Positions 1-64,000 of a stretch of DNA of 64,000 bases are shown one piece after another (the first letter of the stretch is position 1; each line of letters opens with the position of its first letter). The stretch lies in contig PHSP01000002.1 of NCBI GenBank assembly GCA_002862125.1, forward strand, positions 124,001 to 188,000, written 5' to 3'. The position numbers and the translations under genes are program-made. The notes below the pieces were generated by a model. That model saw nothing but the letters and a program-made list of their open reading frames with translations, made no database searches and had not been told where the DNA came from. Source of the DNA: Methylobacter sp. KS41. GTDB taxonomy: Bacteria; Pseudomonadota; Gammaproteobacteria; Methylococcales; Methylomonadaceae.

Positions 1-1
1 G

Positions 2-73
2 GCGTGGCTGTTTAGTTTGCTTATTCTTGCCGTGCCGCTTATTGCAAATGGTTACAGAAAATCCAATCAATAG
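2..73 (+). CDS. C-terminal end of a membrane protein (partial)
   Basis: An open frame enters from the left edge and stops at TAG 71-73, giving 23 residues. They form a hydrophobic helix (LFSLLILAVPLIANG) followed by a short basic-polar tail (YRKSNQ). This looks like the last transmembrane segment of an inner-membrane protein. Too little remains to name a family. Confidence 0.5.
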   Translation, partial: AWLFSLLILAVPLIANGYRKSNQ

Positions 74-537
74 TAAAGTTGAATCGGCGGGTTAGCATTT
101 AATTTTCCTTGCGGCGGAGACAGAGCCTGCTATTTTGAAAGCCTGTTTCCGCCGGAATATCATTTGCTTATGGCATGACACTGCCGTGAGTATTGTCTTT
201 GTTCTGTAAAGCGAGAGCTTAACGTGGACAATAAATCCGCTAACTTTTTCATGTTAGAGCTGCTGACCGGCTTTTCGTATCTTTCCGCGAACGCCATTAA
301 AGCAGTAAGCATCAGGCTGAAAAGTTGAATGCAATAAAAATTGATTTTATCCCGAGGGTAAATCCCTCGAACCAAAAATATTTCCAAACCGTTCATTTAA
401 ATGGGTTTTGCCAATGCTGATCATGGCTTGCCTTGGTCCGTCATAATAATTTAATCAGGCTGTCATTTTACGTTCATTGTTTTGACATGATATTGACATA
501 TTGGTTGATTAATGTAGCCGCATCTTTATTTTGAGCT
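74..537. other. Intergenic region with one strong inverted repeat
   Basis: No gene is supported here. Positions 112-123 and 143-154 form a 12-bp stem (one G-U pair) around a 19-base loop, just downstream of the partial membrane gene; there is no T-run, so it is not a classical terminator. A TTGACA hexamer at 482-487 could be a -35 box for the acyltransferase pair, but no convincing -10 box follows. A 78-codon minus-strand frame (160-396) has no recognisable features. Confidence 0.4.
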
Positions 538-1338
538 GTGTGGTTATCCATGAAAAAATCAGATGCGGAAATACTCATCAAACCAGCTAAAAAACTCGAT
601 TGTTTTTTAGCTGATTCAGAGGCTTTGATAAAAGAAGCCCAAGCATTGCGCTACCGTGTTTTTGCCACGGAAATGGGCGCTAAACTCAAAACCGAAGCCG
701 AGGGCCTGGATTATGACGAGGTCGATAGTTACTGCGATCATTTGATAGTGTATGACAATGTTAATAACAAAATAGTCGGCTACACGCGTTTGCTTAATGA
801 ATCCCAGGCGAAGCGATTGGGCCGGTTTTATTCGCAGGATGAATTCAATCTGGATCAAATTCTGGCATTGCCCGGCCGTTTTCTGGAAATAGGCCGGACT
901 TGCATAGATCCAGATTATCGCGGCGGAGCGGTGTTGACGACGCTATGGTCGGCGCTTGTGCAATACGCCATGGAAGGCGGGTTTAATTATTTACTGGGCT
1001 GCGCCAGCATCACTCCCGGCCCCAGCGGATTTGCCGTGGATGCGGTTTACCGGAATATTGACGCCAAAAATATTGCCCCCGCGTCTATTCAAGCCAAACC
1101 CACTATTCCAGTGCCCGGTGCATTAAGATGCAAACGCGATGAATCGGGTATTCCGCCTTTGCTCAAGGCGTATTTGCGTTTCGGTGCGCTGGTTTGCAGT
1201 GAGCCCTACTGGGACAAAGACTTTAACTGCATGGATTTATTCGTGTTATTGCCGCTGGATCAGTTGAAAGACCGGTACAGCAAACACTATATGAGAGACT
1301 ATCAGGCAACTAATGAAATCAAAACTGCGTCTGCTTAA
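538..1338 (+). CDS. olsB: GNAT-type N-acyltransferase, probable L-ornithine N(alpha)-acyltransferase OlsB
   Basis: About 266 residues of the hemolysin-like GNAT family (Acetyltransf_5). The family transfers a 3-hydroxyacyl chain from acyl carrier protein to an amino-acid amine; OlsB makes lyso-ornithine lipid in this way. Family features are the N-terminal ALRYRVFATEMG segment (about 37-48), the acidic DYDEVDSYCDHLIVYD stretch, EIGRTCIDPDYRGG (about 118-131) and a C-terminal MDLFVLLPLD. The frame opens with GTG at 538, but ATG at 550 (MKKSD...) is an equally good start. The 3' end overlaps the next gene, an acyl-glycerol-phosphate-type acyltransferase, by 26 bases, which is the olsB-olsA arrangement. 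Substrate assignment rests on this context, since GNAT members acylate other amines too. Confidence 0.8.
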   Translation: MWLSMKKSDAEILIKPAKKLDCFLADSEALIKEAQALRYRVFATEMGAKLKTEAEGLDYDEVDSYCDHLIVYDNVNNKIVGYTRLLNESQAKRLGRFYSQDEFNLDQILALPGRFLEIGRTCIDPDYRGGAVLTTLWSALVQYAMEGGFNYLLGCASITPGPSGFAVDAVYRNIDAKNIAPASIQAKPTIPVPGALRCKRDESGIPPLLKAYLRFGALVCSEPYWDKDFNCMDLFVLLPLDQLKDRYSKHYMRDYQATNEIKTASA

Positions 1339-2116
1339 CAAACTTACCCTGATTATCCTGCTTTTTAGCTATGGTTTGGTGATTGCCGGCGTTTTTTTTC
1401 CAGCCCTGAATTTGTTGTGCCGCGCTAACAGCGCCAAAAGCAAGCGCGGCGCGTTAAAAACCCACTGGCTACAAAAATTCAGCGCTATTGTAAATCTGAG
1501 TATCACCAGGGAAGGCGAGCTGCCGGAGCAGGGGGCGTTCCTGGTTAGCAATCACATCTCCTGGCTGGATATTATTGTTATCGGCCAGTATTTGCCCGCT
1601 TATTTTGTCGCCAAGAGCGACATTTTAAGCTGGCCGGTTATCGGTTATTTATCCAGGCAGGGCGGCACCATCTTTATCCGCAGGGGCGACAAAAAGCAGA
1701 TCAAGGCGACTACCGAAAAGATGGTCTGGGTATTAAAACAGAACAGCAATATTATTGCTTTTCCTGAAGGCACAACGACCAAAGGCGATGAAGTTCTGGG
1801 CTTCCACGCCTCGTTGTTTCAGCCTGCGCTGTTAACAAGATCAGCCATTCAGCCGGTAGCGCTGCAATATCAGGGCATAGCCAAAGAACATGCGCCATTT
1901 ATCGGCGACGATGATTTTATTCCGCATTTAATCAAGATGCTGAGTCTGGATAAAATCGAAGTGCGTGTTAGTTTTCTGCCGGTGATCAAAAGTTCAGGCA
2001 GGGACCGGCTTTCAGTAGGCATGGAAGCAAGAGAACTGATTTCGCAGGAAATTTCCAGGGGAAATGCGGTGAATAATCCGGATCATCAAGGTGTTAAATC
2101 ATCCGGTATGCATTAA
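1313..2116 (+). CDS. olsA: 1-acyl-glycerol-3-phosphate-type acyltransferase, probable OlsA
   Basis: 267-residue PlsC-family acyltransferase. One N-terminal membrane helix (about 8-30) precedes the acyltransferase block I SNHISWLDI (about 79-87, the HX4D-type catalytic motif), block II around FIRRGDKK (about 121-128) and block III FPEGTTT (about 151-157). OlsA O-acylates lyso-ornithine lipid to ornithine lipid at the inner membrane; PlsC acylates lysophosphatidate. The overlap with the GNAT acyltransferase and the expected translational coupling favour OlsA. An AGG sits a few bases before the ATG. Without that neighbour the protein would be called a generic PlsC paralogue. Confidence 0.8.
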   Translation: MKSKLRLLNKLTLIILLFSYGLVIAGVFFPALNLLCRANSAKSKRGALKTHWLQKFSAIVNLSITREGELPEQGAFLVSNHISWLDIIVIGQYLPAYFVAKSDILSWPVIGYLSRQGGTIFIRRGDKKQIKATTEKMVWVLKQNSNIIAFPEGTTTKGDEVLGFHASLFQPALLTRSAIQPVALQYQGIAKEHAPFIGDDDFIPHLIKMLSLDKIEVRVSFLPVIKSSGRDRLSVGMEARELISQEISRGNAVNNPDHQGVKSSGMH

Positions 2117-2397
2117 GCCGGGTCAGGGTGCGCGATAGCGTTCCCTGGCATTTTAGAGCTTCGATATGTCACGTAACCCGCCACATTTCGCCTTTATGCA
2201 TTTGGAATTATCCGGTGCAGGATATGGCGCAATACGGCAGGCAACATGACCTACGGCTATATTGCAGCGGCGGAAAAGCGAGCAGCCTGTATGGAGTAAA
2301 GGGGGAATAGTGGAAATCGTGGTATGATTTTATGAGCATTCCACATTTTTTCTGCTGATCACTTGCTGCCAAGCATATCAAACATTAAAACTTTCCC
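2117..2397. other. Intergenic region, nothing recognised
   Basis: A 281-base gap between olsA and the nucleotidase. A 60-codon plus-strand frame (2128-2310) has no ribosome site, no hydrophobic or family pattern, and a composition unlike coding sequence. No RNA gene or terminator is evident. Confidence 0.3.
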
Positions 2398-3333
2398 ATG
2401 GCCTATCCCATTGAGCGGAAGCTCGTAATCGGCGTTGCCTCAAGCGCGCTCTTTGATTTGTCTGAATCGCATCAGATTTATCTAAGCCAGGGCGTTGATG
2501 AATACCGTATTCACCAGGAAAAAAACATCGACAACCCGTTTCCCAAAGGGGTTGCCTTTCCGTTTATCAGGCGCTTTCTTGGCATCAATAAGGCTTTCCC
2601 CAAACAATTGCCGGTCGAGGTCGTTCTGCTTTCGCGAAATTCGCCCGAAACCGGGTTAAGGGTGTTCCGATCCATCGGCCACTACGGTCTTGACATCACT
2701 CGCGCCGCATTTATGACCGGGCGTTCTCCCCACGAGTACGTACCGGCGTTTAACGCATCGTTATTCTTAAGCGCTAACGAAGAGGATGTTCAGAAATCCA
2801 TCGATGCAAACTATCCCGCCGGGGTGGTGCTCCCGTCCAAGGTGTACGACGACGAACTGGATAATGAATTATGCGTGGCCTTCGATTTTGATGGCGTTAT
2901 TGCTGACGATGAAGCGGAGTCTGTGTATAAGAAGAACCACGATCTGAACGCATTTCAGGCGCATGAGTCCGAGAAGCAAGCCATTCCTCATCAACCGGGA
3001 CCTCTCGCCGATTTGTTCAAAAAGCTGTCTTTCATGCAAAAGCTGGAGGAGAAGCGGCGCAAGGAAGAGCCTGAATACAGGAAAATAGTACGGATTGCTA
3101 TCATCACAGCACGCAATGCGCCAGCCCATGAGCGGGTTGTCACTACCCTGAAAAATTGGGGGGTTTCTCCCGATGAGTCGTTCTTCCTGGGCGGCATGGA
3201 TAAGTCCAGGATTCTGACGATCCTGAAGCCTCACATGTTCTTTGACGATCAGCGCAGCCACTTGCAATCGCCCGCCGGCGACATCCCGATGGTTCACATT
3301 CCTTTTGGAATAGCAAACAAGAATCCGGGTTAA
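2398..3333 (+). CDS. Cytosolic 5'-nucleotidase (NT5C1 family)
   Basis: 311 residues matching the bacterial members of the cytosolic 5'-nucleotidase 1 family (5-nucleotidase, PF06189), HAD-superfamily enzymes that dephosphorylate nucleoside monophosphates. The N-terminus carries VVLLSRNSPETGLRVF (about 74-89) and TGRSPHEYVPAFNASLFLSA, both typical of the family. The Asp nucleophile motif is FDFDGVIADD (about 162-171), and a late MFFDDQRSH (about 279-287) supplies the metal-binding aspartates. The length is normal. It stands alone on the plus strand and converges on cobT, with no operon partner to refine the role; nucleotide salvage is the likely function. Confidence 0.85.
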   Translation: MAYPIERKLVIGVASSALFDLSESHQIYLSQGVDEYRIHQEKNIDNPFPKGVAFPFIRRFLGINKAFPKQLPVEVVLLSRNSPETGLRVFRSIGHYGLDITRAAFMTGRSPHEYVPAFNASLFLSANEEDVQKSIDANYPAGVVLPSKVYDDELDNELCVAFDFDGVIADDEAESVYKKNHDLNAFQAHESEKQAIPHQPGPLADLFKKLSFMQKLEEKRRKEEPEYRKIVRIAIITARNAPAHERVVTTLKNWGVSPDESFFLGGMDKSRILTILKPHMFFDDQRSHLQSPAGDIPMVHIPFGIANKNPG

Positions 3334-3400
3334 TTGATGAACATTGCTTGATTCTGCTTGGTCGGACTATCTGGTTGTCCATCAATATCCTCAAATCCCT

Positions 3401-4435
3401 TTAATGATCAACCCCCGCCTCGGCAAACGTGGCCATTTCATTTAAAAAAGCCACCGCCGATTGCAGCAGCGGATAAGCCAGGGCGACACCGGAACCTTCG
3501 CCCAGGCGCAAGTCCAGATTCAGCAAGGGCTTTGCGTTAAATTGATCCAGCAATGCCTGATGCCCCTGTTCGCCGGAAACATGACTGAACACGCAATATT
3601 CCAGCACTTGCGGATACAGTTTGCAGGCGGCTAACAGCGCTGAGCCGGATATAAAGCCATCGACCATTATCAGCATTCCCAACTCGGCGGCTTTCAGATA
3701 CGCCCCTGCCATCATGGCGATTTCATAGCCGCCAAAGGTGGCTAATATATCCAAAGGCCCGGCGATGTCTTTATGCTGATGTAGAGCTTGCTGCAATATG
3801 CTTAGCTTATGTTGCAACTGGACATCATTTAATCCGGCGCCGCGGCCAACGCATTGCGCCAGCGGCAGAGCGGTCAAGCAGTGCATCAGCAGGGTGGCGG
3901 ATGAGGTGTTGCCTATCCCCATTTCGCCAAAACCTATGCAGTTGCAGCCGTTTATAAATTGCTGGAAAACCAGTTCTGCTCCCGTTTGTATGGCTTTGAT
4001 GCAAGCCTCGCTTGTCATGGCGGGATAGGTAAGAAAGTTTTTCGTCCCTTTGCCTATTTTTGCATCAATCAGCCCGGGGTGGCTGTCCAGATCGGCATTG
4101 ACCCCGGCGTCAACGATCAGCAATTCCAGTTGATGTTGGCGGGCAAACACGCTGATTGCCGCGCCTCCAGACAAAAAGTTGGCGGCCATTTGCGCGGTCA
4201 CAGTTTGCGGATAAGCGCTGACTCCGGACTCGACAATGCCGTGATCGCCTGCAAAAATGATGATGCAGGGTTTGTTCAAGCGGGGCGTCAGGGTGTTTTG
4301 ACACAGGCCGATTTGTAAAGCCAGCGATTCCAGTTGTCCCAATGACCCCAAGGGTTTGGTTTTCTGATCGATTTTATTTTGTAACGAAGAGCAAAGCGTT
4401 TTTGAACGAGGACGAATGACAAAATCTAGCGGCAC
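3401..4435 (-). CDS. cobT: Nicotinate-nucleotide-dimethylbenzimidazole phosphoribosyltransferase CobT
   Basis: 344 residues. The enzyme transfers phosphoribose from nicotinate mononucleotide to 5,6-dimethylbenzimidazole, giving alpha-ribazole phosphate for the lower ligand of cobalamin. Seen in the sequence: KTKPLGSLGQLE near the N-terminus, FAGDHGIVESGVSAYPQ (about 62-78), GFGEMGIGNTSSA (about 167-179) and C-terminal LRLGEGSGVALAYPLL, whose glutamate corresponds to the catalytic base. Length is normal. The start overlaps the end of bluB by ten bases, so the pair that makes and attaches dimethylbenzimidazole is translated together. Confidence 0.95.
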   Translation of the reverse strand: MPLDFVIRPRSKTLCSSLQNKIDQKTKPLGSLGQLESLALQIGLCQNTLTPRLNKPCIIIFAGDHGIVESGVSAYPQTVTAQMAANFLSGGAAISVFARQHQLELLIVDAGVNADLDSHPGLIDAKIGKGTKNFLTYPAMTSEACIKAIQTGAELVFQQFINGCNCIGFGEMGIGNTSSATLLMHCLTALPLAQCVGRGAGLNDVQLQHKLSILQQALHQHKDIAGPLDILATFGGYEIAMMAGAYLKAAELGMLIMVDGFISGSALLAACKLYPQVLEYCVFSHVSGEQGHQALLDQFNAKPLLNLDLRLGEGSGVALAYPLLQSAVAFLNEMATFAEAGVDH

Positions 4436-5079
4436 GGCGTATCCCAGGTGTTTTCAAATAACAAGGCATTCAGGTCCTTACGATCTTCCCATTGCTCCAG
4501 TTCCAGCATCGGTTTATCGTAAAATTTATCGACGTGACCCAAACACAAAACCGCTAGAGGTTGGCTGTCTGAAGGCATGCTTAATAACTTTTTCAATGAA
4601 TCGGGTTCAAACATCGATACCCAGCCCAAACCTAAACCTTCAGCGCGCGCCGCCAGCCAAATATTCTGGATGGCGCAGGCCAGCGAGGCCAGATCCATTT
4701 CCGGCAAAGTGCGGCGGCCGAAAATATACTGATCGCGCCGCTCGCAGAGGGCGGCCACCAGCACGACCGGACACTCCATGATACCTTCCACTTTCAGCTT
4801 CATAAATTCGTCTTCACGTTCACTTAAAGCCTGTGCAGTACGGATTCGTTCCTGTTCGACCAGGGCATGAATGGCCTTGCGCAAATCCGGGCAGCTGATG
4901 CGGATAAACCGCCACGGCTGCATAAATCCGACGCTGGGCGCGTGATGCGCGGCATCAAGCAGGCGCGTTAAAATTTCGGGAGCAACGGGATCGGATAAAA
5001 AGTGGCGCATGTCACGGCGCTCATAAATAGCGCGGTAAACGGCGGCACATTCTTCGTCAGAGTAACGGTTTTCGGGCAT
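4426..5079 (-). CDS. bluB: 5,6-dimethylbenzimidazole synthase BluB
   Basis: 217-residue nitroreductase-fold protein. BluB cleaves reduced FMN with oxygen to yield 5,6-dimethylbenzimidazole. The N-terminal RRDMRHFLSDPV, HHAPSVGFMQPWRFIRI (about 47-63) and the late LGLGWVSMFEP segment are the usual BluB flavin-site sequences and separate it from general nitroreductases. It is followed directly by cobT, and preceded on the same strand by rubredoxin and rubredoxin reductase with a gap of about 40 bases, so all four may be one transcript. BluB needs reduced flavin from elsewhere; whether the rubredoxin couple provides it is speculation. Confidence 0.93.
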   Translation of the reverse strand: MPENRYSDEECAAVYRAIYERRDMRHFLSDPVAPEILTRLLDAAHHAPSVGFMQPWRFIRISCPDLRKAIHALVEQERIRTAQALSEREDEFMKLKVEGIMECPVVLVAALCERRDQYIFGRRTLPEMDLASLACAIQNIWLAARAEGLGLGWVSMFEPDSLKKLLSMPSDSQPLAVLCLGHVDKFYDKPMLELEQWEDRKDLNALLFENTWDTPCR

Positions 5080-5118
5080 ATTTAAATTGGTTTATGACAA
5101 AGGTGCGCACAGCACACC

Positions 5119-6132
5119 CTACACATTATACGGATGAACCGCTTCAAAACCATGCACCTTGGCTCTTGTAGTAAAAACGGGCGGAGTCCAGCATTCTTTT
5201 TCCTGCCCTGCAAGAAAGCCTGCCAGCCAATGCGCCTGGCTGCGAATCGGTAAAATGAAGGCGTAAAGTTTGCCGTTGGGTAGCTCAGCGACATCGCCCA
5301 GTGCATAAATGGCTTCATCAGAGGTTTGCATGAATTGATCAACTTTGATGCCTCGACCTGTTTCCAGGCCGGCGAGTTCTGCTAATCCGGCGCGGGGTTT
5401 GAAGCCGCAAGATACAATCAGCGCATCAAATTCAGCAGTCGGGCCGGCTTTTACACAAACCTTGTCTTCCTGTTTGGCAAAGCCTTGTACGTCCTGATTT
5501 AACAATACTTTCACGCCGGATTTTTGTAACACCCCAAGCAATAAAACAGAATCATCGGCTGCCAACTGACGCTCCATTAACCGGTCCATCGCATGATATA
5601 GGGTGACATGATCACCGGAAACGGCTAAATCGGATGCAACTTCACAACCGATTAAGCCGCCGCCGATAATCGCCCAATCCGGCTTCCGGTTTTGATTTAA
5701 CAGACTCTGGCGAAACTTGCGCAAGGCTTTTAAATCAACAAGGCTGTTTAAACAGAAAAACAGTTCAGTATAAGGTCTAAATGGCGGAGGAATAAAGGCG
5801 GAAGAACCGGTTGCAAGCACCAGCTTATCGTAATGGAGTGGGTTTTCCTTACACGAACCCGTGATCGCAACTGTTTTATCGCTACGATTGATGGCTGTTA
5901 CCCCTGCGCCGCTGATGACAGTGATGTTGCCGGCACGCAGTTTGTCGAAGGTTTTAAGGATAATGGACTGTTCAATATCATTCCTGCTGAAGCCTCGGGA
6001 AAGCAAAGGCCGCGAATAATAGCCATCATTTTCCCGCGTTATCAGCGTAATCTCATCGTCTGCGGAGTATGAGCGGAATTTTTCTGCAAAGCTGACACCC
6101 GCAACACCCGAGCCTATTATAATGACGTGCAT
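5119..6132 (-). CDS. Rubredoxin-NAD(+) reductase-like FAD oxidoreductase
   Basis: 337-residue pyridine nucleotide-disulfide oxidoreductase fold. An N-terminal FAD-binding IIGSGVAGVSFAEKF (about 4-18), a central NAD-binding AIIGGGLIGCEVASDL (about 154-169) and a later FAD contact ALGDVAELPNG (about 292-302) are visible. No CXXXXC redox pair is present, as expected for rubredoxin/ferredoxin reductases. The gene lies 21 bases after a rubredoxin gene, which sets its likely job: NAD(P)H to rubredoxin electron transfer in the cytoplasm. At 337 residues it is roughly 45 shorter than the pseudomonad rubredoxin reductases as I recall them, ending at HPYNV, where those proteins have a longer C-terminal region. 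Confidence 0.8.
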   Translation of the reverse strand: MHVIIIGSGVAGVSFAEKFRSYSADDEITLITRENDGYYSRPLLSRGFSRNDIEQSIILKTFDKLRAGNITVISGAGVTAINRSDKTVAITGSCKENPLHYDKLVLATGSSAFIPPPFRPYTELFFCLNSLVDLKALRKFRQSLLNQNRKPDWAIIGGGLIGCEVASDLAVSGDHVTLYHAMDRLMERQLAADDSVLLLGVLQKSGVKVLLNQDVQGFAKQEDKVCVKAGPTAEFDALIVSCGFKPRAGLAELAGLETGRGIKVDQFMQTSDEAIYALGDVAELPNGKLYAFILPIRSQAHWLAGFLAGQEKECWTPPVFTTRAKVHGFEAVHPYNV

Positions 6133-6153
6133 GCTGTTCCTGTGAACAAAAAT

Positions 6154-6324
6154 TCAATCCATCAACTCATATTCGCTTTTTTTTACTCCGCATTCAGGAC
6201 AACGCCAATCATCCGGAATATCTTTCCATCGCGTGCCTGGAGCTATGCCGGTTTCTTCATCGCCTTCAGCCTCATCATAAATATGGCCGCAAACGCTACA
6301 CTGGTATTTTTTGTAATCAGACAT
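6154..6324 (-). CDS. Rubredoxin
   Basis: 56-residue electron carrier. Two iron-binding motifs are plain: CSVCG (Cys9, Cys12) and CPECG (Cys42, Cys45), giving the Fe(Cys)4 site. The conserved aromatic and acidic segment YDEAEGDEE and the DIPDDWRCP run also match. A GAGGAG ribosome site lies 6 bases before the ATG at 6322-6324. The reductase gene starts 21 bases after the stop. Rubredoxins serve alkane hydroxylases, rubrerythrin and oxygen-reducing proteins; no such partner is next door except the oxygen- and flavin-using BluB. Confidence 0.95.
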
Positions 6325-6418
6325 CACCACTCCTCATGATTAATAAATAGGATCAACTCTATCTATTTGGGTAAGCATGGCTGACTGTAACAGTTCTATG
6401 TTATTTTTCAATGCAATT

Positions 6419-7555
6419 TTATGTTTTTTGTTTAAACGGCAGATAAGATGCGGCATCCTGTTTATAAAGCTGCACGGATTTTTGCTCCCTGGCTAAAAAT
6501 GTTTCGATGGCTTGTGCAAACCCGGCATCTTTGAGCCAATGCGCGGAATAAGTCGTTATTGGTTCAAATCCACGCGAAATCTTATGTTCTCCTTGAGCCC
6601 CTGAATCAAACCGCTTCAGCCCATTTTCAATGCAATAGTCCAGTCCCTGGTAATAACAGGCTTCAAAATGAAGGCCGTTATATTCTTCATAACAGCCCCA
6701 ATAACGCCCATACAATGTATCCGCGCCGATAAAACTCAAGGCTGCGGCAATAGGTTTATCATCTTTAAACGCGATAACCAGCAATAATTGTTCATCCATA
6801 GTTGCCGCTATTTGCCGGAAAAACGCCAGATTCAAATAAGGTTCCGAGCCGTTTTTTAAGTAAGTCATCGTGTAAAACTGAAAAAATACCTGCCATTGAA
6901 AATCACTGACATCTTGCCCCGCTATGCGCAATAAACGGACTCCTTGTTCGTTAACCCTGCGGCGTTCACGCTTGAGCATTTTGCGCTTACCGGCGCTCAA
7001 GGTTTTCAGAAAATCCGCGAAATCCCGGTAGCCCCGGTTGAACCAGTGAAACTGAACGCCTTCGCGAATACTTAATCCCAGTGACTGCAATATTTCTACC
7101 TGCGGCAGGGAAGGGAACAGACAATGCCACGAAGAAATGCCGCGTTGTTCTGAAAGCTGCTTTATAAATGAAAGTAATAACTGCATAATTTCAAGCGGGC
7201 CGGCAGCCGGTTTAATGACAATACGCGCGCCCTGACAAGGCGTAAGCGGAATGGCGGTCAGCCATTTTGGATAATAATCGAGGCCATGCTGATGATAAGC
7301 CTGGGCCCATTGGTGATCAAACACATATTCACCCCAGGAATGGCTTTTAAGATATAGTGGCATGAAAGCAACCAGTTCATTCTTATCCAAAACCAGTAAA
7401 TGCGCAGGCGTCCATCCTGTTTGTTTGCAGACAGAACCGCTTTGCTCCAGCGCCAGTAAAAACTCATGGCGCAAAAATGGATAAGCAACACCGGCTAGGC
7501 GGTTCAAATCCTCACAATCTACTTGCGTCATGCTATTTATTTGTTTTACTTCCAT
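6419..7555 (-). CDS. FemAB-like GNAT acyltransferase (DUF482 family)
   Basis: 378 residues from the chosen ATG (7553-7555). The family (FemAB_like, formerly DUF482) is a double-GNAT fold related to the Fem peptidyltransferases; its substrate is generally unknown. Diagnostic segments are PFLRHEFLLALEQSGSV, the EYVFDHQWAQAYHQHGLDY run (about 75-93), KRERRRVNEQGV, YGRYWGCYEE (about 285-294), LHFEACYYQGLDYCIE and FDSGAQGEHKISRGFEP. The open frame extends upstream to an ATG at 7666, but those 37 extra residues are not family-like, so the later start is preferred. The gene is probably monocistronic; neighbours give no functional hint. Confidence 0.82.
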   Translation of the reverse strand: MEVKQINSMTQVDCEDLNRLAGVAYPFLRHEFLLALEQSGSVCKQTGWTPAHLLVLDKNELVAFMPLYLKSHSWGEYVFDHQWAQAYHQHGLDYYPKWLTAIPLTPCQGARIVIKPAAGPLEIMQLLLSFIKQLSEQRGISSWHCLFPSLPQVEILQSLGLSIREGVQFHWFNRGYRDFADFLKTLSAGKRKMLKRERRRVNEQGVRLLRIAGQDVSDFQWQVFFQFYTMTYLKNGSEPYLNLAFFRQIAATMDEQLLLVIAFKDDKPIAAALSFIGADTLYGRYWGCYEEYNGLHFEACYYQGLDYCIENGLKRFDSGAQGEHKISRGFEPITTYSAHWLKDAGFAQAIETFLAREQKSVQLYKQDAASYLPFKQKT

Positions 7556-8068
7556 AATTAAAAACAGTACAGTTAAAGAAAAAAATAACATCACCCCATC
7601 AAGCTCATGGCCTAAAAACCTTATTCCCGCGCCTGTGAAAGAATTAAAAGCTTTTTTGCAGCTCATTATGCTTCAAGCGCTTACCGCGGATTTTCTGAGC
7701 AGCTGTTGCCGGGTTAATGAGCATTGTTACCGCGCTTTGACCCATTCCGTAAATTGAAAATGGACTCATTTGTCTAAAAAATTGTAGCGATAAAAATTTG
7801 CGGATTTCTAAAAAATTCAAAAGCGGCGCTTTTCCAATTAGCATCATACTGAAACACTCAATAGATAAACTTTTAAAACGGAGTTTACTGCGAAAATGGA
7901 AAAGCTGGAAGTGGCGGAAAGTTTTCTTTAATTCTAACCAGGCAATTTACGATTTCAGCTCGATTGGAATATTACCAAAGTGAGAAATGTCCGTTATTCA
8001 GGTAGAATGCGCAGTTTGGCGCCGCTTTTTTGGGCCAAATAATTACTGTTTAATTACGTATACTGTTT
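7556..8068. other. Intergenic region, no gene recognised
   Basis: A 513-base AT-rich gap between divergent genes. Short frames on both strands (minus 7644-7847, plus 7798-7983) have no ribosome site or family pattern. A TATACT hexamer at 8059-8064 lies 4 bases before the trkA ATG, and no Shine-Dalgarno sequence is visible there. Confidence 0.3.
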
Positions 8069-9433
8069 ATGAAAATACTTATTCTTGGAGCCGGTGTAAC
8101 CGGTTCGTCGGTAGCTGAAGCGTTAGCGAGTGAAGAAAATGAAATTATTGTTATTGATTTCAGGCAAGAACTCCTCGATGCATTAAAAGAACGTTTTGAC
8201 ATTGGAACGGTCGCCGGTAACGCCGCGCATCCATCTATTCTGGAGCAGGCTGAAGTGGAGAAGGCGGACATGGTAATTGCCGTTACCGATAGTGATGAGA
8301 CCAACATGTTGGCCTGTATGATTATTAATACACTGTATTCCCGCCCGAAAACGATTGCCCGGGTCAGGGCAATCGATTATCTGAAAAATCCAAAATTATT
8401 TGGCCCTGATGGCGTTCCAGTTGATATTGTTATCAGTCCGGAACAAATGGTTATGGAGTCTATCCGTAATTTGATCGAGTTTCCCGGGGTTTTACATATT
8501 TCCGACTTTGCAGGCGGACGGGTACGGCTATTTTCGGTTAAAGTGATAGCGGACGGGTTTTTAACGGGAAAAAAAATTAAAACCCTGAAAGAGCGTCTGT
8601 CCGATGGCAAGACTCGCGTAGTAGCGATTTTCAGGCAGGGTAACCCGTTATGCGTGACCGGAGAAGCAAGTATCGAAACCGGCGATGAAGTTTTTTTTGT
8701 GGCGCCCCGCAATGAAGTGCGCAGAGTATTGAAAGAACTGAACAAATTAGAAGATCCGTTAAAGCGCATCATTATTGCCGGTGGAGGCCATATCGGTAAA
8801 CGTCTGGCGCTTGCTTTGGAAGACGGACATCAGGTGAAAATTATTGAAAAAGAATCAAGACGCGCCAATAAAATCGCCAATGATCTTAGTAATACCGTGG
8901 TGCTTTTAGGTGATTGTTCCGATGAAGCTCTATTAATGGATGAATCCATTGACAGCGCTGATCTATTTTGTGCGATTACAGATAACGATGGCGTCAACAT
9001 TATCTCCGCATCCTTGGCAAAAAGCCTGGGAGCGCGAAAAACAATCTGCCTGATTAATCACTTATCGTTCACTAAATTATTGCCGGGCACAGGAATTGAT
9101 GTCATCGTGTTGCCTAATCAGGAAACGCTTGGGAGTATTTTAAAACATGTGCGCCGGGGCGATGTAGCTCAAGTCACCTCTCTTTGCGGCGGCACAGCCG
9201 AAGCAATAGAAGCCATTGCGCATGAAAATGATAGCGAGGAATCCGTGGTTGGACGCCGCGTGGACACGATTAACTTTCCGGCGGGCATTGTGTTGGGCGC
9301 TTTGATTCGTAACCAGGAAGTTATTTCGGTCCACCACGATACCGTTTTTAAAGAAGGCGATCATGTTGTGATGTTTGCGATGGAAAAAAAACTGGTAGCC
9401 AACATCGAGCAAACCTTTCAACGTATCAGATAA
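8069..9433 (+). CDS. trkA: Trk potassium transporter peripheral subunit TrkA
   Basis: 454 residues, the usual length. TrkA is the cytoplasmic NAD-binding gating subunit of the Trk K+ uptake channel. It has two tandem RCK modules: the first with MKILILGAGVTGSSVAEAL (1-19), the second with IIIAGGGHIGKRLALAL (about 234-250). Each is followed by a TrkA-C-type region. trkH follows after 53 bases, so the two form an operon. No Shine-Dalgarno sequence precedes the ATG, and a TATACT box lies immediately upstream, so a leaderless or very short-leader mRNA is possible. Confidence 0.96.
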   Translation: MKILILGAGVTGSSVAEALASEENEIIVIDFRQELLDALKERFDIGTVAGNAAHPSILEQAEVEKADMVIAVTDSDETNMLACMIINTLYSRPKTIARVRAIDYLKNPKLFGPDGVPVDIVISPEQMVMESIRNLIEFPGVLHISDFAGGRVRLFSVKVIADGFLTGKKIKTLKERLSDGKTRVVAIFRQGNPLCVTGEASIETGDEVFFVAPRNEVRRVLKELNKLEDPLKRIIIAGGGHIGKRLALALEDGHQVKIIEKESRRANKIANDLSNTVVLLGDCSDEALLMDESIDSADLFCAITDNDGVNIISASLAKSLGARKTICLINHLSFTKLLPGTGIDVIVLPNQETLGSILKHVRRGDVAQVTSLCGGTAEAIEAIAHENDSEESVVGRRVDTINFPAGIVLGALIRNQEVISVHHDTVFKEGDHVVMFAMEKKLVANIEQTFQRIR

Positions 9434-9486
9434 AGACAGGTTCAACGCGAACCCGCATCAACAAACTGGAGTCTTGAACCTATCTT
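9434..9486 (+). promoter_or_regulatory. Possible hairpin controlling trkH translation
   Basis: The trkA-trkH spacer holds AGGTTCAA at 9438-9445 and its complement TTGAACCT at 9474-9481, with an alternative GGTTC/GAACC pairing inside. The only GGAG (9468-9471) lies in the loop beside the stem, unusually far (15 bases) from the ATG. The fold could hold the ribosome site open or move it closer to the start. This is inference from complementarity only. Confidence 0.35.
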
Positions 9487-10944
9487 ATGAATATCACCTT
9501 TACAATTATTCATATTTTTGGCTTGGTAACAATCGGCTTTGGCGGCTTGATGTCCACTTGCCTGATAACTTCAAAAATAACCGGAGATGGCGCAACTAAC
9601 GCTTTTTTTGATGGTACTGTGATTACCCTTCTGGTGGGGGCGCTGATGTATTTTCCGACCTTATGGACGCCTAAAAAGGTATCGCGGCAAGCGGGCTTTT
9701 TGCTGGTGGCAACTATCTGGTCATTAACCCCGGTTCTTTGTTCCATGCCGTTGATGATTTATATGCCGGCGCTCAGCTTTATTGATGCGTATTTTGAGGC
9801 CGTTTCCGGTCTTACCACGACGGGCGCTACAATACTCAGCGGTATCGACGATTTACCTATGTCAGTTAACCTTTGGCGATGTGAGTTGAATTGGGTCGCC
9901 GGAATGGGTGTTATTATTTTCGCAGTTGCTATTTTGCCTATTCTGGGTATCGGCGGCATGCAGTTATATAAAGCGGAATCACCGGGCTCTGTCAAAGAGT
10001 CAGATTTACCACCGCGCATAGCTCAAACCGCGAAAGCCTTATGGCTGGTTTATGCGGGTATTACGCTGGCTTGTATTATTGCTTTGCATCTGGCCGGGAT
10101 GAATTGGTTTGATGCAATCTGCCATGCCTTTTCCGCGATGAGTCTGGGAGGGTTTTCAACGCATGACGGCAGTGTTGGATTTTTCAATTCGCTGTCTATC
10201 GAGATGGTGCTGACAATCTTTCAATTGTTGGCGGCTATTAATTTTTCCACCCATTTCCTGGCGCTTCGGAAGCAATCGCTCAATCCATATTTTGAAGACA
10301 GGGAAGCCAGATATTTTTTGACGGTAGTTTTGGGGAGTTGTATTTTAGCGGCATTGATATTATGGCGCGCGGGCACTTATCCGGATTTTTTTACCGCCTT
10401 GCGCTACGCAACCTTTAATTTGGTCTCTATCGCTACAGACGGGGGCTTCTCCAACCAGAACTTCAATCAATGGCCTATTTTCGTGCCGATGTGGATGTTA
10501 TTTTTGTGCTGTATTTCCGCTTCTTCCGGCTCCACGGGCGGCGGTATTCGCATGATTCGCACCATTATCCTAATGAAGCAGACATCCCTGGAGATGTTTA
10601 AATTTATTCATCCTTTTGCAGTCAGGCCATTAAAAATCGGTGAAATGGTAATCAGCAATCACATTGTTAACTCTGTGACGGGATTCATTTTCCTGTATTT
10701 CATTAGTGTTGTTATTCTGGTATTCACATTGCTATTGAGCGGCCTGGATTTTATGACCGCATTCTCTGCAATCATCTCTTGCTTTAATAACGCTGGTCCC
10801 GGATTAAATGAAGTAGGTCCTGGGAATAATTACGCCGGGCTAAACGATTTTCAAAAAGCCGTATGCACCTTTGCGATGCTTTTAGGGCGCGTGCAAATAT
10901 TCTCCATCGTTATTTTATTCGTACCGGAGTTTTGGAGAAAATAG
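9487..10944 (+). CDS. trkH: Trk potassium transporter membrane subunit TrkH/TrkG
   Basis: 485 residues with about ten hydrophobic segments, the K+-conducting subunit of the Trk system in the inner membrane. The four pore-loop selectivity regions are visible as VSGLTTTGATIL (about 109-120), HAFSAMSLGGFSTHD (about 213-227), SIATDGGFSNQNF (about 315-327) and ISCFNNAGPGLNEVGP (about 433-448). The SGSTGGGIRMIR segment (about 347-358) is also typical. It follows trkA in the same direction, so regulatory and membrane subunits are made together. Confidence 0.95.
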   Translation: MNITFTIIHIFGLVTIGFGGLMSTCLITSKITGDGATNAFFDGTVITLLVGALMYFPTLWTPKKVSRQAGFLLVATIWSLTPVLCSMPLMIYMPALSFIDAYFEAVSGLTTTGATILSGIDDLPMSVNLWRCELNWVAGMGVIIFAVAILPILGIGGMQLYKAESPGSVKESDLPPRIAQTAKALWLVYAGITLACIIALHLAGMNWFDAICHAFSAMSLGGFSTHDGSVGFFNSLSIEMVLTIFQLLAAINFSTHFLALRKQSLNPYFEDREARYFLTVVLGSCILAALILWRAGTYPDFFTALRYATFNLVSIATDGGFSNQNFNQWPIFVPMWMLFLCCISASSGSTGGGIRMIRTIILMKQTSLEMFKFIHPFAVRPLKIGEMVISNHIVNSVTGFIFLYFISVVILVFTLLLSGLDFMTAFSAIISCFNNAGPGLNEVGPGNNYAGLNDFQKAVCTFAMLLGRVQIFSIVILFVPEFWRK

Positions 10945-11035
10945 ACCTGTTATTTGTCGCCTTCATTAAGCGGATGAACAGGATGATAAACGTCCCGGTT
11001 TACTCTATTTACTGCTAGATCGCTTCACGGTTTTT

Positions 11036-11572
11036 TTGACAGTGACTGATGCTTCAAGACTATTTTTTGCATTATGGCCCGATGTTCAAACCAGACTTGA
11101 AATAGCGCGCTTGTGCCGCTCGATTGAGGCTAAAGGATTCAGGCCGGTGCATCCGCAAAACCTTCATGCGACGCTGGTATTTTTAGGGTGTGTTGATGCA
11201 GCCTCTGAATCATTGCTTAGACGCTCCGTCACGAGAATTTCCGCCAACCCTTTTATTCTGACGTTTGATCAGTTAAGTTTTTGGAGCAAACCCAGGGTTG
11301 TATGTCTTACCTGCTCGCAAATAGCTGAAGAGGTGGAGTTATTGGCAGCCGGATTGAACAGGGAAGTTGAAAGCTGCGGTTTACAAACTGAAAACAGACC
11401 TTATATGCCCCATATTACATTGGCCAGACATGCCCGCTATTTGCCGGACATAAGCTTTGAGCCGGTTGTCTGGCGCGCCGGATCATTCTGTCTGGTCGAG
11501 TCATGCAGTGAGCCAGGCGGTGTTAATTACCAGGTGAGGCAGGAATGGCCTTTTATCAAAACAACAGTTTAG
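11036..11572 (+). CDS. thpR: RNA 2',3'-cyclic phosphodiesterase ThpR (2'-5' RNA ligase family)
   Basis: 178-residue 2H phosphoesterase. Both HXTX catalytic motifs are present: HATL (about residue 43) and HITL (about residue 126), in the contexts NLHATLVFLG and MPHITLAR. The family opens 2',3'-cyclic phosphates and can reversibly join 2'-5' RNA ends in vitro. No ATG is available at the N-terminus: the frame opens with TTG at 11036, and GTG at 11042 is an equally possible start; neither has a clear ribosome site. It converges with xseA, separated by a strong hairpin. Confidence 0.85.
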   Translation: MTVTDASRLFFALWPDVQTRLEIARLCRSIEAKGFRPVHPQNLHATLVFLGCVDAASESLLRRSVTRISANPFILTFDQLSFWSKPRVVCLTCSQIAEEVELLAAGLNREVESCGLQTENRPYMPHITLARHARYLPDISFEPVVWRAGSFCLVESCSEPGGVNYQVRQEWPFIKTTV

Positions 11573-11593
11573 GAAACTCGAAGTAAATAATGC

Positions 11594-11644
11594 GCCACGG
11601 ATTCACAGATTATGCTTTTAATTTATAATCTGCGAATCTGTGGC
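11594..11644. terminator. Long hairpin between convergent thpR and xseA
   Basis: A 51-base nearly complete inverted repeat: GCCACGGATTCACAGATTAT on the left pairs with ATAATCTGCGAATCTGTGGC on the right around a short AT-rich loop, with a few mismatches. It sits between two converging genes and could stop transcription from both sides, although the flanking T-runs are short. It could also be a copy of a dispersed palindromic repeat. Confidence 0.5.
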
Positions 11645-11655
11645 TAATGTGTCCC

Positions 11656-13008
11656 TTATTCAACCTCTTTAACTTGACTGGTAAAGCGGCCTTCGGCGAG
11701 ACGTGTTTCAACCATGTCGCCAGAGCTTAGTTGTTCTGTAGACCGGACGATTTTCCCTGATGGCTGGTGGATTACCATGGCGTATCCCCGGTTTAGCGTT
11801 GCCAAGGGGCTGACAGCATGCAATGTCTGACTGCAATTTGATAATTGCTGGTTCAGCCATTCAAGTTTGTGGCGGGTTGCAGTTATCAGGCGCTTACTCA
11901 AATAGTCCTGTTTTTGTTTATAGTTGCTTATGCTTACCGCAGGGCTGTGTTGCCATAATTTAGCTATTTTTGCCTCAACAAGGCTTTTATTTTGACGGAG
12001 CCTTGTTTGTAAGGACTGATTTAGCCTTAATTCAAGTTCGTCCATGCGTTGCGCATTTCTTGCCAGTTTCTGTCCGGGATGTTGCTGTTGCAAGCGTTTG
12101 CCTAACCAGACTAATGACTGCTGTTTTTGGCTTAACTTTCGTTGCATTTGTTGCCGCAATCGCGCTTCCAATTGAACGAAGCGGGATAGCCATTCCTGTT
12201 GATCCGGCGTGGCGTGCTCTGCGGCTGCCGAGGGTGTTGCGGCGCGTAAATCGGCGACAAAGTCTGCGATGCTCACGTCTGTTTCGTGACCTACCGCTGA
12301 AATTACCGGGATTTTACTGGCAAATATGGCGCGGGCGACCATTTCTTCATTGAAAGCCCAAAGATCTTCCAGCGATCCGCCGCCCCGTCCCAAAATAATA
12401 ACGTCGCACTGTTTATGTTCATTGGCCATGGCTATCGCTCTGGCAATTTCATGTTTTGCATTGTCTCCTTGGACGGACACCGGATAAATAATAACAGGGA
12501 CAGCTGAAAAACGTCTTCGTAATACAGTGAGTATATCCCGGATTGCCGCGCCTGACGGCGACGTGATGACGCCGATCGTTTTAGGCAGGGGAGGGAGGCT
12601 TTGTTTATACGCGCTATCGAACAGGCCTTCATCCGACAGTTTTTGCTTTAGCGCTTCAAATGCCTGTCGTAAAGCGCCATCCCCCGCCTCTTCTATATGT
12701 TCGACAATGAGCTGGAAATCACCTCTGGGTTCGTAAAGGCTTACTTGCGCCCTAACAATCACTTGTTTACCGTTTTCCGGTTTGTATCCCAGTCTGCGTT
12801 GCTGGGAGCGGAACATTGCGCAGCGTACCTGTGCATTTGCATCTTTCAGCGAAAAATAAACATGGCCTGAAGAAGGCGTGCTTAAGTTGGATATTTCTCC
12901 TTCAACCAAAACACTTAAAAAATGCTCGCCCAGTAATTGACTGGTTGCCCGGTTGAGTTGTGTAACAGTCAATATAGCGCGTTGCGTTTGAGTTGAAGTG
13001 GAGTTCAT
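11656..13008 (-). CDS. xseA: Exodeoxyribonuclease VII large subunit
   Basis: About 450 residues from ATG 13006-13008 (MNSTSTQTQRAILTV). The longer frame to 13077 adds residues that the family lacks. The N-terminal OB-fold contains LTVTQLNRATSQLL and GEISNLSTPSSGHVYFSLKD; the catalytic domain has GVITSPSGAAIRDIL (about 140-154), ILGRGGGSLEDLWAFNEE and SAVGHETDVSIADFVADLRA; a long coiled coil follows, then the C-terminal NRGYAMV motif. With XseB it degrades single-stranded DNA into oligonucleotides. xseB is not adjacent, which is common. It is divergently arranged with the guanidinium exporter. Confidence 0.95.
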   Translation of the reverse strand: MNSTSTQTQRAILTVTQLNRATSQLLGEHFLSVLVEGEISNLSTPSSGHVYFSLKDANAQVRCAMFRSQQRRLGYKPENGKQVIVRAQVSLYEPRGDFQLIVEHIEEAGDGALRQAFEALKQKLSDEGLFDSAYKQSLPPLPKTIGVITSPSGAAIRDILTVLRRRFSAVPVIIYPVSVQGDNAKHEIARAIAMANEHKQCDVIILGRGGGSLEDLWAFNEEMVARAIFASKIPVISAVGHETDVSIADFVADLRAATPSAAAEHATPDQQEWLSRFVQLEARLRQQMQRKLSQKQQSLVWLGKRLQQQHPGQKLARNAQRMDELELRLNQSLQTRLRQNKSLVEAKIAKLWQHSPAVSISNYKQKQDYLSKRLITATRHKLEWLNQQLSNCSQTLHAVSPLATLNRGYAMVIHQPSGKIVRSTEQLSSGDMVETRLAEGRFTSQVKEVE

Positions 13009-13034
13009 CGCCGGATAATAGAGAATGAGTGCAG

Positions 13035-13064
13035 GGATATTTTGCAGTCTATTGTAAAATATCC
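13035..13064. repeat. Inverted repeat in the xseA/gdx divergent promoter region
   Basis: GGATATTTT at 13035-13043 and AAAATATCC at 13056-13064 are perfect 9-base complements separated by 12 bases. The repeat fills the centre of the 87-base region between the divergent xseA and exporter genes. It may be an operator for either promoter or a hairpin in the exporter leader. It does not show the ACGR-loop pair of a guanidine-II riboswitch. Confidence 0.45.
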
Positions 13065-13095
13065 GGCTTTTATGCACAAAGAAAGAGGGTTGTTC

Positions 13096-13416
13096 ATGGC
13101 GTGGTTGCTTTTATTTTCTGCGGGCTTCGTAGAAATTATCTTTGCTTTAAGTCTTAAATATAACCAAGGCTTTACCAAACTTTGGCCCAGCATAACTACT
13201 GCGTTATCGGGAATCGGCAGTTTTGGCTTGCTAATGTGGGCGCTAAAAACCTTGCCGTTAGGAACTGCGTATGCTGTTTGGACGGGCATGGGAGCAGTGG
13301 GCGTGGCAATACTGGGCATCATTTTATTTAAAGAATCAGTCGATTGGTTCCGGTTGCTGTCGCTTGCTTTAGTGATTGCCGGGATTATCGGGCTTAAATT
13401 AACGGATAGCCAGTAG
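13096..13416 (+). CDS. gdx: SMR-family guanidinium exporter Gdx (SugE type)
   Basis: 106 residues with four transmembrane helices, the small-multidrug-resistance fold. Family-defining residues are Glu13 in helix 1 (SAGFVEIIFAL) and the Gdx-type AYAVWTGMGAVG stretch in helix 3. Members exchange guanidinium for protons; older literature calls them SugE and links them to quaternary ammonium resistance. The start at 13096 is fixed by AGAGGG (13084-13089) six bases upstream; the frame extends further but without family similarity. The next gene, tusB, begins two bases after the stop, so exporter and sulfur-relay genes are probably co-transcribed, an odd pairing. Confidence 0.9.
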   Translation: MAWLLLFSAGFVEIIFALSLKYNQGFTKLWPSITTALSGIGSFGLLMWALKTLPLGTAYAVWTGMGAVGVAILGIILFKESVDWFRLLSLALVIAGIIGLKLTDSQ

Positions 13417-13417
13417 T

Positions 13418-13708
13418 ATGCTGCATCTTATTTTTCAGTCGCCCATTGAAACAGCAATTCTGGAGCGGATTGATTCAGGAGATGACGTGGTGTTTCTTGA
13501 AAACTCGGTTCTGCGTATTCTGCAAAAAGGCGGATTATGCGGCATATTGACCGGTTTGCTAAAGCGGAACCGTCTTTGCGTTTTGGCTGATGAAATTGAT
13601 ATTAGAGGCATCACTGCTGATGAATTGGTTAACGGTATCGAGGTGATTGATTATGCGGAGCTGGTCAAGTTGACAGTTAAAAACGCGGTGATTCAATCAT
13701 GGTCTTGA
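13418..13708 (+). CDS. tusB: Sulfur-relay protein TusB/DsrH
   Basis: 96 residues of the DsrH/TusB family. The start MLHLIFQSPIETAILERI and VVFLENSVLRIL are characteristic. In the TusBCD hexamer TusB is a non-catalytic partner of TusC and TusD, and the complex passes persulfide sulfur toward TusE and MnmA for 2-thiouridine in tRNA; the DsrEFH version works in sulfur oxidation. Only B is found here, with no C or D alongside. The stop overlaps the following dsrC-like gene, and the start is 2 bases from gdx. Confidence 0.85.
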   Translation: MLHLIFQSPIETAILERIDSGDDVVFLENSVLRILQKGGLCGILTGLLKRNRLCVLADEIDIRGITADELVNGIEVIDYAELVKLTVKNAVIQSWS

Positions 13709-14031
13709 TGGTTAACAAAGGCAGTCTGGAAACGACTGACCAGGGTTTTTTAGTCAAGGCATCCGACTGGAATGAAGAGGTCGCCGAGCGGCTGGGTGAG
13801 TTAAATAATATTCCGTTAAATGACGCGCGCTGGGAAATCATTCTGTTTATTCGTCATTATTATATGCAATTTAAACATTTGCCCAATGCCAGGGTTTTTA
13901 CTAAAGCAATTGCCAGGGAATTAGGGGAGGACAAAGGCAACAGCCGGTATTTGCATAAGCTGTTTCCTGATGGCCCGTTGAAATATGCCTGTAAGCTGGC
14001 CGGATTGCCAAAACCGCCGGCTTGTTTGTAA
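13699..14031 (+). CDS. DsrC/TusE-family sulfur carrier with both redox cysteines
   Basis: 110 residues. The family core is clear: WEIILFIRHYYMQF, GEDKGNSRYLHKLFPDGP and C-terminal KLAGLPKPPACL. The swinging arm carries Cys98 and Cys109 separated by ten residues, the CX10C pattern of true DsrC. E. coli TusE has only the last cysteine, with Thr at the other position as I recall it. The protein may therefore be able to form the intramolecular disulfide or trisulfide of DsrC. ATG 13699 overlaps tusB by ten bases; ATG 13708 overlaps its TGA stop directly and may be the real start. No dsrAB is in the window. Confidence 0.85.
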   Translation: MVLMVNKGSLETTDQGFLVKASDWNEEVAERLGELNNIPLNDARWEIILFIRHYYMQFKHLPNARVFTKAIARELGEDKGNSRYLHKLFPDGPLKYACKLAGLPKPPACL

Positions 14032-14054
14032 GATTAACTTCAGTTAATCACGTT

Positions 14055-14450
14055 CTACGCCTGTTTAAAACGATGTATCAACCGTCTTTCTTTTTTGTTC
14101 GGCTTATGGTCCTGGCCGCTAAAATCAAAAAGTTCGCGCTGTTCTCGCTGCTGAATAATTTGCCGTTGGCGCTTTGCCAGACTTTCGGCTGTTTCTTCAT
14201 AGAGTAAGACCGCTTCGCTAGCCGGTCGCCGTTGCTTGGAAAGGGCGATAATTGTGATATCCCAACGCAGTCCGTCTTTGCTTATGGAGAGCAGAGTTCC
14301 CGGTTTGATGTCTTTTCCGGGTTTTGCGCGTTGATTGTTAACATGAACCTTTCCTCCGGAAATAGCGTCAGCAGCCAGCTTGCGCGTTTTAAAAAAACGC
14401 GCGGTCCATAACCATTTATCCAGGCGAATCGTTTCGAGTTCAGTCTGCAC
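14055..14450 (-). CDS. hslR: Ribosome-associated heat shock protein Hsp15
   Basis: 131 residues, near the length of E. coli Hsp15. An S4 RNA-binding domain spans about 8-65 (RLDKWLWTARFFKTRKLAADAI, then GGKVHVNNQRAKPGKDI), and the C-terminal third is basic (KKERRLIHRFKQA). Hsp15 binds free 50S subunits carrying a stalled nascent chain. The gene starts 7 bases after ispH and shares its strand, so the two are probably one transcript. Confidence 0.92.
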   Translation of the reverse strand: MQTELETIRLDKWLWTARFFKTRKLAADAISGGKVHVNNQRAKPGKDIKPGTLLSISKDGLRWDITIIALSKQRRPASEAVLLYEETAESLAKRQRQIIQQREQRELFDFSGQDHKPNKKERRLIHRFKQA

Positions 14451-14457
14451 CCGGGCT

Positions 14458-15399
14458 CTATTGTTTTGTTAGGCCTTTAGGCAAGGAAAACACAACTTTT
14501 TCTTCTATGCCCTGAATTTCAACTGCCGATTCTCCGCCCCACTGCTTCAACTGATTAATCACTTCCTGCACCAGTACCTCAGGAGCGGAAGCGCCTGCGG
14601 TAACGCCGACTACATTAACATCATCAAACCAGCTTCGCTGCATATCATTTGCCGTATCAATCAGATAGGCTTTTTTACCCAGTTGTTCGGCAATTTCTCG
14701 TAAACGGTTGGAATTGGAACTGTTGATAGAGCCGACAACAAGAATCGTATCAGCGTTTTTTGCCAGTTCAAATACCGCATCCTGGCGGTTTTGGGTAGCG
14801 TAACAGATATCGTCTTTTTTCTGCTCCTGAATGGATGTAAAGCGCTTTTTCAAGGCATCGACCATGATTTTGGTATCGGTCATCGATAAGGTTGTTTGGG
14901 TTACGTAAGCCAGATTATCCGGATTATTGACTACTAATTTTTCAACGTCTTCAGGAGTTTCCACCAGATAAATGCCGCCATTTTCAGTGCATTTTTCATA
15001 TTGTCCCATCGTGCCTTCAACTTCGGGATGTCCTGCGTGACCGATGAGTATAACTTCCCGGTCAGATTTTGCATGTTTGGCAACCTGTATGTGGACCTTC
15101 GTCACCAATGGGCAGGTTGCGTCAAAAACCGTCAGGTTGCGTTCACGAGCTTCCTGCTGTACTTGTTTGGAAACGCCATGCGCGCTGAAAATCAAGTAAG
15201 AACCGACGGGCACGTCGGTTAATTCTTCAATGAAGATAGCCCCTTTTTCTTTAAGGCCGTCAACAACCGTACGGTTATGTACAACTTCATGGCGGACATA
15301 AATTGGCGCGCCAAATGTTTCGATGGCTTGGTCCACAATTTCTATGGCGCGGTCAACGCCGGCACAGAATCCACGGGGGTTAGCGAGTACAATTTGCAT
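14458..15399 (-). CDS. ispH: 4-hydroxy-3-methylbut-2-enyl diphosphate reductase IspH
   Basis: 313 residues, normal length. The last enzyme of the MEP pathway reduces HMBPP to IPP and DMAPP using a [4Fe-4S] cluster. The three cluster cysteines are in [11 protein letters not shown] (Cys12), [11 protein letters not shown] (about Cys95) and [10 protein letters not shown] (about Cys199). [15 protein letters not shown] and [15 protein letters not shown]-type segments (here [15 protein letters not shown]) complete the signature. hslR follows in the same operon. This shows that isoprenoids are made by the non-mevalonate route. Confidence 0.96.
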
Positions 15400-15435
15400 A
15401 TCTTGACTTCATAGGTTGGTTAATATGAAGCTATT

Positions 15436-15921
15436 TTAACTCAACATTGTTTCCGATACGATAATTCCGTCCAGATCCGCATATAAAAAATGGTCTTTCT
15501 TGAAATTCACGCCCGCGAAAGTAACTAACAAATCGCGGTCGCCATGATCCTTTTTATGGCTTTTTAAGGGATGCGCATGTAGTGCGCGAATGCCTATCGG
15601 CTGTTGAGCTATGAGAGCGGAGTCCCGGATGCAGCCATAAACGACTATTCCCTGCCAGCCATTGCTTACGGCAAGCTTTGCCAGATCAATGTCAATCAGA
15701 GCGCAGCGGTGCGAACCGCCGCCATCAATGACTAATACTTTGTTTTGCACTTTTTCTTGCAGAGTTGTAAGGACTAAAACATTATCCTCAAAAACTTTAA
15801 GGGTTGTGATTTGCCCGCAGAACGCCGGATTAGCGCCGTAAAACATAAACATGGGCTCCGCAATCTGGAAGTGATCTTCTCCTGAATGGGCGTCGCAAAG
15901 ACTGGCGGTGGTAAAAGTCAT
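15436..15921 (-). CDS. rraA: Ribonuclease E activity regulator RraA
   Basis: 161 residues. RraA is a trimeric ring protein that inhibits RNase E; relatives act as aldolases. Family segments are TASLCDAHSGEDHFQIAEP near the N-terminus, the DGGGSHRCALIDIDLAKLA stretch (about 66-84), GIVVYGCIRDSA and the late FAGVNFKKDHFLYADLDGI. The length fits RraA rather than the longer methyltransferase-like homologues. It is transcribed in the same direction as ispH-hslR and trhP but with gaps, so its transcription unit is unclear. Confidence 0.92.
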   Translation of the reverse strand: MTFTTASLCDAHSGEDHFQIAEPMFMFYGANPAFCGQITTLKVFEDNVLVLTTLQEKVQNKVLVIDGGGSHRCALIDIDLAKLAVSNGWQGIVVYGCIRDSALIAQQPIGIRALHAHPLKSHKKDHGDRDLLVTFAGVNFKKDHFLYADLDGIIVSETMLS

Positions 15922-16025
15922 GATTTAAATATCGAAAAGGTTAAAGGAGCAAGGTACAAGGCTGAAGGCTTAAAGTCAAAATCCTTATTAATTTGAAGAG
16001 GAAGCATCTGTGCCTTTAGCCTGAT

Positions 16026-17369
16026 TTAACCGGTATAACGCGCCAGCAATCCATTGGCACTGCGTATTTCAGGCAATGGAATCTTTACTTCATAACCACC
16101 GCCTGAAGCTTCATGCATGGCGTGTCCATGCATATTTTCCATGCGTTCGACGATAATGTCCCGATTGCCTTCAGGAATAATTAGCTCCAGTTTATCACCA
16201 ACCGAAAATTTGTTTTTTACATCCACGATAGCAAGACCGGTTGCCGGATCATAACTTCTTATCTCGCCGCAAAATTGCTGTTGATGGCTTTTGGAATAAC
16301 CGGTGATATAGTTTTGCTGTTCATGGGTATGGTGCCGTTGGTAAAAGCCATCGGTGTAGCCGCGATTGGCGAGGTTTTCCAGAACGCCAATGAGTTCCGG
16401 CTGGAATTCGCGGCCTGCCAGGGCGTCATCGATCGCCTGACGATAAGTTTGGGCGGTGCGGGCAACATAATAATGCGACTTGGTGCGGCCTTCAATTTTA
16501 AGGCTGTCTATGCCAATAGCAACTAATCGTTGCACATGTTCTATGGCTCTTAAATCCTTGGAATTCATAATATAAGTGCCGTTTTCATCTTCCATTACCG
16601 GCAGCAGTTCACCTTTCCGGCCTTCTTCTTCAAGAAAATACACATTATCAGCTAACGGATGCCGTTCCGCGCCGCCACAACTGGCCGTGTTGATGTCGGC
16701 CATGGTAAGCACGCCGCCATCCGGCACAATATCGCCCTCGGCATTTTCATGAGCGGGCAGGGTGTCATATTTCCAGCGGCAGGAGTTGGTGCAAGCGCCC
16801 TGATTGGAATCGCGGTGGTTAAAGTAACCGGACAGCAAACAGCGGCCGGAATAGGCAATGCATAACGCGCCGTGGACAAATACCTCGAGCTCCATGTCCG
16901 GGCATTTTTGGCGAATTTCTTCAATTTCATCGAGAGACAGTTCGCGTGACAAAATAACGCGCTCTACTCCCATGCTTTGCCAGAATTTTACGCTCGCATA
17001 GTTGACGGTATTAGCCTGCACTGATAAATGTACAGGCATATCAGGCCATGTTTCCCTGGTCATCATAATTAAACCGGGGTCGGCCATTATCAATGCGTCC
17101 GGTTTCATGGCGATAATGGGTGCAATATCGGCCATGAAGGTTTTGACTTTGGCATTATGAGGAATCACATTGGTAGCCAGAAAAAACTTTTTGCCTTGAT
17201 TATGCGCTTCATCAATGCCTTTGGTCAGATTGCCGGCAAGAAAATCATTGTTGCGCACTCTGAGACTGTAACGGGGCAACCCCGCATAGACTGCATCCGC
17301 GCCGTATGCAAAGGCATAGCGCATGTTTTTAATGGTTCCGGCTGGAGAGAGGAGCTCGACTCGTTTCAT
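16026..17369 (-). CDS. trhP: tRNA uridine-34 hydroxylation protein TrhP (YegQ, U32 peptidase family)
   Basis: 447 residues of the U32 family. The N-terminus MKRVELLSPAGTIKNMRYAFAYGADAVYAG, the RELSLDEIEEI segment, FVHGALCIAYSGRCLLSGYFNHRDSNQGAC (cysteines at about 169-193) and SLKIEGRTKSHYYVARTAQTYR are diagnostic. TrhP, with prephenate, installs the 5-hydroxyl on wobble uridine en route to 5-carboxymethoxyuridine. The conserved cysteines are thought to hold an iron-sulfur cluster. No operon partner is seen. Confidence 0.92.
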   Translation of the reverse strand: MKRVELLSPAGTIKNMRYAFAYGADAVYAGLPRYSLRVRNNDFLAGNLTKGIDEAHNQGKKFFLATNVIPHNAKVKTFMADIAPIIAMKPDALIMADPGLIMMTRETWPDMPVHLSVQANTVNYASVKFWQSMGVERVILSRELSLDEIEEIRQKCPDMELEVFVHGALCIAYSGRCLLSGYFNHRDSNQGACTNSCRWKYDTLPAHENAEGDIVPDGGVLTMADINTASCGGAERHPLADNVYFLEEEGRKGELLPVMEDENGTYIMNSKDLRAIEHVQRLVAIGIDSLKIEGRTKSHYYVARTAQTYRQAIDDALAGREFQPELIGVLENLANRGYTDGFYQRHHTHEQQNYITGYSKSHQQQFCGEIRSYDPATGLAIVDVKNKFSVGDKLELIIPEGNRDIIVERMENMHGHAMHEASGGGYEVKIPLPEIRSANGLLARYTG

Positions 17370-17448
17370 GATGACTTAGGTAAATGACGATGCAGGGTAT
17401 ATTCTATCTTAATCCAGCTAAAGCAACGTAAAAAATAGGAGTATGGAA

Positions 17449-17589
17449 ATGTGGATAGTGTTATTTATCGCGGCCTTGCTGTTTGTCCTGGGTAGCGCAT
17501 TAATACTGCTCAGGTCAGCCAAAATGCCGAAAATTCCTGATAATGTTAAATCGCAACCTTATGGTGAAGATAAGCCGGATGATTGGTAG
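17449..17589 (+). CDS. Small single-helix membrane protein (DUF2897-like)
   Basis: 46 residues. One transmembrane helix (about 2-22, MWIVLFIAALLFVLGSALILL) is followed by a positively charged and then acidic tail ending DKPDDW. This layout and the PKIPDN motif resemble the DUF2897 family of gammaproteobacteria, whose function is unknown. AGGAG at 17437-17441 decides the start: it is 7 bases from ATG 17449, but only one base from the in-frame ATG 17443, which is too close. It lies between the trhP and sigma-54 activator genes, on the opposite strand to both. Confidence 0.65.
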   Translation: MWIVLFIAALLFVLGSALILLRSAKMPKIPDNVKSQPYGEDKPDDW

Positions 17590-17666
17590 TCGTGGTTGAT
17601 TAATTGAGTTATTTTTTGGAGGAAAGGCGTCTTTGCCGGAGATATTCGAGCTTCACAATTAAAGTT

Positions 17667-19034
17667 TCACACGCCATATTGCTTACGTTTGCGCCAAAAA
17701 GTCGCCCGGCTCATACCCAACAACCCTGCTGCTGCTGTGACCATGCCCTTGCTTTGTTCCAGCGCCCGGCGAATCGCTGCGGTTTCTTCTTCTGGCGATA
17801 ATGGCGCGGATTGTCTGATTTGTTGAATGACAATATTTGGTTCTTTAAATTCCGGCGGCAATTCAGACAAGCGTAAAGTCGCGCCACGGCCAACTGCAAA
17901 GGCATATTCAACAACATTATGCAATTCCCTGATATTGCCCGGCCATTGGTAGTCCAATAAAACCCGCATGGCCTGCGGGTCAATTTTTTCAATTTTTCTG
18001 AAATAGGCGGCATTATGCATGTTAATAAAATGCCACATCAATAAGCTGATATCTTCCCGGCGCTCCCGTAATGGCGGAATAAAAATGGGCACGACTCTTA
18101 ACCGGTACATCAAATCTTCGCGGAAACGTCCGCTTTTTAGTTCTTCCCTTAATGACCGGTGTGTCGCTGCCACTATGCGAACATCAACATCTATCGAACG
18201 GTCTCCGCCTACTGGAATATAGTTTCTTTCTTGTAGCACTCTGAGCAGTTTAGCCTGTAGTTCAAGCGGGAGTTCAGCCACTTCATCCAGAAAAAGGGTT
18301 CCGCCATGCGCCCGTTGAAACAATCCGCTATGATCCTTGATCGCCCCGGTAAAAGCGCCGCGCACGTGACCGAACAATTCACTTTCCAGCAAGTTGCTGG
18401 ACAATGCTGCGCAATTTATGGCCAGAAAAGGCCCGCCACGTCGAGCGCTAAGATTGTGAATTGCCCTTGCGACCAGTTCCTTGCCAGCTCCACTTTCGCC
18501 CCTGACCAGCACGCTGGCCTCTGTTTCAGCAGCATTTTCAATAATCTGAAAAACGTCCCGCATGGCTGGTGAGCGGCTAATTATGCCTTGAAAATTCTGG
18601 CTTCCGGAATCAGGTTTGGCAGTCTCGGCGGAGGCTTTTGGTAAAAGACCATTTGTCTCGGGTTCCGGTGTAACAGTGAGCAAACTTATGCCGCCAGCAA
18701 AAAAACCATCTTTATTGTGCAATATCTGAACATGTTTTTTTACCCCGATTATGTTGCCGTCATTCCGGGCAATCTTTACATCCTGATCATGATTGTTGCT
18801 GGTGTCTTCTTTAATCATGAAATCTTGCAAACAGGATTTCCCCACGACATCCTGCTGCCGTAATCCTGATAATTTTTCCATCCCTGGACTCCAATAGAGC
18901 ACCTGTTGATCTTTGTCGACAAGATAAACAGCCGTTGGACCACAAAGATTAAGCATTTTGACTAAAAGCTCCGCGCAGTCAAATACTGCCAGCCAGTTAA
19001 AGTTGTATTCAGAAATTAATGTTGTTTGTTTCAT
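17667..19034 (-). CDS. Sigma-54-dependent activator with N-terminal PAS domain (FisR-like)
   Basis: 455 residues. An N-terminal sensory PAS region covers about 22-125 ([22 protein letters not shown]). The AAA+ domain (about 148-390) has Walker A GESGAGKE (179-186), the sigma-54-contacting GAFTGA loop (226-231) and Walker B GGTLFLDE (244-251). A Fis-type helix-turn-helix ends the protein ([16 protein letters not shown]). There is no receiver domain, so it senses a ligand or redox state directly. The N-terminal region contains Cys20, Cys31 and Cys68. FisR-type regulators of persulfide oxidation sense sulfane sulfur through N-terminal cysteines; the neighbouring persulfide dioxygenase with a -24/-12 promoter makes that role attractive here, by inference. 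Confidence 0.85.
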
Positions 19035-19058
19035 GATGTATCTAAATGAATCATATCG

Positions 19059-19087
19059 TTGTTTCAGTGGAACATTATATGAAACAA
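19059..19087. promoter_or_regulatory. Probable enhancer site of the sigma-54 activator
   Basis: TTGTTTCA (19059-19066) and TGAAACAA (19080-19087) are perfect complements 13 bases apart, about 76-104 bp before the -24 element of the DUF1264 gene and just upstream of the activator's own start. The same GTTTCA/TGAAAC half-sites recur before the persulfide dioxygenase gene. Position and symmetry fit a Fis-type activator binding site that could also mediate autoregulation. Confidence 0.6.
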
Positions 19088-19162
19088 ATGAACTAAAGCA
19101 ATTAATTTCATTTTTTATAAAATAACTTTATAAATCAGTTGTATATATTATTTTATGCATTT

Positions 19163-19178
19163 TGGCATAGTTCTGGCT
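19163..19178 (+). promoter_or_regulatory. Sigma-54 (-24/-12) promoter for the DUF1264 gene
   Basis: TGGCATAGTTCTGGCT keeps the invariant GG and GC dinucleotides at the required spacing of TGGCAC-N5-TTGCW, with mismatches at one position of each box. Transcription should start near 19189, leaving a leader of about 65 bases to the ATG at 19254. The divergent sigma-54 activator gene begins about 130 bp upstream. Confidence 0.7.
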
Positions 19179-19253
19179 TTATGTAAGACTGTGATCGTCA
19201 TGCAAATCTGGCCTTCATCAAATAAATAAAATAATAATCCCTGGGAGGTTGAA

Positions 19254-19844
19254 ATGAAATCAAAAATAGTAGTTATTAGCAGCTTGTTAACATTATCAGC
19301 AGCTTATGCGGTAGCGGGAACTGAACATGAACAAGCAAAGAGTACAGTTGCAGGACGACCGAAGTTATACCATGAAACATTAAACCCGCATCAAATAGAA
19401 CACCCCAATCATTTAGGTTTTAATGACTTGCATATACAGGCTATCAGGCATCTTGTGCCCGATACCCACAGTATCCATGACCCTAAATTGCAAGTCGTTT
19501 TGCATCACCACTGTAAAGCCTATGATGATGGGGCATTGCTCTGCCTGATGTTTCATTCCGGCATGAAGGATCAGGACAAACCAATAGGTTTTGAATACAT
19601 CATTCCTACAGCGCAATTTCATACACTGCCGGAAGCAGAGAAAAAATACTGGCACTATCACAAAACTGAAATTCCAAGAGCGCACGCAACATTTCCCGAT
19701 CTGACGCAGGAAGAAGCCGCTAAAATTCTGCCTGCTGTGAACGAAACCTATGGAAAAGTTATTTACTTTCAGAAGCCTGAAGATAAATATCCTTTAGGTG
19801 AGCCTTATGTAGTCGTCGTGCAAGACATGCCTGAGCAGGATTAA
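19254..19844 (+). CDS. Exported DUF1264 (OBAP-like) protein
   Basis: 196 residues. A signal peptide covers about 1-22 (basic MKSK, hydrophobic core, AYAVAG cleavage region). The mature part matches DUF1264, the family of plant oil-body-associated proteins: NPHQIEHPNHLGFNDLHIQA, the H-rich VLHHHCKAYDDGALLCLMF and YWHYHKTEIPRAHATFPDL. The biochemical role of bacterial members is unknown. It is rich in histidine. A strong GGGAGG ribosome site (19243-19248) and a sigma-54 promoter precede it, and a hairpin terminator follows, so it is a single-gene unit likely driven by the divergent activator. Confidence 0.82.
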   Translation: MKSKIVVISSLLTLSAAYAVAGTEHEQAKSTVAGRPKLYHETLNPHQIEHPNHLGFNDLHIQAIRHLVPDTHSIHDPKLQVVLHHHCKAYDDGALLCLMFHSGMKDQDKPIGFEYIIPTAQFHTLPEAEKKYWHYHKTEIPRAHATFPDLTQEEAAKILPAVNETYGKVIYFQKPEDKYPLGEPYVVVVQDMPEQD

Positions 19845-19889
19845 AAAAGTTACCTCCTAACGTGTATTTAAAAACTGCACGGCTTTTAT

Positions 19890-19933
19890 AGCCGGTGGAA
19901 CAAAGGTTTTCTAAGCCTCCACTGGCTCTTTTT
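19890..19933 (+). terminator. Rho-independent terminator after the DUF1264 gene
   Basis: AGCCGGTGGA (19890-19899) pairs with TCCACTGGCT (19918-19927), one G-U pair, and is followed by CTTTTT (19928-19933). It lies 45 bases after the stop codon. Confidence 0.8.
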
Positions 19934-20063
19934 AAGCTGGGAATTGCTTTTAATTTGAGTAGACATCGCTTTTTAGTCTGCTTTGTCGACCAATAAATAA
20001 TTTAATCTAAAACCAACTTTAGATTACGAATTGTCTTTTTAATAGCTTATTGAGGTAAGTGCC

Positions 20064-20234
20064 ATGTTAGATTTTATGTTAAGTATTTTTTCTGCGATTT
20101 TAGGGCTAAATATGAGGGATCACCATGATATTCCATTTGCATTACCCTTGTTATTTTTCATTTTTCTGGGTTTCATCATTACTATAACCGTACTTCACTT
20201 CATCGGTAATGAAAATGAGGAAGAGTCAAAGTGA
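20064..20234 (+). CDS. 56-residue membrane protein of unknown function
   Basis: A short frame with good coding signals: GAGG (20052-20055) eight bases before the ATG, an N-terminal amphipathic or hydrophobic stretch (MLDFMLSIFSAILG), a polar MRDHHD turn, one strong transmembrane helix (about 26-46) and an acidic-lysine end (GNENEEESK). I do not recognise the family. It sits between the DUF1264 gene and the di-haem peroxidase, all in one direction, and could be an accessory of either. Confidence 0.55.
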   Translation: MLDFMLSIFSAILGLNMRDHHDIPFALPLLFFIFLGFIITITVLHFIGNENEEESK

Positions 20235-20261
20235 GAAGAGCAGCCAACAGACTGAGGGAGA

Positions 20262-20279
20262 CTTTCACAATTGTGAAAG
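20262..20279. promoter_or_regulatory. Perfect 18-bp palindrome before the di-haem peroxidase
   Basis: CTTTCACAATTGTGAAAG is its own reverse complement. It lies about 140 bp upstream of the peroxidase start. The TTTCA/TGAAA arms resemble those of the proposed activator sites nearby, but the spacing differs. It is probably an operator, of unknown regulator. Confidence 0.55.
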
Positions 20280-20415
20280 CTTTATTTGTGCTGATGGCCG
20301 GGATATGACTTTAACGCAGAAAAACCACTAAGTACAACAAATGTGGCTAGGGGTTTCAATATTCTTCCTAGCCTCATTATTTGAGTGGGATGTTTCTGTA
20401 TTTTGGAAAGGCTTT

Positions 20416-21471
20416 ATGCGGATTTTTTTACAACTTTATATAATGATGAGCCTGCTTTTTTCAAGCAGCGTCTTAGCGGATAAAATGCTGGGTCTGCCGC
20501 CCTTACTGGTTCCAGACGATAATCCGCAAACTGCCGGGAAAATAGCCTTAGGACGCTTATTGTTTAATGATAAACGTTTTAGCGCAAATGACTTAGTCAG
20601 TTGTAGCAGTTGCCATCATGCCGATAAAGCCTTTACCGATGGATTGCCGGTGGCAATAGGCATAAACGGACAAGCAGGCGTTCGAAATGTCCCTACGATT
20701 ATCAATGCGGCTTTTTATCAAGCGCAGTTCTTGGATGGCAGGGCAAGCACCCTGGAGGAGCAAGCATTAGGCCCTTTTGTCAATCCCATTGAACACGGAT
20801 TGATAAGCCACCAGGTCATTGTAGATGTCATACGGAATGATCCTGAGTACCTAAAGCTATTCAATAAGGTTTTTAATGTGACAATTAACGCAATAACCAT
20901 TGACTACGTTGTTAAAGCCATTGCCAGTTTTGAGCGGACGTTGATTTCCGGAAACTCAGCTTTTGATCGCTATCTTTTCGGCAGGGATCAGTCGGCAATA
21001 TCGGTGAGTGCGGCGCGAGGCTTCAGGATTTTCCGGCGTAAAGGCAACTGCGCCAATTGTCATGAAATATCCTGGGATAACGCCTTGTTTACCGACAACC
21101 GTTTTTATAATATCGGCGTAGGCTTTAAACGGTTAACGCCGGTATTAGAGGAACTTATCGCGGGTAAAAATCCTGAGGATATGGCATTAACGGATGCGCA
21201 ACGTTCTGAACTGGGGCGATTCAAGGTCACCAAAACGCTGGCCGATTTGGGTAAATTCAAGACGCCGACGCTGCGTAATATAGCGTTAACAGCGCCTTAT
21301 ATGCACGATGGCAGTCTAAAAACGCTGGAAGCGGTCATCGAACATTATGACAAAGGCAGCGATAACAACCGGTTTATTGATGCCAAGATTTTTCCCTTGA
21401 ATCTTATGAAACAGGAAAAAGCCGACTTACTGGCCTTTATGCAAACATTAACCAGTATGCCGGTCAAATAA
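20416..21471 (+). CDS. Di-haem cytochrome c peroxidase / MauG-family protein
   Basis: 351 residues from ATG 20416, chosen because AAAGG lies 4 bases upstream and the protein then begins with a proper signal peptide (about 1-21, ending VLAD). Two c-type haem motifs are present: CSSCH (Cys63, Cys66, His67) and CANCH (Cys212, Cys215, His216). GRLLFNDKRFS, FLDGRASTLEEQALGP and LRNIALTAPYMHDGSLKTLEAV are typical of the CcpA/MauG group. It acts in the periplasm, either reducing peroxide or oxidising protein side chains; the sequence does not tell which. No electron donor gene is adjacent. Confidence 0.88.
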   Translation: MRIFLQLYIMMSLLFSSSVLADKMLGLPPLLVPDDNPQTAGKIALGRLLFNDKRFSANDLVSCSSCHHADKAFTDGLPVAIGINGQAGVRNVPTIINAAFYQAQFLDGRASTLEEQALGPFVNPIEHGLISHQVIVDVIRNDPEYLKLFNKVFNVTINAITIDYVVKAIASFERTLISGNSAFDRYLFGRDQSAISVSAARGFRIFRRKGNCANCHEISWDNALFTDNRFYNIGVGFKRLTPVLEELIAGKNPEDMALTDAQRSELGRFKVTKTLADLGKFKTPTLRNIALTAPYMHDGSLKTLEAVIEHYDKGSDNNRFIDAKIFPLNLMKQEKADLLAFMQTLTSMPVK

Positions 21472-21665
21472 ATCAGTTAAATTAAAATTTGTTTGTGAAA
21501 AAGGTGGCAACTACAGACAGAAGTCGCTACTTGTGTTTCAACCCTTCACAATGCAGAAACCGGATGTCGCTTTCCGCCAGTCAATATCAGTTTCAGTTGA
21601 GACTTTTTTGAACCCGCAGATTAAGTGCTGAGATTTACACTTTCTTGTTAGCTTACTGTTAACGC

Positions 21666-22307
21666 TCAGTTTGGCGCTTTATCGAGAATGGCCAGCCCGG
21701 CAATGAGACCGAGTGTTGCCATCAATAAAAAAAGGGGGCCAAAAAACCATATTATAATAGGGAGGCTGAGAAAAAAACTTCTGGTTCCAAACGTATAATA
21801 TCTGCCGGCCCTGTTTAAATAGGCGCAAGTTTGTTTATATAGCGCCTCGTCTAGCGCCCCTTCGCTTGAAAGATTAATCATATAGCCGACGTGATTGAAG
21901 AAGCGTATCGCCATGGAAAAACAGTAGAAGGCAATTGAAAAATCCAGCAGCAACAAGCCAAGTTTTATTTGCCATATTTCGCCGGATACGGTGTAGGCTA
22001 AGACAGAGGGATGCCACCCAAGCGCCCAATGACCGATTTTTTCGCTTAAGTTCAAGCTTCCGATTATCAATAATATGGCGGTCGTTGCCATGAAGTTGGC
22101 TGCAATGACAGAGTTGCGTAAAGTTTGAATGGCAAGAATCTCCATCTCGCCTTTGCTCATTATCATGGCTACCCATCGCTCACGAATCTTGGCATTAAGC
22201 GTGTGTACGCTCGAATTTGGAGTGAGTCGGGTTCGTCTGGCTAAATAGAAATAATAAGCCAGTATCAATAGGCAACTGATAATAAAAGCGATATTATCGT
22301 AAGACAT
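21666..22307 (-). CDS. DUF599 membrane protein
   Basis: 213 residues with about four transmembrane segments (about 7-23, 68-88, 117-137, 180-208). NAKIRERWVAMIMSKGEMEILAIQTLRNSVIAANFMATTAILLI is the usual DUF599 core, and the C-terminal YYTFGTRSFFLSLPIIIWFFGPLFLL also fits. Function is unknown. It is divergent from the persulfide dioxygenase gene, and TGTTTCA half-sites lie in between, so it may share that control. I found no -24/-12 promoter for it. Confidence 0.8.
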   Translation of the reverse strand: MSYDNIAFIISCLLILAYYFYLARRTRLTPNSSVHTLNAKIRERWVAMIMSKGEMEILAIQTLRNSVIAANFMATTAILLIIGSLNLSEKIGHWALGWHPSVLAYTVSGEIWQIKLGLLLLDFSIAFYCFSMAIRFFNHVGYMINLSSEGALDEALYKQTCAYLNRAGRYYTFGTRSFFLSLPIIIWFFGPLFLLMATLGLIAGLAILDKAPN

Positions 22308-22383
22308 GCAACTGTTTCCTTTTTAGTGTTTCAGGATGGATTGAGTGAGAAAGCCAAGCGTGAAGTTTAAAACAAATAACAAC

Positions 22384-22416
22384 TGTTTCATTTGTTTTAA
22401 TATGTTTCAATGAAAC
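22384..22416. promoter_or_regulatory. Probable activator-binding site upstream of persulfide dioxygenase
   Basis: GTTTCAATGAAAC (22404-22416) is a perfect palindrome with a single central base, and a further TGTTTCA lies at 22384-22390 (another at 22327-22333). The arms match the inverted repeat near the sigma-54 activator gene. The site is about 210 bp before the -24 element at 22627, a usual enhancer distance. Confidence 0.6.
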
Positions 22417-22626
22417 TTAACATAAAATAAAAAATCAATACCAACTACTTTTTAATGCTACAAAAATCAATTGAATTACCCAGTTTTTAGATATTGAGTT
22501 ACTACCTATCGTCAACCTTCGGCAGGCACTGTGCGAATAGTAAACGCACTGAATCTATTTGCCCGTGAGAGCTTTATCGGACAATGAGATTCTGCAAGCA
22601 CTTTAGTTTGACTAGAAATTTGCTTT

Positions 22627-22642
22627 TGGCATAAGCATTGCC
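22627..22642 (+). promoter_or_regulatory. Sigma-54 (-24/-12) promoter for persulfide dioxygenase
   Basis: TGGCATAAGCATTGCC matches TGGCAY-N5-TTGC at all key positions, with the GG/GC spacing correct. The start of transcription would fall near 22653, giving a leader of about 35 bases that includes the GGAGAGA ribosome site. Confidence 0.82.
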
Positions 22643-22687
22643 TTCACAAAAGTAACAACCTAATTAGTAAATTACCGGAGAGACTTT

Positions 22688-23773
22688 ATGATATTTAAAC
22701 AATTATTTGACACAGAAACCTGGACTTATACCTACTTAATAGCGGACCTTGGCAGTAAAGAGGCTGTATTTATTGATCCGGTCAATACCCATATAGATGA
22801 CTATATCGCTTTGCTGGATGAGCATGGCTTGCAATTGAAATATTCACTGGAAACACACGTTCATGCTGACCACATAACAGCAAGCGGACTGTTGCGGCAG
22901 CGTCTGGGCGCACAAACGGCAGTCAGCGAACTATGCGGCGCAGAGGCGGCGGATGTTCAAATCCAGGATGGCGATATTTTTACAATAGGCGCTGGCGAAC
23001 AGATCAAAGCTATCGCCACGCCTGGTCATACGCGCGGCAGTATTTCCTTTTTATGGCGTGACAGGGTTTTCACTGGCGATTCATTATTTATCGGCGGTTG
23101 CGGACGCACCGATTTTCAGGGTGGTGATGCGGGCGCGCTTTATGACTGCATTACTCAACGTTTGTTTACGTTGCCGGATGAGACGCTGGTTTATCCAGGC
23201 CATGATTATCAAGGACGTTGGGTAAGCAGTATCAGACAGGAGCGTACTACCAATCCACGTTTGGCCGGAAAAACACGTGAACAATTCATAGAGATTATGA
23301 ATAATCTGAATTTGCCTAAGCCACGCTTAATCGATGAGGCGGTTCCTGCCAACCGGTATTGCGGTCTGGATGAAAATGAACGCCAGGATGCGGTGGCTGT
23401 GAGGGATGCTACGCGTCCGATGCGCAGTGAAATGTCTCCTCAAGACATGGTTGCCGAAGCCAAACAACACATTGCCGAAGTGAATGTGACTACTGCTAAA
23501 CAATTGCTGGCAGAGGGCAATATTGTAGTTATCGATACCCGCGAAGAAAGTGAATATGCGGCGGGCCACATCGATAATGCGCTGCTTTTGCCTCGCGGTG
23601 TTCTGGAATTTAAAATCGGCAATGTATCCGAACTGACAGACAAATCCAAGGCAGTGCTGATTTATTGCCGGACCGGCGGCCGTTCTGCTCTGGCGGCACT
23701 GACTATGCAGCAATTGGGTTATAAAAATGTCTTATCCATGGCGGGCGGTTTTGAAGCGTGGCAAAATGCATGA
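22688..23773 (+). CDS. Persulfide dioxygenase-rhodanese fusion (MBL fold plus rhodanese)
   Basis: 361 residues. The N-terminal ETHE1-like metallo-beta-lactamase domain (about 1-235) has HVHADH (His57-His62), a further His114 (TPGHTRG), Asp131 (FTGDSLFIGGCGRTDF) and His172 (YPGHDY). Its pattern is that of mononuclear iron persulfide dioxygenases, which oxidise glutathione persulfide to sulfite. A rhodanese domain (about 264-361) carries the active cysteine in YCRTGGRS (Cys327). The fusion can recycle sulfite or thiosulfate sulfur with glutathione. It has its own sigma-54 promoter and a GGAGAGA ribosome site. A sulfate permease gene follows, but there is no sulfide:quinone oxidoreductase gene nearby. 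Confidence 0.9.
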   Translation: MIFKQLFDTETWTYTYLIADLGSKEAVFIDPVNTHIDDYIALLDEHGLQLKYSLETHVHADHITASGLLRQRLGAQTAVSELCGAEAADVQIQDGDIFTIGAGEQIKAIATPGHTRGSISFLWRDRVFTGDSLFIGGCGRTDFQGGDAGALYDCITQRLFTLPDETLVYPGHDYQGRWVSSIRQERTTNPRLAGKTREQFIEIMNNLNLPKPRLIDEAVPANRYCGLDENERQDAVAVRDATRPMRSEMSPQDMVAEAKQHIAEVNVTTAKQLLAEGNIVVIDTREESEYAAGHIDNALLLPRGVLEFKIGNVSELTDKSKAVLIYCRTGGRSALAALTMQQLGYKNVLSMAGGFEAWQNA

Positions 23774-23804
23774 CAGACCCCTGGTTTTCAGGTCTGGGCG
23801 TTTT
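23774..23804 (+). terminator. Possible terminator after the persulfide dioxygenase gene
   Basis: CAGACC (23774-23779) pairs with GGTCTG (23791-23796) and is followed by GGCGTTTT. The stem begins directly after the stop codon. The T-run is short, so some read-through into the SulP gene is likely. Confidence 0.45.
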
Positions 23805-23924
23805 AGCTTTATCTTCGATTTTTGCCTGATTCAAGTTCGCCTGTTAAGGAACCAATGTCTGACTTAACTCCATTTTGTTTATGCCCGCATTCCCGCGTCC
23901 TGGTGCGTAGAGTAAAAAACCGCC

Positions 23925-25652
23925 ATGGCTGAATCGCCTTTCAACATATCACGATTTACCGCGTTTTTTCCTATTGCGGGTTGGTTAAAAACCTATACCC
24001 GCCAGGATTTTAACAATGATCTGTTTGCCGGTATTGTTACCGCTATCCTGTTGGTTCCTCAAGGCATAGCCTATGCGATACTGGCTGGATTGCCGCCGCA
24101 GCTTGGTCTGTATGCCAGTATTTTGCCACCGGTATTGTATGCCTTGTTCGGAACCAGCCGGACTTTATCCGTAGGGCCCGTGTCAATTGCCGCCATTATG
24201 ATTGCCAGCGCCTTAAACGAACCAGGGATAAGCGTCTTGGGTCCCCCTGAGCAAAGCGCGTTAATATTATCAGCAGAATGCGGGATTATCATGTTGTTGA
24301 TGGCTTTCTTGCGCATGGGCGGGCTGGTTAATTTTATCAGTCATCCAGTGCTTACCGGCTTTACCAGCGGCGCTTCTATTTTGATTATTTGGAACCAATT
24401 GCCACAACTGGCCGGTTTAAAAAGCCCCTCTTGTGCTTTTGATTCCGCCTGTTACAGGGATTATTTTCTGGCCTATAATTCGACTGCCTTATCAATTGGC
24501 ATAGCAGCAGTAATAATGCTGATATTTTTCGGCAAGCCGCTCACCTCGCTACTCAAAAAAGTGGGATTTAAATTTGCTCTAATAACCGCCCTCAGCAAAT
24601 GCGGGCCTTTGTTAACCGTCCTCTTAGCCACTGTTGCCGTGAGTCACTTTGATTTAACAGCGCAAAATCAAGTGACCGTAGTTGGACAGGTGCCAGCCGG
24701 CTTTCCTTCGTTAAGCCTGGATTTTATCAATATTGAAAAATGGCGCTTGTTATTTCCCAGCGCCGCCTTTATCGCGTTAATTGCTTATGTCGAAAGCGTC
24801 GCCATAGCCAAAGTCACCGCCAATCTTAGAGGTGAAAAAATTGTACCCAATCAGGAATTAATTGGGCTGGGCGCGGCCAATCTGGCCACTGCTATTTCCG
24901 GCGGCATGCCTGTTGCCGGAGGGTTTAGCCGGACTATGGTGAATTTTTCCGCGGGTGCGCGCACTCAGATGGCTATGTTGATTGCCGCGGGTATAATCGC
25001 CCTTGCCGTGATGTTCTTTAGCCACTGGTTTGAAAACATTCCAAAGCCGGCGTTAGCCGCCATTATTCTGGTTGCCATTATCCCTTTGGTGCGCCTGAAA
25101 AATATTTGCCGCCTTTGGTGTTATGATCGCGGAGACTGTACTGCAGAAACCGTCACTTTATTTGGAGTTTTAGTCTTAGGCATTGAAAAAGGCATTGCCT
25201 TGGGCGTTATCCTCACACTGGTAAACCAGTTGCGTAAAATAAGCCGTCCGCACATAGCTGTGGCCGGACGCATACCCGATACCGAACATTATCGAAATGC
25301 CAAACGCCATAGCGTGGAAACCTGGCGTCACTTGTTGCTGCTTCGTATCGATGAAAGCATCACTTTTGCCAATATAAATTATATTGAAGGGTTTATAGCC
25401 TCCGAATTAATTCAGCAACCGGATGTTAAACATGTAATTCTTATTTTTACCTCGGTGAGCGACGTAGACACCACGGCATTAGAGGTATTGGAAAGTTTAA
25501 ACCATGATTTGCAGGCATCCGGAATCACCCTTCATCTTTCAGAAGTAAAAGGCCCCTTACTCGATAAATTCAAAAGAACCGATTTTTTAATACAATTAAA
25601 ACCGGGGAAGGTGTTTTTCCATACCGAGGATGCGGTTAGAGAACTGGCTTGA
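23925..25652 (+). CDS. SulP-family anion permease with STAS domain
   Basis: 575 residues. The membrane part (about 20-430) shows the SulP signature AGIVTAILLVPQGIAYAILAGLPPQLGLYASILPP and, later, GGMPVAGGFSRTMVNFSAGARTQ. A cytoplasmic STAS domain follows (about 450-560) with FTSVSDVDTTALEVLESL at the usual regulatory site. Substrates in the family are sulfate, bicarbonate and others. Its place after a persulfide dioxygenase, whose sulfite product ends as sulfate, supports sulfate or sulfite movement, but direction and substrate are not shown by the sequence. The ribosome site is weak. Confidence 0.88.
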   Translation: MAESPFNISRFTAFFPIAGWLKTYTRQDFNNDLFAGIVTAILLVPQGIAYAILAGLPPQLGLYASILPPVLYALFGTSRTLSVGPVSIAAIMIASALNEPGISVLGPPEQSALILSAECGIIMLLMAFLRMGGLVNFISHPVLTGFTSGASILIIWNQLPQLAGLKSPSCAFDSACYRDYFLAYNSTALSIGIAAVIMLIFFGKPLTSLLKKVGFKFALITALSKCGPLLTVLLATVAVSHFDLTAQNQVTVVGQVPAGFPSLSLDFINIEKWRLLFPSAAFIALIAYVESVAIAKVTANLRGEKIVPNQELIGLGAANLATAISGGMPVAGGFSRTMVNFSAGARTQMAMLIAAGIIALAVMFFSHWFENIPKPALAAIILVAIIPLVRLKNICRLWCYDRGDCTAETVTLFGVLVLGIEKGIALGVILTLVNQLRKISRPHIAVAGRIPDTEHYRNAKRHSVETWRHLLLLRIDESITFANINYIEGFIASELIQQPDVKHVILIFTSVSDVDTTALEVLESLNHDLQASGITLHLSEVKGPLLDKFKRTDFLIQLKPGKVFFHTEDAVRELA

Positions 25653-26097
25653 AAAGTTATATGTGTATTAAATTCTCCCACCAACATCTCTATGCCCGCG
25701 AGGAACCGCAAAAAATTCGTGAAAACACATGATTTATCACTTCTGTGACTGCTTGACGCCTCGCAGCGAACCAGCTATCTCAGCCTAAGAGAGCCACTGG
25801 AGATCGTAACGGGGCCGGTGTGTCTTTGCATGGGCTTTCCTGCAGGCGGGACTTGATCCGGTGAGCGGAACTGACCGGCGGCTTCCCCATGCAGCACTCA
25901 TTATGACAAGTTTGTTGGATCAAGTAAGGTCTCAGCCACTAACAGATAGACCGTTTCATTCAGCTGATTGATTTGTTATTGACATCGCTTGAGTGTAAGT
26001 TACAATTCGGCAGTTCAATTTACAGTCAGACGCTGGTCTCTCTTGCTGTTTTGATCTCAACCCAGAACAAAACATAAACTTCTAATTGATAACCTTG
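25653..26097. other. Intergenic region with a structured palindromic block and a promoter
   Basis: No gene is seen in these 445 bases. TGCATGGG (25827-25834) pairs with CCCATGCA (25886-25893), and inside this pair CCGGT (25858-25862) faces ACCGG (25874-25878), so about 67 bases could fold into a branched or long hairpin. The block lies upstream of the promoter listed next, so it is not the leader of the following gene. It might be a remnant of a mobile palindrome. Confidence 0.4.
25979..26006 (+). promoter_or_regulatory. Sigma-70-type promoter for the YeeE/YedE pair
   Basis: TTGACA (25979-25984), a 16-base spacer and TACAAT (26001-26006) give a near-consensus promoter, about 85 bases before the start of the first YeeE/YedE gene. 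Confidence 0.65.
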
Positions 26098-26565
26098 ATG
26101 GAAACCTACTTTCCCAATGGCCTTGGCCATTACCTTGCTGGTGGATTGATCATCGGCGCAGCGGTTGGGCTGCTGTTCATCACAACAGGCCTAGTCGGCG
26201 GAATGAGCACAGTGTTCAGTTCTACCTGGTCATTCGTCTCGAAACAAGCGTTCTTTCAGCAGAAACGCTTTACTGACAGCCGGGCATGGCGGCTGGCCTA
26301 CGCCGCCGGACTCATTCTGGGCGGTCTTATCTGGCTGATTTGGTCTGGAGCCGGCGCCTGGCAGACCGGAGTGTCTTGGGGGCAACTCGCATTGGGCGGA
26401 TTCCTGGTTGGTTTCGGCGCGCGGATGAGCAATGGCTGCACATCGGGTCACGGCATTTGCGGGCTTGCGTTTCTGCAGCTGCCATCGTTACTGGCTGTGT
26501 TGACATTCCTGGCGACTTCGATAGTAACTGCGCAACTGATCGCGTGGACCGGGGGCTCCTTATGA
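26098..26565 (+). CDS. YeeE/YedE-family sulfur-compound transporter, first half
   Basis: 155 residues from ATG 26098 (METYFPNGLG); an upstream TTG at 26086 is also in frame. About four hydrophobic segments include GGLIIGAAVGLLFITTGLVGGMSTVF and the family motif GGFLVGFGARMSNGCTSGHGICGLAFLQ, whose cysteines in SNGCTSGHGICG line the path in the thiosulfate transporter TsuA/YeeE. It is half the length of TsuA and is paired with a second half-size protein, as in many proteobacteria. The pair overlaps by ATGA. Substrate is likely thiosulfate or a related sulfur species. The region is GC-richer than its surroundings. Confidence 0.85.
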   Translation: METYFPNGLGHYLAGGLIIGAAVGLLFITTGLVGGMSTVFSSTWSFVSKQAFFQQKRFTDSRAWRLAYAAGLILGGLIWLIWSGAGAWQTGVSWGQLALGGFLVGFGARMSNGCTSGHGICGLAFLQLPSLLAVLTFLATSIVTAQLIAWTGGSL

Positions 26566-26972
26566 AATCCGCTAACCTGATTTGGGCGCTTGTCGCCGGG
26601 ATGGTGTTTGGCTTCGGGTTGTCGTTGTCCGCCATGACCCATCCTGAAGTCGTTCTGAGTTTTCTGCAATTCAACGACTTTGGCCTGCTGTTGGTGCTGG
26701 GAGGAGCGGTCGCGGTCACAACTCTTTTTTACCAGGTCGCTCCGCGCCTGCTGGCCAAGCCCTTGTTCAGCCCGGTCTGGGGTAAACAACCTTCTGAAAT
26801 GAGCAGGCGAACGATTGGCGGCGCTGCCATCTTCGGGATTGGTTGGGGAATAAGCGGAGTTTGTCCAGGCCCTGCGATCGCTGGCTTAGGCTCCGGCAAC
26901 TGGCCGTTGCTGGCGTCCGTGGCAGCGATCTTCGCTGGGGCGTGGGTTCAAGGCCGTTTTTTTGGCCGTTGA
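26562..26972 (+). CDS. YeeE/YedE-family sulfur-compound transporter, second half (DUF6691)
   Basis: 136 residues from ATG 26562, which overlaps the preceding stop and has GGGGG a few bases upstream. Longer frames reaching back to 26286 lie inside the first gene and are not meaningful. Hydrophobic segments include IWALVAGMVFGFGLSLSAMTHPEVVLSFL and the conserved IGWGISGVCPGPAIAGLGSG, with one cysteine in GVCPG. It completes the split transporter with the gene before it, giving the two pseudo-symmetric halves that TsuA has in one chain. It probably brings reduced sulfur compounds into the cytoplasm, where the persulfide-handling enzymes act. Confidence 0.85.
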   Translation: MKSANLIWALVAGMVFGFGLSLSAMTHPEVVLSFLQFNDFGLLLVLGGAVAVTTLFYQVAPRLLAKPLFSPVWGKQPSEMSRRTIGGAAIFGIGWGISGVCPGPAIAGLGSGNWPLLASVAAIFAGAWVQGRFFGR

Positions 26973-27150
26973 ATTGTAGCTGCCGCGTAGCGCGCTGAGG
27001 GGTTTGTCTGCTGGTTCGCCAGGCAAAATGAGCTTGGCATCCCGCGCCGGTATTGACAAACCGGTGCAAGGCCTGGGACATATACGCTTTCGGCAACTCA
27101 TTCTGACCCTGCATTTTGAAAGACGTAAAATTCACCTATATTAAGGGCGG

Positions 27151-28146
27151 TTACGAAAGCTGCTGCTTTAAAAATTCCGGGATACGTTGTTCTAGCCAAT
27201 AGATTGGCCTTAAAGGAATTTCGCCGGCAATAAATCCAACATGTCCTCCTCCTTGCGTAATTTCCAGATGAATGCTCGATGACAGTTCGTCTAATCCAGG
27301 AAGAACTTCTTGTGTCATAAAAGGATCATCGATTGCCTGGATCAATAAAGTCGGAATCGCTATGGATTTAAGAAATTGCCGTGAACTTGAGCGCTGATAA
27401 TAGTCTTGAACATTTTTAAATCCATGCAATTTTGCTACCACACGGTCATCATATTGCCAAAATGATTTAATGCCGGATAAGTCTCCTAATTGTTTAATTT
27501 TTTCAGCTTCCTGGAATTTACCCAGAGTTTCCAAATACCGTTGTTTAGCCAGAACATGGCGTTTTAATTCGAGTAATAAATTTTCACGGTAAATTTTAGA
27601 AAAGCCGTTATCCAGCTTTGTTGCACAGGCACTTAATACTAATGGAACAGAAACAGCTATAGCGGCAAATAGCGATAACTTATTGCCTTGTTCTCCCAGC
27701 CACTTTAATAGCACATTACCGCCCAATGAAAAGCCGGCGGCAGCGAAAGGCGTATCAGGTTCCCGTTGCCGTAGCGTTTGATAAAGAAAATGAATGTCTT
27801 CAGTTTCACCGGAATGATAACACCGCGCTGAATAGTTATATTCACCGCTGCAGCCACGAAAATTTAACGCGACACTGCGAAAACCCTCCGCAGATAAAGC
27901 TATTTGCAAGCCTTTGATATAGCCAGACCTGGAACTGCCTGTTAGTCCGTGTAATAAAATAACGAGCGCTTGATTACGGCTTCCGCACCAATCGATATCA
28001 ATAAAATCATTATCGGGCGTTATTAAGCGTTCGCGTCGTATACCCCTCGACTGTGATGGCATTTTTCGCATCAAAGCAGGGTATAAGGTTTGTAAATGAG
28101 CGTTGTTTAACCACCAGGCTGGTTTAAATGTCGTTTCGATTAACAT
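27151..28146 (-). CDS. YheT-like alpha/beta hydrolase
   Basis: 331 residues, normal for the YheT/ABHD family. The opening FKPAWWLNNAHLQTLYPAL is diagnostic. LVILLHGLTGSSRSGYI (about 60-76) is the oxyanion region, and AAGFSLGGNVLLKWLGE (about 135-151) holds the nucleophile Ser in GFSLGG. The acid is likely in AIDDPFM (about 275-281) and the base in GGGHVGFI (about 299-306). Members are esterases of uncertain natural substrate. It stands alone, on the same strand as trmL and glgP. Confidence 0.88.
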   Translation of the reverse strand: MLIETTFKPAWWLNNAHLQTLYPALMRKMPSQSRGIRRERLITPDNDFIDIDWCGSRNQALVILLHGLTGSSRSGYIKGLQIALSAEGFRSVALNFRGCSGEYNYSARCYHSGETEDIHFLYQTLRQREPDTPFAAAGFSLGGNVLLKWLGEQGNKLSLFAAIAVSVPLVLSACATKLDNGFSKIYRENLLLELKRHVLAKQRYLETLGKFQEAEKIKQLGDLSGIKSFWQYDDRVVAKLHGFKNVQDYYQRSSSRQFLKSIAIPTLLIQAIDDPFMTQEVLPGLDELSSSIHLEITQGGGHVGFIAGEIPLRPIYWLEQRIPEFLKQQLS

Positions 28147-28321
28147 AAAACTTAAGGTTATGCCGGATTAAGGTTGTTATCTTGTTGCCGCAAGAAAATA
28201 CGCCGGAAAAAATTTGCGGGCTTGTGAAGTTTTTTACAATGCGGGAGAGCTTTTGGTTATGACTTAAACTCAGCCGGCAAGATTAAATTTATTCTCTGCT
28301 TGAAAAGTTAGCTCTTGCAAG

Positions 28322-28792
28322 CTACTTTATCAGCGCGCCTGCGAAAGACAATTGCCGCCAGGCTTCATATAAGACAATGGCGACAGTATTTGATAAGTTA
28401 AGACTTCGGCTTTCTGCCTGCATAGGCAGATACAGGCATTTTCCGGCGCCTATACATTCTAAAATATTTTCAGGAAGGCCTCGTGTTTCCGGGCCGAATA
28501 AAAAAGCGTCCTGTGCCTGAAAGGCCACGTCGCTGACTTTTTGCCTGGCCTTGGTGGTCAAGGCAAAAATCCGTTCAGGTTTTACCGTTTCAATAAAAGC
28601 GCTTAACGAAGAGTGCTCCTTGACAGCAACCCATTCATGATAATCCAAGCCCGCCCTGCGTAATTTCTTATCGTCTAATTCGAACCCCAAGGGTTTTATT
28701 AAATGCAGTTGCGTCCCTGCGTTTGCGCATAAACGGATGATATTGCCGGTATTTGCCGGAATTTCAGGCTCATACAAAACAATATGAAACAT
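28322..28792 (-). CDS. trmL: tRNA (cytidine/uridine-34-2'-O)-methyltransferase TrmL
   Basis: 156 residues from ATG 28790-28792 ([21 protein letters not shown]), the usual TrmL start and length; the longer frame to 28834 overlaps glgP. The SPOUT fold shows [32 protein letters not shown] (about 103-115) and [26 protein letters not shown], which form the trefoil knot binding S-adenosylmethionine. It methylates the wobble ribose of leucine tRNAs. It begins 8 bases after glgP and is probably co-transcribed with it. Confidence 0.93.
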
Positions 28793-28800
28793 TACGGCTG

Positions 28801-31302
28801 CTATTTGGGAACAGTGACAGGCGTGAGCTTCCATAAGTCATTATTATATTCAGCGATGGTTCTGTCGGTAGAAAACTTACCGCTGTTGGCGCAATTTATA
28901 ATACTCATTTTTGTCCAGCGCTCTTTATCCTGATACGCCGCTTCTACACGTTTTTGAGCATCAACAAAGCTGCGGAAATCTGCAATCGTCATCCAGGGAT
29001 CGTGCGGACTTTTCATTGAGCCGATAATAGCGTCAAAAATGTCTGGTTCGAATTGGTTAAAATGCCCCCACTCCAACAGGTTCATCACTCTTTTAAGATC
29101 CTCATCCTGATCTATTATTGCAACGGGATCATAGTGATGGCGCAATTTTTCAACCTGATCCTCAGTCAAGCCGAACAGGAAAAAATTGTCATCGCCGACT
29201 TCTTCACGAATTTCGATATTCGCCCCATCCAGCGTGCCTATCGTTAAAGCGCCATTCATCATGAATTTCATATTACCGGTGCCGGAAGCTTCTTTGCCAG
29301 CCGTTGAAATTTGCTCGGAAAGATCAGCGCCGGGGCAAATTATTTCCATCGCGGACACACGGTAATTTGGCAAGAAGATAAGCTTCAACCGGTTCCCTAC
29401 GTCGGGATCATTATTAATAACATTGCCTACATTATTGATCAGTTTGATAATTTTTTTCGCCATGAAATAACCTGGAGCTGCTTTGCCGCCAATCAATACA
29501 CAGCGGTCCGTCCAGTTTTCCGTATCGCCACGCTTGATGCGGTCATAAAGATGGATTACGTGCAGGACATTTAATAATTGGCGTTTGTACTCATGTATTC
29601 TCTTGACTTGCACGTCAAACAAGGCATTAACGTTCAAGTCAACATCCATTTCCTTCTTTTTAAAATCAATCAGTCTCTGTTTTGCGCATAGGCGAACTTC
29701 ATGCCAGCGCTTACAGAACGCCTTATCGTCAACATAAAGTTCCAGTTTTTTTAATAACGATAGATCAGTCAGCCAGCCATCGCCAATTGTTTCCGTTATT
29801 AACTTGGCCAATTCCGGGTTGCAGCCAGCCAGCCAACGGCGTGGGGTGACGCCATTGGTTTTATTATTGAATTTTTGGGGCCATAATTCATAGAAATCAT
29901 GAAATAAGCCTTGCTGCAGCAACTTTGAATGTAATTCTGCAACCCCATTGACTGAATAGCTGCCGACTATCGCCAAATAAGCCATTCTAACGTATTGTTC
30001 ATCGCCTTCTTCAATTAGCGACATCCGCGCCAGACGGGCTTTATCACCCGGCCAGTGTGCCGAGACTTCCGCCAGAAAGCGGGCGTTAATCTCAAAAATG
30101 ATCTCCATCAGCCTCGGCAGTAACAGCTTAAAGAGACTGACTGACCATCTCTCCAGGGCTTCGGGTAAGAGCGTGTGATTGGTATAGGCCATGGTGTTAC
30201 GAGTAATTGCCCAGGCCTCATCCCATGACAGCCCATAAATATCCATTAACAAACGCATGAGTTCCGCAACCGCAATACTGGGATGCGTGTCATTCAACTG
30301 AAAACAATTTTTCGCGGCAAATTCAGAAAAATCCTTGCCATGCCGGCCTATCCAAAGTTCAAGCACATCCTGCAAACTGGCGGAAGCCAGCAGATATTGC
30401 TGGCGCAGACGCAACGCCTTACCGTTTTCATTGGCGTCATTCGGATACAGTACCATGGTAATGTTTTCGGCGGTATTTTTCGCGGCGACCGCTTCGGCGT
30501 AATCGCCGGCATTAAACTCCTGCAGGTCAAATTCTTCGGTTGCCGTGGCTTTCCATAAGCGCAACGAATTCACTGTGTCATTCTTGTAGCCGGGAATAGG
30601 GGTATCGTAAGGCACAGCGAGTATATCGTGTGTATTTACCCAACAGACCCGTTTATGGCCATTTTCATCGATGTGGCTCTCGGTGTGTCCTCCAAATTTA
30701 ATGCGTTGCGTATACTCAAGGCGTTCAATTTCCCAGACATTGCCGTTACGCAACCAATGATCAGGTTCTTCCACCTGTTCACCATTAATAATTGTTTGAG
30801 AGAACATGCCATATTCATAACGCAATCCATAGCCGGTCACGGGTAACTTCAAAGTTGCGCAACTGTCGATGAAACAAGCCGCCAAACGGCCTAAGCCGCC
30901 ATTGCCAAGGCCGGCATCAGGCTCCACGTCAATTAATTCTTCTAAATCGAGCCCCAACTCATACATTGCTTGAGCAACGGGATCATTTACGCCCAGATTC
31001 AGAATGGCATTACTGAGTGTCCGCCCTATTAAAAATTCCATGGACAAATAACAGGCTCTTCTGCAATCCTGTTTTTTGTAAGCGTTATAAGTAGCTTTCC
31101 AGCGCTCTGTGAGCCGGTCGCTAAGCACCATCGCCAAAGCCTCATAAACATAATGAACGGATCTACAGTTTTCATCTCTACCGAGTCTGTGACCATAATA
31201 ACGTTTAAAATCGCTAATTATTTCCTTCTTATCCATGCCTAAATCCGGAAGTGATGTAATTGTTAAAATCGGTTGACTCTTTTTGAAACGTCTATGTGCC
31301 AT
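28801..31302 (-). CDS. glgP: Glycogen phosphorylase
   Basis: 833 residues, the usual size. It removes glucose-1-phosphate from glycogen with pyridoxal phosphate. Seen: [18 protein letters not shown] (about 86-103), [21 protein letters not shown] near the active site, [17 protein letters not shown], the [22 protein letters not shown] stretch, and [25 protein letters not shown] (about 673-697), whose lysine in GTGNMKF binds pyridoxal phosphate. ATG 31302 or an internal ATG ([10 protein letters not shown], 31236) could be the start. Glycogen storage is common in methanotrophs, but glg synthesis genes are not in this window. Confidence 0.95.
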
Positions 31303-31720
31303 AGTAGTTTTACCATTGGATGAGCAAATATTTTCGATGCAGCATTCTACTCTTTTCTGTTACATTAAACACTTGCTTTTAACTTATTCATAGTTTTCAC
31401 CAGGGGTCCTTATAAGTTGGCTTAACTCAGCGAGACAGTACTGACACAATCCTGTAATAGCGCTTAAAGCCAGCCTGCGAATAATCAAACTGAAAAATGA
31501 TCCCTGCTAAATATAATCCGGGATTTGATATAAACACCTGCAATCGCTTCCCAAAACAAGTTTAAAATAATGCTTGCCTCCAAGCTAAATGCTGATGATG
31601 CGAGATCTTTAAGCAAAGGAAAAAGATATGGGTAGTTGATGCCAATGCCTGGGATTTTATGGATCCTGATATGCCCAAGCGTTAACAGAATCCACTTAAT
31701 TAATTTTTTGGAAAACGTCC
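31303..31720. other. Divergent intergenic region, nothing recognised
   Basis: 418 bases between glgP and the carboxylesterase gene. No convincing open frame, RNA gene or terminator; promoters for both genes must lie here, but none stands out by eye. Confidence 0.3.
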
Positions 31721-32389
31721 ATGAATTATGAACTTAGCACAATTGACATTCATCCTGAATCAGTCCACAAGTATTCTGTAATATGGCTGCATGGATTGGG
31801 CGCGGATGGGAGCGATTTTAAGGGAATTGTCCCTGAACTGCATTTAACTGCTGAGCCGAATATCCATTTTATTTTCCCCAATGCGCCCATTCAGTCTGTA
31901 ACCATTAATGGCGGAATGCAGATGCGCGCCTGGTACGATATTCTGGAAATGTCACTGGAGCGCAAAGTTGATATTGGAGGGATTTACCAATCAGCAAAAT
32001 TGGTTGAACTGCTCATTCACAAAGAAATGGATAAAGGCATTCTGTCTGAACATATCCTGCTCGCCGGATTTTCACAAGGAGGTGTGGTTGCGCTTCATAC
32101 CGGGCTAGGTTTTCAGCATAAACTTGCCGGTATTGTTGCATTGTCGACTTATTTTCCAACCTTTGAACAGTTAAAACCTGAGCTTTCAGCCGCGAACAAT
32201 GCCAGTCCTATTTTTATGGGGCACGGCATCCTGGATTCAGTTGTCGCTATTGAATTAGGCAAAACCGCATTTAATGCACTTCGTGACTTGGGATATAATG
32301 TTGAATGGCATGATTATCTGATGGAGCATTCAGTTTGTATTGAAGAAATAGGGCATATTTCAGCTTTTATCAATCGAATTTTCAATTAG
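31721..32389 (+). CDS. Carboxylesterase / acyl-protein-thioesterase-like hydrolase
   Basis: 222 residues of the phospholipase/carboxylesterase family. YSVIWLHGLGADGSDFKGIVPEL (about 19-41) is the typical oxyanion segment; the nucleophile is in LLAGFSQGGVVAL (about 113-125). The acid lies in MGHGILDSVVAI (about 166-177) and the base in MEHSVCIEEI (about 202-211). The family hydrolyses short esters and thioesters. A GGAAAA stretch precedes the ATG. A bidirectional terminator lies downstream, so it is a single-gene unit. Confidence 0.88.
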   Translation: MNYELSTIDIHPESVHKYSVIWLHGLGADGSDFKGIVPELHLTAEPNIHFIFPNAPIQSVTINGGMQMRAWYDILEMSLERKVDIGGIYQSAKLVELLIHKEMDKGILSEHILLAGFSQGGVVALHTGLGFQHKLAGIVALSTYFPTFEQLKPELSAANNASPIFMGHGILDSVVAIELGKTAFNALRDLGYNVEWHDYLMEHSVCIEEIGHISAFINRIFN

Positions 32390-32471
32390 CGTTAATTCAA
32401 AGAATGCGCTAAAGCCATGGCGTTGGCAGTTTAAAACGCATTAGATACTTGGATTATTTTTAAACAGGCAT

Positions 32472-32508
32472 AAAAAAAGGGCATGCCGGAAGCGGCGAGC
32501 CCTTTTTC
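32472..32508. terminator. Bidirectional Rho-independent terminator
   Basis: An A-run plus GGGC (32479-32482) pairs with GCCC (32499-32502) plus a T-run. Because both flanks are A or T tracts, the hairpin can end transcription of the esterase gene (plus) and of the small membrane-protein gene (minus). Confidence 0.8.
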
Positions 32509-32520
32509 TATTTATGAAGA

Positions 32521-32847
32521 TTAAGCTTTTACCGCATCGGCTATTTCATTAAACGCGTCAACTTTTAACTTGCCGGTTTTGACTAGATCAATGCCGGTAT
32601 CAACAATCATTTTGCAAAGTCCGGGCGTTTTATAAACAATCAGGCATAAATAACCAATTACCGGGATGGCGATTAAAGCCCCGATAAAACCATGGAGACC
32701 CACGGCGCCCAGCAGTTTTATCAGCAATGCAATGGCATCCAAAGGCAGTAAAACCATAGCCCCAAAATAGGCAATAACCATAAATGTAAACAGTACAAAA
32801 ACCACAAACTGAAGTAGCCTTACCAATGTAACATTAACTTTTTTCAT
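32521..32847 (-). CDS. Small membrane protein of unknown function
   Basis: 108 residues with two hydrophobic regions (about 10-33 and 37-72, probably three helices) and an amphipathic C-terminal tail (CKMIVDTGIDLVKTGKLKVDAFNEIADAVKA). I do not recognise the family. Its own terminator lies downstream, and a rhomboid protease gene lies upstream on the same strand after a gap of 84 bases. Length, ribosome spacing and hydrophobic pattern support a real gene. Confidence 0.6.
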   Translation of the reverse strand: MKKVNVTLVRLLQFVVFVLFTFMVIAYFGAMVLLPLDAIALLIKLLGAVGLHGFIGALIAIPVIGYLCLIVYKTPGLCKMIVDTGIDLVKTGKLKVDAFNEIADAVKA

Positions 32848-32931
32848 ATATTTAAATCCGCTCCCGGCGACTAGACAGGGAGATATTAAAATCCCCGCTT
32901 TTTTGAAGTGGTTAATTATACCTTAAAGCCG

Positions 32932-33600
32932 TCAAAATTCGTCATTTTTCTTGTCTTTAAGAAAAAAACGGTACAAAACAGACCCGGCAATAAAGCCGCC
33001 TAAATGGGCCCACCAGGCGACATCAATCGTAGCGCCTTCAAAAATGACCGACGTGGTTGCATTATGCAGTTGTAGCAAGACCCATAAGCCCAAAAAAGCT
33101 ATGGCGGGTACATGAAATATCATCGGTGGAAAAAACACAATGACGCGTTCAAAAGGGTATAGAAAAAAATAAGCCGCCAACACGCCCGCAATCGCACCGG
33201 AAGCGCCAATGACCGGAATATCAAGCATTGGATCAAAATACCATTGCAGAAGCGTTGCAAAACCACCGCACATTAAATAAAAAACCAAAAAAGGAATCCG
33301 TCCCATCCGGTCTTCAACATTATCTGCAAAAATCCATAAAAACCACATATTAACAGCCAGATGCGTCCAACTTGCATGTAAGAATAAATTGGTCAAAAAC
33401 GATAGATAGTCATCAAAAGGCAAGCCGGCATCTATGCCTGAATAGCGGATAGGCACCATGCCATAACGGTGTAACAGACTGATAGCTGTTTGATCCGGCA
33501 AAAATTGCATGATGAGAAAAATGCTGGTGCAGACTGCCATTATTCCCCAGGTTACATAAGGTTTTGAATAGCATGGCGCGGTATCTCTTATCGGTATCAT
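32932..33600 (-). CDS. Rhomboid-family intramembrane serine protease
   Basis: 222 residues with six transmembrane segments. The catalytic Ser is in VIGASGAIAGVLAAYF (GXSG motif, about 131-146), and the His is in VAWWAHLGGFIAGSVLYRF (about 195-213). FLHASWTHLAVNMWFLWIFADNVED (about 72-96) is the usual loop 1-helix 2 region. Rhomboids cut single-pass membrane proteins within the bilayer; the substrate is not predictable. Downstream is a small membrane protein on the same strand. Confidence 0.92.
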   Translation of the reverse strand: MIPIRDTAPCYSKPYVTWGIMAVCTSIFLIMQFLPDQTAISLLHRYGMVPIRYSGIDAGLPFDDYLSFLTNLFLHASWTHLAVNMWFLWIFADNVEDRMGRIPFLVFYLMCGGFATLLQWYFDPMLDIPVIGASGAIAGVLAAYFFLYPFERVIVFFPPMIFHVPAIAFLGLWVLLQLHNATTSVIFEGATIDVAWWAHLGGFIAGSVLYRFFLKDKKNDEF

Positions 33601-33897
33601 TGTTTCTACTCTTTTGCCTATTGAAAAAAGTTAGGGAGCGGTGATGGAAATGAATGGACATTTTTTTGCAGGATTATTATCCCAATTCTGCGTTTATCGG
33701 CTTTTGCTCTTGCAAGCGCTGAACGTCAATGTAAACCGCAGATTATAAAAATAACCTTTCCAGGCAAAGCTTAACAGCTATAACCCGATTAGCAATGCTG
33801 ATCGATTTAAATCATTTCCTTCATGACAAAAAGATTATAATGCCCAGGACCAATTGCAATTCATCACCTGCGTAACCGCGGCAACTCCTCAAGATTC
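33601..33897. other. Divergent intergenic region, nothing recognised
   Basis: 297 bases between the rhomboid and helicase genes. No open frame with coding signals and no obvious hairpin or RNA gene. Confidence 0.3.
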
Positions 33898-35232
33898 ATG
33901 CAGCCAAATCCAACAGACACTCCGATTTCATTTTCAAGTTTAATGCTTGCCAACCCCCTGCTTACCGCAGTCAGGAAACTGGGCTTTGAGCAACCTACGC
34001 CTGTGCAGCAGCAGGCAATTCCGCCAGCTTTGGAGCACAAGGATTTACTGGTTAGCGCCGAAACGGGCAGCGGCAAAACGGCTGCATTCCTATTGCCGGC
34101 GCTCCATCATCTGCTTACTTTACCCGCCAGAAAATCCGGTGCAGGCGCACTCATACTTGCGCCCACCCGTGAACTGGCGCAACAGATATTTATGCAATGC
34201 CGGCAGTTGGCTGAATTCACTGACCTTAAAGTAGGTATTATTACCGGCGGCGAGGACTTTAGGCTGCAGCAAAATATGCTCCGGAAAAATACCGATATTA
34301 TTATTGCCACCCCAGGCCGGCTTCTGGAACTGATGGAGCAGGAAACGCCAAACTTCACTCATCTTGAGGTTCTGATATTGGACGAGGCTGATCGTATGCT
34401 TGATATGGGCTTTAGTGAAGAAGTTTTGGCCATTGCAAATAGTTGTAATCTCAAAAGACAAACCTTGCTGTTTTCCGCCACGCTAAGCCATTTTGGCGTT
34501 ATCAAAATGGCTGACAAAGTTCTGAAAAATCATGAAATTATCGCACTAAATACGCTGCACGACGGGCATCGCAATATCGAGCAGCAAATTATTGTGGCCG
34601 ACGATAATGATCATAAACAAAAATTATTGGCTTGGCTGCTGCTCAATGAAACATACGACAAAGCGCTGGTATTCACCAACAGCAGAACTCAAGCTGACGC
34701 TCTTCGCGGCCCACTGCGCGGACAAAAGCTACGTGTTGGCGTATTACATGGCGAAATGGATCAAAAAGACCGCAAGCGGATGATGGACTTATATCGTGAG
34801 GGTGAGGTTAATATTATGATAGCTACAGACCTTGCAGCGCGAGGGCTGGACATCAAAGGCATCAATCTGGTTATCAATTTTGAGGTGCCTAGAAACGGCA
34901 TCAACTATATACACCGTATAGGCCGTACCGGCCGGGTCGATGAACTTGGACTGACAATCGCTTTGGTAAAAAGCAATGAATGGAATTTAATGTCAGGCAT
35001 AGAGCGTTTTTTAAAGCAGAAATTTAAACGCAGGACTATTAAAGAGCTGGAAGGCAAATATAAGGGCCCTAAAAAACTTAAAGCATCCGGAAAAGCGGCG
35101 GGTGTTAAAAAGAAAACGGAACCCAAAAAAGTGACTGCGGAAAAAATTAAAATACGCCACAGAGATAAGAAAAACGTTGGTAAAAGGCGTTTGCCGGCTA
35201 ATCAGCCGTCTGCAGATGAAATAGCCTCTTGA
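33898..35232 (+). CDS. DEAD-box ATP-dependent RNA helicase
   Basis: 444 residues. All helicase motifs are present in order: Q-motif GFEQPTPVQQQAIPPAL, motif I AETGSGKT (about 54-61), Ia PTRELAQQ, Ib TPGR, II DEAD (about 162-165), III SAT, V TDLAARGLDIKG and VI HRIGRTGR. The C-terminal 60 residues are very lysine-rich (KKTEPKKVTAEKIKIRHRDKK), a likely RNA-binding tail. It belongs to the RhlE/SrmB group; the exact orthologue cannot be set from motifs alone. It probably acts in ribosome assembly or mRNA decay. Confidence 0.93.
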   Translation: MQPNPTDTPISFSSLMLANPLLTAVRKLGFEQPTPVQQQAIPPALEHKDLLVSAETGSGKTAAFLLPALHHLLTLPARKSGAGALILAPTRELAQQIFMQCRQLAEFTDLKVGIITGGEDFRLQQNMLRKNTDIIIATPGRLLELMEQETPNFTHLEVLILDEADRMLDMGFSEEVLAIANSCNLKRQTLLFSATLSHFGVIKMADKVLKNHEIIALNTLHDGHRNIEQQIIVADDNDHKQKLLAWLLLNETYDKALVFTNSRTQADALRGPLRGQKLRVGVLHGEMDQKDRKRMMDLYREGEVNIMIATDLAARGLDIKGINLVINFEVPRNGINYIHRIGRTGRVDELGLTIALVKSNEWNLMSGIERFLKQKFKRRTIKELEGKYKGPKKLKASGKAAGVKKKTEPKKVTAEKIKIRHRDKKNVGKRRLPANQPSADEIAS

Positions 35233-35307
35233 CAACAAAAAAATCATCCATATTGCAGGGACTACGGTTATACTCAGCGTGTAATATTAAATTGGAGATC
35301 CGTTCCG

Positions 35308-36669
35308 ATGGAAGTTTTACCAGACCCGGTGTTTTTGTCCCGTTTGCAATTTGCTGTTACCGCCATGTTCCATATTTTATGGCCGGTCATGACTGTGGGA
35401 CTCTCTCTCATCCTGGTGGTTTTTGAGTGGCTGTGGCTGAAAACGGGGGATGTTGATAATTACCGGCATGCGCGATTCTGGGCCAAATTATTTTTGCTCA
35501 ATTTTTCGGTGGGTGTTATCAGCGGTCTTCCCCTGGAGTTTGAGTTTGGCACTAATTGGTCCCGCTTTTCCATGATGGCCGGAGAATTCTTCGGTAATAT
35601 TCTGGGCTATGAAGGCGCTATGGCATTTATGCTGGAGGCCGGTTTTCTAGGAATTATGTTATTCGGGTGGGCACTGGTTCCTCCTGCTATTCATTTGTTA
35701 GCGACCTGTATGGTGGCGTTAGGCGCTTCGCTCTCTGTCTTTTGGATTCTGGTTGCTAATTCATGGATGCAAACACCGTCAGGCACTCATCTGGAAAATA
35801 ATAGAGTCGTCGTGGACAGCTATGTTGAAGCGATCTTCAATAAAAATATGCCTTGGGGCGTTTCACACATGTGGTTTGCCTGTCTGGCGACCAGTCTTTT
35901 CGTCATCGGCGGTTTGTCCGCCTGGTATATTTTAAAAGGAAGAAACACGGATTTTTTTCTTAAGTCATTTAGGGTGGCCTTAATTGGCGTTATTTTTGTG
36001 GTCCCTATTCAAATATATCTTGGCGACAGCAATGGTAGAGAGGTGTTTGCAAACCAACCGGCAAAGGGAGCCGCTATCGAGGCGCATTGGACGACGAATC
36101 AGGAAGGCACAGGAGCTGCCTGGAATTTGCTGGCATGGCCCAATCCAGCGGAACAAAAAAATGATTGGGCTATTTCTATCCCTGGCGTATTGAGTGTTCT
36201 GGCAACCCGCGATAAGCACGGACAAGTACAAGGATTAAAATCTTTTCCGAAGGCCGACCAGCCGCCTGCTATTGCACTGATTTTCTATAGTTTCCGGATC
36301 ATGGTTGGGGTCGGAATATTCTTTTTGGGACTCTTGTTGTGGACATTGGTTATTTGGCTTAGGGGGCAATTAAAATCCGTGTTAATTGGCAATAATCGAT
36401 TGCTGCTGAGCGTTTGGGTAGCTTCAATACCGCTTGGTTATGTGGCCACGGAATGCGGCTGGATTGTCCGGGAGGTTGGCCGTCAACCATGGATCATTTA
36501 CGGGTTGTTACGAACCCGCGATGCGGCGTCGATTCTTCCTGTGTCAGTTGTGGCGGTCAGCCTGGTTAGTTTTTTAGTCATTTACAGCATCCTTTTTGTT
36601 TTGTTTCTGGTTTTTGCAGCCCGCATTATCAGGAAAGGGCCTGATTTGACATTGATGCCGCCGTCATGA
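35308..36669 (+). CDS. cydA: Cytochrome bd quinol oxidase subunit I
   Basis: 453 residues with about nine transmembrane helices. The haem and quinol site segments are visible: RLQFAVTAMFHILWPVMTVG (His ligand), NWSRFSMMAGEFFGNILGYEGAMAFMLEAGFLGIMLFG (acidic proton path), GVSHMWFACLATSLFVIGG, and the late ATECGWIVREVGRQPWIIYGLLRT. The quinol (Q) loop is short, as in the cyanide-insensitive oxidase (CioA) type. It reduces oxygen to water at high affinity in the inner membrane. GGAG lies before the ATG. cydB follows within 45 bases. Confidence 0.95.
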   Translation: MEVLPDPVFLSRLQFAVTAMFHILWPVMTVGLSLILVVFEWLWLKTGDVDNYRHARFWAKLFLLNFSVGVISGLPLEFEFGTNWSRFSMMAGEFFGNILGYEGAMAFMLEAGFLGIMLFGWALVPPAIHLLATCMVALGASLSVFWILVANSWMQTPSGTHLENNRVVVDSYVEAIFNKNMPWGVSHMWFACLATSLFVIGGLSAWYILKGRNTDFFLKSFRVALIGVIFVVPIQIYLGDSNGREVFANQPAKGAAIEAHWTTNQEGTGAAWNLLAWPNPAEQKNDWAISIPGVLSVLATRDKHGQVQGLKSFPKADQPPAIALIFYSFRIMVGVGIFFLGLLLWTLVIWLRGQLKSVLIGNNRLLLSVWVASIPLGYVATECGWIVREVGRQPWIIYGLLRTRDAASILPVSVVAVSLVSFLVIYSILFVLFLVFAARIIRKGPDLTLMPPS

Positions 36670-36714
36670 AATTACACTTGAGTATACTTGATAACGATTC
36701 CGGAGCTATGGCGC

Positions 36715-37728
36715 ATGGACAATGAAATTCATACTTTGCTCGCCAATATCTGGTTTTTTATTATCGGCTTGATGCTTTTCTTGTATGTCGTTCTGGATGG
36801 TTTCGACCTCGGTGTAGGCATTCTTTCCCTAGTTGCCCGGAATGACAAACATCGCGCTATCATGATGATGAGTCTTGAAAGTATCTGGGATGCGAATGAA
36901 ACCTGGCTGGTATTGCTTGGCGGCTCACTATTCGGCGCTTTTCCTCTGGTTTTTGCAATCATGCTGCAAACGCTTTATATTCCAATCATGGTCATGTTAT
37001 TTGCGCTGATCTTCCGTGGTTTCGCCTTTGAGTTTCGTCATCATGCCCGGAATAAAGCGCCCTGGAATCAGGCATTTGGAGTCAGCAGTTTATTGGCGGC
37101 CTTGGCTCAGGGAGTCGCATTTGGGGGATTGATCAGTGGGTTGGGCGTTACCGAAAGTGACGATCAGGGCAACGTGCGGGGATGGTTTACGCCCTTTGCA
37201 GCACTGGTCGCATTGGGCGTGGCGACCGGTTATACCTTGCTTGGCGCAGCCTATTTAGTGATAAAAACCGAAGGCGCAATTCAGCGGATAAGCATTGTTC
37301 AATCCTATGTAGCCGCCGCTCTGGAAATAGTTCTTGTGATAACGGTAGTCATCTGGGCGGCGCGGTTTAATACCTATTTTGCCGCTCGCTGGGCCGATAA
37401 GGAAACCGGCAATTTTATGAATTTCTTTCTTATCTTGGCGGTCTTTGCCTTTTTCATGTTGATGCGGGCATTACAAAAGCGTTTCGAAGTCAGGGCTTTT
37501 TTCTGGAGCGTCATCATTACGCTGGCCTCTTTTACCGCAGTGACTATCGGTTACTATCCATATATGGTGCCTGCTTCGATATCACTGCTTCATGCGGCAT
37601 CTTCCAGCAAGACATTGATATTCATGCTCGCAGGAATTGGTCTTTTGATTCCCGTTATGCTGGTTTACAGCGGTTATCAGTATCTTGTTTTCCGGGGCAA
37701 GGTGCAAATGGGGCAGCACGCAGAATGA
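36715..37728 (+). CDS. cydB: Cytochrome bd quinol oxidase subunit II
   Basis: 337 residues from ATG 36715 (MDNEIHTLLANIWFFIIGLMLFLYVVLDGFDLGVG). GGAG at 36702-36705 supports this start over TTG 36688. The sequence has about eight transmembrane helices, the ESIWDANETWLVLLGGSLFGAFP segment (about 63-85), FRGFAFEFRHHA and the C-terminal YYPYMVPASISLLHAASS. CydB pairs with CydA. No cydX-like small gene follows; 57 bases after the stop the insertion element begins, so any third subunit gene once present here would have been separated. Confidence 0.95.
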   Translation: MDNEIHTLLANIWFFIIGLMLFLYVVLDGFDLGVGILSLVARNDKHRAIMMMSLESIWDANETWLVLLGGSLFGAFPLVFAIMLQTLYIPIMVMLFALIFRGFAFEFRHHARNKAPWNQAFGVSSLLAALAQGVAFGGLISGLGVTESDDQGNVRGWFTPFAALVALGVATGYTLLGAAYLVIKTEGAIQRISIVQSYVAAALEIVLVITVVIWAARFNTYFAARWADKETGNFMNFFLILAVFAFFMLMRALQKRFEVRAFFWSVIITLASFTAVTIGYYPYMVPASISLLHAASSSKTLIFMLAGIGLLIPVMLVYSGYQYLVFRGKVQMGQHAE

Positions 37729-37784
37729 TGCCGAAGGCACTCATTCGTCGTAATACAGCTAAGATCCCATAGCAATGAGGAATA

Positions 37785-37803
37785 GCTTAACCCATCTTCG
37801 TGA
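37785..37803. repeat. Left terminal inverted repeat of the insertion sequence
   Basis: GCTTAACCCATCTTCGTGA, an exact 19-base complement of the right end. Confidence 0.88.
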
Positions 37804-37958
37804 CTCCAGTCTCCCTAAGTTATTGATTTTTGGTTACCGGCGGTTTTCATTTCGAAAAAACCCTTTAAAATCAATGCTCATTTTTCGCTCTCTCTTGTAG
37901 TGCCATCCATTTAGGTTTGCATCTTGATTTTTTCCGGAATAGCGCCCATGCTAGAGCC

Positions 37959-39845
37959 ATGTATATTCGAAGAACCAAAACCAAAACAGCGGATCATGGC
38001 GAAGATTCCTATACCTATCGGATCGTTGAATCCGTGCGTGAGGGAACACAAGTCAAGCAACGTACGCTACTCAATCTAGGCAAAGACTTTGCCATTGAGC
38101 CCGCGCACTGGCCCTTGCTTGCGGCCAGAATTGAACAGCTTCTGCAAGGCTCAGCGCCGCGCCAAGACGAGTTGTTTCATTTAGAGGATGATGCCGGTCA
38201 ACTTCTGGAGGCCGCCGCCGTGCGCTATAGCGACCTCATCATCGCGAAACTGGCGCAACCGGTGGCGGCAGCGACGCCCGGGCAGGATTATCATAGTGTC
38301 GGCATTAATCATATCGAAGCCCATCAAGCCCGCAGCATCGGCGGGGAAACGTTGGCGTTGCATGCGGTCATGCAGTTGCAGCTGGATCAGAAGCTTGCCG
38401 CACTGGGCTTTAACAAAATCGATGCCGCGGCGGCATTGGGCAGCATCATAGGGCGCATGATTTCACCCGGCAGCGAACTGCAGACCCATGACTGGCTGCA
38501 AGCGCGTACCGGCCTGGGTGAACTGCTTGATCATGACTACGGCAGCACCAGTCTGACGCGCCTGTACACCATCAGCGATAAGTTGCTCAAACACCAGTCG
38601 GCGCTGGAAACTTTTCTGGGTGCTCAGGAGCAGACCTTATTCGATTTAAACCGGAGCATCGTCTTGTACGACTTGACCAACACCTATTTTGAAGGCCAGT
38701 GCGCCCAAAACCCCAAGGCCCGGTTCGGCCGCTCCAAAGAAAAACGCCGTGATTGCCCATTGGTGACCTTAGGTCTGGTTCTGGATGGCAATGGCTTCCC
38801 GCTCAGCAGCCAGGTCTTTCCAGGCAACGCCAGCGAGCCCGCCACGTTGGCGCTGATGCTGGACGGTCTGCAGGGGAAAAATCCATTAGCCGGAGAAAAA
38901 CCGGTCATTATCATGGATGCCGGCATTGCCAGCGCTGACAATCTCGCCTGGTTAAGCGCGCGCGGTTATCTTTACCTGGTGGTCAGCCGGGAACGCTACC
39001 TACAAGATCCCAGAGACCAGGATAATGCCGTACTGGTTAGGGAAACCGGACAGAGCAAAGTCAGCGTTTACCGCACAATCGATGCAGAAACCGGGGAAAC
39101 CCGGCTCTATTGCCACTCCGATCAAAAAGCCAAAAAAGAACAGGCCATCCGCAACCGCTTCCACGTTCGTCTGGAAGAGGGGCTCGACAAGCTCCATGCC
39201 GGTTTGGACAAAAAAGGCACGATCAAAAACTACGCGAAAATACTCGAACGCATTGGCCGGCTGCGCGAAAAAAACAGCCGCGTCGCGCAAGACTACCGCA
39301 TTGAAGTCATTGCTGATGACGCGAAAAACAACGCCATCCGTATTGAATGGCAGCGTGAACCCAAAAGTGAACAAAAAGACCGGCACTGCGGAGTTTACTG
39401 CCTGAGAACCACTACTCCGGACTGGTCGGAAGAACAATTGTGGTCAACCTATATCATGCTGACCGAGATCGAAGCCACGTTCAGAAGCTTGAAAACCGAC
39501 CTCGGCTTACGTCCAGTTTTCCACCATAAAGAAGAACGCGTCACCGGACACTTGTTCATTACTTTAATGGCCTACCATCTGGTGCATACCCTGCGCTATC
39601 AACTCAAGCAGCAGGGTATCCATTTAAGCTGGGACAGCATACGCAACATTATGTCGACCCAACAACGCCTCACGATTACCTTGCCGACAGAGGATAATAA
39701 GACCATTCACCTGCGCACAACAACCCAAGCCGAAACACGCCAAAAACAACTATACGCAGCCTTAAGTATCAAACCTGACCTGATAGGTAAATGTAAGACG
39801 ATTATTGATAAGAAAAAATATGTAGTGCCATTTGAGATAAATTAA
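37959..39845 (+). CDS. IS1634-family transposase
   Basis: 628 residues from ATG 37959 (MYIRRTKTKTADHGEDSYTYRIVES), the family's usual opening; a longer frame to 37917 starts with a weak codon. DDE catalytic residues are likely in VLYDLTNTYFEG (first Asp), IIMDAGIASADNLAWL (second Asp) and EIEATFRSLKTDLGLRPVFHHKEERVTGHLFI (Glu; the YREK-like region). No frameshift or stop interrupts it and both ends are present, so the element may still be active. Composition is a little GC-richer than the flanks. Confidence 0.92.
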   Translation: MYIRRTKTKTADHGEDSYTYRIVESVREGTQVKQRTLLNLGKDFAIEPAHWPLLAARIEQLLQGSAPRQDELFHLEDDAGQLLEAAAVRYSDLIIAKLAQPVAAATPGQDYHSVGINHIEAHQARSIGGETLALHAVMQLQLDQKLAALGFNKIDAAAALGSIIGRMISPGSELQTHDWLQARTGLGELLDHDYGSTSLTRLYTISDKLLKHQSALETFLGAQEQTLFDLNRSIVLYDLTNTYFEGQCAQNPKARFGRSKEKRRDCPLVTLGLVLDGNGFPLSSQVFPGNASEPATLALMLDGLQGKNPLAGEKPVIIMDAGIASADNLAWLSARGYLYLVVSRERYLQDPRDQDNAVLVRETGQSKVSVYRTIDAETGETRLYCHSDQKAKKEQAIRNRFHVRLEEGLDKLHAGLDKKGTIKNYAKILERIGRLREKNSRVAQDYRIEVIADDAKNNAIRIEWQREPKSEQKDRHCGVYCLRTTTPDWSEEQLWSTYIMLTEIEATFRSLKTDLGLRPVFHHKEERVTGHLFITLMAYHLVHTLRYQLKQQGIHLSWDSIRNIMSTQQRLTITLPTEDNKTIHLRTTTQAETRQKQLYAALSIKPDLIGKCKTIIDKKKYVVPFEIN

Positions 39846-39886
39846 AATTTTAACTTATTGAAATAACAAGAAATTATCAGTAGAAT

Positions 39887-39905
39887 TCACGAAGATGGGT
39901 TAAGC
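39887..39905. repeat. Right terminal inverted repeat of the insertion sequence
   Basis: TCACGAAGATGGGTTAAGC, the exact complement of the left end. Confidence 0.88.
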
Positions 39906-39931
39906 CCCTTTAAAATTAGCGATCGAACAAA

Positions 39932-40363
39932 TCAAAGACAAGCGTTGATCCAACGCACGATATCCGTTGCGCTCATGGCCCCGGACTTACGGGCTATTTC
40001 ATGACCGGATTTGAAAATTACCAGGGTCGGAATGCTGCGAATATTAAATTGAGCAGCGGTAAATTGCTCCTGTTCGGTATTGAGTTTGGTCAGGCGCACC
40101 CGAGGCTCAAGTGTAACAGCAGCCTGGGCATAGGATGGCGCCATCATTTTGCATGGTCCGCACCAGTCCGCCCAGAAGTCGACTACAACCGGAATATCAT
40201 TACGCGTAATATGGCGCTCAAAATTTTGGTCTGTTAGTTCCAATGGATGCCCCGTAAATAAGGCTTCTTTACATTGGCCGCAACGGGGTTGTTGGCCCAA
40301 TCTCTCTGATAATATGCGATTTACCGTATTGCAGTGGGGACAAACAATATGTACTGTATTCAT
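39932..40363 (-). CDS. trxC: Thioredoxin 2 (zinc-binding)
   Basis: 143 residues. An N-terminal zinc ribbon has CPHCN (Cys9, Cys12) and CGQC (about Cys28, Cys31). The thioredoxin domain follows with the redox motif WCGPC (about 67-71) in VVVDFWADWCGPCKMM, and the cis-proline loop RSIPTLVIFKSG. This domain order defines TrxC, a cytoplasmic disulfide reductase linked to oxidative stress. The insertion sequence ends 26 bases beyond its stop codon. Confidence 0.94.
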   Translation of the reverse strand: MNTVHIVCPHCNTVNRILSERLGQQPRCGQCKEALFTGHPLELTDQNFERHITRNDIPVVVDFWADWCGPCKMMAPSYAQAAVTLEPRVRLTKLNTEQEQFTAAQFNIRSIPTLVIFKSGHEIARKSGAMSATDIVRWINACL

Positions 40364-40705
40364 GGGGCGCCCCTATTATTTTAAAGTTTAAAGGTTGAAG
40401 ATATAAGGTCCAATGCTTGACAGTGGAATAAAAATAATCACTCAGTCCGAGTAATTTAATGGCTGCGATAATCTATTATCCGCTTAAATTGTTAGTGAAG
40501 GTTGCAAAAGACACCAGCATTTTATATTTGTATACAACAGGAAGAACGGAGCTTGCATAAAATAAAAAGAGCGCCTTTGGTTGTTGGTCAAAAGATAAAC
40601 AACGGTTGCGGTGGGATAACGCCTCTGCTGCCCAAGTCAGAAATCAAATCACTCCATTTAACATCTGGAGATGCTTTGGCGCAAATTAAAGCTGCGTCAA
40701 ACCCT
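40364..40705. other. Intergenic region, nothing firmly supported
   Basis: 342 bases between trxC and the TauE/SafE gene. A 78-codon plus-strand frame (40502-40738) runs into the end of the permease gene on the other strand and shows no family pattern. No hairpin or RNA gene stands out. Confidence 0.3.
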
Positions 40706-41638
40706 TTACCGGAAAAACATCACATAGCTTGCCTGTAGCATAATTACCAGGCCATCGAGCAATGCGATAACCGCAAAAACCTTTTTGGTTGCTCGCATGG
40801 AAATCCATTGCGCAAGAAATGGTCCCAGCCGTCCTCCCCATAACACCCCCAGCATGGTGAATGCCGCCGGTTCCCAGGGAACGCCTCCGAAATAGAAGGC
40901 GTGTATGAAAGCCAGCAGCACAGAATTTATTGACAGCAATACCACGCCCAGTCCAATGGCGCGGTTAGCGTCAAGTCCATAGGCGAGCATACAAAAAGCG
41001 GCGATAATTTCGCCCTCGCCAATTGCAACCCAGCCGGTAATAAGACCGCCGAGAAAAGAAATCAGCATGACCGGGATTAGAGCGTTTGCTGGAAGTACCG
41101 ACCGTCCACCTTTCCTCTCCAGCGTGATGAGCATTAACAAACCGGCTATAAATGCTATGGGACCAAACAATCCTTTGATCAGCATAGGCTGCGGATGGAT
41201 CAGGAAGGTGGAAACCGCAGCCCCGATAATAAGCGCGGGTACCGTCCATTTCAAAAGCGATAGAGGCACTTCGCCACGGCGCAGCCAACCGGATGCGCCA
41301 CTGGTCATACCTACAGCTTGAGTAACGAATGCCAATTTTAAGGCGCTCACAGGATCCACGTTGTAGACTAACATCAGCGCCGGGATAAAGACAATGCCGC
41401 CGCCGATCGCGGTAACGTTGCCGATAAATGCACCGGCTACACCAACGATAATTAGTGGCCAATTGCTGGCGGCAAGTCCTAGCGGATCTGGAAATGCGAA
41501 CCAATAAGCGGCAAGCCAGATAAGAGTAAATACAAAAAGCCACGGAGTGAAATAGGGAAAGTTCGCCGGTAAATTGTTACCGGGTTTAACCACTTGGCTG
41601 GAATAACGAGAAGATTGCGGGTTTTGATCGTTTATCAT
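40706..41638 (-). CDS. TauE/SafE-family sulfite/anion exporter
   Basis: 310 residues from ATG 41636-41638; a TTG at 41653 is also in frame. Seven or eight transmembrane helices are visible. The repeated family motif appears as GVAGAFIGNVTAIGGGIVFIPALMLVY (about 69-95) and LISFLGGLITGWVAIGEGEIIA (about 202-223). The family exports sulfite, sulfoacetate or related organic anions. It lies near the sulfur-handling genes only loosely (14 kb away) and directly beside the biosynthetic cluster, to which it might also belong as an exporter; neither link is shown. Confidence 0.85.
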   Translation of the reverse strand: MINDQNPQSSRYSSQVVKPGNNLPANFPYFTPWLFVFTLIWLAAYWFAFPDPLGLAASNWPLIIVGVAGAFIGNVTAIGGGIVFIPALMLVYNVDPVSALKLAFVTQAVGMTSGASGWLRRGEVPLSLLKWTVPALIIGAAVSTFLIHPQPMLIKGLFGPIAFIAGLLMLITLERKGGRSVLPANALIPVMLISFLGGLITGWVAIGEGEIIAAFCMLAYGLDANRAIGLGVVLLSINSVLLAFIHAFYFGGVPWEPAAFTMLGVLWGGRLGPFLAQWISMRATKKVFAVIALLDGLVIMLQASYVMFFR

Positions 41639-41887
41639 TAAGTGGGGTTTCAACGAAGATGACAGCTATAATATAAAATCTACCGGGACTCAAAGAAATC
41701 AGTACATTCAGTTTCCGGTGAAAACGCTATGTTCCGGATAGCGGGCGATTTGCAAAACCGGTCACCGGTTTGAGTTGCGCCAACCAGATAAAACAGTATT
41801 TCAGTGTTGATGCGGCGGACTGATTTATTTCAAGATGACGGCGCAGTAAATTTTGAACAGTATCCAGGAAAGTAATCAAAAAGAGCA

Positions 41888-43108
41888 TTAAACCCGCTTG
41901 AAAATGAGCGAGGTATTGATTCCGCCGAAGGCGAAATTATTACTCATCAGATACTCGCAATCCATTTTACGAATATCGCCTTTAATGTAGTCCAGTTCCG
42001 CGCAGGCGGGGTCAATGTTAACAAGATTCGCCGTCGGATGGAACCAGCCTTCGTTCATCATATTCAGAGCCGCCCAGGCTTCAATAGCTCCGCAGGCTCC
42101 CAGCGTATGACCGGTATAGCTCTTCATGGAACTGATAGGTATCCTGTTGCCGAAAACTGCCGCCGTGGCGTGGCTTTCGGCAATATCGCCCAGCTCGGTC
42201 GCGGTGCCATGAGCGCTGACATAATCAATCACAGCTGCATCAATATCAGCATCCTGCAACGCCAGCCTCATCGCCGCCTGCATGCTGCCGGAATCCGGCT
42301 GGGTGACATGAAGGCCGTCGCAATTGGTGCCGAATCCGATAATCTCGGCATAAATATGCGCGCCCCGGTTTATCGCATGCTCTCTTTCTTCCAGGATTAA
42401 AGTCCCGCCTCCTTCACCGATCACGAGTCCGTCACGCTCCTTGTCAAACGGACGCGGCGTTTTATCCGGTTCATCATTGCGGAGGCTGGTCGCAAACAAG
42501 GTATCGAAAACTGCCGCCTGAGAGGGTGACAGCTCGTCACTGCCGCCGGCCACCATGATGGCTTGAAGCCCATGTTTAATTGTTTCATAAGCGTAACCAA
42601 TGCCTTGGCTGCTGGAGGTGCAGGCGCTCGACGTCGGAATAATGCGCCCTTTAATGCCGAAATGTAAACTGATATTCACCGGGCAGGTGTGCCCCATCAT
42701 ACGAATATAAGAAGTTGCATTCATCCCGCCTTTGTCATGGTTTAGCAGCATTTTGGTAAAATCGATCAGGCCGTCGAAACTGCCCGAGGAACTGCCGTAA
42801 GAAACGCCCGTCTTGCCGCTTGTTAAACAGGGGTCATATAACAAACCGGCATCGATCAAAGCCAGTTCCGAAGCATAAGTAGCCAGCATCGCTACACGCC
42901 CCATGCTACGCACCTGTTTGCGCGAATAATGCGCAGGCCTGGAAAAGTCCACCGGCGCGCCCAAAAGAGTGTTCAGCCCTTTATATTTAACCCAGTCATC
43001 CATTCTTTGAATGCCGGTAATTTGAGATTTAAGCTTTTTAGCAACCGTTTGCCAGTTGTTTCCCAACGGCGTAATGGCTGCCATGCCGGTCACCACAACC
43101 CGTTTCAT
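41888..43108 (-). CDS. Beta-ketoacyl-ACP synthase (FabF-like, pigment/aryl-polyene type), KS-1
   Basis: 406 residues, a complete condensing enzyme: nucleophile Cys163 in SSACTSSSQG, His300 in SAHGTAT and His334 in SYTGHTLGACG, with MKSYTGH supplying the lysine. The opening MKRVVVTGMAAITPLGNNWQ and RKQVRSMGRVAMLA segments resemble FabF-like enzymes of aryl-polyene clusters. It should extend a carrier-bound acyl chain with malonyl units. GGAGG ten bases before the ATG is a good ribosome site. It ends the minus-strand operon halogenase-KS-dehydratase-KS. Both ketosynthases keep all catalytic residues, so this is not a chain-length-factor pair of the actinomycete type. Confidence 0.88.
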   Translation of the reverse strand: MKRVVVTGMAAITPLGNNWQTVAKKLKSQITGIQRMDDWVKYKGLNTLLGAPVDFSRPAHYSRKQVRSMGRVAMLATYASELALIDAGLLYDPCLTSGKTGVSYGSSSGSFDGLIDFTKMLLNHDKGGMNATSYIRMMGHTCPVNISLHFGIKGRIIPTSSACTSSSQGIGYAYETIKHGLQAIMVAGGSDELSPSQAAVFDTLFATSLRNDEPDKTPRPFDKERDGLVIGEGGGTLILEEREHAINRGAHIYAEIIGFGTNCDGLHVTQPDSGSMQAAMRLALQDADIDAAVIDYVSAHGTATELGDIAESHATAAVFGNRIPISSMKSYTGHTLGACGAIEAWAALNMMNEGWFHPTANLVNIDPACAELDYIKGDIRKMDCEYLMSNNFAFGGINTSLIFKRV

Positions 43109-43244
43109 TTATAAAATCCTCCATTTACTGAAAGCACTCGCCTGGTAATATATTCCATATTCTCCGGCATTAAAAAAAACACTATAGCTGCCGGTTCTAT
43201 ATCAGGTAGGCAGGCGTCTGTTAGCAATACCTTTTTTCTCATTG

Positions 43245-43685
43245 TCAGTTTGTTACCACCCGGTTAATAGCTGAATCAGGCTGATAGACATTGAGTTTTG
43301 CCGATGCCGATATGCCTTCGGCTGAAATACGGCAATCAAAAACCCCAAGGCCCTGATCTTCAACTAATTGTTTAATACTCACGGACAGAATCGAACCTAC
43401 GGCAAATGTTCCAACATTGCAAACATATCGTCTTGTTCCCAGCAAAAAACCAAGATTAAGCGGTTCGCCGGCCAATCTGCGCTTCATGCCGCCCAGCGCC
43501 GCAATGGTTTGGGCCATGTATTCTATCCCCAGCCAGGCGGGTACCGTGTTACCGTCGCCAAACAGACCGTCATCGCGCACGATAACTTCCGTAACCATAT
43601 TTTCTTCATCAAATTCAATCACCCGGTTCACTAATACCATTATGCCGGAATGAGGCAGCAAATCTTCGACAGCAAACTTTCTCAT
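43245..43685 (-). CDS. Hotdog-fold 3-hydroxyacyl-ACP dehydratase (ApeP-like)
   Basis: 146 residues. DLLPHSGIMVLVNRVIEFDEE (about 8-28) and AWLGIEYMAQTIAALGG (about 50-66) match the hotdog dehydratases found with aryl-polyene ketosynthases; the active His is in LPHSG and the acidic residue in IEYMAQ. It would remove water from a 3-hydroxyacyl intermediate to leave a double bond. It overlaps the upstream ketosynthase gene by four bases (ATGA). A ketoreductase to make its substrate is not in the cluster and would have to come from fatty-acid synthesis (FabG). Confidence 0.82.
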   Translation of the reverse strand: MRKFAVEDLLPHSGIMVLVNRVIEFDEENMVTEVIVRDDGLFGDGNTVPAWLGIEYMAQTIAALGGMKRRLAGEPLNLGFLLGTRRYVCNVGTFAVGSILSVSIKQLVEDQGLGVFDCRISAEGISASAKLNVYQPDSAINRVVTN

Positions 43686-44884
43686 GTTCGTGAGATAATG
43701 ATGGAAATATTATTGCCGCCAAAGGCAAATGAATTGCTCTGACAATGGTTAACACGTCTTCCTAAGGTCTGGCCCGGTGTTACATAATTCAATGAAGGCA
43801 AAGCGCCGTCCGGCGCATCATCATTAATATTCGGTATTAATAAGCCCTGCGCATCGTCTTGCGCCAATAACAACCAGCAAATGCCCATTTCCATAGCGGC
43901 GGCCGCGCCAAGGGCATGGCCGGTCATGCCCTTGGTTGAGCTGACGGCGACCTCGCCGCCAAACACCTGCCATATTGCATTGCTTTCCATCGCATCGTTC
44001 AAAGGTGTAGCGGTGCCATGCAGATTAATATAATCAATTTCTCCGGGCTGCATCCGTGCATCCGTCAAAGCCATTTCCATGGCTGCGATCACTGCGCCGC
44101 CGTCAGGGTCGGGCGCGGAAAAGTGATAGGCGTCACTGCTCGCGCCAATGCCTTCGAGCGACACGGGTCCTGCTTCCTTGCTTAATACAAACAGGCTTGC
44201 CGCCTCGGCTAAATTGATGCCATCCCGGTGCGAGCCAAAAGGTTTGCACAACCCGGCCGATAAGGACTCCAGCGCTTCAAACCCGGACATCGTAAACTGG
44301 CATAAGCTATCGGCACCGCCGACAATCACCGCATCACAAATATCCAGCGCAATCAGACGGCGGGCCGAAGCAAACGCCCTGCCGCTGGATGAGCAGGCTG
44401 TCGATACTGTATAGGCCGGACCTTTCAGTCCCAGGACAGATGCAAGAAAATCAGCGCCGCCGGCAAACTGCTGCTGTTTATAATGAAACTTTTCCGGTTT
44501 TGGCCGGCTTCTGGCGACTTCCGCCAGAGCCAGTTCTGTATTTCTGAGGCCGGATGTGCTGGTCCCGATGACCACGCCGATCCGGTCAACGCCATAGTTC
44601 CTGATCATGCTGTCGATTGTTGGCTTGATTTGCTCTGACGCAGCTAAGAGTAACCGGCTGTTTCTGCAATCATATACGCTATATTTATCATCGATTCCGG
44701 GCAGCTCGGCCTGGACAGCTCCGGCATAATACGGATGTCCGGGAGAATACTCATCGGTCCTGATCAAACCAGTACGGTGTCCGGCCTGCAAATTGTGCAA
44801 CATCTCGCCGCCATTATTTCCGGAGGCTGAGAGGATGCCGAGGTCATTGAGAAATAGCTTCAAACCAGTCAGGATTCGCGGCAC
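43682..44884 (-). CDS. Beta-ketoacyl-ACP synthase (ApeO-like), KS-2
   Basis: 400 residues with the full catalytic set: Cys164 in VSTACSSSGRA, His289 in INLHGTAT and His323 in GMTGHALGAAAA. The remaining NSFAFGGNN loop is also present. It is shorter at the N-terminus than FabF and resembles the smaller ketosynthase of aryl-polyene clusters. Start is GTG 44884, overlapping the halogenase end by 16 bases; a TTG seven codons later would also fit. Two different complete ketosynthases suggest one initiating condensation and one for elongation. Confidence 0.85.
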   Translation of the reverse strand: MPRILTGLKLFLNDLGILSASGNNGGEMLHNLQAGHRTGLIRTDEYSPGHPYYAGAVQAELPGIDDKYSVYDCRNSRLLLAASEQIKPTIDSMIRNYGVDRIGVVIGTSTSGLRNTELALAEVARSRPKPEKFHYKQQQFAGGADFLASVLGLKGPAYTVSTACSSSGRAFASARRLIALDICDAVIVGGADSLCQFTMSGFEALESLSAGLCKPFGSHRDGINLAEAASLFVLSKEAGPVSLEGIGASSDAYHFSAPDPDGGAVIAAMEMALTDARMQPGEIDYINLHGTATPLNDAMESNAIWQVFGGEVAVSSTKGMTGHALGAAAAMEMGICWLLLAQDDAQGLLIPNINDDAPDGALPSLNYVTPGQTLGRRVNHCQSNSFAFGGNNISIIISRT

Positions 44885-46116
44885 AACTTTACCAGCGTCT
44901 TCAGGCGAAGGCTGTGGTTTTTGACATAGGGATTGTTTTCGTCCCAGACATAGCCAGCCAGAATCGAACAGATCATCTGTTTAATGTTATTTTTTTGTTC
45001 AACATTCTTCAAATGTTGGTAGAACACCACGTCCTGAAAGCTGCCGTCATACCAAGAGTTGACGAAGGTGCGGAATGTTTCCACGCCTTTTTGCAAAGGA
45101 TCGCTAAAATCACTTTGCCAGTCCGCAGGGAGTCCGTTAAATTGCCGGTCAAGGACATCAGCGGCCAAACTTGCCGATTTCATCGCGATTGTGACGCCGG
45201 AGGAAAATACCGGATCAAGAAATTCTCCGGCATTGCCTAGCAAAGCATAACCATTGCCATACAAGTTCTTGACGTTAGCGCTGTATCCGCGGATGCTGTT
45301 GACAGGAGTGTCGTATATTGCGTTTTTCAAAAGGCCGGACAAGCCCGGTTCCAAAGCAACGAATTGCTGTAATACGGTTAGCCGGTCAGTTCCGGGAATA
45401 TTGAGCACGTCTTCTTTACCCACTATGCCTAGACTGCAACGGCCGTTACTGAAAGGAATCAACCAATACCAGACATCGTTTAGTCCGGGATGAACAATAA
45501 TCCGGATTTTATTGCGATCGTAGCTTGAGTCATCTATCCGGTCTTCCAGATGAGTAAAGACCGCTTGCCGTACCGGAAAGTCCGAAGGCTTTTCGAGATC
45601 CAGCAAACGCGGCAATACCCGGCCGAAGCCGCTGGCATCCAGGACGAAATCAGCTGTCAGCTGATAACTCTGTTCCGTTGTGGAATCCCGGATAGTCAGG
45701 CATGGTTTATCGTGGCTGAAATCAGCCGCAATCACTTCCTGCCGCCAGCGAATTTGAACGCCCATCCGCTGTGCTTCATCGGCCAGCAGCGCATCAAAAC
45801 GGTCGCGCTGTACCTGGTAGGTTGAATCAAAGCCATCGGTAAATTTATCGGCGAAACAAAATTCGGAATGTTTGTCGTTATGTAAAAAGGCCGCGCCATT
45901 TTTTAATTGAAATCCTGCCGCCTTAACTGCATCCAGCATTCCGGCCTGTTCAATAATTTCCATGCACTGCGGCAGCAAACTTTCGCCAATACTGAAGCGG
46001 GGAAAAGCATCCCGCTCCACAATGATGGCCGGATAACCCTTGTTGCTCAGTAACGCCCCGGCAATACTGCCTGCAGGTCCAGCGCCAATAATAATGACGT
46101 TTCCTCTATCTGCCAT
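44869..46116 (-). CDS. FAD-dependent halogenase-family flavoprotein
   Basis: 415 residues. The FAD-binding GAGPAGS (11-17) opens the protein, followed by SIGESLLPQCMEII (about 42-55). Two halogenase hallmarks are present: a lysine in GFQLKNGAAF (Lys72), at the place of the lysine that carries hypohalite to the substrate, and the WXWXIP motif as WYWLIP (216-221), which blocks monooxygenase chemistry. DASGFGRVLPRLL and GNAGEFLDPVFSSGVTIAMKSA complete the fold. The closest known types act on carrier-bound pyrroles and phenols (PltA-like). Beside a predicted pyrrolyl-carrier pathway, a chlorinated or brominated pyrrole is the natural guess. Related proteins with no proven halogenation also occur in pigment clusters. 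First gene of the minus-strand operon. Confidence 0.8.
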   Translation of the reverse strand: MADRGNVIIIGAGPAGSIAGALLSNKGYPAIIVERDAFPRFSIGESLLPQCMEIIEQAGMLDAVKAAGFQLKNGAAFLHNDKHSEFCFADKFTDGFDSTYQVQRDRFDALLADEAQRMGVQIRWRQEVIAADFSHDKPCLTIRDSTTEQSYQLTADFVLDASGFGRVLPRLLDLEKPSDFPVRQAVFTHLEDRIDDSSYDRNKIRIIVHPGLNDVWYWLIPFSNGRCSLGIVGKEDVLNIPGTDRLTVLQQFVALEPGLSGLLKNAIYDTPVNSIRGYSANVKNLYGNGYALLGNAGEFLDPVFSSGVTIAMKSASLAADVLDRQFNGLPADWQSDFSDPLQKGVETFRTFVNSWYDGSFQDVVFYQHLKNVEQKNNIKQMICSILAGYVWDENNPYVKNHSLRLKTLVKLCRES

Positions 46117-46276
46117 AAATCTAAGCTGCCTGTCGTTCTATTTTCATTGTGGTAAATACTTTTAAAAAATCTCATCACAGTCCCCGCCTGCAAATTATCC
46201 GGTTTATACCGATTGATAATGACTATTGTGGCCTTGATCAGCTATCATTGAGCGTTTAGTATACCTTACAATAACC
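46117..46276. promoter_or_regulatory. Divergent promoter region of the biosynthetic cluster
   Basis: This 160-base region separates the halogenase operon from the carrier-protein operon and must hold both promoters. A TATACC at about 46259 and TTGATC at about 46237 are possible boxes for the plus operon but are spaced too widely to be firm. No ribosome site of note precedes the carrier-protein ATG. Confidence 0.4.
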
Positions 46277-46516
46277 ATGAAAAAGAAACTACGCGATTTT
46301 ATCTTTCACGAGCTTGTTTTTGTTGCTGAACCGGATCAATTCAGTGATGATGACGATCTGCTGGAAGCAGGTCTGGACAGCATGGGCATTATGCGCCTGA
46401 TTATGTTTATCGAGAATGAATACGGTGTAACCCTCCCCGATACGGAGATTGAACCGGACAATGTGCAATCCTTCAACGCACTGGCGCATTGGATTTTACG
46501 GCATCAAAACGGATGA
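46277..46516 (+). CDS. Acyl/peptidyl carrier protein
   Basis: 79 residues, an acidic four-helix carrier domain. The phosphopantetheine serine is Ser35 in EAGLDSMGIMRL. No phosphopantetheinyl transferase gene is nearby, so a genomic one must serve. As the first gene of the operon with a stand-alone adenylation enzyme and an acyl-CoA-dehydrogenase-like oxidase, it is the natural counterpart of PltL/PigG-type carriers that hold proline during its oxidation to pyrrole. It could also carry the chain for the ketosynthases. The stop overlaps the next gene by ATGA. Confidence 0.88.
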   Translation: MKKKLRDFIFHELVFVAEPDQFSDDDDLLEAGLDSMGIMRLIMFIENEYGVTLPDTEIEPDNVQSFNALAHWILRHQNG

Positions 46517-47844
46517 CTATAAAAAAAGAAGATATTCTGGAAAGACTGAATCCGGCCGATAGTTTCACTCTTGCAATGGATGAGGAAATCCGCAGGGACG
46601 GTTTGGCCGGCAGTTACGGCTGTTTCGCTCTGGAGCTTGACAAAACACCGGATATAGCCGTTCTGCAAGGGCGGATTGCAGAGTTCAGTCTCCGCTTTCC
46701 AGTTGCACAGGCCAGTCTGCAACAAATCGGCCGGCGCTTTTACTGGTGCAGGCGAAACGATCCGCCCCGGCTGTTTTTTCAGCATCATTGCCCCGGTAAC
46801 CAGAATGAAGCGGATTTCCAGCAACACACGATCGACCGTATTATTAATCACAAACAGTTAAGGGAAACTACCGCTCCCATTGAATTTCATCTGTTGACGG
46901 GTCCGGCAAAGCATATTTTTTTCACCCGTTGGCTGCATCCTTTCTGCGATGCCCGCGGTGCCGACCTGATCCTGAAATATCTGTGCATAGCCGATGAAGC
47001 TCAACGCAGGCAATTCGGTCTGCCTGAATCCGGGCCGTTAGTGCTTGAGCAATTGGCTAAATACCGCTGGTGGCAAAAGATCGCTTTGCTGTTGAAAGGC
47101 AAGCGTTATATCGCCAAGCTGGACAGCCTGGAAAGTATTCAGCCGTTTCCCGGCAAACCGGCTCCGCAGCGGCTTAACTACAGCATTCAAAGACTGAGCG
47201 AAGCAGATACCGGACAGGTTGTCAAACTGGCAAGAAAACAGGCCGGACTGACCGGCACCAGCCTTTATTATATCGGCTGCCTGATGCGCGCTCTTGACAA
47301 AATGGCTGTTGACAGCCAAGGTGACGCCTATTGCGCGCCTTATGCCTTCAATTTGCGCAAACAACGGGCCTTGACTCCGATGACAGGCAATCATCTTTGC
47401 GCCCTGTTTGCCCAGGCGCCCCGCGATATTGTTCAAAACCGGCAAAAACTGTTTGACCATCTGAAACAGCAAAATGCCCAGGTCATTCGCCAGCAACTGG
47501 ACTACGCTTTCCTGCCGCTGATGTGGGCCGGGAGCTGGCTGTCCCTAGCCGAATACGGCAAGACCTTGCGCCAGGCTTTCGGCTCGGGGAAGGAGCGCAG
47601 TTCATTCTGGTTTTCCGATGTAGGCCGGGTAGACATTCCTGAGAACAGCTTTCCCGGTGCTGAAATTACCGGCGTATTTCATGTCTGCCAGGTAACCTCG
47701 CCGCCCGCGCTGGCTTTTCTGAGCTGTATCCACCGGAACCGGTTAACCCTGAGCTACAACTTTGTCGAACCGGTCAGTAATCCAGCGCAAATAGAGAAAT
47801 TGCAGCAATTAATGCTGGCGGAATTACTGGAGGAGACAGAATGA
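46513..47844 (+). CDS. Condensation-like (C-domain superfamily) protein
   Basis: 443 residues from ATG 46513, which overlaps the carrier stop. The sequence is diverged. Features of the CoA-dependent acyltransferase/condensation fold are WLHPFCDARGADLIL (about 141-155), which matches HHXXXDG with the second His (His142) and the Asp (Asp146) kept but the first His and adjoining Gly changed, and FWFSDVGRVD with a downstream FHVCQVTSPPAL, akin to the DFGWG-type latch. It could join the carrier-bound acyl group to an amine or alcohol, or hand it to the ketosynthases. I do not recognise a characterised orthologue. GGAGGAG near its end serves the next gene. Confidence 0.6.
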   Translation: MTIKKEDILERLNPADSFTLAMDEEIRRDGLAGSYGCFALELDKTPDIAVLQGRIAEFSLRFPVAQASLQQIGRRFYWCRRNDPPRLFFQHHCPGNQNEADFQQHTIDRIINHKQLRETTAPIEFHLLTGPAKHIFFTRWLHPFCDARGADLILKYLCIADEAQRRQFGLPESGPLVLEQLAKYRWWQKIALLLKGKRYIAKLDSLESIQPFPGKPAPQRLNYSIQRLSEADTGQVVKLARKQAGLTGTSLYYIGCLMRALDKMAVDSQGDAYCAPYAFNLRKQRALTPMTGNHLCALFAQAPRDIVQNRQKLFDHLKQQNAQVIRQQLDYAFLPLMWAGSWLSLAEYGKTLRQAFGSGKERSSFWFSDVGRVDIPENSFPGAEITGVFHVCQVTSPPALAFLSCIHRNRLTLSYNFVEPVSNPAQIEKLQQLMLAELLEETE

Positions 47845-49358
47845 GCGCCTCGGTAAATCAGGTGGAGCTTGCCGTTAATAACCGGGCAAATCCTTACAAT
47901 GAAACTCATATCCAGTCTTTGCTTTCTGCATTTAACCGGCAATGCCAAACCGCACCGGACAACCTTGCCTTTATTGAAGGCGGCCGACAGTTCAGTTATT
48001 GTCAGCTCAGGCAGCGGGCCTCTCAGCTTAGCGCCGGTTTGTTAACTCGGCAGAAGCCTTGCCGGCGTGTCGTCATAGCCGTGGATCGCGGTATTGATGC
48101 CGCTGCCGCCATTTTGGCTGTGTTGGGCGCCGGCGCTTGTTATATTCCTCTCGACATCAAAAACCCGGCCCCTCGTTTGAATTACATCATCAACGATGCC
48201 CACCCTCAATATATTATCGGCAAAGGACACTGTCCGGATTGGCTGGAAACCCCTGAGCTCTGGCTGGATATTGAGCAGTTGGATTGCTCACAACTAAGTA
48301 CCTGTTGGCCGGCGGAAGTAAGCTCCGAAGCGCTGGCAGCAATACTCTATACCTCCGGCTCCACCGGCGTACCCAAAGGAGTCGCTTTAAGTCACAGAGC
48401 GATGCGCAATTTCTCCGGCTGGGCGTCAAACACTTTCCGGATCAGCCGCAACGACCGCATCGCTTCATTGGCTCCATTTCATTTCGATCTGTCCGTTTTC
48501 GATTTATTCAGCAGCTTAAGTTGCGGCGCTTCTGTTCTATTTGTGCCGGCCGGATTGACTCTCTCGCCTAGCCGGCTGACTGCATGGCTATCTGAACAGC
48601 GCATCAGCGTTTTTTATACGGTGCCGTCATTGCTTGGGTTTATCGCCTTGAAAGGCTCTTTATCCTCCATTTCGCTGCCCGATCTGAAAACTGTGCTTTT
48701 TGCCGGCGAGGTGTTTCCAACTCAGCAGTTGAAAAAGCTGTGCGGGTTATTGCCGGATGTTAATTTTTACAACCTGTACGGACCCACTGAAACCAATGTC
48801 TGTTGCTATTGGCCGGTGGATCGCGAGCGCCTGAAATCCGGCCAACCCATCCCGATCGGCTACCCGGCCTGCGGCGCTGTTCTGCAAATCGACGACGAAA
48901 CCAACGAATTAGCGGTCAAAAGCGCCAGCAATCTATCCGGCTACTGGAAACAAGGCCAACTGATCAACGCATTAACGCCTGATGGCTATTATCATACCGG
49001 CGACAAGGTTTCGCTTAATGAACAAGGTGAATACTGTTATCACGGCCGTCTCGACCGGATGCTGAAATGCTCCGGCTACCGGGTCGAACCGGCGGAAATA
49101 GAATCGGCATTATTACAATGTCCTGAAGTGATTAACTGTGCCGTCATCGGCATTATCGACAGCGCTTGCGGTCAACGTCCCGCCGCCGCCGTTGTCCTGA
49201 AAAACGGCGCAAAACTGGACACGGTAGTCAAATCGGCCAAACAAAAATTACCGGCCTATATGCAGCCTTGCAAATATATAGAGCTGGAGTCCTTGCCTTA
49301 TTTTAGCAACGGTAAGACCGACTACCTGAAATTGCGCCAACAACTGGAGAAAAACTGA
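47841..49358 (+). CDS. Stand-alone amino acid adenylation enzyme, predicted L-proline-activating
   Basis: 505 residues, with no fused carrier. Core motifs: TSGSTGVPKG (171-180), NLYGPTETN (about 311-319), YHTGDKVSL, GRLDRMLKCSGYRVEPAEIE and the final catalytic lysine in NGKTD (Lys492). Reading the binding-pocket positions by alignment to the gramicidin phenylalanine domain gives D-L-F-S-L-A-L-V-C, close to the D-L-L-Y-L-A-L-V-C I recall for prolyl-AMP ligases of pyrrole pathways (PltF, PigI, RedM). It would load proline on the carrier protein two genes upstream. It overlaps the previous gene by ATGA and has a strong GGAGGAG ribosome site. Confidence 0.85.
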   Translation: MSASVNQVELAVNNRANPYNETHIQSLLSAFNRQCQTAPDNLAFIEGGRQFSYCQLRQRASQLSAGLLTRQKPCRRVVIAVDRGIDAAAAILAVLGAGACYIPLDIKNPAPRLNYIINDAHPQYIIGKGHCPDWLETPELWLDIEQLDCSQLSTCWPAEVSSEALAAILYTSGSTGVPKGVALSHRAMRNFSGWASNTFRISRNDRIASLAPFHFDLSVFDLFSSLSCGASVLFVPAGLTLSPSRLTAWLSEQRISVFYTVPSLLGFIALKGSLSSISLPDLKTVLFAGEVFPTQQLKKLCGLLPDVNFYNLYGPTETNVCCYWPVDRERLKSGQPIPIGYPACGAVLQIDDETNELAVKSASNLSGYWKQGQLINALTPDGYYHTGDKVSLNEQGEYCYHGRLDRMLKCSGYRVEPAEIESALLQCPEVINCAVIGIIDSACGQRPAAAVVLKNGAKLDTVVKSAKQKLPAYMQPCKYIELESLPYFSNGKTDYLKLRQQLEKN

Positions 49359-50435
49359 ATGGACATCGATAATCTGCCCGGTGCGGGAGATGCCGCTGCC
49401 TCAAGGCATCGCTTGCAATACTGTGCGAACCAGGGTTTGTTTAGGCATGCCGTCCCGGCGGATAACGGCGGTTACGGCAACCATTTTACCGATCTGGTTA
49501 ACGCGCATGAAACACTGGGCAAGGCCGGGAAGGATACCGGCTTAATGCTTTCCATCAACGCTCATCTATGGGGCGCTTTGTTTCCAATCCTGAAATACGG
49601 CGATACCCGGCAGCAAAAAATCTATTTGAGCGGCTTAGTAACCGGCGGCCTGATAGGCGGCCATGCCATTACCGAACCGCAGGCCGGCTCCGATATTAAC
49701 GCATTGGCAATGACCGCCGTGCAAAGCGGCGACGGGTTTTTACTGAACGGGCATAAGCGCTTCATTACCAATACTCCTATCGCCGATCTGCTGATTGTAT
49801 ACGCCCGTCTGGACAATAAATTATCCGCTTTCATCGTGCATAAGGATGATCAAGGCGCTGGCTTTCTTGATACGCCCCAGATAACGGGTTGCCGGAGCGC
49901 TACGATGGGCGATGTCATACTTGAAAATTGCCTGATTCCAGCTGTCCGGCAATTGGGCAAAACCGGTGCAGGCAATATGATGATCCAACAGGCGCTTGAG
50001 CTGGAAAGGGCGTTTATTTTTGCCGGCATCTGCGGCCTCATGGACTGGCAGCTGGAAACCGTCATCAAGTTCAGCCGCGAACGCAAAGTCAACGACATTC
50101 ACCTGGGAAAATACCAGGCCGTCAGCCACAAAATTGCCGAAATGAAATTAAGGCTCGACACGATCAGGCTCTGGGTCAGCGAATGCGCGCGTCTCAAAGA
50201 CGGCAACAAGCGCATCACTCTGGCCAGCGCCCAAACCAAATTATTCGCCGCCGAAGCGTTTCTGCAATCCAGCCTGGACGCAGTCCACATACTCGGCAGC
50301 AACGGCCTCACAAAAGCCAGCCTGATGGCGGATCTGGTCATCGACGCGCTCGCCAGCCGCCTGTTTTCCGGCTCCTCGGAAATCCAGAAAAATATCATCG
50401 CCGCCTTGCTTGGAACCGGCGATGGCTATAGATAA
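49359..50435 (+). CDS. Acyl-CoA-dehydrogenase-like flavoprotein, predicted prolyl-carrier dehydrogenase
   Basis: 358 residues of the acyl-CoA dehydrogenase fold. AVPADNGGYGNHF, HAITEPQAGSDINALAMTA (about 98-116) and GHKRFITNTPIADLLIVYAR form the FAD and substrate region; LFSGSSEIQKNIIA ends the domain. The glutamate normally found in YEGT near the C-terminus is replaced (FSGSS), so the base is probably the Glu in ELERAFIFAGICG (about 211-223), as in isovaleryl-CoA and prolyl-carrier dehydrogenases. PltE/PigA-type enzymes oxidise prolyl-S-carrier to pyrrolyl-2-carbonyl-S-carrier. It starts directly after the adenylation gene's stop. Confidence 0.82.
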   Translation: MDIDNLPGAGDAAASRHRLQYCANQGLFRHAVPADNGGYGNHFTDLVNAHETLGKAGKDTGLMLSINAHLWGALFPILKYGDTRQQKIYLSGLVTGGLIGGHAITEPQAGSDINALAMTAVQSGDGFLLNGHKRFITNTPIADLLIVYARLDNKLSAFIVHKDDQGAGFLDTPQITGCRSATMGDVILENCLIPAVRQLGKTGAGNMMIQQALELERAFIFAGICGLMDWQLETVIKFSRERKVNDIHLGKYQAVSHKIAEMKLRLDTIRLWVSECARLKDGNKRITLASAQTKLFAAEAFLQSSLDAVHILGSNGLTKASLMADLVIDALASRLFSGSSEIQKNIIAALLGTGDGYR

Positions 50436-50583
50436 ACCGGTTTTTTGCGCAGCATGCGCCGGCCCAGGTTCAGTCGCAGGCAACCATCGATGCCACCGAA
50501 ACAGCTCATTTTATTCAAAAAGGGGCAGCTGTCTGATGAAAATATACCAGCCGTACGCAGTTTATGGCTTTGTCAGGATAACC

Positions 50584-50612
50584 GCGCCCGAAGGTAGGGG
50601 GCGGCTTCGCGC
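50584..50612. terminator. Possible hairpin terminator between convergent genes
   Basis: GCGC-CC-GAAG (50584-50593) can pair with CTTCGCGC (50605-50612), leaving a CC bulge, followed by TTTATG. It lies between the end of the biosynthetic plus operon and the end of lpd. The T-run is poor, so this is tentative. Confidence 0.3.
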
Positions 50613-50637
50613 TTTATGAATATTTGCGTCAGAACCG

Positions 50638-52089
50638 TCACAGCCGCTTAGCTGTCGAGAAGTGCAAAGCCCTCTCTTTAAGCGCAAGCGCAGCATCGTG
50701 TACAGCTTCCGATAGAGTAGGGCGTGCGTGAATGGTTCTTGCCAAGTCTTCACTGCTAGCGGAAAACTCCATAGCCAGTACAGCTTCAGCTATTAGTTCA
50801 GATGCTTGCGTCCCGATAATATGAACACCGAGAATCTTGTCGTTTGCCGCGGAAGTGATGATTTTAACCATACCTTCAGTTTTTCCCATCGCCAGCGCCC
50901 GGACGGTTGCCGATAGCGGATAAACGCCAATTTTAACGGCTTCCCCCATGGCGCGCAGAGCCTGTTCGGTATGGCCTACCCAGGCAATTTCGGGTTCCGT
51001 ATAAATCACGCAGGGAAGGTTGTCGTAGTTAATCGGGTTATGGAATCCGGCAATGAGTTCAGCAACGAATACGCCTTCCTCTATGCCTTTATGCGCCAAC
51101 ATAGGCCCTAGCAAGGTCAAGTCGCCTAAGGCATAAACTCCGGGCAGGTTGGTGCGGCAATTATCATCGACGTAGACATAGCCGTTTTCATCGAGCAATA
51201 AATCTGCTTCTGGCGCTGCCAGATCTCCGGTATTAGCTTTTTGACCGCAGGCAACGATTAGCTTATCAACGCGCAAGCTGTGAGTGCCTTCCTGATCTTG
51301 ATAGTCTACCGTGACTTTTTTGTTGCCCTTTTTTGCGGAAATAACTCGAGCGCCCAAACGCAAATCCAGTCCCTGCTGACTATAAATGCGGTAAGCCTCG
51401 CCTGAAACTTGCTGGTCGAGCAAGGATAAAAAGTTTTCTTGCGCTTCCAGCAGTATGGTTTCAGAACCGAGTCTATTCCAGATGCTGGCCAGTTCAAGTC
51501 CTACTACGCCAGCTCCGATAATGGCTAACTTTTTGGGGACTGCGTCAAGATTTAAAGCGGCAGTGGAATCAATAATATATTCGTTGTCTATTGGGGCGCA
51601 AGGTAAATTATTGGGGGTTGAGCCGGTAGCCAGAATAATATGTTTGGCGTCAAGTATTGAATGAGCTCTGGGTTCAAGGCCGATAATCTCCACCTGCCGC
51701 GCATTTAGTAAGCGTCCCTTTGCCTGAACATGGTCTATCTTATGGTGCGCGAACAAATCAGACATTTTATGGCTGATTTCATCGACAATTTTGTCTTTGC
51801 GCTGGATCATTTCGGGTAAGTCTACTGACAGCGCTTCAACGTGAATACCGTGTTTTTCTATCTCGTGATTCAGCTGATGATAGATTTTTGCTGATTCCAG
51901 TAAGGTCATGGCGGCGATGCCGCCGGTATTGAGATGGTAGCCGCCTAATCGACGCTGGCTTTTTTTATCGAACCAGTTATCAATGCAGGCGGTTTTTAGT
52001 CCGAGCTGCGCGCAACGAATAGCGCTGGCGTAACCAGCTGGCCCGGCACCGATTACTATGACATCGTAGTGAGTTTGCTTTTTTGGCAT
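50638..52089 (-). CDS. Dihydrolipoyl-dehydrogenase-like protein lacking the redox cysteines and catalytic histidine
   Basis: 483 residues that align end to end with proteobacterial E3 (lipoamide dehydrogenase). FAD-binding GAGPAGY (14-20), NAD-binding IIGAGVVGLELAS and the dimer domain with ending TLSEAVHDAALAL are kept. The redox site is not: where E3 has GGTCLNVGCIPSK, this protein has GGYHLNTGGIAAM (49-61), so the two cysteines are His52 and Gly57. The interface HAHPTLSE motif reads HARPTLSE, so the catalytic base His is Arg456, though the partner Glu461 remains. As an E3 it should be inactive. It is the third gene of sucA-sucB-lpd, five bases after sucB, so it is presumably still made with the 2-oxoglutarate dehydrogenase complex; any working E3 must come from elsewhere. 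Confidence 0.9.
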   Translation of the reverse strand: MPKKQTHYDVIVIGAGPAGYASAIRCAQLGLKTACIDNWFDKKSQRRLGGYHLNTGGIAAMTLLESAKIYHQLNHEIEKHGIHVEALSVDLPEMIQRKDKIVDEISHKMSDLFAHHKIDHVQAKGRLLNARQVEIIGLEPRAHSILDAKHIILATGSTPNNLPCAPIDNEYIIDSTAALNLDAVPKKLAIIGAGVVGLELASIWNRLGSETILLEAQENFLSLLDQQVSGEAYRIYSQQGLDLRLGARVISAKKGNKKVTVDYQDQEGTHSLRVDKLIVACGQKANTGDLAAPEADLLLDENGYVYVDDNCRTNLPGVYALGDLTLLGPMLAHKGIEEGVFVAELIAGFHNPINYDNLPCVIYTEPEIAWVGHTEQALRAMGEAVKIGVYPLSATVRALAMGKTEGMVKIITSAANDKILGVHIIGTQASELIAEAVLAMEFSASSEDLARTIHARPTLSEAVHDAALALKERALHFSTAKRL

Positions 52090-52093
52090 AGTA

Positions 52094-53341
52094 TTAAATA
52101 TTAAGCAGTAGATGAGCGGGAGCTTCCAGGCATTCTTTGATGGTGACTAAAAATTGTACTGCTTCGCGGCCATCAACCAGACGGTGGTCGTATGACAGGG
52201 CAAGATACATGATTGGCCTGATAACAATTTGGCCGTTTTCAACAACAGGCCGTTCCTTGATGGCATGCATGCCTAAAATAGCGCATTGAGGGGGATTAAG
52301 TATGGGAGTCGACAGCATTGAACCAAACACGCCGCCGTTAGTAATGGTAAACGTTCCGCCCTTTAGGTCGTCGTAGGTTAATGTACCTGCTCTTGCCTTT
52401 TCTCCAAAACCGGCAATGCTTTTTTCAATGCCGGCAAAATCGAGTTGATCCGCATCATGCAAAACCGGCACAATCAAACCGCGCGGCGTACTGACGGCAA
52501 TGCCAAGGTCGTAGTAGCCATGATAAATGATGTCGTTATCATCAATGGAGGCATTGATGGCAGGGAAATGTTTTAATGCCTCAATCGAAGCTTTGACAAA
52601 AAACGACATAAAGCCGAGTTTGACAGCATGTTTTTGCTCAAATCTGACTTTGTATTGGTTACGAAGATCGATGACGCTTTGCATGTTCACTTCGTTGAAT
52701 GTAGTTAACATGGCCGCATTTTGTTGCGCTTGTAACAGACGTTCCGCAACTTTAGCTCTTAAGCGTGTCATCGCAACGCGTTGTTCAGGACGCAGATTTG
52801 AGGCGACCGTTGTCGATTCGATGGGTTTAGCCGTTTCCGGCTTGGCAACAGTTTCCGTGCTTTGTAAAGACACAATGTTTTGCGATTTTACTGCGTTTGC
52901 CGGTGTTTGTTTGCTAAGATGAGCCAACACGTCTGATTTAGTCAGACGGCCGCTTTTACCTGAACCTTTTATGTCTGAAGGATCCAAAGTATTCTCGTGG
53001 ATCAGTCGGCGCACTGAAGGACTTAACGGGATATCTTCATCGTCATGCTCAGGTGTTGTAACCGATAGTGTTTTATTTTCGGCGGCTTGGCTCTCTTGAG
53101 CCGCTTCTGGTTCCAGTAAAGCCAACAACTCACCGCCGGTAACTATAGCGCCGTTTTCCTTGAGTATCTGACTAAGCACGCCCGAGTCAGGCGCGGTAAC
53201 TTCAAGCACTACTTTATCTGTTTCAAGATCAACGAGGTTTTCGTTCTTGTTGACAAATTCACCGGCTTGTTTATGCCAGGTGATCAACGTTGCATCGGAA
53301 ACAGATTCGGGTAGATTGGGAACTAGTACTTCAATGCTCAT
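52094..53341 (-). CDS. sucB: Dihydrolipoyllysine-residue succinyltransferase (E2 of 2-oxoglutarate dehydrogenase)
   Basis: 415 residues. Domains in order: a lipoyl domain (about 1-76) with the lipoylated lysine in [11 protein letters not shown], a peripheral E1/E3-binding domain (about 106-145, [32 protein letters not shown]), then the catalytic domain with the active [15 protein letters not shown] (about 386-400). It forms the core of the complex and moves succinyl groups to CoA. All sites look intact, including the E3-binding domain, unlike the E3-like neighbour. It lies one base from sucA. Confidence 0.95.
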
Positions 53342-53342
53342 G

Positions 53343-56171
53343 TTATTTTCCTGAAGAGACGCCGTATAAGGCGGATTGAACGACAGCTTTTTGTTGTTCT
53401 ATATGAACGTGGAAATTCCCGACAGCAGGCGCTGCCGATGCTTCACGTCCGGCATAGGTGACGTTGATATGGGCTTGTACAATGTCGGTAAAGTGATGCT
53501 TGGATTGATACCAGGCACCTTGATTTTTTGGCTCTTCCTGACACCATATAAAATCTTCCAAATGAGGATATTTAGCTATTTCCGTTTTAAGTAATTTATC
53601 GGGGAAAGGATAAAGCTGTTCAAGACGTGCAATAGCAACATGTTTAAGGTTATCCTGACGACGCGCTTCCAGTAAGTCGTAGTAGACTTTGCCGGCACAT
53701 AAAATAAGACGAGTAACTTTTTTGGGATTAATGTCGTCTTGCTCGCCGATGACGGACTGGAATTGTCCGTTTGTCAGATCTTCCAATGTCGATACTGCGA
53801 ATTTATGCCGCAACAGACTTTTGGGGCTCATTATGATGAGTGGTTTTCGATATGGGCGTATTAATTGGCGGCGCAACAAATGGAATATTTGTGCCGGCGT
53901 CGTTGGGTTGCAGACCTGGATATTGTGTTCAGCACAGAGCTGAAGATAGCGCTCCAGTCTGGCTGATGAGTGTTCAGGGCCTTGACCTTCGAAACCATGC
54001 GGCAGCAACATGACTAATCCGCACAACCGTCCCCATTTGGTTTCGCCGGAACTGATAAATTGATCAATAACTACTTGAGCGCCATTGGCGAAATCGCCAA
54101 ATTGCGCTTCCCAAATCACAAGTGTATTCGGCATTGTCGTACTGTAGCCGTATTCAAAGCCTAGCACACCAGCTTCGGACAACAGGGAGTCATAAATTTG
54201 AGCCCGGCCCTGATCCTTGTCGAGATGTTTAATCGGTATGTAGGTTTTATTATTTATTTGATTATGCAATACGGCGTGACGGTGAACAAATGTACCTCGC
54301 CCTACATCTTGACCCGTCAAGCGGACATGGTATTTTTCCATAAGGAGGCTGGCATAAGCCAGATTTTCAGCAAACCCCCAATCCAATGGCAAAGCCCCCG
54401 CAGCCATTTTGCGGCGGTTATCCATAACTTTAGCGACTCTGGGATGTAATTCGAAATCAGCGGGGAGCCGCTGCATTCTGTCATTACAATAACGCAATTG
54501 GTCCAATGAAATGGCAGTATTACAAACCGCATCCCAGCTTTTATTCTGGTACTGATTCCATTGGTTGGTGTATGAATAGCTGGAATTCTCTAAAACAGGT
54601 CTCGATACAACCTGACCCGCTTCAAGCAGTTTTTGATAATCCTGTTCCATTTTTACGGATTGTTCCGCGTTAATAATCCCGTCGTTGATGAGTTTTTGAG
54701 CATAAAGTTTCCGCGTGGTTTTGTGTTTGCGGATTTTTTTATACATGATGGGCTGGGTAGTCGCTGGCTCGTCGGCTTCGTTATGTCCAAGACGTCGATA
54801 GCAGATAAGATCTATGACGACATCCTTATTGAAAGTCATCCGGTAATCAAGGGCGAGTTTTGTTACAAATATAACTGCTTCCGGATCATCACCGTTGACA
54901 TGAAAAACAGGTGCCTGGATCATGCCGGCAACATCGGTGCAATACAAAGTGGAGCGAGCATCCAACGGGTTGCTGGTGGTAAAACCAATTTGATTGTTGA
55001 TTACGATATGTATTGTCCCTCCCGTGGAAAAAGCGCGGGTTTGTGACATATTCAGGGTTTCCATGACGATACCTTGACCGGAAAAGGCTGCATCTCCGTG
55101 AATTAAAACAGGAATTACGGTGCTTATTCCAGTTTTTCCGGCTCGATCCTGACGCGCCTTAACCGAACCTTCAACAACCGGATTGATGATTTCCAAATGT
55201 GAAGGGTTAAATGCAAGTGTTAAATGCACCGGGCCGCCGGGCGTGGCAATATCAGATGAAAAACCCATATGATACTTTACATCACCTGAGCTGACACCAG
55301 GCGATGGCGTATACGTGCCGGCAAATTCATCAAATAAACTGGCGGGGCTTTTGCCCAGGATGTTGACCAATACATTTAAACGGCCCCGATGCGCCATACC
55401 GATGACAATTTCTTTAATGCCTTTATCTCCGGCGCCTTGAATTAATTCATCAAGAATTGGAATCAGAGATTCACCGCCTTCAAGAGAGAAGCGTTTTTGG
55501 CCGACGAATCTATGGTGTAAATGACTTTCTATACCTTCGGCCGCAGTAAGTAATTTTAAAAGCCAGTGTTTTTTAGCGGAGTCGGGTGTTATATTGGATT
55601 TGGAAGTTTCCAGGCGGCTTATCAGCCAGCGTCTAATGTGAGTATCAACGATGTGCATGTACTCAGAGCCGATGCTGCCACAATAAATTTCTTTCAGGTT
55701 GGCAATAATGTCGCGTAAGGGTAATCGATCAACATCGCCGTAAAGTGCGCCGGTATCAAAGAAGGTTTCCATATCCGGTTCGGAAAGGCCGTAATAGGCC
55801 GGATCCATATCCGGGGGAGGGGGGGCTGTTTTTCCTAACGGATTATTGTTGGCAATTTGATGTCCTCGGACCCGGTAATGGTTTATCAGTCGCGAAACAG
55901 CAGCCTGTTTTTTGACGCTTTCTTCAGTAAAGCCCTGTAATTGGGCCAGTCTTCCTTGAGATTTTACTGCAAGTTGTGCAAAGCGTTCTACGACTGGGCT
56001 ATGAGGGGTCTCGTACATAGCGCCATGGTGAATATTTTTGAATTCTTTTTGCCAACTTGGTTCAACAGAATCAGGATCTTCTAAAAACCGTTCATATAGG
56101 TTTTCAATGAAACTGGCGTTGCTGCCTTGTAAGGAAGACGAATCTCGAAAAAGTTTAAGTAGGTTACTCAT
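53343..56171 (-). CDS. sucA: 2-oxoglutarate dehydrogenase E1 component
   Basis: 942 residues, normal length. The N-terminal [27 protein letters not shown] and the [22 protein letters not shown] segments are typical. The thiamine diphosphate region contains [17 protein letters not shown] (about 255-271), [19 protein letters not shown] and [18 protein letters not shown]. It decarboxylates 2-oxoglutarate and passes the succinyl group to SucB. First gene of sucA-sucB-lpd. Type I methanotrophs have often been reported without measurable activity of this complex even where genes exist. Confidence 0.96.
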
Positions 56172-56411
56172 CGTGGATTTCCAATCTATTCTGCAGTGGG
56201 TTTGTCTTTATATTAAATCTTGACGAGCTACATTGCCAATGGTTACTAAGGAAATTAATTGTGATTTTGCCAAAGCGCCGTGGTTGATGCTTAAATTTAA
56301 GCAATTTATATGCCTATGAATAGGATAATTTAGTATTCAGTCAATAATCCGGCTAATCCGGGCTATTTTTGTAGCAGTAACCCTTCAAGACTGGAAATTA
56401 TTTATCCGGCT

Positions 56412-56450
56412 AAAACAAAAAAATCCCGTTACGGGACTTTTTTGTTTTAT
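56412..56450 (-). terminator. Rho-independent terminator of the CBS-domain gene
   Basis: TCCCG (56424-56428) pairs with CGGGA (56432-56436) around TTA, flanked by an A-run on the left and a T-run on the right. It lies about 15 bases beyond the CBS gene's stop on the minus strand and can act in both directions. Confidence 0.75.
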
Positions 56451-56464
56451 AGAATACAAGCAAT

Positions 56465-56941
56465 TTATTTATGGCTGATGCCTGTTGCTATTCTCTCTGC
56501 TCTTTTTTCACTTGATTTTTCGATTTTTGAAAAAACCCGGAGTATGTCTGTCGCTGATAATATTCCGACTAATTTGTTATTATCGTCAACTACCGGTAAT
56601 GCGCCAACTTTATTGTCCGCCATAATTGCCGCGGCTTCTGATGCATAAGCTTCGGGCTTAACAGTCAATACGCCTCGGCGCATGATGTGTTGTACTTTTT
56701 GTGGAACAACGTGCAGTTCTGCTGCGCTTTTTCCGGATGTTGCTTCAATTACGTTTGAGTTGTTCTTTGGCCCAAGGGCTTTGTACAGATCTCTGTCGGA
56801 TACGATTGCGATAACTTTTCCTTTTTCAACAACTGGTATGTGACGAACTTTTTCGTAATGAATTAAAAAAAAGACCCGGTCAATCAAGTCGTGTTGCTCG
56901 ACTGTAAATACTTTTGATTTCATTAAATCTTCAACACGCAT
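56465..56941 (-). CDS. CBS-domain pair protein
   Basis: 158 residues made of two CBS domains. The first covers about 1-56 (MRVEDLMKSKVFTVEQHDLIDRVFFLI, HIPVVEKGKVIAIVSDRDLYKAL), the second about 84-140 (IMRRGVLTVKPEAYASEAAAIMADNKVGALPVVDDNNKLVGILSATDIL). Such proteins bind adenine nucleotides as sensors. There is no attached enzyme domain, and the partner is unknown. It is divergent from adenylate kinase, 200 bases away, a suggestive neighbour for a nucleotide sensor but no more than that. Confidence 0.88.
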   Translation of the reverse strand: MRVEDLMKSKVFTVEQHDLIDRVFFLIHYEKVRHIPVVEKGKVIAIVSDRDLYKALGPKNNSNVIEATSGKSAAELHVVPQKVQHIMRRGVLTVKPEAYASEAAAIMADNKVGALPVVDDNNKLVGILSATDILRVFSKIEKSSEKRAERIATGISHK

Positions 56942-57105
56942 TATCTTTCTCCACTGTATTAGGCCGCCTAAGAATAGGGATTTAATCGCATTTTATCAAG
57001 AGATAAAATAAGTTGTGTTATAAAATAGTTTATTATGCTTTTTTTCAGTTATTAAGCCTAACCTTTTATTTTATTTTTTAGTTATTAACTGTTTGTTATT
57101 TATAG

Positions 57106-57780
<675 letters not shown>

Positions 57781-58073
57781 ATGAATTTTGCCGCTAAGGA
57801 TGTGAAAAAATATACAAATTAATCTTATCTGCGATTAAAAAACTACATAACTTTTGTTGTATCTGTTTGATAATATAAGCGATATCATTCATTAATCATA
57901 ATTTTCCCTATATTTAAAGTGAAGATGCGCAAAATGTATGCGTCTTAATAGTAAATCATGCATTAGATGCTAATATTTTTGTTACTTTTTGTTCATAGGG
58001 TATTCGCAAAGTATAGGCATCCTAAATCAGGTACAACAGTTGATTAAGATTTAACAAAAAAGGTGTTAAATAA
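57781..58073. other. AT-rich intergenic region, nothing recognised
   Basis: 293 bases between adk and asd. No hairpin with a T-run after adk and no open frame. A promoter for asd is expected, but I cannot place it with confidence. Confidence 0.3.
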
Positions 58074-59096
58074 ATGAGTAAAGTGTATAACGTTGCCGTT
58101 GTTGGTGCGACGGGTGCAGTGGGCGAAGCCATGCTGTCTATCTTGGAAGAACGCCGGTTTCCGGTGGGGGAAGTTTATGTGTTGGCCAGCAGTAATTCAG
58201 CAGGCAAACGAATTCCTTTTAAAGGCGGTTCGTTAAAAGTAGAAGATTTGGCAACCTTCGATTTTTCTAAAGTACAAATTGGCTTATTTTCCCCAGGAGC
58301 AGTTGTTTCAGAAGTTTATGCGCCAAAGGCTGCAGCTGCAGGCTGTGTTGTTATCGATAATACCTCGCAGTTTCGCTATGACGACGACATTCCACTGGTA
58401 GTACCGGAAGTCAACCCGGAAAAAATAGCCGATTATAAAAATCGCGGTATTATTGCAAACCCTAATTGCTCAACCATCCAAATGTTGGTAGCGTTAAAGC
58501 CCATTTACGATGCAGTAGGCATAGTTAGAATAAATGTGTGTACTTATCAAGCTGTTTCCGGTACCGGTAAAGAAGCCATTGAGGAACTAAGCAAACAGAC
58601 AGCCAATTTGCTTAACATGCAACCAGTTACACCAATCGTCTATCCCAAGCAGATCGCTTTCAATGTTTTGCCGCAAATTGATGTGTTCTTGGATAATGGG
58701 TATACAAAAGAAGAAATGAAGATGGTTTGGGAAACTCAAAAAATCTTGGGTGATACCGGTGTTCTGGTTAATGCAACCGCTGTACGAGTTCCTGTCTTTT
58801 ATGGTCATTCTGAAGCAGTGCATATTGAAACGCGTACAAAAATTTCTGCCGGAGCGGTTAGAACATTGCTTGAAAAAGCACCTGGCGTGACAGTTATGGA
58901 TGAACGCAAAGATGGCGGTTATCCAACGGCGGTAACAGAGTCATCGGGCCATGATAACGTGTTTGTCGGGCGTATTAGAGAGGACATATCGCACCCCCGG
59001 GGAGTTGATTTATGGGTGGTGGGCGATAATGTCCGAAAAGGCGCTGCATTGAACAGTGTACAAATTGCTGAGATATTGGTAAACCGTTATATCTAG
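58074..59096 (+). CDS. asd: Aspartate-semialdehyde dehydrogenase
   Basis: 340 residues, normal length for the shorter type. NADP-binding VVGATGAVGEAMLSILEERRFPV (about 9-31), the catalytic Cys in GIIANPNCSTIQMLVALKP (Cys about 131), TYQAVSGTGKEAIEEL and the substrate-binding VPVFYGHSEAVHIET (His about 245). It reduces aspartyl phosphate to the semialdehyde for lysine, threonine and methionine. asd followed by fimV is a common gammaproteobacterial order. Confidence 0.96.
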   Translation: MSKVYNVAVVGATGAVGEAMLSILEERRFPVGEVYVLASSNSAGKRIPFKGGSLKVEDLATFDFSKVQIGLFSPGAVVSEVYAPKAAAAGCVVIDNTSQFRYDDDIPLVVPEVNPEKIADYKNRGIIANPNCSTIQMLVALKPIYDAVGIVRINVCTYQAVSGTGKEAIEELSKQTANLLNMQPVTPIVYPKQIAFNVLPQIDVFLDNGYTKEEMKMVWETQKILGDTGVLVNATAVRVPVFYGHSEAVHIETRTKISAGAVRTLLEKAPGVTVMDERKDGGYPTAVTESSGHDNVFVGRIREDISHPRGVDLWVVGDNVRKGAALNSVQIAEILVNRYI

Positions 59097-59118
59097 GCAA
59101 AATTACACCTCTATTTGA

Positions 59119-61665
59119 TTGCTAAAAAATGAGACTGTGGATAAGAGATTAAAAAGTAATAGTGTGAGCAACTTAGCTAAAACTCTAGCGCTGTTATCTT
59201 TGCTAGCTCCGGTTAGTGGAAAATCGTTAGGGATTGGTGATATTAAATTGCATTCCACGCTTAATCAAAATCTTGACGCTGAAATTTCATTAGTATTATC
59301 GGCGAGTGAGAAGGCATCAGATATAACAGTAAATTTGGCATCACCTGATAAATTTGATGAAGCAGGAGTACCCTGGACATCTTTTTTGTCGGAAATAAAA
59401 TTTGAAAAAATAGTCGGTTCTAATGGCTCAGTAATAATAAAACTCAGTTCAAGGGAAGCTGTAAAGGAGCCTTACCTGGATTTCGTGCTTCAAGTTATCT
59501 GGCCAAAAGGTAGTTTGCATCGTGAATTTACTGTCCTGCTGGATCCTCCGGCAGCCTATAAACAGCCGGCAATTTCCTCATTAGCAAGCTCAGAAAGTTA
59601 CAAATCTGAGCAAAGAGTTATCCCTCGGTCTGATTCTTTAGGGAAGCCGCAAACAATGGTTGAGAAAAGTTTAAGCGGAACGCGTGGATATGGACCCACA
59701 AATAGAAATGATACTCTTTGGAAGATTGCTGAAAAGGTAAGTAAGCAGTCTGTAACTTCTGTAGAACAAATGATGATAGCGTTATATGAAGAAAATTCTC
59801 ATGCGTTTTACAAACAAAATGTTAATGCATTATTAACAGGAAAAACGCTGAAGATTCCAGAAAGGGAGATGGTATTAAGGCTTTCAAAGGAACAGGCATT
59901 AGCCGAATTCAATCGGCAAACAAAAGCCTGGAAGAACCCATTAGAGCCCGCTTCTTTTGCAATAGAAGCGGCTAAAAAAGAAACGCCAGATAATCAACTG
60001 ACATTAGTCGCTCCGACAGAAGCAGATATCGATAAGAACACAAATTCAACTCCGGAAAATGAGCGCCTAACCGCTAAAAAGGAAGTTGATGATTCTTCTG
60101 CGGAGTCGAAAAAAACTGATGAGGCGGTTACCGGTGTTAACCCCCTAGTAAATGATGCTTTACAAGATAAAATATCAGAACTTGAAAAACAACTGGCATT
60201 AATGCAACAAATACTTGCTTTGAAAGACCAGCAACTTGCCGCCTTAGAGAATCAGTTTCAGGCAAAACCAGGACAAAATTCGGCTATTAATCCGGTGGCA
60301 CAACAACCTGCTCAACTGGATACCAAACCTGTTATTCAATCAGCGCCTCAAGCAACGTCATCAGCAAATTTTTATTATCTGTTGTGTGGTGGCTCTGTAA
60401 TCTCACTGCTTGGATGGCTTTGGTGGCGAAATCGTAAGCTAGACAAACAAACTGATATTCAGGATTTATTCGTCACATCAACTATGAATAATACACCTGA
60501 ATCCAAAGGCTTTATCAGTATACCCCCCACGGGAAAAGATAATTCGAAAATTACCGATGGAGTGGTAAAAGGTTCAGTATTCGGTGGCTTTGCATTAAAA
60601 GACTTTGAAACATTTGATACGGACCAGGGTGACATCGATCCGGTTGCCGAAGCTGACGTTTATTTGGCATATGGGCGTTATAAACAAGCAGAAGAACTGA
60701 TGCTTGATGTTATTAAAGATCAGCCTAACCGTGATGAATGCAAATTGAAATTGCTTAAAATATATGTTTTAAACAAAGATAAACACGCATTTGAATTCTA
60801 TGTCACTGAATTAGCAAATTCAGGTAAAAAAAATGATATTGAATTTTGGGCAAAAGTTACTGAAATGGGCAATGAAATCAGTAAGGATTCATCATTATTT
60901 TCCACGCAGGTAGAAGAATATCCTTCGGAGGAAAATACTTTTTTTGAAAAAAAGACTGTAAACTTAGTTGAGTTGGACAGTATTGAAAAAAATGATGAAG
61001 GAGATATCAAAGAAAATAATTCCGGCTTACATTCTTTCGGAAACTCATTTGATTACGAGGAGGTTAAAAAATCACCCCATACAATGGACAATTCCCTGAG
61101 TTCTAATTTATTGTCTATTGAAGATGAGGTTACTGATGAGCCGAAAAACAATGAGAGTATTGATTTTGACTTAAGTATGGCTGCAACAAAAACAGAAGAA
61201 TCAGGTGGAGCCCTAGATATCCTTTTTTCTAAAAAATCAGATCTTGGGGTAAATGATGTATTTGATTCATGCGGTTTTGATTCTAGTGAAGTTGGAATAA
61301 AAGAAATCGGCGGCACTGATACCAGTGCAATGAAAGAGTCGGTTGAAAACTTACAACCTACTGATAGTATTACCGAAGAATTATCAAGTCTAAATAGCAG
61401 TTTTACCAATGATTCTCTTGAGAGAAATTTTTATTTTAACAAGCCTGTATCAGGGCAATATGGGGAAGATTTTGACTATCAGGGTGGGTTTGATGTTTTC
61501 GATCTAACTGATATGGATGAGTTGGAAACTAAACTGGATTTGGCAAAAGCATATATTGATATGAGTGATATAGATGCGGCTAAAGATATTGTTTCTGAAG
61601 TTCTTGAAAAAGGTACAGCACAGCAAAAAAAGGTCGCACAAGCTCTGCTAAATGACTTAGAATGA
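59119..61665 (+). CDS. fimV: FimV/HubP-type polar landmark protein
   Basis: 848 residues. An N-terminal signal segment (about 20-36) precedes the conserved FimV N-terminal domain LGIGDIKLHSTLNQNLDAEISLVL (about 37-60) and DFVLQVIWPKGSLHREFTVLLDPP; a LysM-like peptidoglycan-binding segment lies at about 193-254 (NDTLWKIAEKV, LLTGKTLKIP). A coiled coil (about 353-380) and one transmembrane helix (about 415-431) follow, then a long acidic cytoplasmic tail ending in a FimV C-terminal TPR-like motif (TKLDLAKAYIDMSDIDAAKDIVSEVL). FimV organises the cell pole, type IV pili and flagella. No ATG is available: TTG 59119 or GTG 59137 must start it. The usual truA-trpF genes do not follow. Confidence 0.88.
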   Translation: MLKNETVDKRLKSNSVSNLAKTLALLSLLAPVSGKSLGIGDIKLHSTLNQNLDAEISLVLSASEKASDITVNLASPDKFDEAGVPWTSFLSEIKFEKIVGSNGSVIIKLSSREAVKEPYLDFVLQVIWPKGSLHREFTVLLDPPAAYKQPAISSLASSESYKSEQRVIPRSDSLGKPQTMVEKSLSGTRGYGPTNRNDTLWKIAEKVSKQSVTSVEQMMIALYEENSHAFYKQNVNALLTGKTLKIPEREMVLRLSKEQALAEFNRQTKAWKNPLEPASFAIEAAKKETPDNQLTLVAPTEADIDKNTNSTPENERLTAKKEVDDSSAESKKTDEAVTGVNPLVNDALQDKISELEKQLALMQQILALKDQQLAALENQFQAKPGQNSAINPVAQQPAQLDTKPVIQSAPQATSSANFYYLLCGGSVISLLGWLWWRNRKLDKQTDIQDLFVTSTMNNTPESKGFISIPPTGKDNSKITDGVVKGSVFGGFALKDFETFDTDQGDIDPVAEADVYLAYGRYKQAEELMLDVIKDQPNRDECKLKLLKIYVLNKDKHAFEFYVTELANSGKKNDIEFWAKVTEMGNEISKDSSLFSTQVEEYPSEENTFFEKKTVNLVELDSIEKNDEGDIKENNSGLHSFGNSFDYEEVKKSPHTMDNSLSSNLLSIEDEVTDEPKNNESIDFDLSMAATKTEESGGALDILFSKKSDLGVNDVFDSCGFDSSEVGIKEIGGTDTSAMKESVENLQPTDSITEELSSLNSSFTNDSLERNFYFNKPVSGQYGEDFDYQGGFDVFDLTDMDELETKLDLAKAYIDMSDIDAAKDIVSEVLEKGTAQQKKVAQALLNDLE

Positions 61666-61680
61666 AAACTTATGGTTCGT

Positions 61681-61708
61681 AAAAGCCCCTTTAAGGGGCT
61701 TTTTGTTT
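61681..61708 (+). terminator. Rho-independent terminator of fimV
   Basis: AAAAGCCCC (61681-61689) pairs with GGGGCTTTT (61695-61703) around a five-base loop, followed by more T residues. It lies 16 bases after the stop. Confidence 0.88.
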
Positions 61709-62358
61709 ACTAATTATTATTTATTCACGGTAAGTAGGCTAACTTTTTTACTGTGCAGCCTTACTTTCTTGTTACATTTCAAGAATATTTTATTTATCAA
61801 GTAATTACAATTAATTATTAAGCCTATTTCTAATAATTTTGCTGTTTTTAGACTAGCTGCCAAACGTGAGCTTATCGATTCATGTGGCTTAGAAATTAAC
61901 TTCTAACCAAGAATATGTTGTTTTTTATTAGTCCATCTCTGATGTGTGTAACATGTTGCTAGAAAACTATCTGATAGCCTTTCAAAATAAGTGAAGACGG
62001 GGTATCGGTTATATTTAGATATTTTTTCGGACTTGATAATTGAATGTAACCAAGAGCCTGACATTATTTATCAACAGGTAAAATTTCTTTGCCCTATATA
62101 CAAGAAGCAGTTGTGGTTTACTAATTATCACTCCCAGCAGAAGTATGGGTTTTTTGGCGCTTTTATTTACCAATAGCAAGTTTTCAGCATCACAATTATT
62201 ATGGCGAATCTTGATCTATAATTGTCGAGGTAGTTTATAAAAATGTTCTGTTAATATGCTTGTTATGGATTGCGCTCTCCATTAAAGAAGATAATTTTGG
62301 GTGCTATTTTTGAGAAAGATTATTTTTAACAAAAAAATTTTGTAGCAGGCTGGTTTAT
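61709..62358. other. Long AT-rich intergenic region
   Basis: About 650 bases with no supported gene. A 61-codon frame (61991-62176, GTG start) lacks a ribosome site and any family pattern. I see no tRNA, hairpin or repeat of note. The length and AT richness suggest an upstream control region for the TPR lipoprotein gene or decayed coding sequence. Confidence 0.3.
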
Positions 62359-64000
62359 ATGATCAATTTTCAACATAACAATAAAAATAAGTTAATAGTT
62401 ATTTCAATTTGTTCTAGCTTACTGTTGCTGGGAGGATGCGATAAGGAAGAAGAAGCTAAAGAACATTTACAGAAAGGTGTCGAATACCTCAATAAGGGAG
62501 AGTATGAGAAAGCTAAACTTGAAATGAAAACTGCCAGCCAATCAGGTAAGGAAACTGCTGAAACCTATTATTACATGGCTTTGCTGGACGAAAAGAACCG
62601 GCATTTCAGAGGAATGAAGGAAAATTTGTTAAAGACTGTAGAGTTGGCTCCTAACTATACTGATGCCAGATTAAAGTTAGGGAAGGTGCAGCTTTTGTTT
62701 GGTGAGACCGATGCGGCTATGGAGCAGGCTGAATTTGTTCTAAAGGATTCAGGTGCAAATCTTGAGGCATTGACATTAAAAGCTTCAGCACTCATAAGGC
62801 AGAAGAAACAGCCCGAAGCGTTAGCGATTATAGACAAGATTTTGGAGGATAATCCTGATTATACCGACGCTCTATCATTGAAAGCACTAATTTATATGGA
62901 GAATGAGGATTATACTCATGCGTTGGCATTAATCGATGCCGCAAAAAAAACGGATACAAACAACATCGGTTTGGATTTTTTTAAAATTCAAATTGACGCA
63001 AAAGCTAAGAATATAGATGCCGTACTGACAGATTATGAAAAATTAGTCGCTTCACATCCGGAAAATCAGGAATTTAAAGTAACGCTGGCAAAAATTTATG
63101 CGCAGGCAGGCAAGACAAAAGAAGCTGAAGAATTATTACGCAGTCTTGTTGAATTGGAGCCTAATAATGTACAGCCGAAACTATTGCTACTTGATTTTTT
63201 GAGTGCTACAGCCAGAGAAAAAGTCGATATACAGTTCCAAAAATTTACGGATTCTCATAAAGATCAGCCAAGGATGTTGCTTGAATTGGCAAACTGGATG
63301 ATTGCAGGAGGAAATTTTGAAGCGGCAAAGCCGGCGCTTAATCGGGTAATTGAGTTGGAGAAAAATTCAAATGTAGGGCTGTCTGCAAAAACACTTTTGG
63401 CAAAAATGGCTTTTGATAATAAAGATTTTGAAAAATCAGAAAAGATTATCAAGGAAATTTTAGATGAGAACTCAAGTTACGATGATGCTAAAGTTTTACA
63501 AGCAAGATTATTACTGGTAAAAGAACAATATGATGATGCTATTGCCTTGTTAAATAAAGTTGTTTGGAGCAAAGGAGATTCTGAAGAAGCAAACCTGTTG
63601 TTGGCTCAGACTTTTTTAATAAAAGGAGATCAAAAACAGGCGGATAAGTATTTTTTAAATGTATTGGATGCTAATCCGGCAAATTTGCAGGCTTTAACGT
63701 ACCTTTATGATAAGGCAATGCAAGCAAAGAATGTTAAATCTGCAAGGGACTTGGTTGAAAAGGCATTAAGCGTAAACCCTGACAACATTGTCTTGCTTGA
63801 AAAGTTGGCCAATATCCATTTGGCAGAGAAAGATTGGGATGGCGCAAAGGCTACCATACAGAAAATTGCTAACTCCCCTAATCGGTTTGCAAATGAAGTA
63901 GCATCCTATTTGCTTGCACAGGTTCTTCAGGGACAAGGAAATTATGCCAAAGCAATTGACACGTATAAAGAGTTGTTGGCAAAGTTCCCGGAAAATAGTG
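62359..64000 (+). CDS. TPR-repeat lipoprotein of the exosortase (PEP-CTERM) system, PrsT-like (partial)
   Basis: 547 complete codons are visible and the frame is still open at the right edge. A lipoprotein signal ends in LLLLGGC (Cys27), so the mature protein is lipid-anchored. The rest is tandem TPR-like helical repeats of about 34 residues, for example KGVEYLNKGEYEKAKLEM, AEELLRSLVELEPNN, AKTLLAKMAFDNKDFEKSEKII and VEKALSVNPDNIVLLEKLANIHLAEKDWDGA. This layout matches PrsT, the large TPR lipoprotein encoded with XrtA/PEP-CTERM exopolysaccharide genes. No exosortase gene is inside the window, so the assignment rests on architecture. Confidence 0.72.
   Translation, partial: MINFQHNNKNKLIVISICSSLLLLGGCDKEEEAKEHLQKGVEYLNKGEYEKAKLEMKTASQSGKETAETYYYMALLDEKNRHFRGMKENLLKTVELAPNYTDARLKLGKVQLLFGETDAAMEQAEFVLKDSGANLEALTLKASALIRQKKQPEALAIIDKILEDNPDYTDALSLKALIYMENEDYTHALALIDAAKKTDTNNIGLDFFKIQIDAKAKNIDAVLTDYEKLVASHPENQEFKVTLAKIYAQAGKTKEAEELLRSLVELEPNNVQPKLLLLDFLSATAREKVDIQFQKFTDSHKDQPRMLLELANWMIAGGNFEAAKPALNRVIELEKNSNVGLSAKTLLAKMAFDNKDFEKSEKIIKEILDENSSYDDAKVLQARLLLVKEQYDDAIALLNKVVWSKGDSEEANLLLAQTFLIKGDQKQADKYFLNVLDANPANLQALTYLYDKAMQAKNVKSARDLVEKALSVNPDNIVLLEKLANIHLAEKDWDGAKATIQKIANSPNRFANEVASYLLAQVLQGQGNYAKAIDTYKELLAKFPENS

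Follow-up and report, generated by a model that had tools for sequence, protein, structure and literature searches.

Aryl polyenes form a class of bacterial pigments that is very widespread. Their gene clusters dominate in Methylococcaceae, and the methanotroph survey that counts them makes no mention of pyrrole (PMC11964084). A second group of described systems comprises the stand-alone prolyl ligases of pyrrole pathways, basically PltF of pyoluteorin and PigI of prodigiosin; the published consensus for stand-alone L-Pro domains is L(L/F)YLALVC (PMC3874040). The locus described here contains genes of both kinds. It lies in a stretch of 64,000 nt from Methylobacter sp. KS41 (assembly GCA_002862125.1, contig PHSP01000002.1, positions 124,001 to 188,000), referred to below as the window. 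The genome has two pmoA-family genes, so the host oxidises methane (or ammonia). The pyrrole-related part of the locus is a cassette of four genes, which adjoin or overlap by 4 nt:

46277..46516, + strand: peptidyl carrier protein, PltL-like (PF00550; phosphopantetheine Ser in GLDSMG)
46489..47844, + strand: condensation-domain-fold acyltransferase ("Clk"; 451 aa; AlphaFold model and Foldseek)
47841..49358, + strand: stand-alone prolyl-AMP ligase of the PltF/PigI kind (pocket DLFYLALVC plus K492)
49359..50435, + strand: prolyl-S-carrier dehydrogenase with acyl-CoA-dehydrogenase fold (358 aa; PigA/RedW models, 4irn)

The adenylation protein

The first-pass annotation had delimited the ligase ORF exactly (47841-49358, + strand, 505 aa). 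The protein contains AMP-binding (PF00501) and AMP-binding_C (PF13193) domains only, and is free-standing, without a C or T domain. The same annotation had read the adenylation pocket by eye as a prolyl code. Eight of its nine residues stand (D216, L217, F220, L286, A288, L312, V320 and C321), but the fourth, which had been taken to be Ser, does not: in a gap-free alignment, the column that holds Tyr in PltF and PigI holds Y259 of the ligase (in the context ISVFYTVPS, versus ISIWYSVPS). As this alignment runs without a gap from the FDLS to the VPS motif, the pocket residues follow directly from those of PltF. The corrected pocket is D216-L217-F220-Y259-L286-A288-L312-V320-C321, with K492 as the tenth, invariant lysine. 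It shares eight of nine positions with PltF (DLLYLALVC, read from the PltF sequence), rather than the seven first counted, and fits the published consensus at all positions between the invariant D and K (PMC3874040). The expectation that ligases of pyrrole pathways all have DLLYLALVC was too strict, as PigI has DLFYIAWVC; the homologue of Pseudoalteromonas luteoviolacea, presumed to be Bmp4 from the organism and its neighbours, has DLLYIAFVC.

The pocket match is not attributable to chance, because the 22 A domains of large modular ORFs share only 1-5 of nine positions with DLLYLALVC, while stand-alone relatives with an acyl-CoA-dehydrogenase neighbour nearly all share 6-9. The wider set of relatives gives a similar picture. 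GTDB genomes scanned with an alignment of eight ligase relatives yielded 80 loci, most of which read DL(L/F)YLALVC or differ from it by one or two residues, and most of which have an acyl-CoA-dehydrogenase gene near the ligase homologue. More distant homologues (39% identity), in open frames of about 640 aa, occur at G118:C1:3706442-3707995 and G138:C29:28528-30081, where they are second copies.

The best free-standing solved enzymes for the ligase in a phmmer search of the PDB are PltF and PigI, and with the core fragment the two again outrank all other free-standing enzymes. The structural model (pLDDT 81) has as its three best PDB matches in a fold search the structures of PltF trapped with proline adenosine vinylsulfonamide. 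In a tree of 63 proteins rooted on modular NRPS domains, in which the PDB rows are core fragments covering about 35% of the columns, the window ligase and 16 methanotroph-type relatives form one group with a support of 100. This group is nested with PigI-type rows (Pseudoalteromonas rubra, Rugamonas rubra), PltF-type rows (Pseudomonas sp. LD120) and P. luteoviolacea. The split between stand-alone ligases and modular NRPS domains also has a support of 100; the order within the stand-alone group is weaker (84-89). The ligase thus falls with the stand-alone prolyl ligases, and not outside the prolyl-ligase clade. Clade, nearest relatives by sequence (PltF and PigI) and by fold (PltF), and gene context all bear out the prolyl reading of the pocket. 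The context is independent of the pocket and agrees with it, as the neighbours are a PltL-like carrier and a dehydrogenase whose nearest relatives are AnaB, PigA and RedW. From its sequence, the ligase is predicted very likely to activate L-proline, for conversion into a pyrrole ring.

Partners in the cassette

The best PDB matches of the carrier are PltL (2n5h) and chain E of 6o6e. The dehydrogenase matches the PigA model with E=8e-84 and the RedW model with E=7e-78, and its best PDB match is the prolyl-ACP dehydrogenase 4irn, so that AnaB, PigA and RedW are its nearest kinds; it also keeps the Glu of the conserved ER/EK pair. These models are its closest, yet it scores below the NCBIfam equivalog cut-offs (281.9 versus 500 bits for PigA; 262.1 versus 650 bits for RedW), and for this reason we describe it as working like PigA/RedW, and not as being one of them. 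On sequence grounds, oxidation of the prolyl-carrier to a pyrrolyl-carrier by this protein is very likely.

The protein encoded at 46489-47844 has no Pfam or NCBIfam match, and nothing notable was found for it in a sequence search of the PDB. Modelled with AlphaFold from 29 homologues (pLDDT 88), it matches C/E/Cy domains, PapA5, Tri3 and AzeD in Foldseek. H150, D154 and G157, which are invariant in the 29 homologues, represent the HHxxxDG motif from its second His onwards; another residue stands in place of the first His, and the catalytic His is kept. The true start of this gene is probably the ATG at 46513, which gives a 4-nt overlap with the carrier stop, and not the TTG at 46489, because in many homologues the longer frame is interrupted by a stop within its first codons.

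Aryl-polyene genes in the window and in a remote cluster

Divergent to the cassette are the following features, mostly comparable to genes of the aryl-polyene cluster of E. coli CFT073; a remote cluster of the same genome is listed last:

46117..46276, no strand: divergent intergenic region between the two operons (160 bp)
44869..46116, - strand: flavin-dependent halogenase-like protein (GxGxxG, GESLLP, WYWLIP)
43682..44884, - strand: ApeO-type ketosynthase (45% to E. coli CFT073 ApeO; Cys-His-His present)
43245..43685, - strand: ApeP dehydratase (33% to E. coli CFT073 ApeP, E 2e-24)
43114..43197, - strand: remnant of an ApeQ-type ketoreductase, its last 28 codons (tblastn 68% identity, E=2e-6)
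41888..43108, - strand: ApeR-type ketosynthase (60% to E. coli CFT073 ApeR)
G000:C1, about 2.066-2.086 Mb in the same genome: remote ape cluster (within L201/L202, 2062000-2095000)

The intergenic region contains promoter-like matches of weak quality only. A whole ApeQ-type ketoreductase gene stands between ApeP and ApeR in most close relatives; it is also missing at the locus in L036, L037 and L042. The remote cluster contains a whole ketoreductase, which is 76-82% identical to those of relatives. A DDE transposase gene lies near the pathway (37917-39845 of the window, + strand), and an identical copy is found at about 2.36-2.38 Mb of the same contig as the remote cluster (L066).

The remote cluster matches ApeC, D, E, F, G, H/I, J, K, L, M, N and Q. 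No match to ApeO, P or R was found in it, and exactly these three stand in the window, where the ApeP is the sole PF22817 match in the genome. Because the two ape sets complement each other and there is a single ApeP-family match, the window and the remote cluster appear to be two halves of a single pathway. The remote cluster also holds an aromatic ammonia-lyase, an ApeH-ApeI fusion, an MMPL exporter and acyltransferases. With ApeO, ApeP and ApeR here and most other ape genes elsewhere in the genome, the gene set that defines an aryl-polyene pathway is present, and the host pathway is predicted from gene content to be of this class.

Distribution of the cassette

Among 237 genomes of the family, the ligase occurs in 72 (about 30% of those sampled), the dehydrogenase in 73 and the condensation-like protein in 72, and the three occur together in 67 of the 77 genomes that have any of them. 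The pairing of cassette genes has a Fisher p below 1e-47, a statistic that ignores shared ancestry. In four genomes (G139, G193, G195 and G233) the ligase-dehydrogenase pair is located away from the condensation-like gene, either at a distance of about 10 kb or on a different contig, so that the absence of the ligase beside that gene is not a loss. The same kind of cassette occurs in a family outside the window's class, at L079-L082 and at L193 and L194 (G296 and G272); at the latter two loci the carrier, condensation-like protein, ligase and dehydrogenase show 41-62% identity. These cassettes suggest a wider spread or transfer.

At least two non-carrier ape-type genes are present in the fetched stretch at 27 of 38 sampled cassette loci; the other 11 have fewer than two, and some of these are on short contigs. 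An ApeP-family match is absent from 29 of the 72 cassette genomes, and a prolyl ligase of the window kind is absent from 65 of the 108 genomes whose ApeP match exceeds the cut-off. The pyrrole cassette is an optional addition to the ape genes.

Proposed pathway and alternatives

From the computed family, pocket, clade, operon, co-occurrence and split ape set we infer the substrate, oxidation, transfer and acceptor of the following scheme. The ligase would adenylate L-proline and load it onto the carrier (46277-46516), and the dehydrogenase (49359-50435) would convert the prolyl-S-carrier to a pyrrole-2-carboxyl-S-carrier. The condensation-fold protein (46489-47844) would then move the pyrrolyl group to an acceptor supplied by the aryl-polyene enzymes, namely ApeO, ApeP and ApeR of the window together with the ape proteins of the remote cluster. 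The predicted product is an aryl polyene to which a pyrrole-2-carboxyl group is attached, an ester or amide cap being the most likely form; the polyene that receives the cap could be finished or still bound to a carrier. Taken by itself, the transfer step with its aryl-polyene acceptor is moderately likely; the scheme as a whole, which comprises activation of proline, its oxidation on the carrier and condensation-fold transfer to an aryl polyene, we consider probable. Counting against it are the cassette genomes without an ApeP-family match, the cassette loci with fewer than two ape-type genes, the replaced first His of the condensation-like protein, the sub-cut-off scores of the dehydrogenase and the separate aromatic starter genes of the remote cluster.

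Three features favour a cap. The first is that the pathway has its own aromatic starter genes: besides an ammonia-lyase, the remote cluster encodes an ApeI with an ApeH-like ligase fused to it, so that initiation of the polyene does not require pyrrole. Flexirubin clusters similarly carry an ammonia-lyase together with a coumarate ligase (PMC3992019). The second is the condensation fold of the predicted transferase. The third is that paralogous cassettes stand among the same ape genes at L063:9651-10976, L064:6804-10884 and L065:8993-10300. These encode a condensation-like protein of about 20% identity, another AMP ligase that is acyl-CoA-ligase-like and an FAD oxidase, with no prolyl ligase, which is what an exchangeable acid combined with a constant kind of transferase would produce. 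Extending this, we tentatively propose, as something slightly short of an even chance, that type I methanotrophs make a polyene to which a proline-derived pyrrole-2-carboxyl group is added by a condensation-fold transferase, and that acyl cassettes have been swapped between species to place different acids on one scaffold.

The alternative that survives best is that the pyrrolyl thioester starts the polyene, with ApeR or ApeO elongating pyrrole-2-carbonyl, which it would receive from the carrier either directly or through the condensation-like protein, to give a pyrrolyl-polyene carboxylic acid. Synthases of the PigJ or PltB type use pyrrolyl carriers, and in the window and its close relatives two intact ketosynthases and ApeP stand divergent to the cassette. 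The usual starter of ape ketosynthases is an aryl-carrier, and a role of ApeR in initiation has been reported (PMC8253772). We nevertheless regard priming by pyrrole as unlikely, since Claisen priming needs no condensation-fold enzyme, the remote cluster itself supplies aromatic starter genes, and the same ApeO-P-Q-R operon is accompanied in L063 and L064 by another cassette, which has no prolyl ligase.

A further alternative is a halopyrrole pathway of the pyoluteorin or pentabromopseudilin kind, in which the flavoprotein (44869-46116) would halogenate the carrier-bound pyrrole. This protein belongs to the Trp_halogenase superfamily and has a WxWxIP-like motif, its gene adjoins the cassette in divergent orientation, alongside the ApeO, ApeP and ApeR genes, and its PDB matches include PltA, Mpy16 and Bmp2. 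Its nearest solved relative by far, however, is 3nix (359 bits, versus 124 bits for PltA). It also tracks the ApeO-R operon, being present at 64-68% in L063 and L064, both without a pyrrole cassette, and is absent (28-31% matches only) from a dozen or so cassette loci. A pyrrole halogenase of the PltA/Bmp2 kind is disfavoured on these grounds, and we judge halogenation of the pyrrole improbable; a link of the flavoprotein to the polyene is more likely than one to the pyrrole.

Activation of a substituted proline, pipecolate or azetidine-2-carboxylate in place of L-proline is very improbable, for although pocket codes do not separate close proline analogues with certainty and the related domain LmbC has shifted to alkylprolines, LmbC deviates from the L-Pro consensus at most pocket positions, the L-proline enzyme CcbC at two (PMC3874040) and the window ligase at none, and the dehydrogenase adjoining the ligase is of the prolyl-carrier kind.

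Comparison with known systems

PltF, the L-prolyl-[PltL] ligase of pyoluteorin, resembles the window ligase in its stand-alone fold, in a pocket with only the L/F difference and in its carrier and dehydrogenase partners, but the two are about 32% identical when aligned by fold, and the window has aryl-polyene type genes instead of the pyoluteorin PKS. PigI is likewise a stand-alone prolyl ligase in the same tree grouping, although its pocket differs (DLFYIAWVC), and no prodigiosin-type genes were recognised at the window locus. AnaB, PigA and RedW are the best matches of the 358-aa dehydrogenase, which differs from them by its shorter N-terminus and sub-cut-off scores.

On the polyene side, the ApeA-R cluster of E. 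coli CFT073 has ApeO, ApeP and ApeR in the same order. Unlike in E. coli, the methanotroph set is split in two loci, with ApeQ lost here and the flavoprotein added, and the E. coli cluster is without a pyrrole cassette. The flexirubin and xanthomonadin pathways share with the present system the ape-type synthases, a halogenase-like flavoprotein and the acylated aryl polyene class, and flexirubin also the ammonia-lyase; no pyrrole-forming genes are described with either pathway in the literature searched. Celluxanthenes, which are arylpolyene alkaloids, were considered as a precedent and set aside, as neither pyrrole nor proline appears in the paper on them. The open-access literature searched contains no description of pyrrole with an aryl polyene, or of Methylomonas with pyrrole and a polyene, although this does not prove that the combination is new. 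The position of the pyrrole cassette beside aryl-polyene genes in methanotrophs suggests a pyrrole-bearing polyene pigment of a kind not found in that literature. This prediction is directly testable in cultured strains, because aryl polyenes are widespread and their clusters dominate in Methylococcaceae. Measured against these systems, the A protein by itself is an ordinary additional proline activator of known kind; less ordinary than the ligase alone is the conserved pairing of its cassette with ape genes, the ligase being found in about 30% of the sampled genomes of the methanotroph family.

Follow-up and report, generated by a model that had tools for sequence, protein, structure and literature searches.

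A clade-wide E3 variant with an altered redox site in the 2-oxoglutarate dehydrogenase operon of Methylococcales

Can the E3 encoded in a 2-oxoglutarate dehydrogenase (OGDH) operon act as an E3 when its redox cysteines are missing, and what keeps such a gene in place? The question is raised by a gene downstream of sucA and sucB in the window, as we call the whole 64,000-nucleotide stretch of Methylobacter sp. KS41 DNA analysed here (Table 1). The encoded protein is recognised as a dihydrolipoyl dehydrogenase by the NCBIfam model TIGR01350, with a whole-length match of 453.9 bits against a cut-off of 408.8. Its redox loop reads LGGYHLNTGGIAAMTLLES where canonical controls, for example those of loci L113 and L114, have LGGTCLNVGCIPSKALLES; in a longer reading, GGTCLNVGCIPSK of the controls corresponds to GGYHLNTGGIAAM, and the HAHPT of the controls is HARPT. 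The original prediction had read His52 and Gly57 at the redox cysteine sites and Arg456 at the catalytic histidine site. Coordinates and translation bear out all three codons, Arg456 also at the level of the DNA, as well as the replacement of the Lys of CIPSK by Met (M61 of GGYHLNTGGIAAM). The window protein therefore has neither the redox-active CxxxxC disulfide of an E3 nor the catalytic His of HxHPT that acts with a Glu, although that Glu is retained (E461).

The FAD-binding fold expected of an E3 is present, as judged from the motifs and the predicted structure. Of the two nucleotide-binding motifs, both of which had been called intact, the FAD motif is so, with GxGxxG retained at residues 14-19, and the NAD motif is so in part: GxGxxG, E199 and E215 are retained but R283 is replaced by Gln and P285 by Ala. 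The AlphaFold model of the window E3 (pLDDT 85.1, pTM 0.84) matches LpdG over its whole length with a Z score of ∼50, the nearest structures being those from P. fluorescens and P. aeruginosa. Compared with LpdG of the OGDH complex (P. aeruginosa 5u8u, P. fluorescens 1lpf), the window protein shows 47% identity over the whole length of the structural alignment and shares the fold and the FAD and NAD glycine motifs; it differs in lacking both redox cysteines, the loop Lys and the catalytic His, and in having one residue more before GPMLAHK. The model falls below a pLDDT of 50 at residues 328-330 and 454-459, a feature absent from the model of a canonical E3 control (pLDDT 90.7), and we give this contrast little weight because the queries and alignments of the two models differ.

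Table 1. Positions of the genes, codons and motifs of the window that are discussed in the text
Feature	Position	Strand	Remarks
Variant E3 (lpd/lpdG-type) gene	50638..52089	-	483 aa; ATG start; without redox cysteines and catalytic His
His52 codon, first redox Cys site	51934..51936	-	Cys in 0/131 variants, 33/33 controls
Gly57 codon, second redox Cys site	51919..51921	-	Cys in 94/131 variants, 33/33 controls
Met61 codon, Lys site of CxxxxCIPSK loop	51907..51909	-	Lys in 1/131 variants, 33/33 controls
Thr325 codon, one-residue insertion in GD-x-GPMLAHK loop	51115..51117	-	Alignment gap in 33/33 canonical sequences
Arg456 codon, catalytic His site	50722..50724	-	His in 95/131 variants, Arg in 26
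FAD-binding GxGxxG, residues 14-19	52033..52050	-	Intact; in variants G14 and G16 131/131, G19 128/131
NAD-binding GxGxxG, residues 192-197	51499..51516	-	Intact; in variants G192, G194 and G197 131/131
sucB (E2o)	52094..53341	-	NF004309 577 bits, cut-off 449; lipoyl-domain K43, H386xxxD390G and E3-binding domain present
SucB residues 107-148, peripheral-subunit (E3) binding domain region	52898..53023	-	R111, R112 and R132 in 48/48 SucB partners of variants
sucA (E1o)	53343..56171	-	942 aa; NF006914 1349.5 bits, cut-off 764
FAD-dependent oxidoreductase	44869-46116	-	Name from translation
Condensation/acyltransferase-like protein	46489-47844	+	Name from translation
AMP-ligase (adenylation-like) protein	47841-49358	+	Name from translation
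Acyl-CoA dehydrogenase-like protein	49359-50435	+	Name from translation

We searched 251 genomes of the order Methylococcales with the E3 query P0001, took the loci and extracted their E3 proteins. After fragments and near-copies were dropped, 164 non-redundant sucAB-type sequences remained, 33 canonical and 131 variant; 130 of the variants belong to Methylococcales by kinship code or NCBI name, and one (L209) is named only as Gammaproteobacteria. The canonical controls have C52, C57, K61 and H456 without exception. In the variants the first Cys has given way to Tyr, His or Phe in 129 of the 131 (Y 63, H 42, F 24, V 1, S 1) and the loop Lys to a hydrophobic residue in 130 (M 53, I 42, L 21, V 13, F 1, with K in 1). 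Position 57 is more mixed (C 94, S 17, G 14, D 3, N 2, T 1), as is position 456 (H 95, R 26, Y 8, F 1, S 1), and both cysteines are absent in 37 variants, the window protein included. Loss at the redox site is thus far beyond chance. The proposed check, whether sucAB-linked copies always carry the substitutions seen in the window, comes out positive within the variant clade for the first Cys and almost always for the Lys, but negative for the second Cys and the His. What the clade has in common is the absence of the first Cys and of Lys; the second Cys was lost in scattered lineages, and Arg456, among variants with a genus code, is limited to the genus of the window (g1) and to g23. Before GPMLAHK, 128/131 variants (T 107, S 11, N 9, A 1) have an extra residue that none of the 33 canonical sequences shows; the three variants that lack it, L107, L115 and L118, are those from families f5, f2 and f6. 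R327 is replaced by Leu in 103/131 variants. The ring residues at position 52 together with the hydrophobic residues at position 61 look like remodelling of the site and not like random decay.

We also considered whether a cysteine elsewhere replaces the lost pair. At columns 26, 35 and 311 the majority of variants have Cys, but so does the majority of canonical sequences, and C164 is found in 79/131 variants and 4/33 controls, so the variants have no new universal Cys. In five variants (L063, L067 and L068 from the genus of the window, L211 and L217) the FAD-binding loop is, in addition, without its LGG. Three others, L116-L118, are divergent, with 46-48% identity to the window protein and long branches; L118, whose position in the tree is unsure, retains Lys61 and the second Cys and has Ser at the first Cys.

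Named carriers of the variant include Methylobacter luteus, M. marinus, M. tundripaludum, Methylovulum psychrotolerans and Crenothrix polyspora, with Methylotuvimicrobium buryatense 5G and Bathymodiolus symbionts as further examples. Since like changes recur in independent genomes and isolates, among them M. luteus, M. marinus, M. tundripaludum and M. buryatense, and no evidence for a sequencing, assembly or annotation artefact was found, we give that explanation practically no credence. By our reading of the search table, f1, the family of the window, has 27 genera, and in 24 of them one or more genomes have a close E3 match. E3 matches were distant without exception in family f4 and in genera g5, g22 and g24, with no such gene beside the sucA loci examined; distant matches alone were likewise seen in f3, in the majority of f6 genomes, in 2/3 f2 genomes and in the single f1 genomes G162, G201, G247 and G250. 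Of the 251 genomes, 248 have SucA. A survey of the class gave matches in 191/369 genomes, and the 27 of the best 30 places that lie outside the order are all canonical; the variant may occur elsewhere outside Methylococcales. In f7 and f8, two families in which canonical E3 occurs, an AMO/pMMO-family match was obtained in 5/7 and 2/2 genomes, respectively, with best E values of 1e-85 to 1e-107, weaker than in 15 of the 16 f1 genomes searched; we claim no tie between the variant and methanotrophy on this basis.

A quick tree of 79 representative sequences, built with the active-site columns excluded, placed the 55 variant representatives on one side of a single branch (SH-aLRT 98) adjoining the canonical E3s of f7 and f8 from the same order. 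On this tree the fewest changes needed are one for the first Cys, two for Lys, nine for the second Cys and nine for the His. The tree suggests an order of events in which the first Cys would early have become a ring residue and Lys a hydrophobic residue, the ancestor of family f1 would next have gained one residue in the loop preceding GPMLAHK, and the second Cys and the His would last have been lost repeatedly. Simultaneous change of the first Cys, the Lys and the loop in one ancestor was ruled out, as L107, L115 and L118 are without the insertion and L118 retains Lys. Among the 26 Arg456 sequences, 25 are without the second Cys, and L016, from genus g23, still has it; because L016 combines the second Cys with Arg456, the comparison suggests that in the lineage of the window His was replaced by Arg before the second Cys was lost.

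The variant gene is under strong purifying selection. Its median dN/dS is 0.075 (range 0.028-0.137; 45 of 51 close pairs with dS 0.1-1.5), compared with 0.086 for sucB (45 pairs), 0.041 for sucA (22 pairs) and 0.064 for canonical E3 (6 of 9 pairs). Among the 154 columns that are invariant in canonical E3s, 100 are retained in 90% or more of 52 variant representatives, with counts by domain of 24/42, 24/42, 23/25 and 29/44, and the FAD and NAD glycine motifs are retained in nearly all variants. Such selection shows that the gene is not decaying, and we reject a pseudogene on account of the low dN/dS. Together with the many independent genomes, it also upholds the earlier view that the divergence is settled and not a sequencing error: the variant E3 is real, old, clade-wide and selected. 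Another reading is that the gene is a relic drifting to loss and kept only by its operon context. It could draw on the distant matches of g5, g22, g24 and f4, none of them beside the sucA loci examined, and on genome G162, where the variant E3 (L156:4138-5588) is split over three reading frames, through either gene breakage or misassembly. We consider a relic very improbable, since dN/dS is as low as that of canonical E3 and sucB, close matches extend over the great majority of f1 genera, and the frame breaks of L156 may stem from assembly.

The setting of the gene is also conserved. In the window sucA is followed directly by sucB, and the variant E3 begins 4 bases downstream of sucB, so that its predicted place in the operon stands and only the spacing, given as five bases, needs correction. 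Where enough DNA was available, sucB lies directly upstream of the E3 in 122/127 variant loci and is missing there in five (4/131 were too short), and canonical E3s of the survey follow sucB in 31/31. The SucB proteins of variant operons keep the lipoyl Lys (47/48, with one gap) and HxxxDG (48/48). In the E3-binding domain of SucB, R112 and R132 are both found in 48/48 partners of variants, compared with 10/13 and 11/13, respectively, where no E3 is linked and 10/22 and 18/22 in partners of canonical E3s; as the variant set is more closely related, this retention is weak support. At two g22 loci, L152 and L153, there is no sucB in the available DNA downstream of sucA.

Two intact E3 genes, with CLNVGCIPSK and either HAHP or HPHP, exist elsewhere in the genome of the window. 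One (L249) is part of an aceE-aceF-lpd operon. The other (L248:5432-6829) is solitary, apart from the pyruvate dehydrogenase operon, and might supply E3 to OGDH. The exact canonical motif was found in 242 of the 251 genomes of the order, using a pattern that also catches other flavoproteins such as L002; of the nine genomes without it three carry the variant (G213, G220 and G234), and the strict pattern may miss an E3 there.

We know of no path by which an E3 without the disulfide could carry out the dithiol half reaction. From its residues and the behaviour of the yeast relative Irc15p, we infer that the window protein is unable to act as an E3. Oxidation of dihydrolipoyl groups on SucB might nevertheless persist, by direct thiol-flavin chemistry or by the remaining Cys where there is one. 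Cys57 and His456 are indeed kept in most variants (94 and 95 of 131), and SucA and SucB look intact. Yet the second Cys and the His have been lost repeatedly while the gene remains, the window E3 has neither, and Irc15p is unreactive with lipoamide in the available text of PMC6296175, so that we rate this possibility as low as that of a relic.

Purifying selection, the place in the operon and the retained E3-binding domain of SucB instead point to a role on the OGDH complex. We favour the view that the variant is a pseudo-E3, that is, a protein of E3 fold descended from the normal E3 of a sucAB operon that would have lost the dithiol-disulfide half reaction and been retained, bound to E2, in a structural or regulatory capacity. 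It would fold as a dimer, bind FAD and occupy the E3-binding domain of SucB, while dihydrolipoyl oxidation would be performed in trans by a real E3 from pyruvate-dehydrogenase-type genes. With pseudo-E3 in the E3 seats, NAD+-linked OGDH flux would be held low; for methanotrophs that draw on 2-oxoglutarate chiefly as a precursor this would be fitting. We judge the chances that a pseudo-E3 served in trans is the correct description to be about even. Against it are the five variant loci without sucB upstream, and a purely structural role alone does not explain the strictly retained NAD-site residues or the ring residues at position 52.

The explanation we rank next is a neofunctionalised flavoenzyme in which NADH would reduce FAD directly and electrons would pass to quinone, O2 or another non-disulfide acceptor, perhaps with the protein docked on OGDH, in the manner of Irc15p or mycobacterial LpdA. 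In its favour are the retained FAD and NAD GxGxxG motifs, E199 and GD motifs and the one-residue insertion common to nearly all variants. Irc15p of Saccharomyces cerevisiae is likewise an E3 relative without both redox cysteines, described in the available text as an FAD dimer that is reduced by NADH and then reacts with menadione and ferricyanide (PMC6296175). It differs in being a duplicate of Lpd1p that is described there as microtubule-associated and that retains the His-Glu pair (PMC6296175), whereas the changed protein here is the operon's own E3, belongs to a bacterial clade and, in the window copy, is without the His. Separate origins of Irc15p and the variant E3 are expected, because the variant branch sits among bacterial sucAB-type E3s. 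Mycobacterial LpdA, as presented in the accessible part of PMC6296175, and SthA are further E3-family flavoproteins, described as missing the His and one or both redox cysteines, that pass NAD(P)H electrons to non-disulfide acceptors. The window protein is not assigned to either type, scoring 231.3 bits against the cut-off of 479 for the LpdA-type quinone dehydrogenase (PRK07845) and 296.6 bits against 465 for the soluble NAD(P) transhydrogenase SthA (PRK05249). To our knowledge, neither mycobacterial LpdA nor SthA is linked to sucAB. Since the window copy is without R283 and P285 of the NAD motif, the FAD loop has lost LGG in 5/131 variants and no acceptor or partner gene was found in the operon, we regard a redirected NADH-dependent flavoenzyme as rather unlikely and place it behind the pseudo-E3.

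The variant had also been put forward as an explanation for the reported lack of OGDH activity in type I methanotrophs. These are described as being without the activity despite having the genes in the available text of PMC5023229 and PMC10602362, the former stating for gammaproteobacterial methanotrophs that the genes are present and activity has never been demonstrated. For M. alcaliphilum 20ZR, the accessible part of PMC5802761 gives pyruvate dehydrogenase activities of 120 and 290 nmol/min/mg (methane and methanol, respectively) and lists OGDH as N.D. with NAD+. A link to the variant fits this undetected OGDH beside active pyruvate dehydrogenase in Methylotuvimicrobium alcaliphilum 20Z, and loss of the sulfur pair in the E3 of the OGDH operon may help to account for an activity that is often not found in methanotrophs. 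Other organisms do not fit so simply. A full oxidative TCA cycle is reported for M. buryatense 5GB1 on methane, with little on methanol (excerpts of PMC6456754 and PMC10602362), a complete cycle for a Methylomonas strain (excerpt of PMC6373157), and no measured OGDH activity for M. capsulatus (excerpt of PMC6288188). Five g2 loci, including those of M. buryatense 5G (L226) and Methylomicrobium sp. wino1 (L222), have the Tyr/Cys/Met form of the variant E3, and f4 has sucAB without a variant-type E3 in the loci examined. We take f4 to be the family that holds Methylococcus. A pseudo-E3 is unlikely to be the cause of absent OGDH in every methanotroph, because M. capsulatus is without the activity although its likely family is without the gene, and as neither it nor M. 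buryatense 5GB1 fits, a block of the OGDH complex by the variant E3 is only possible.

Another route may exist in genus g2, that of M. buryatense. Matches to a fused KorA-type 2-oxoacid oxidoreductase (TIGR03710) scored over the cut-off in 4/4 g2 genomes and in G007, and in 0/33 of the others among the 38 genomes covered, that of the window included. This was the single model with which the 2-oxoglutarate:ferredoxin route was probed; two-subunit forms could escape it, and weak matches below the cut-off were seen in 29 of the 33. Such an oxidoreductase could carry TCA flux in g2. With these cases in mind, we put forward as a tentative proposal, which may well be wrong, that OGDH has been rewired in the family of Methylobacter and Methylotuvimicrobium, the E3 seat holding a dithiol-blind flavoprotein so that NAD+-linked activity would be throttled or electrons would pass to or from another acceptor, and that this would be the molecular cause of the missing activity.

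E3-family proteins without redox cysteines are known; what is unusual here is that the OGDH operon's own E3 is affected, which would add a further case beside yeast Irc15p. Among the matches listed from the open-licence literature, we found no publication on the variant E3 and none on a Cys-less E3 relative inside an OGDH operon; a search for expression of the protein likewise yielded nothing of use. Clade-wide loss of the E3 active site in this operon under purifying selection makes the puzzle of the missing activity directly testable, and in these bacteria, annotations and metabolic models in which the variant gene stands for a functional E3 are probably mistaken. In the window, the OGDH operon is adjoined by a run of genes of biosynthetic look (44869-50435) that were named by reading their translations (Table 1).
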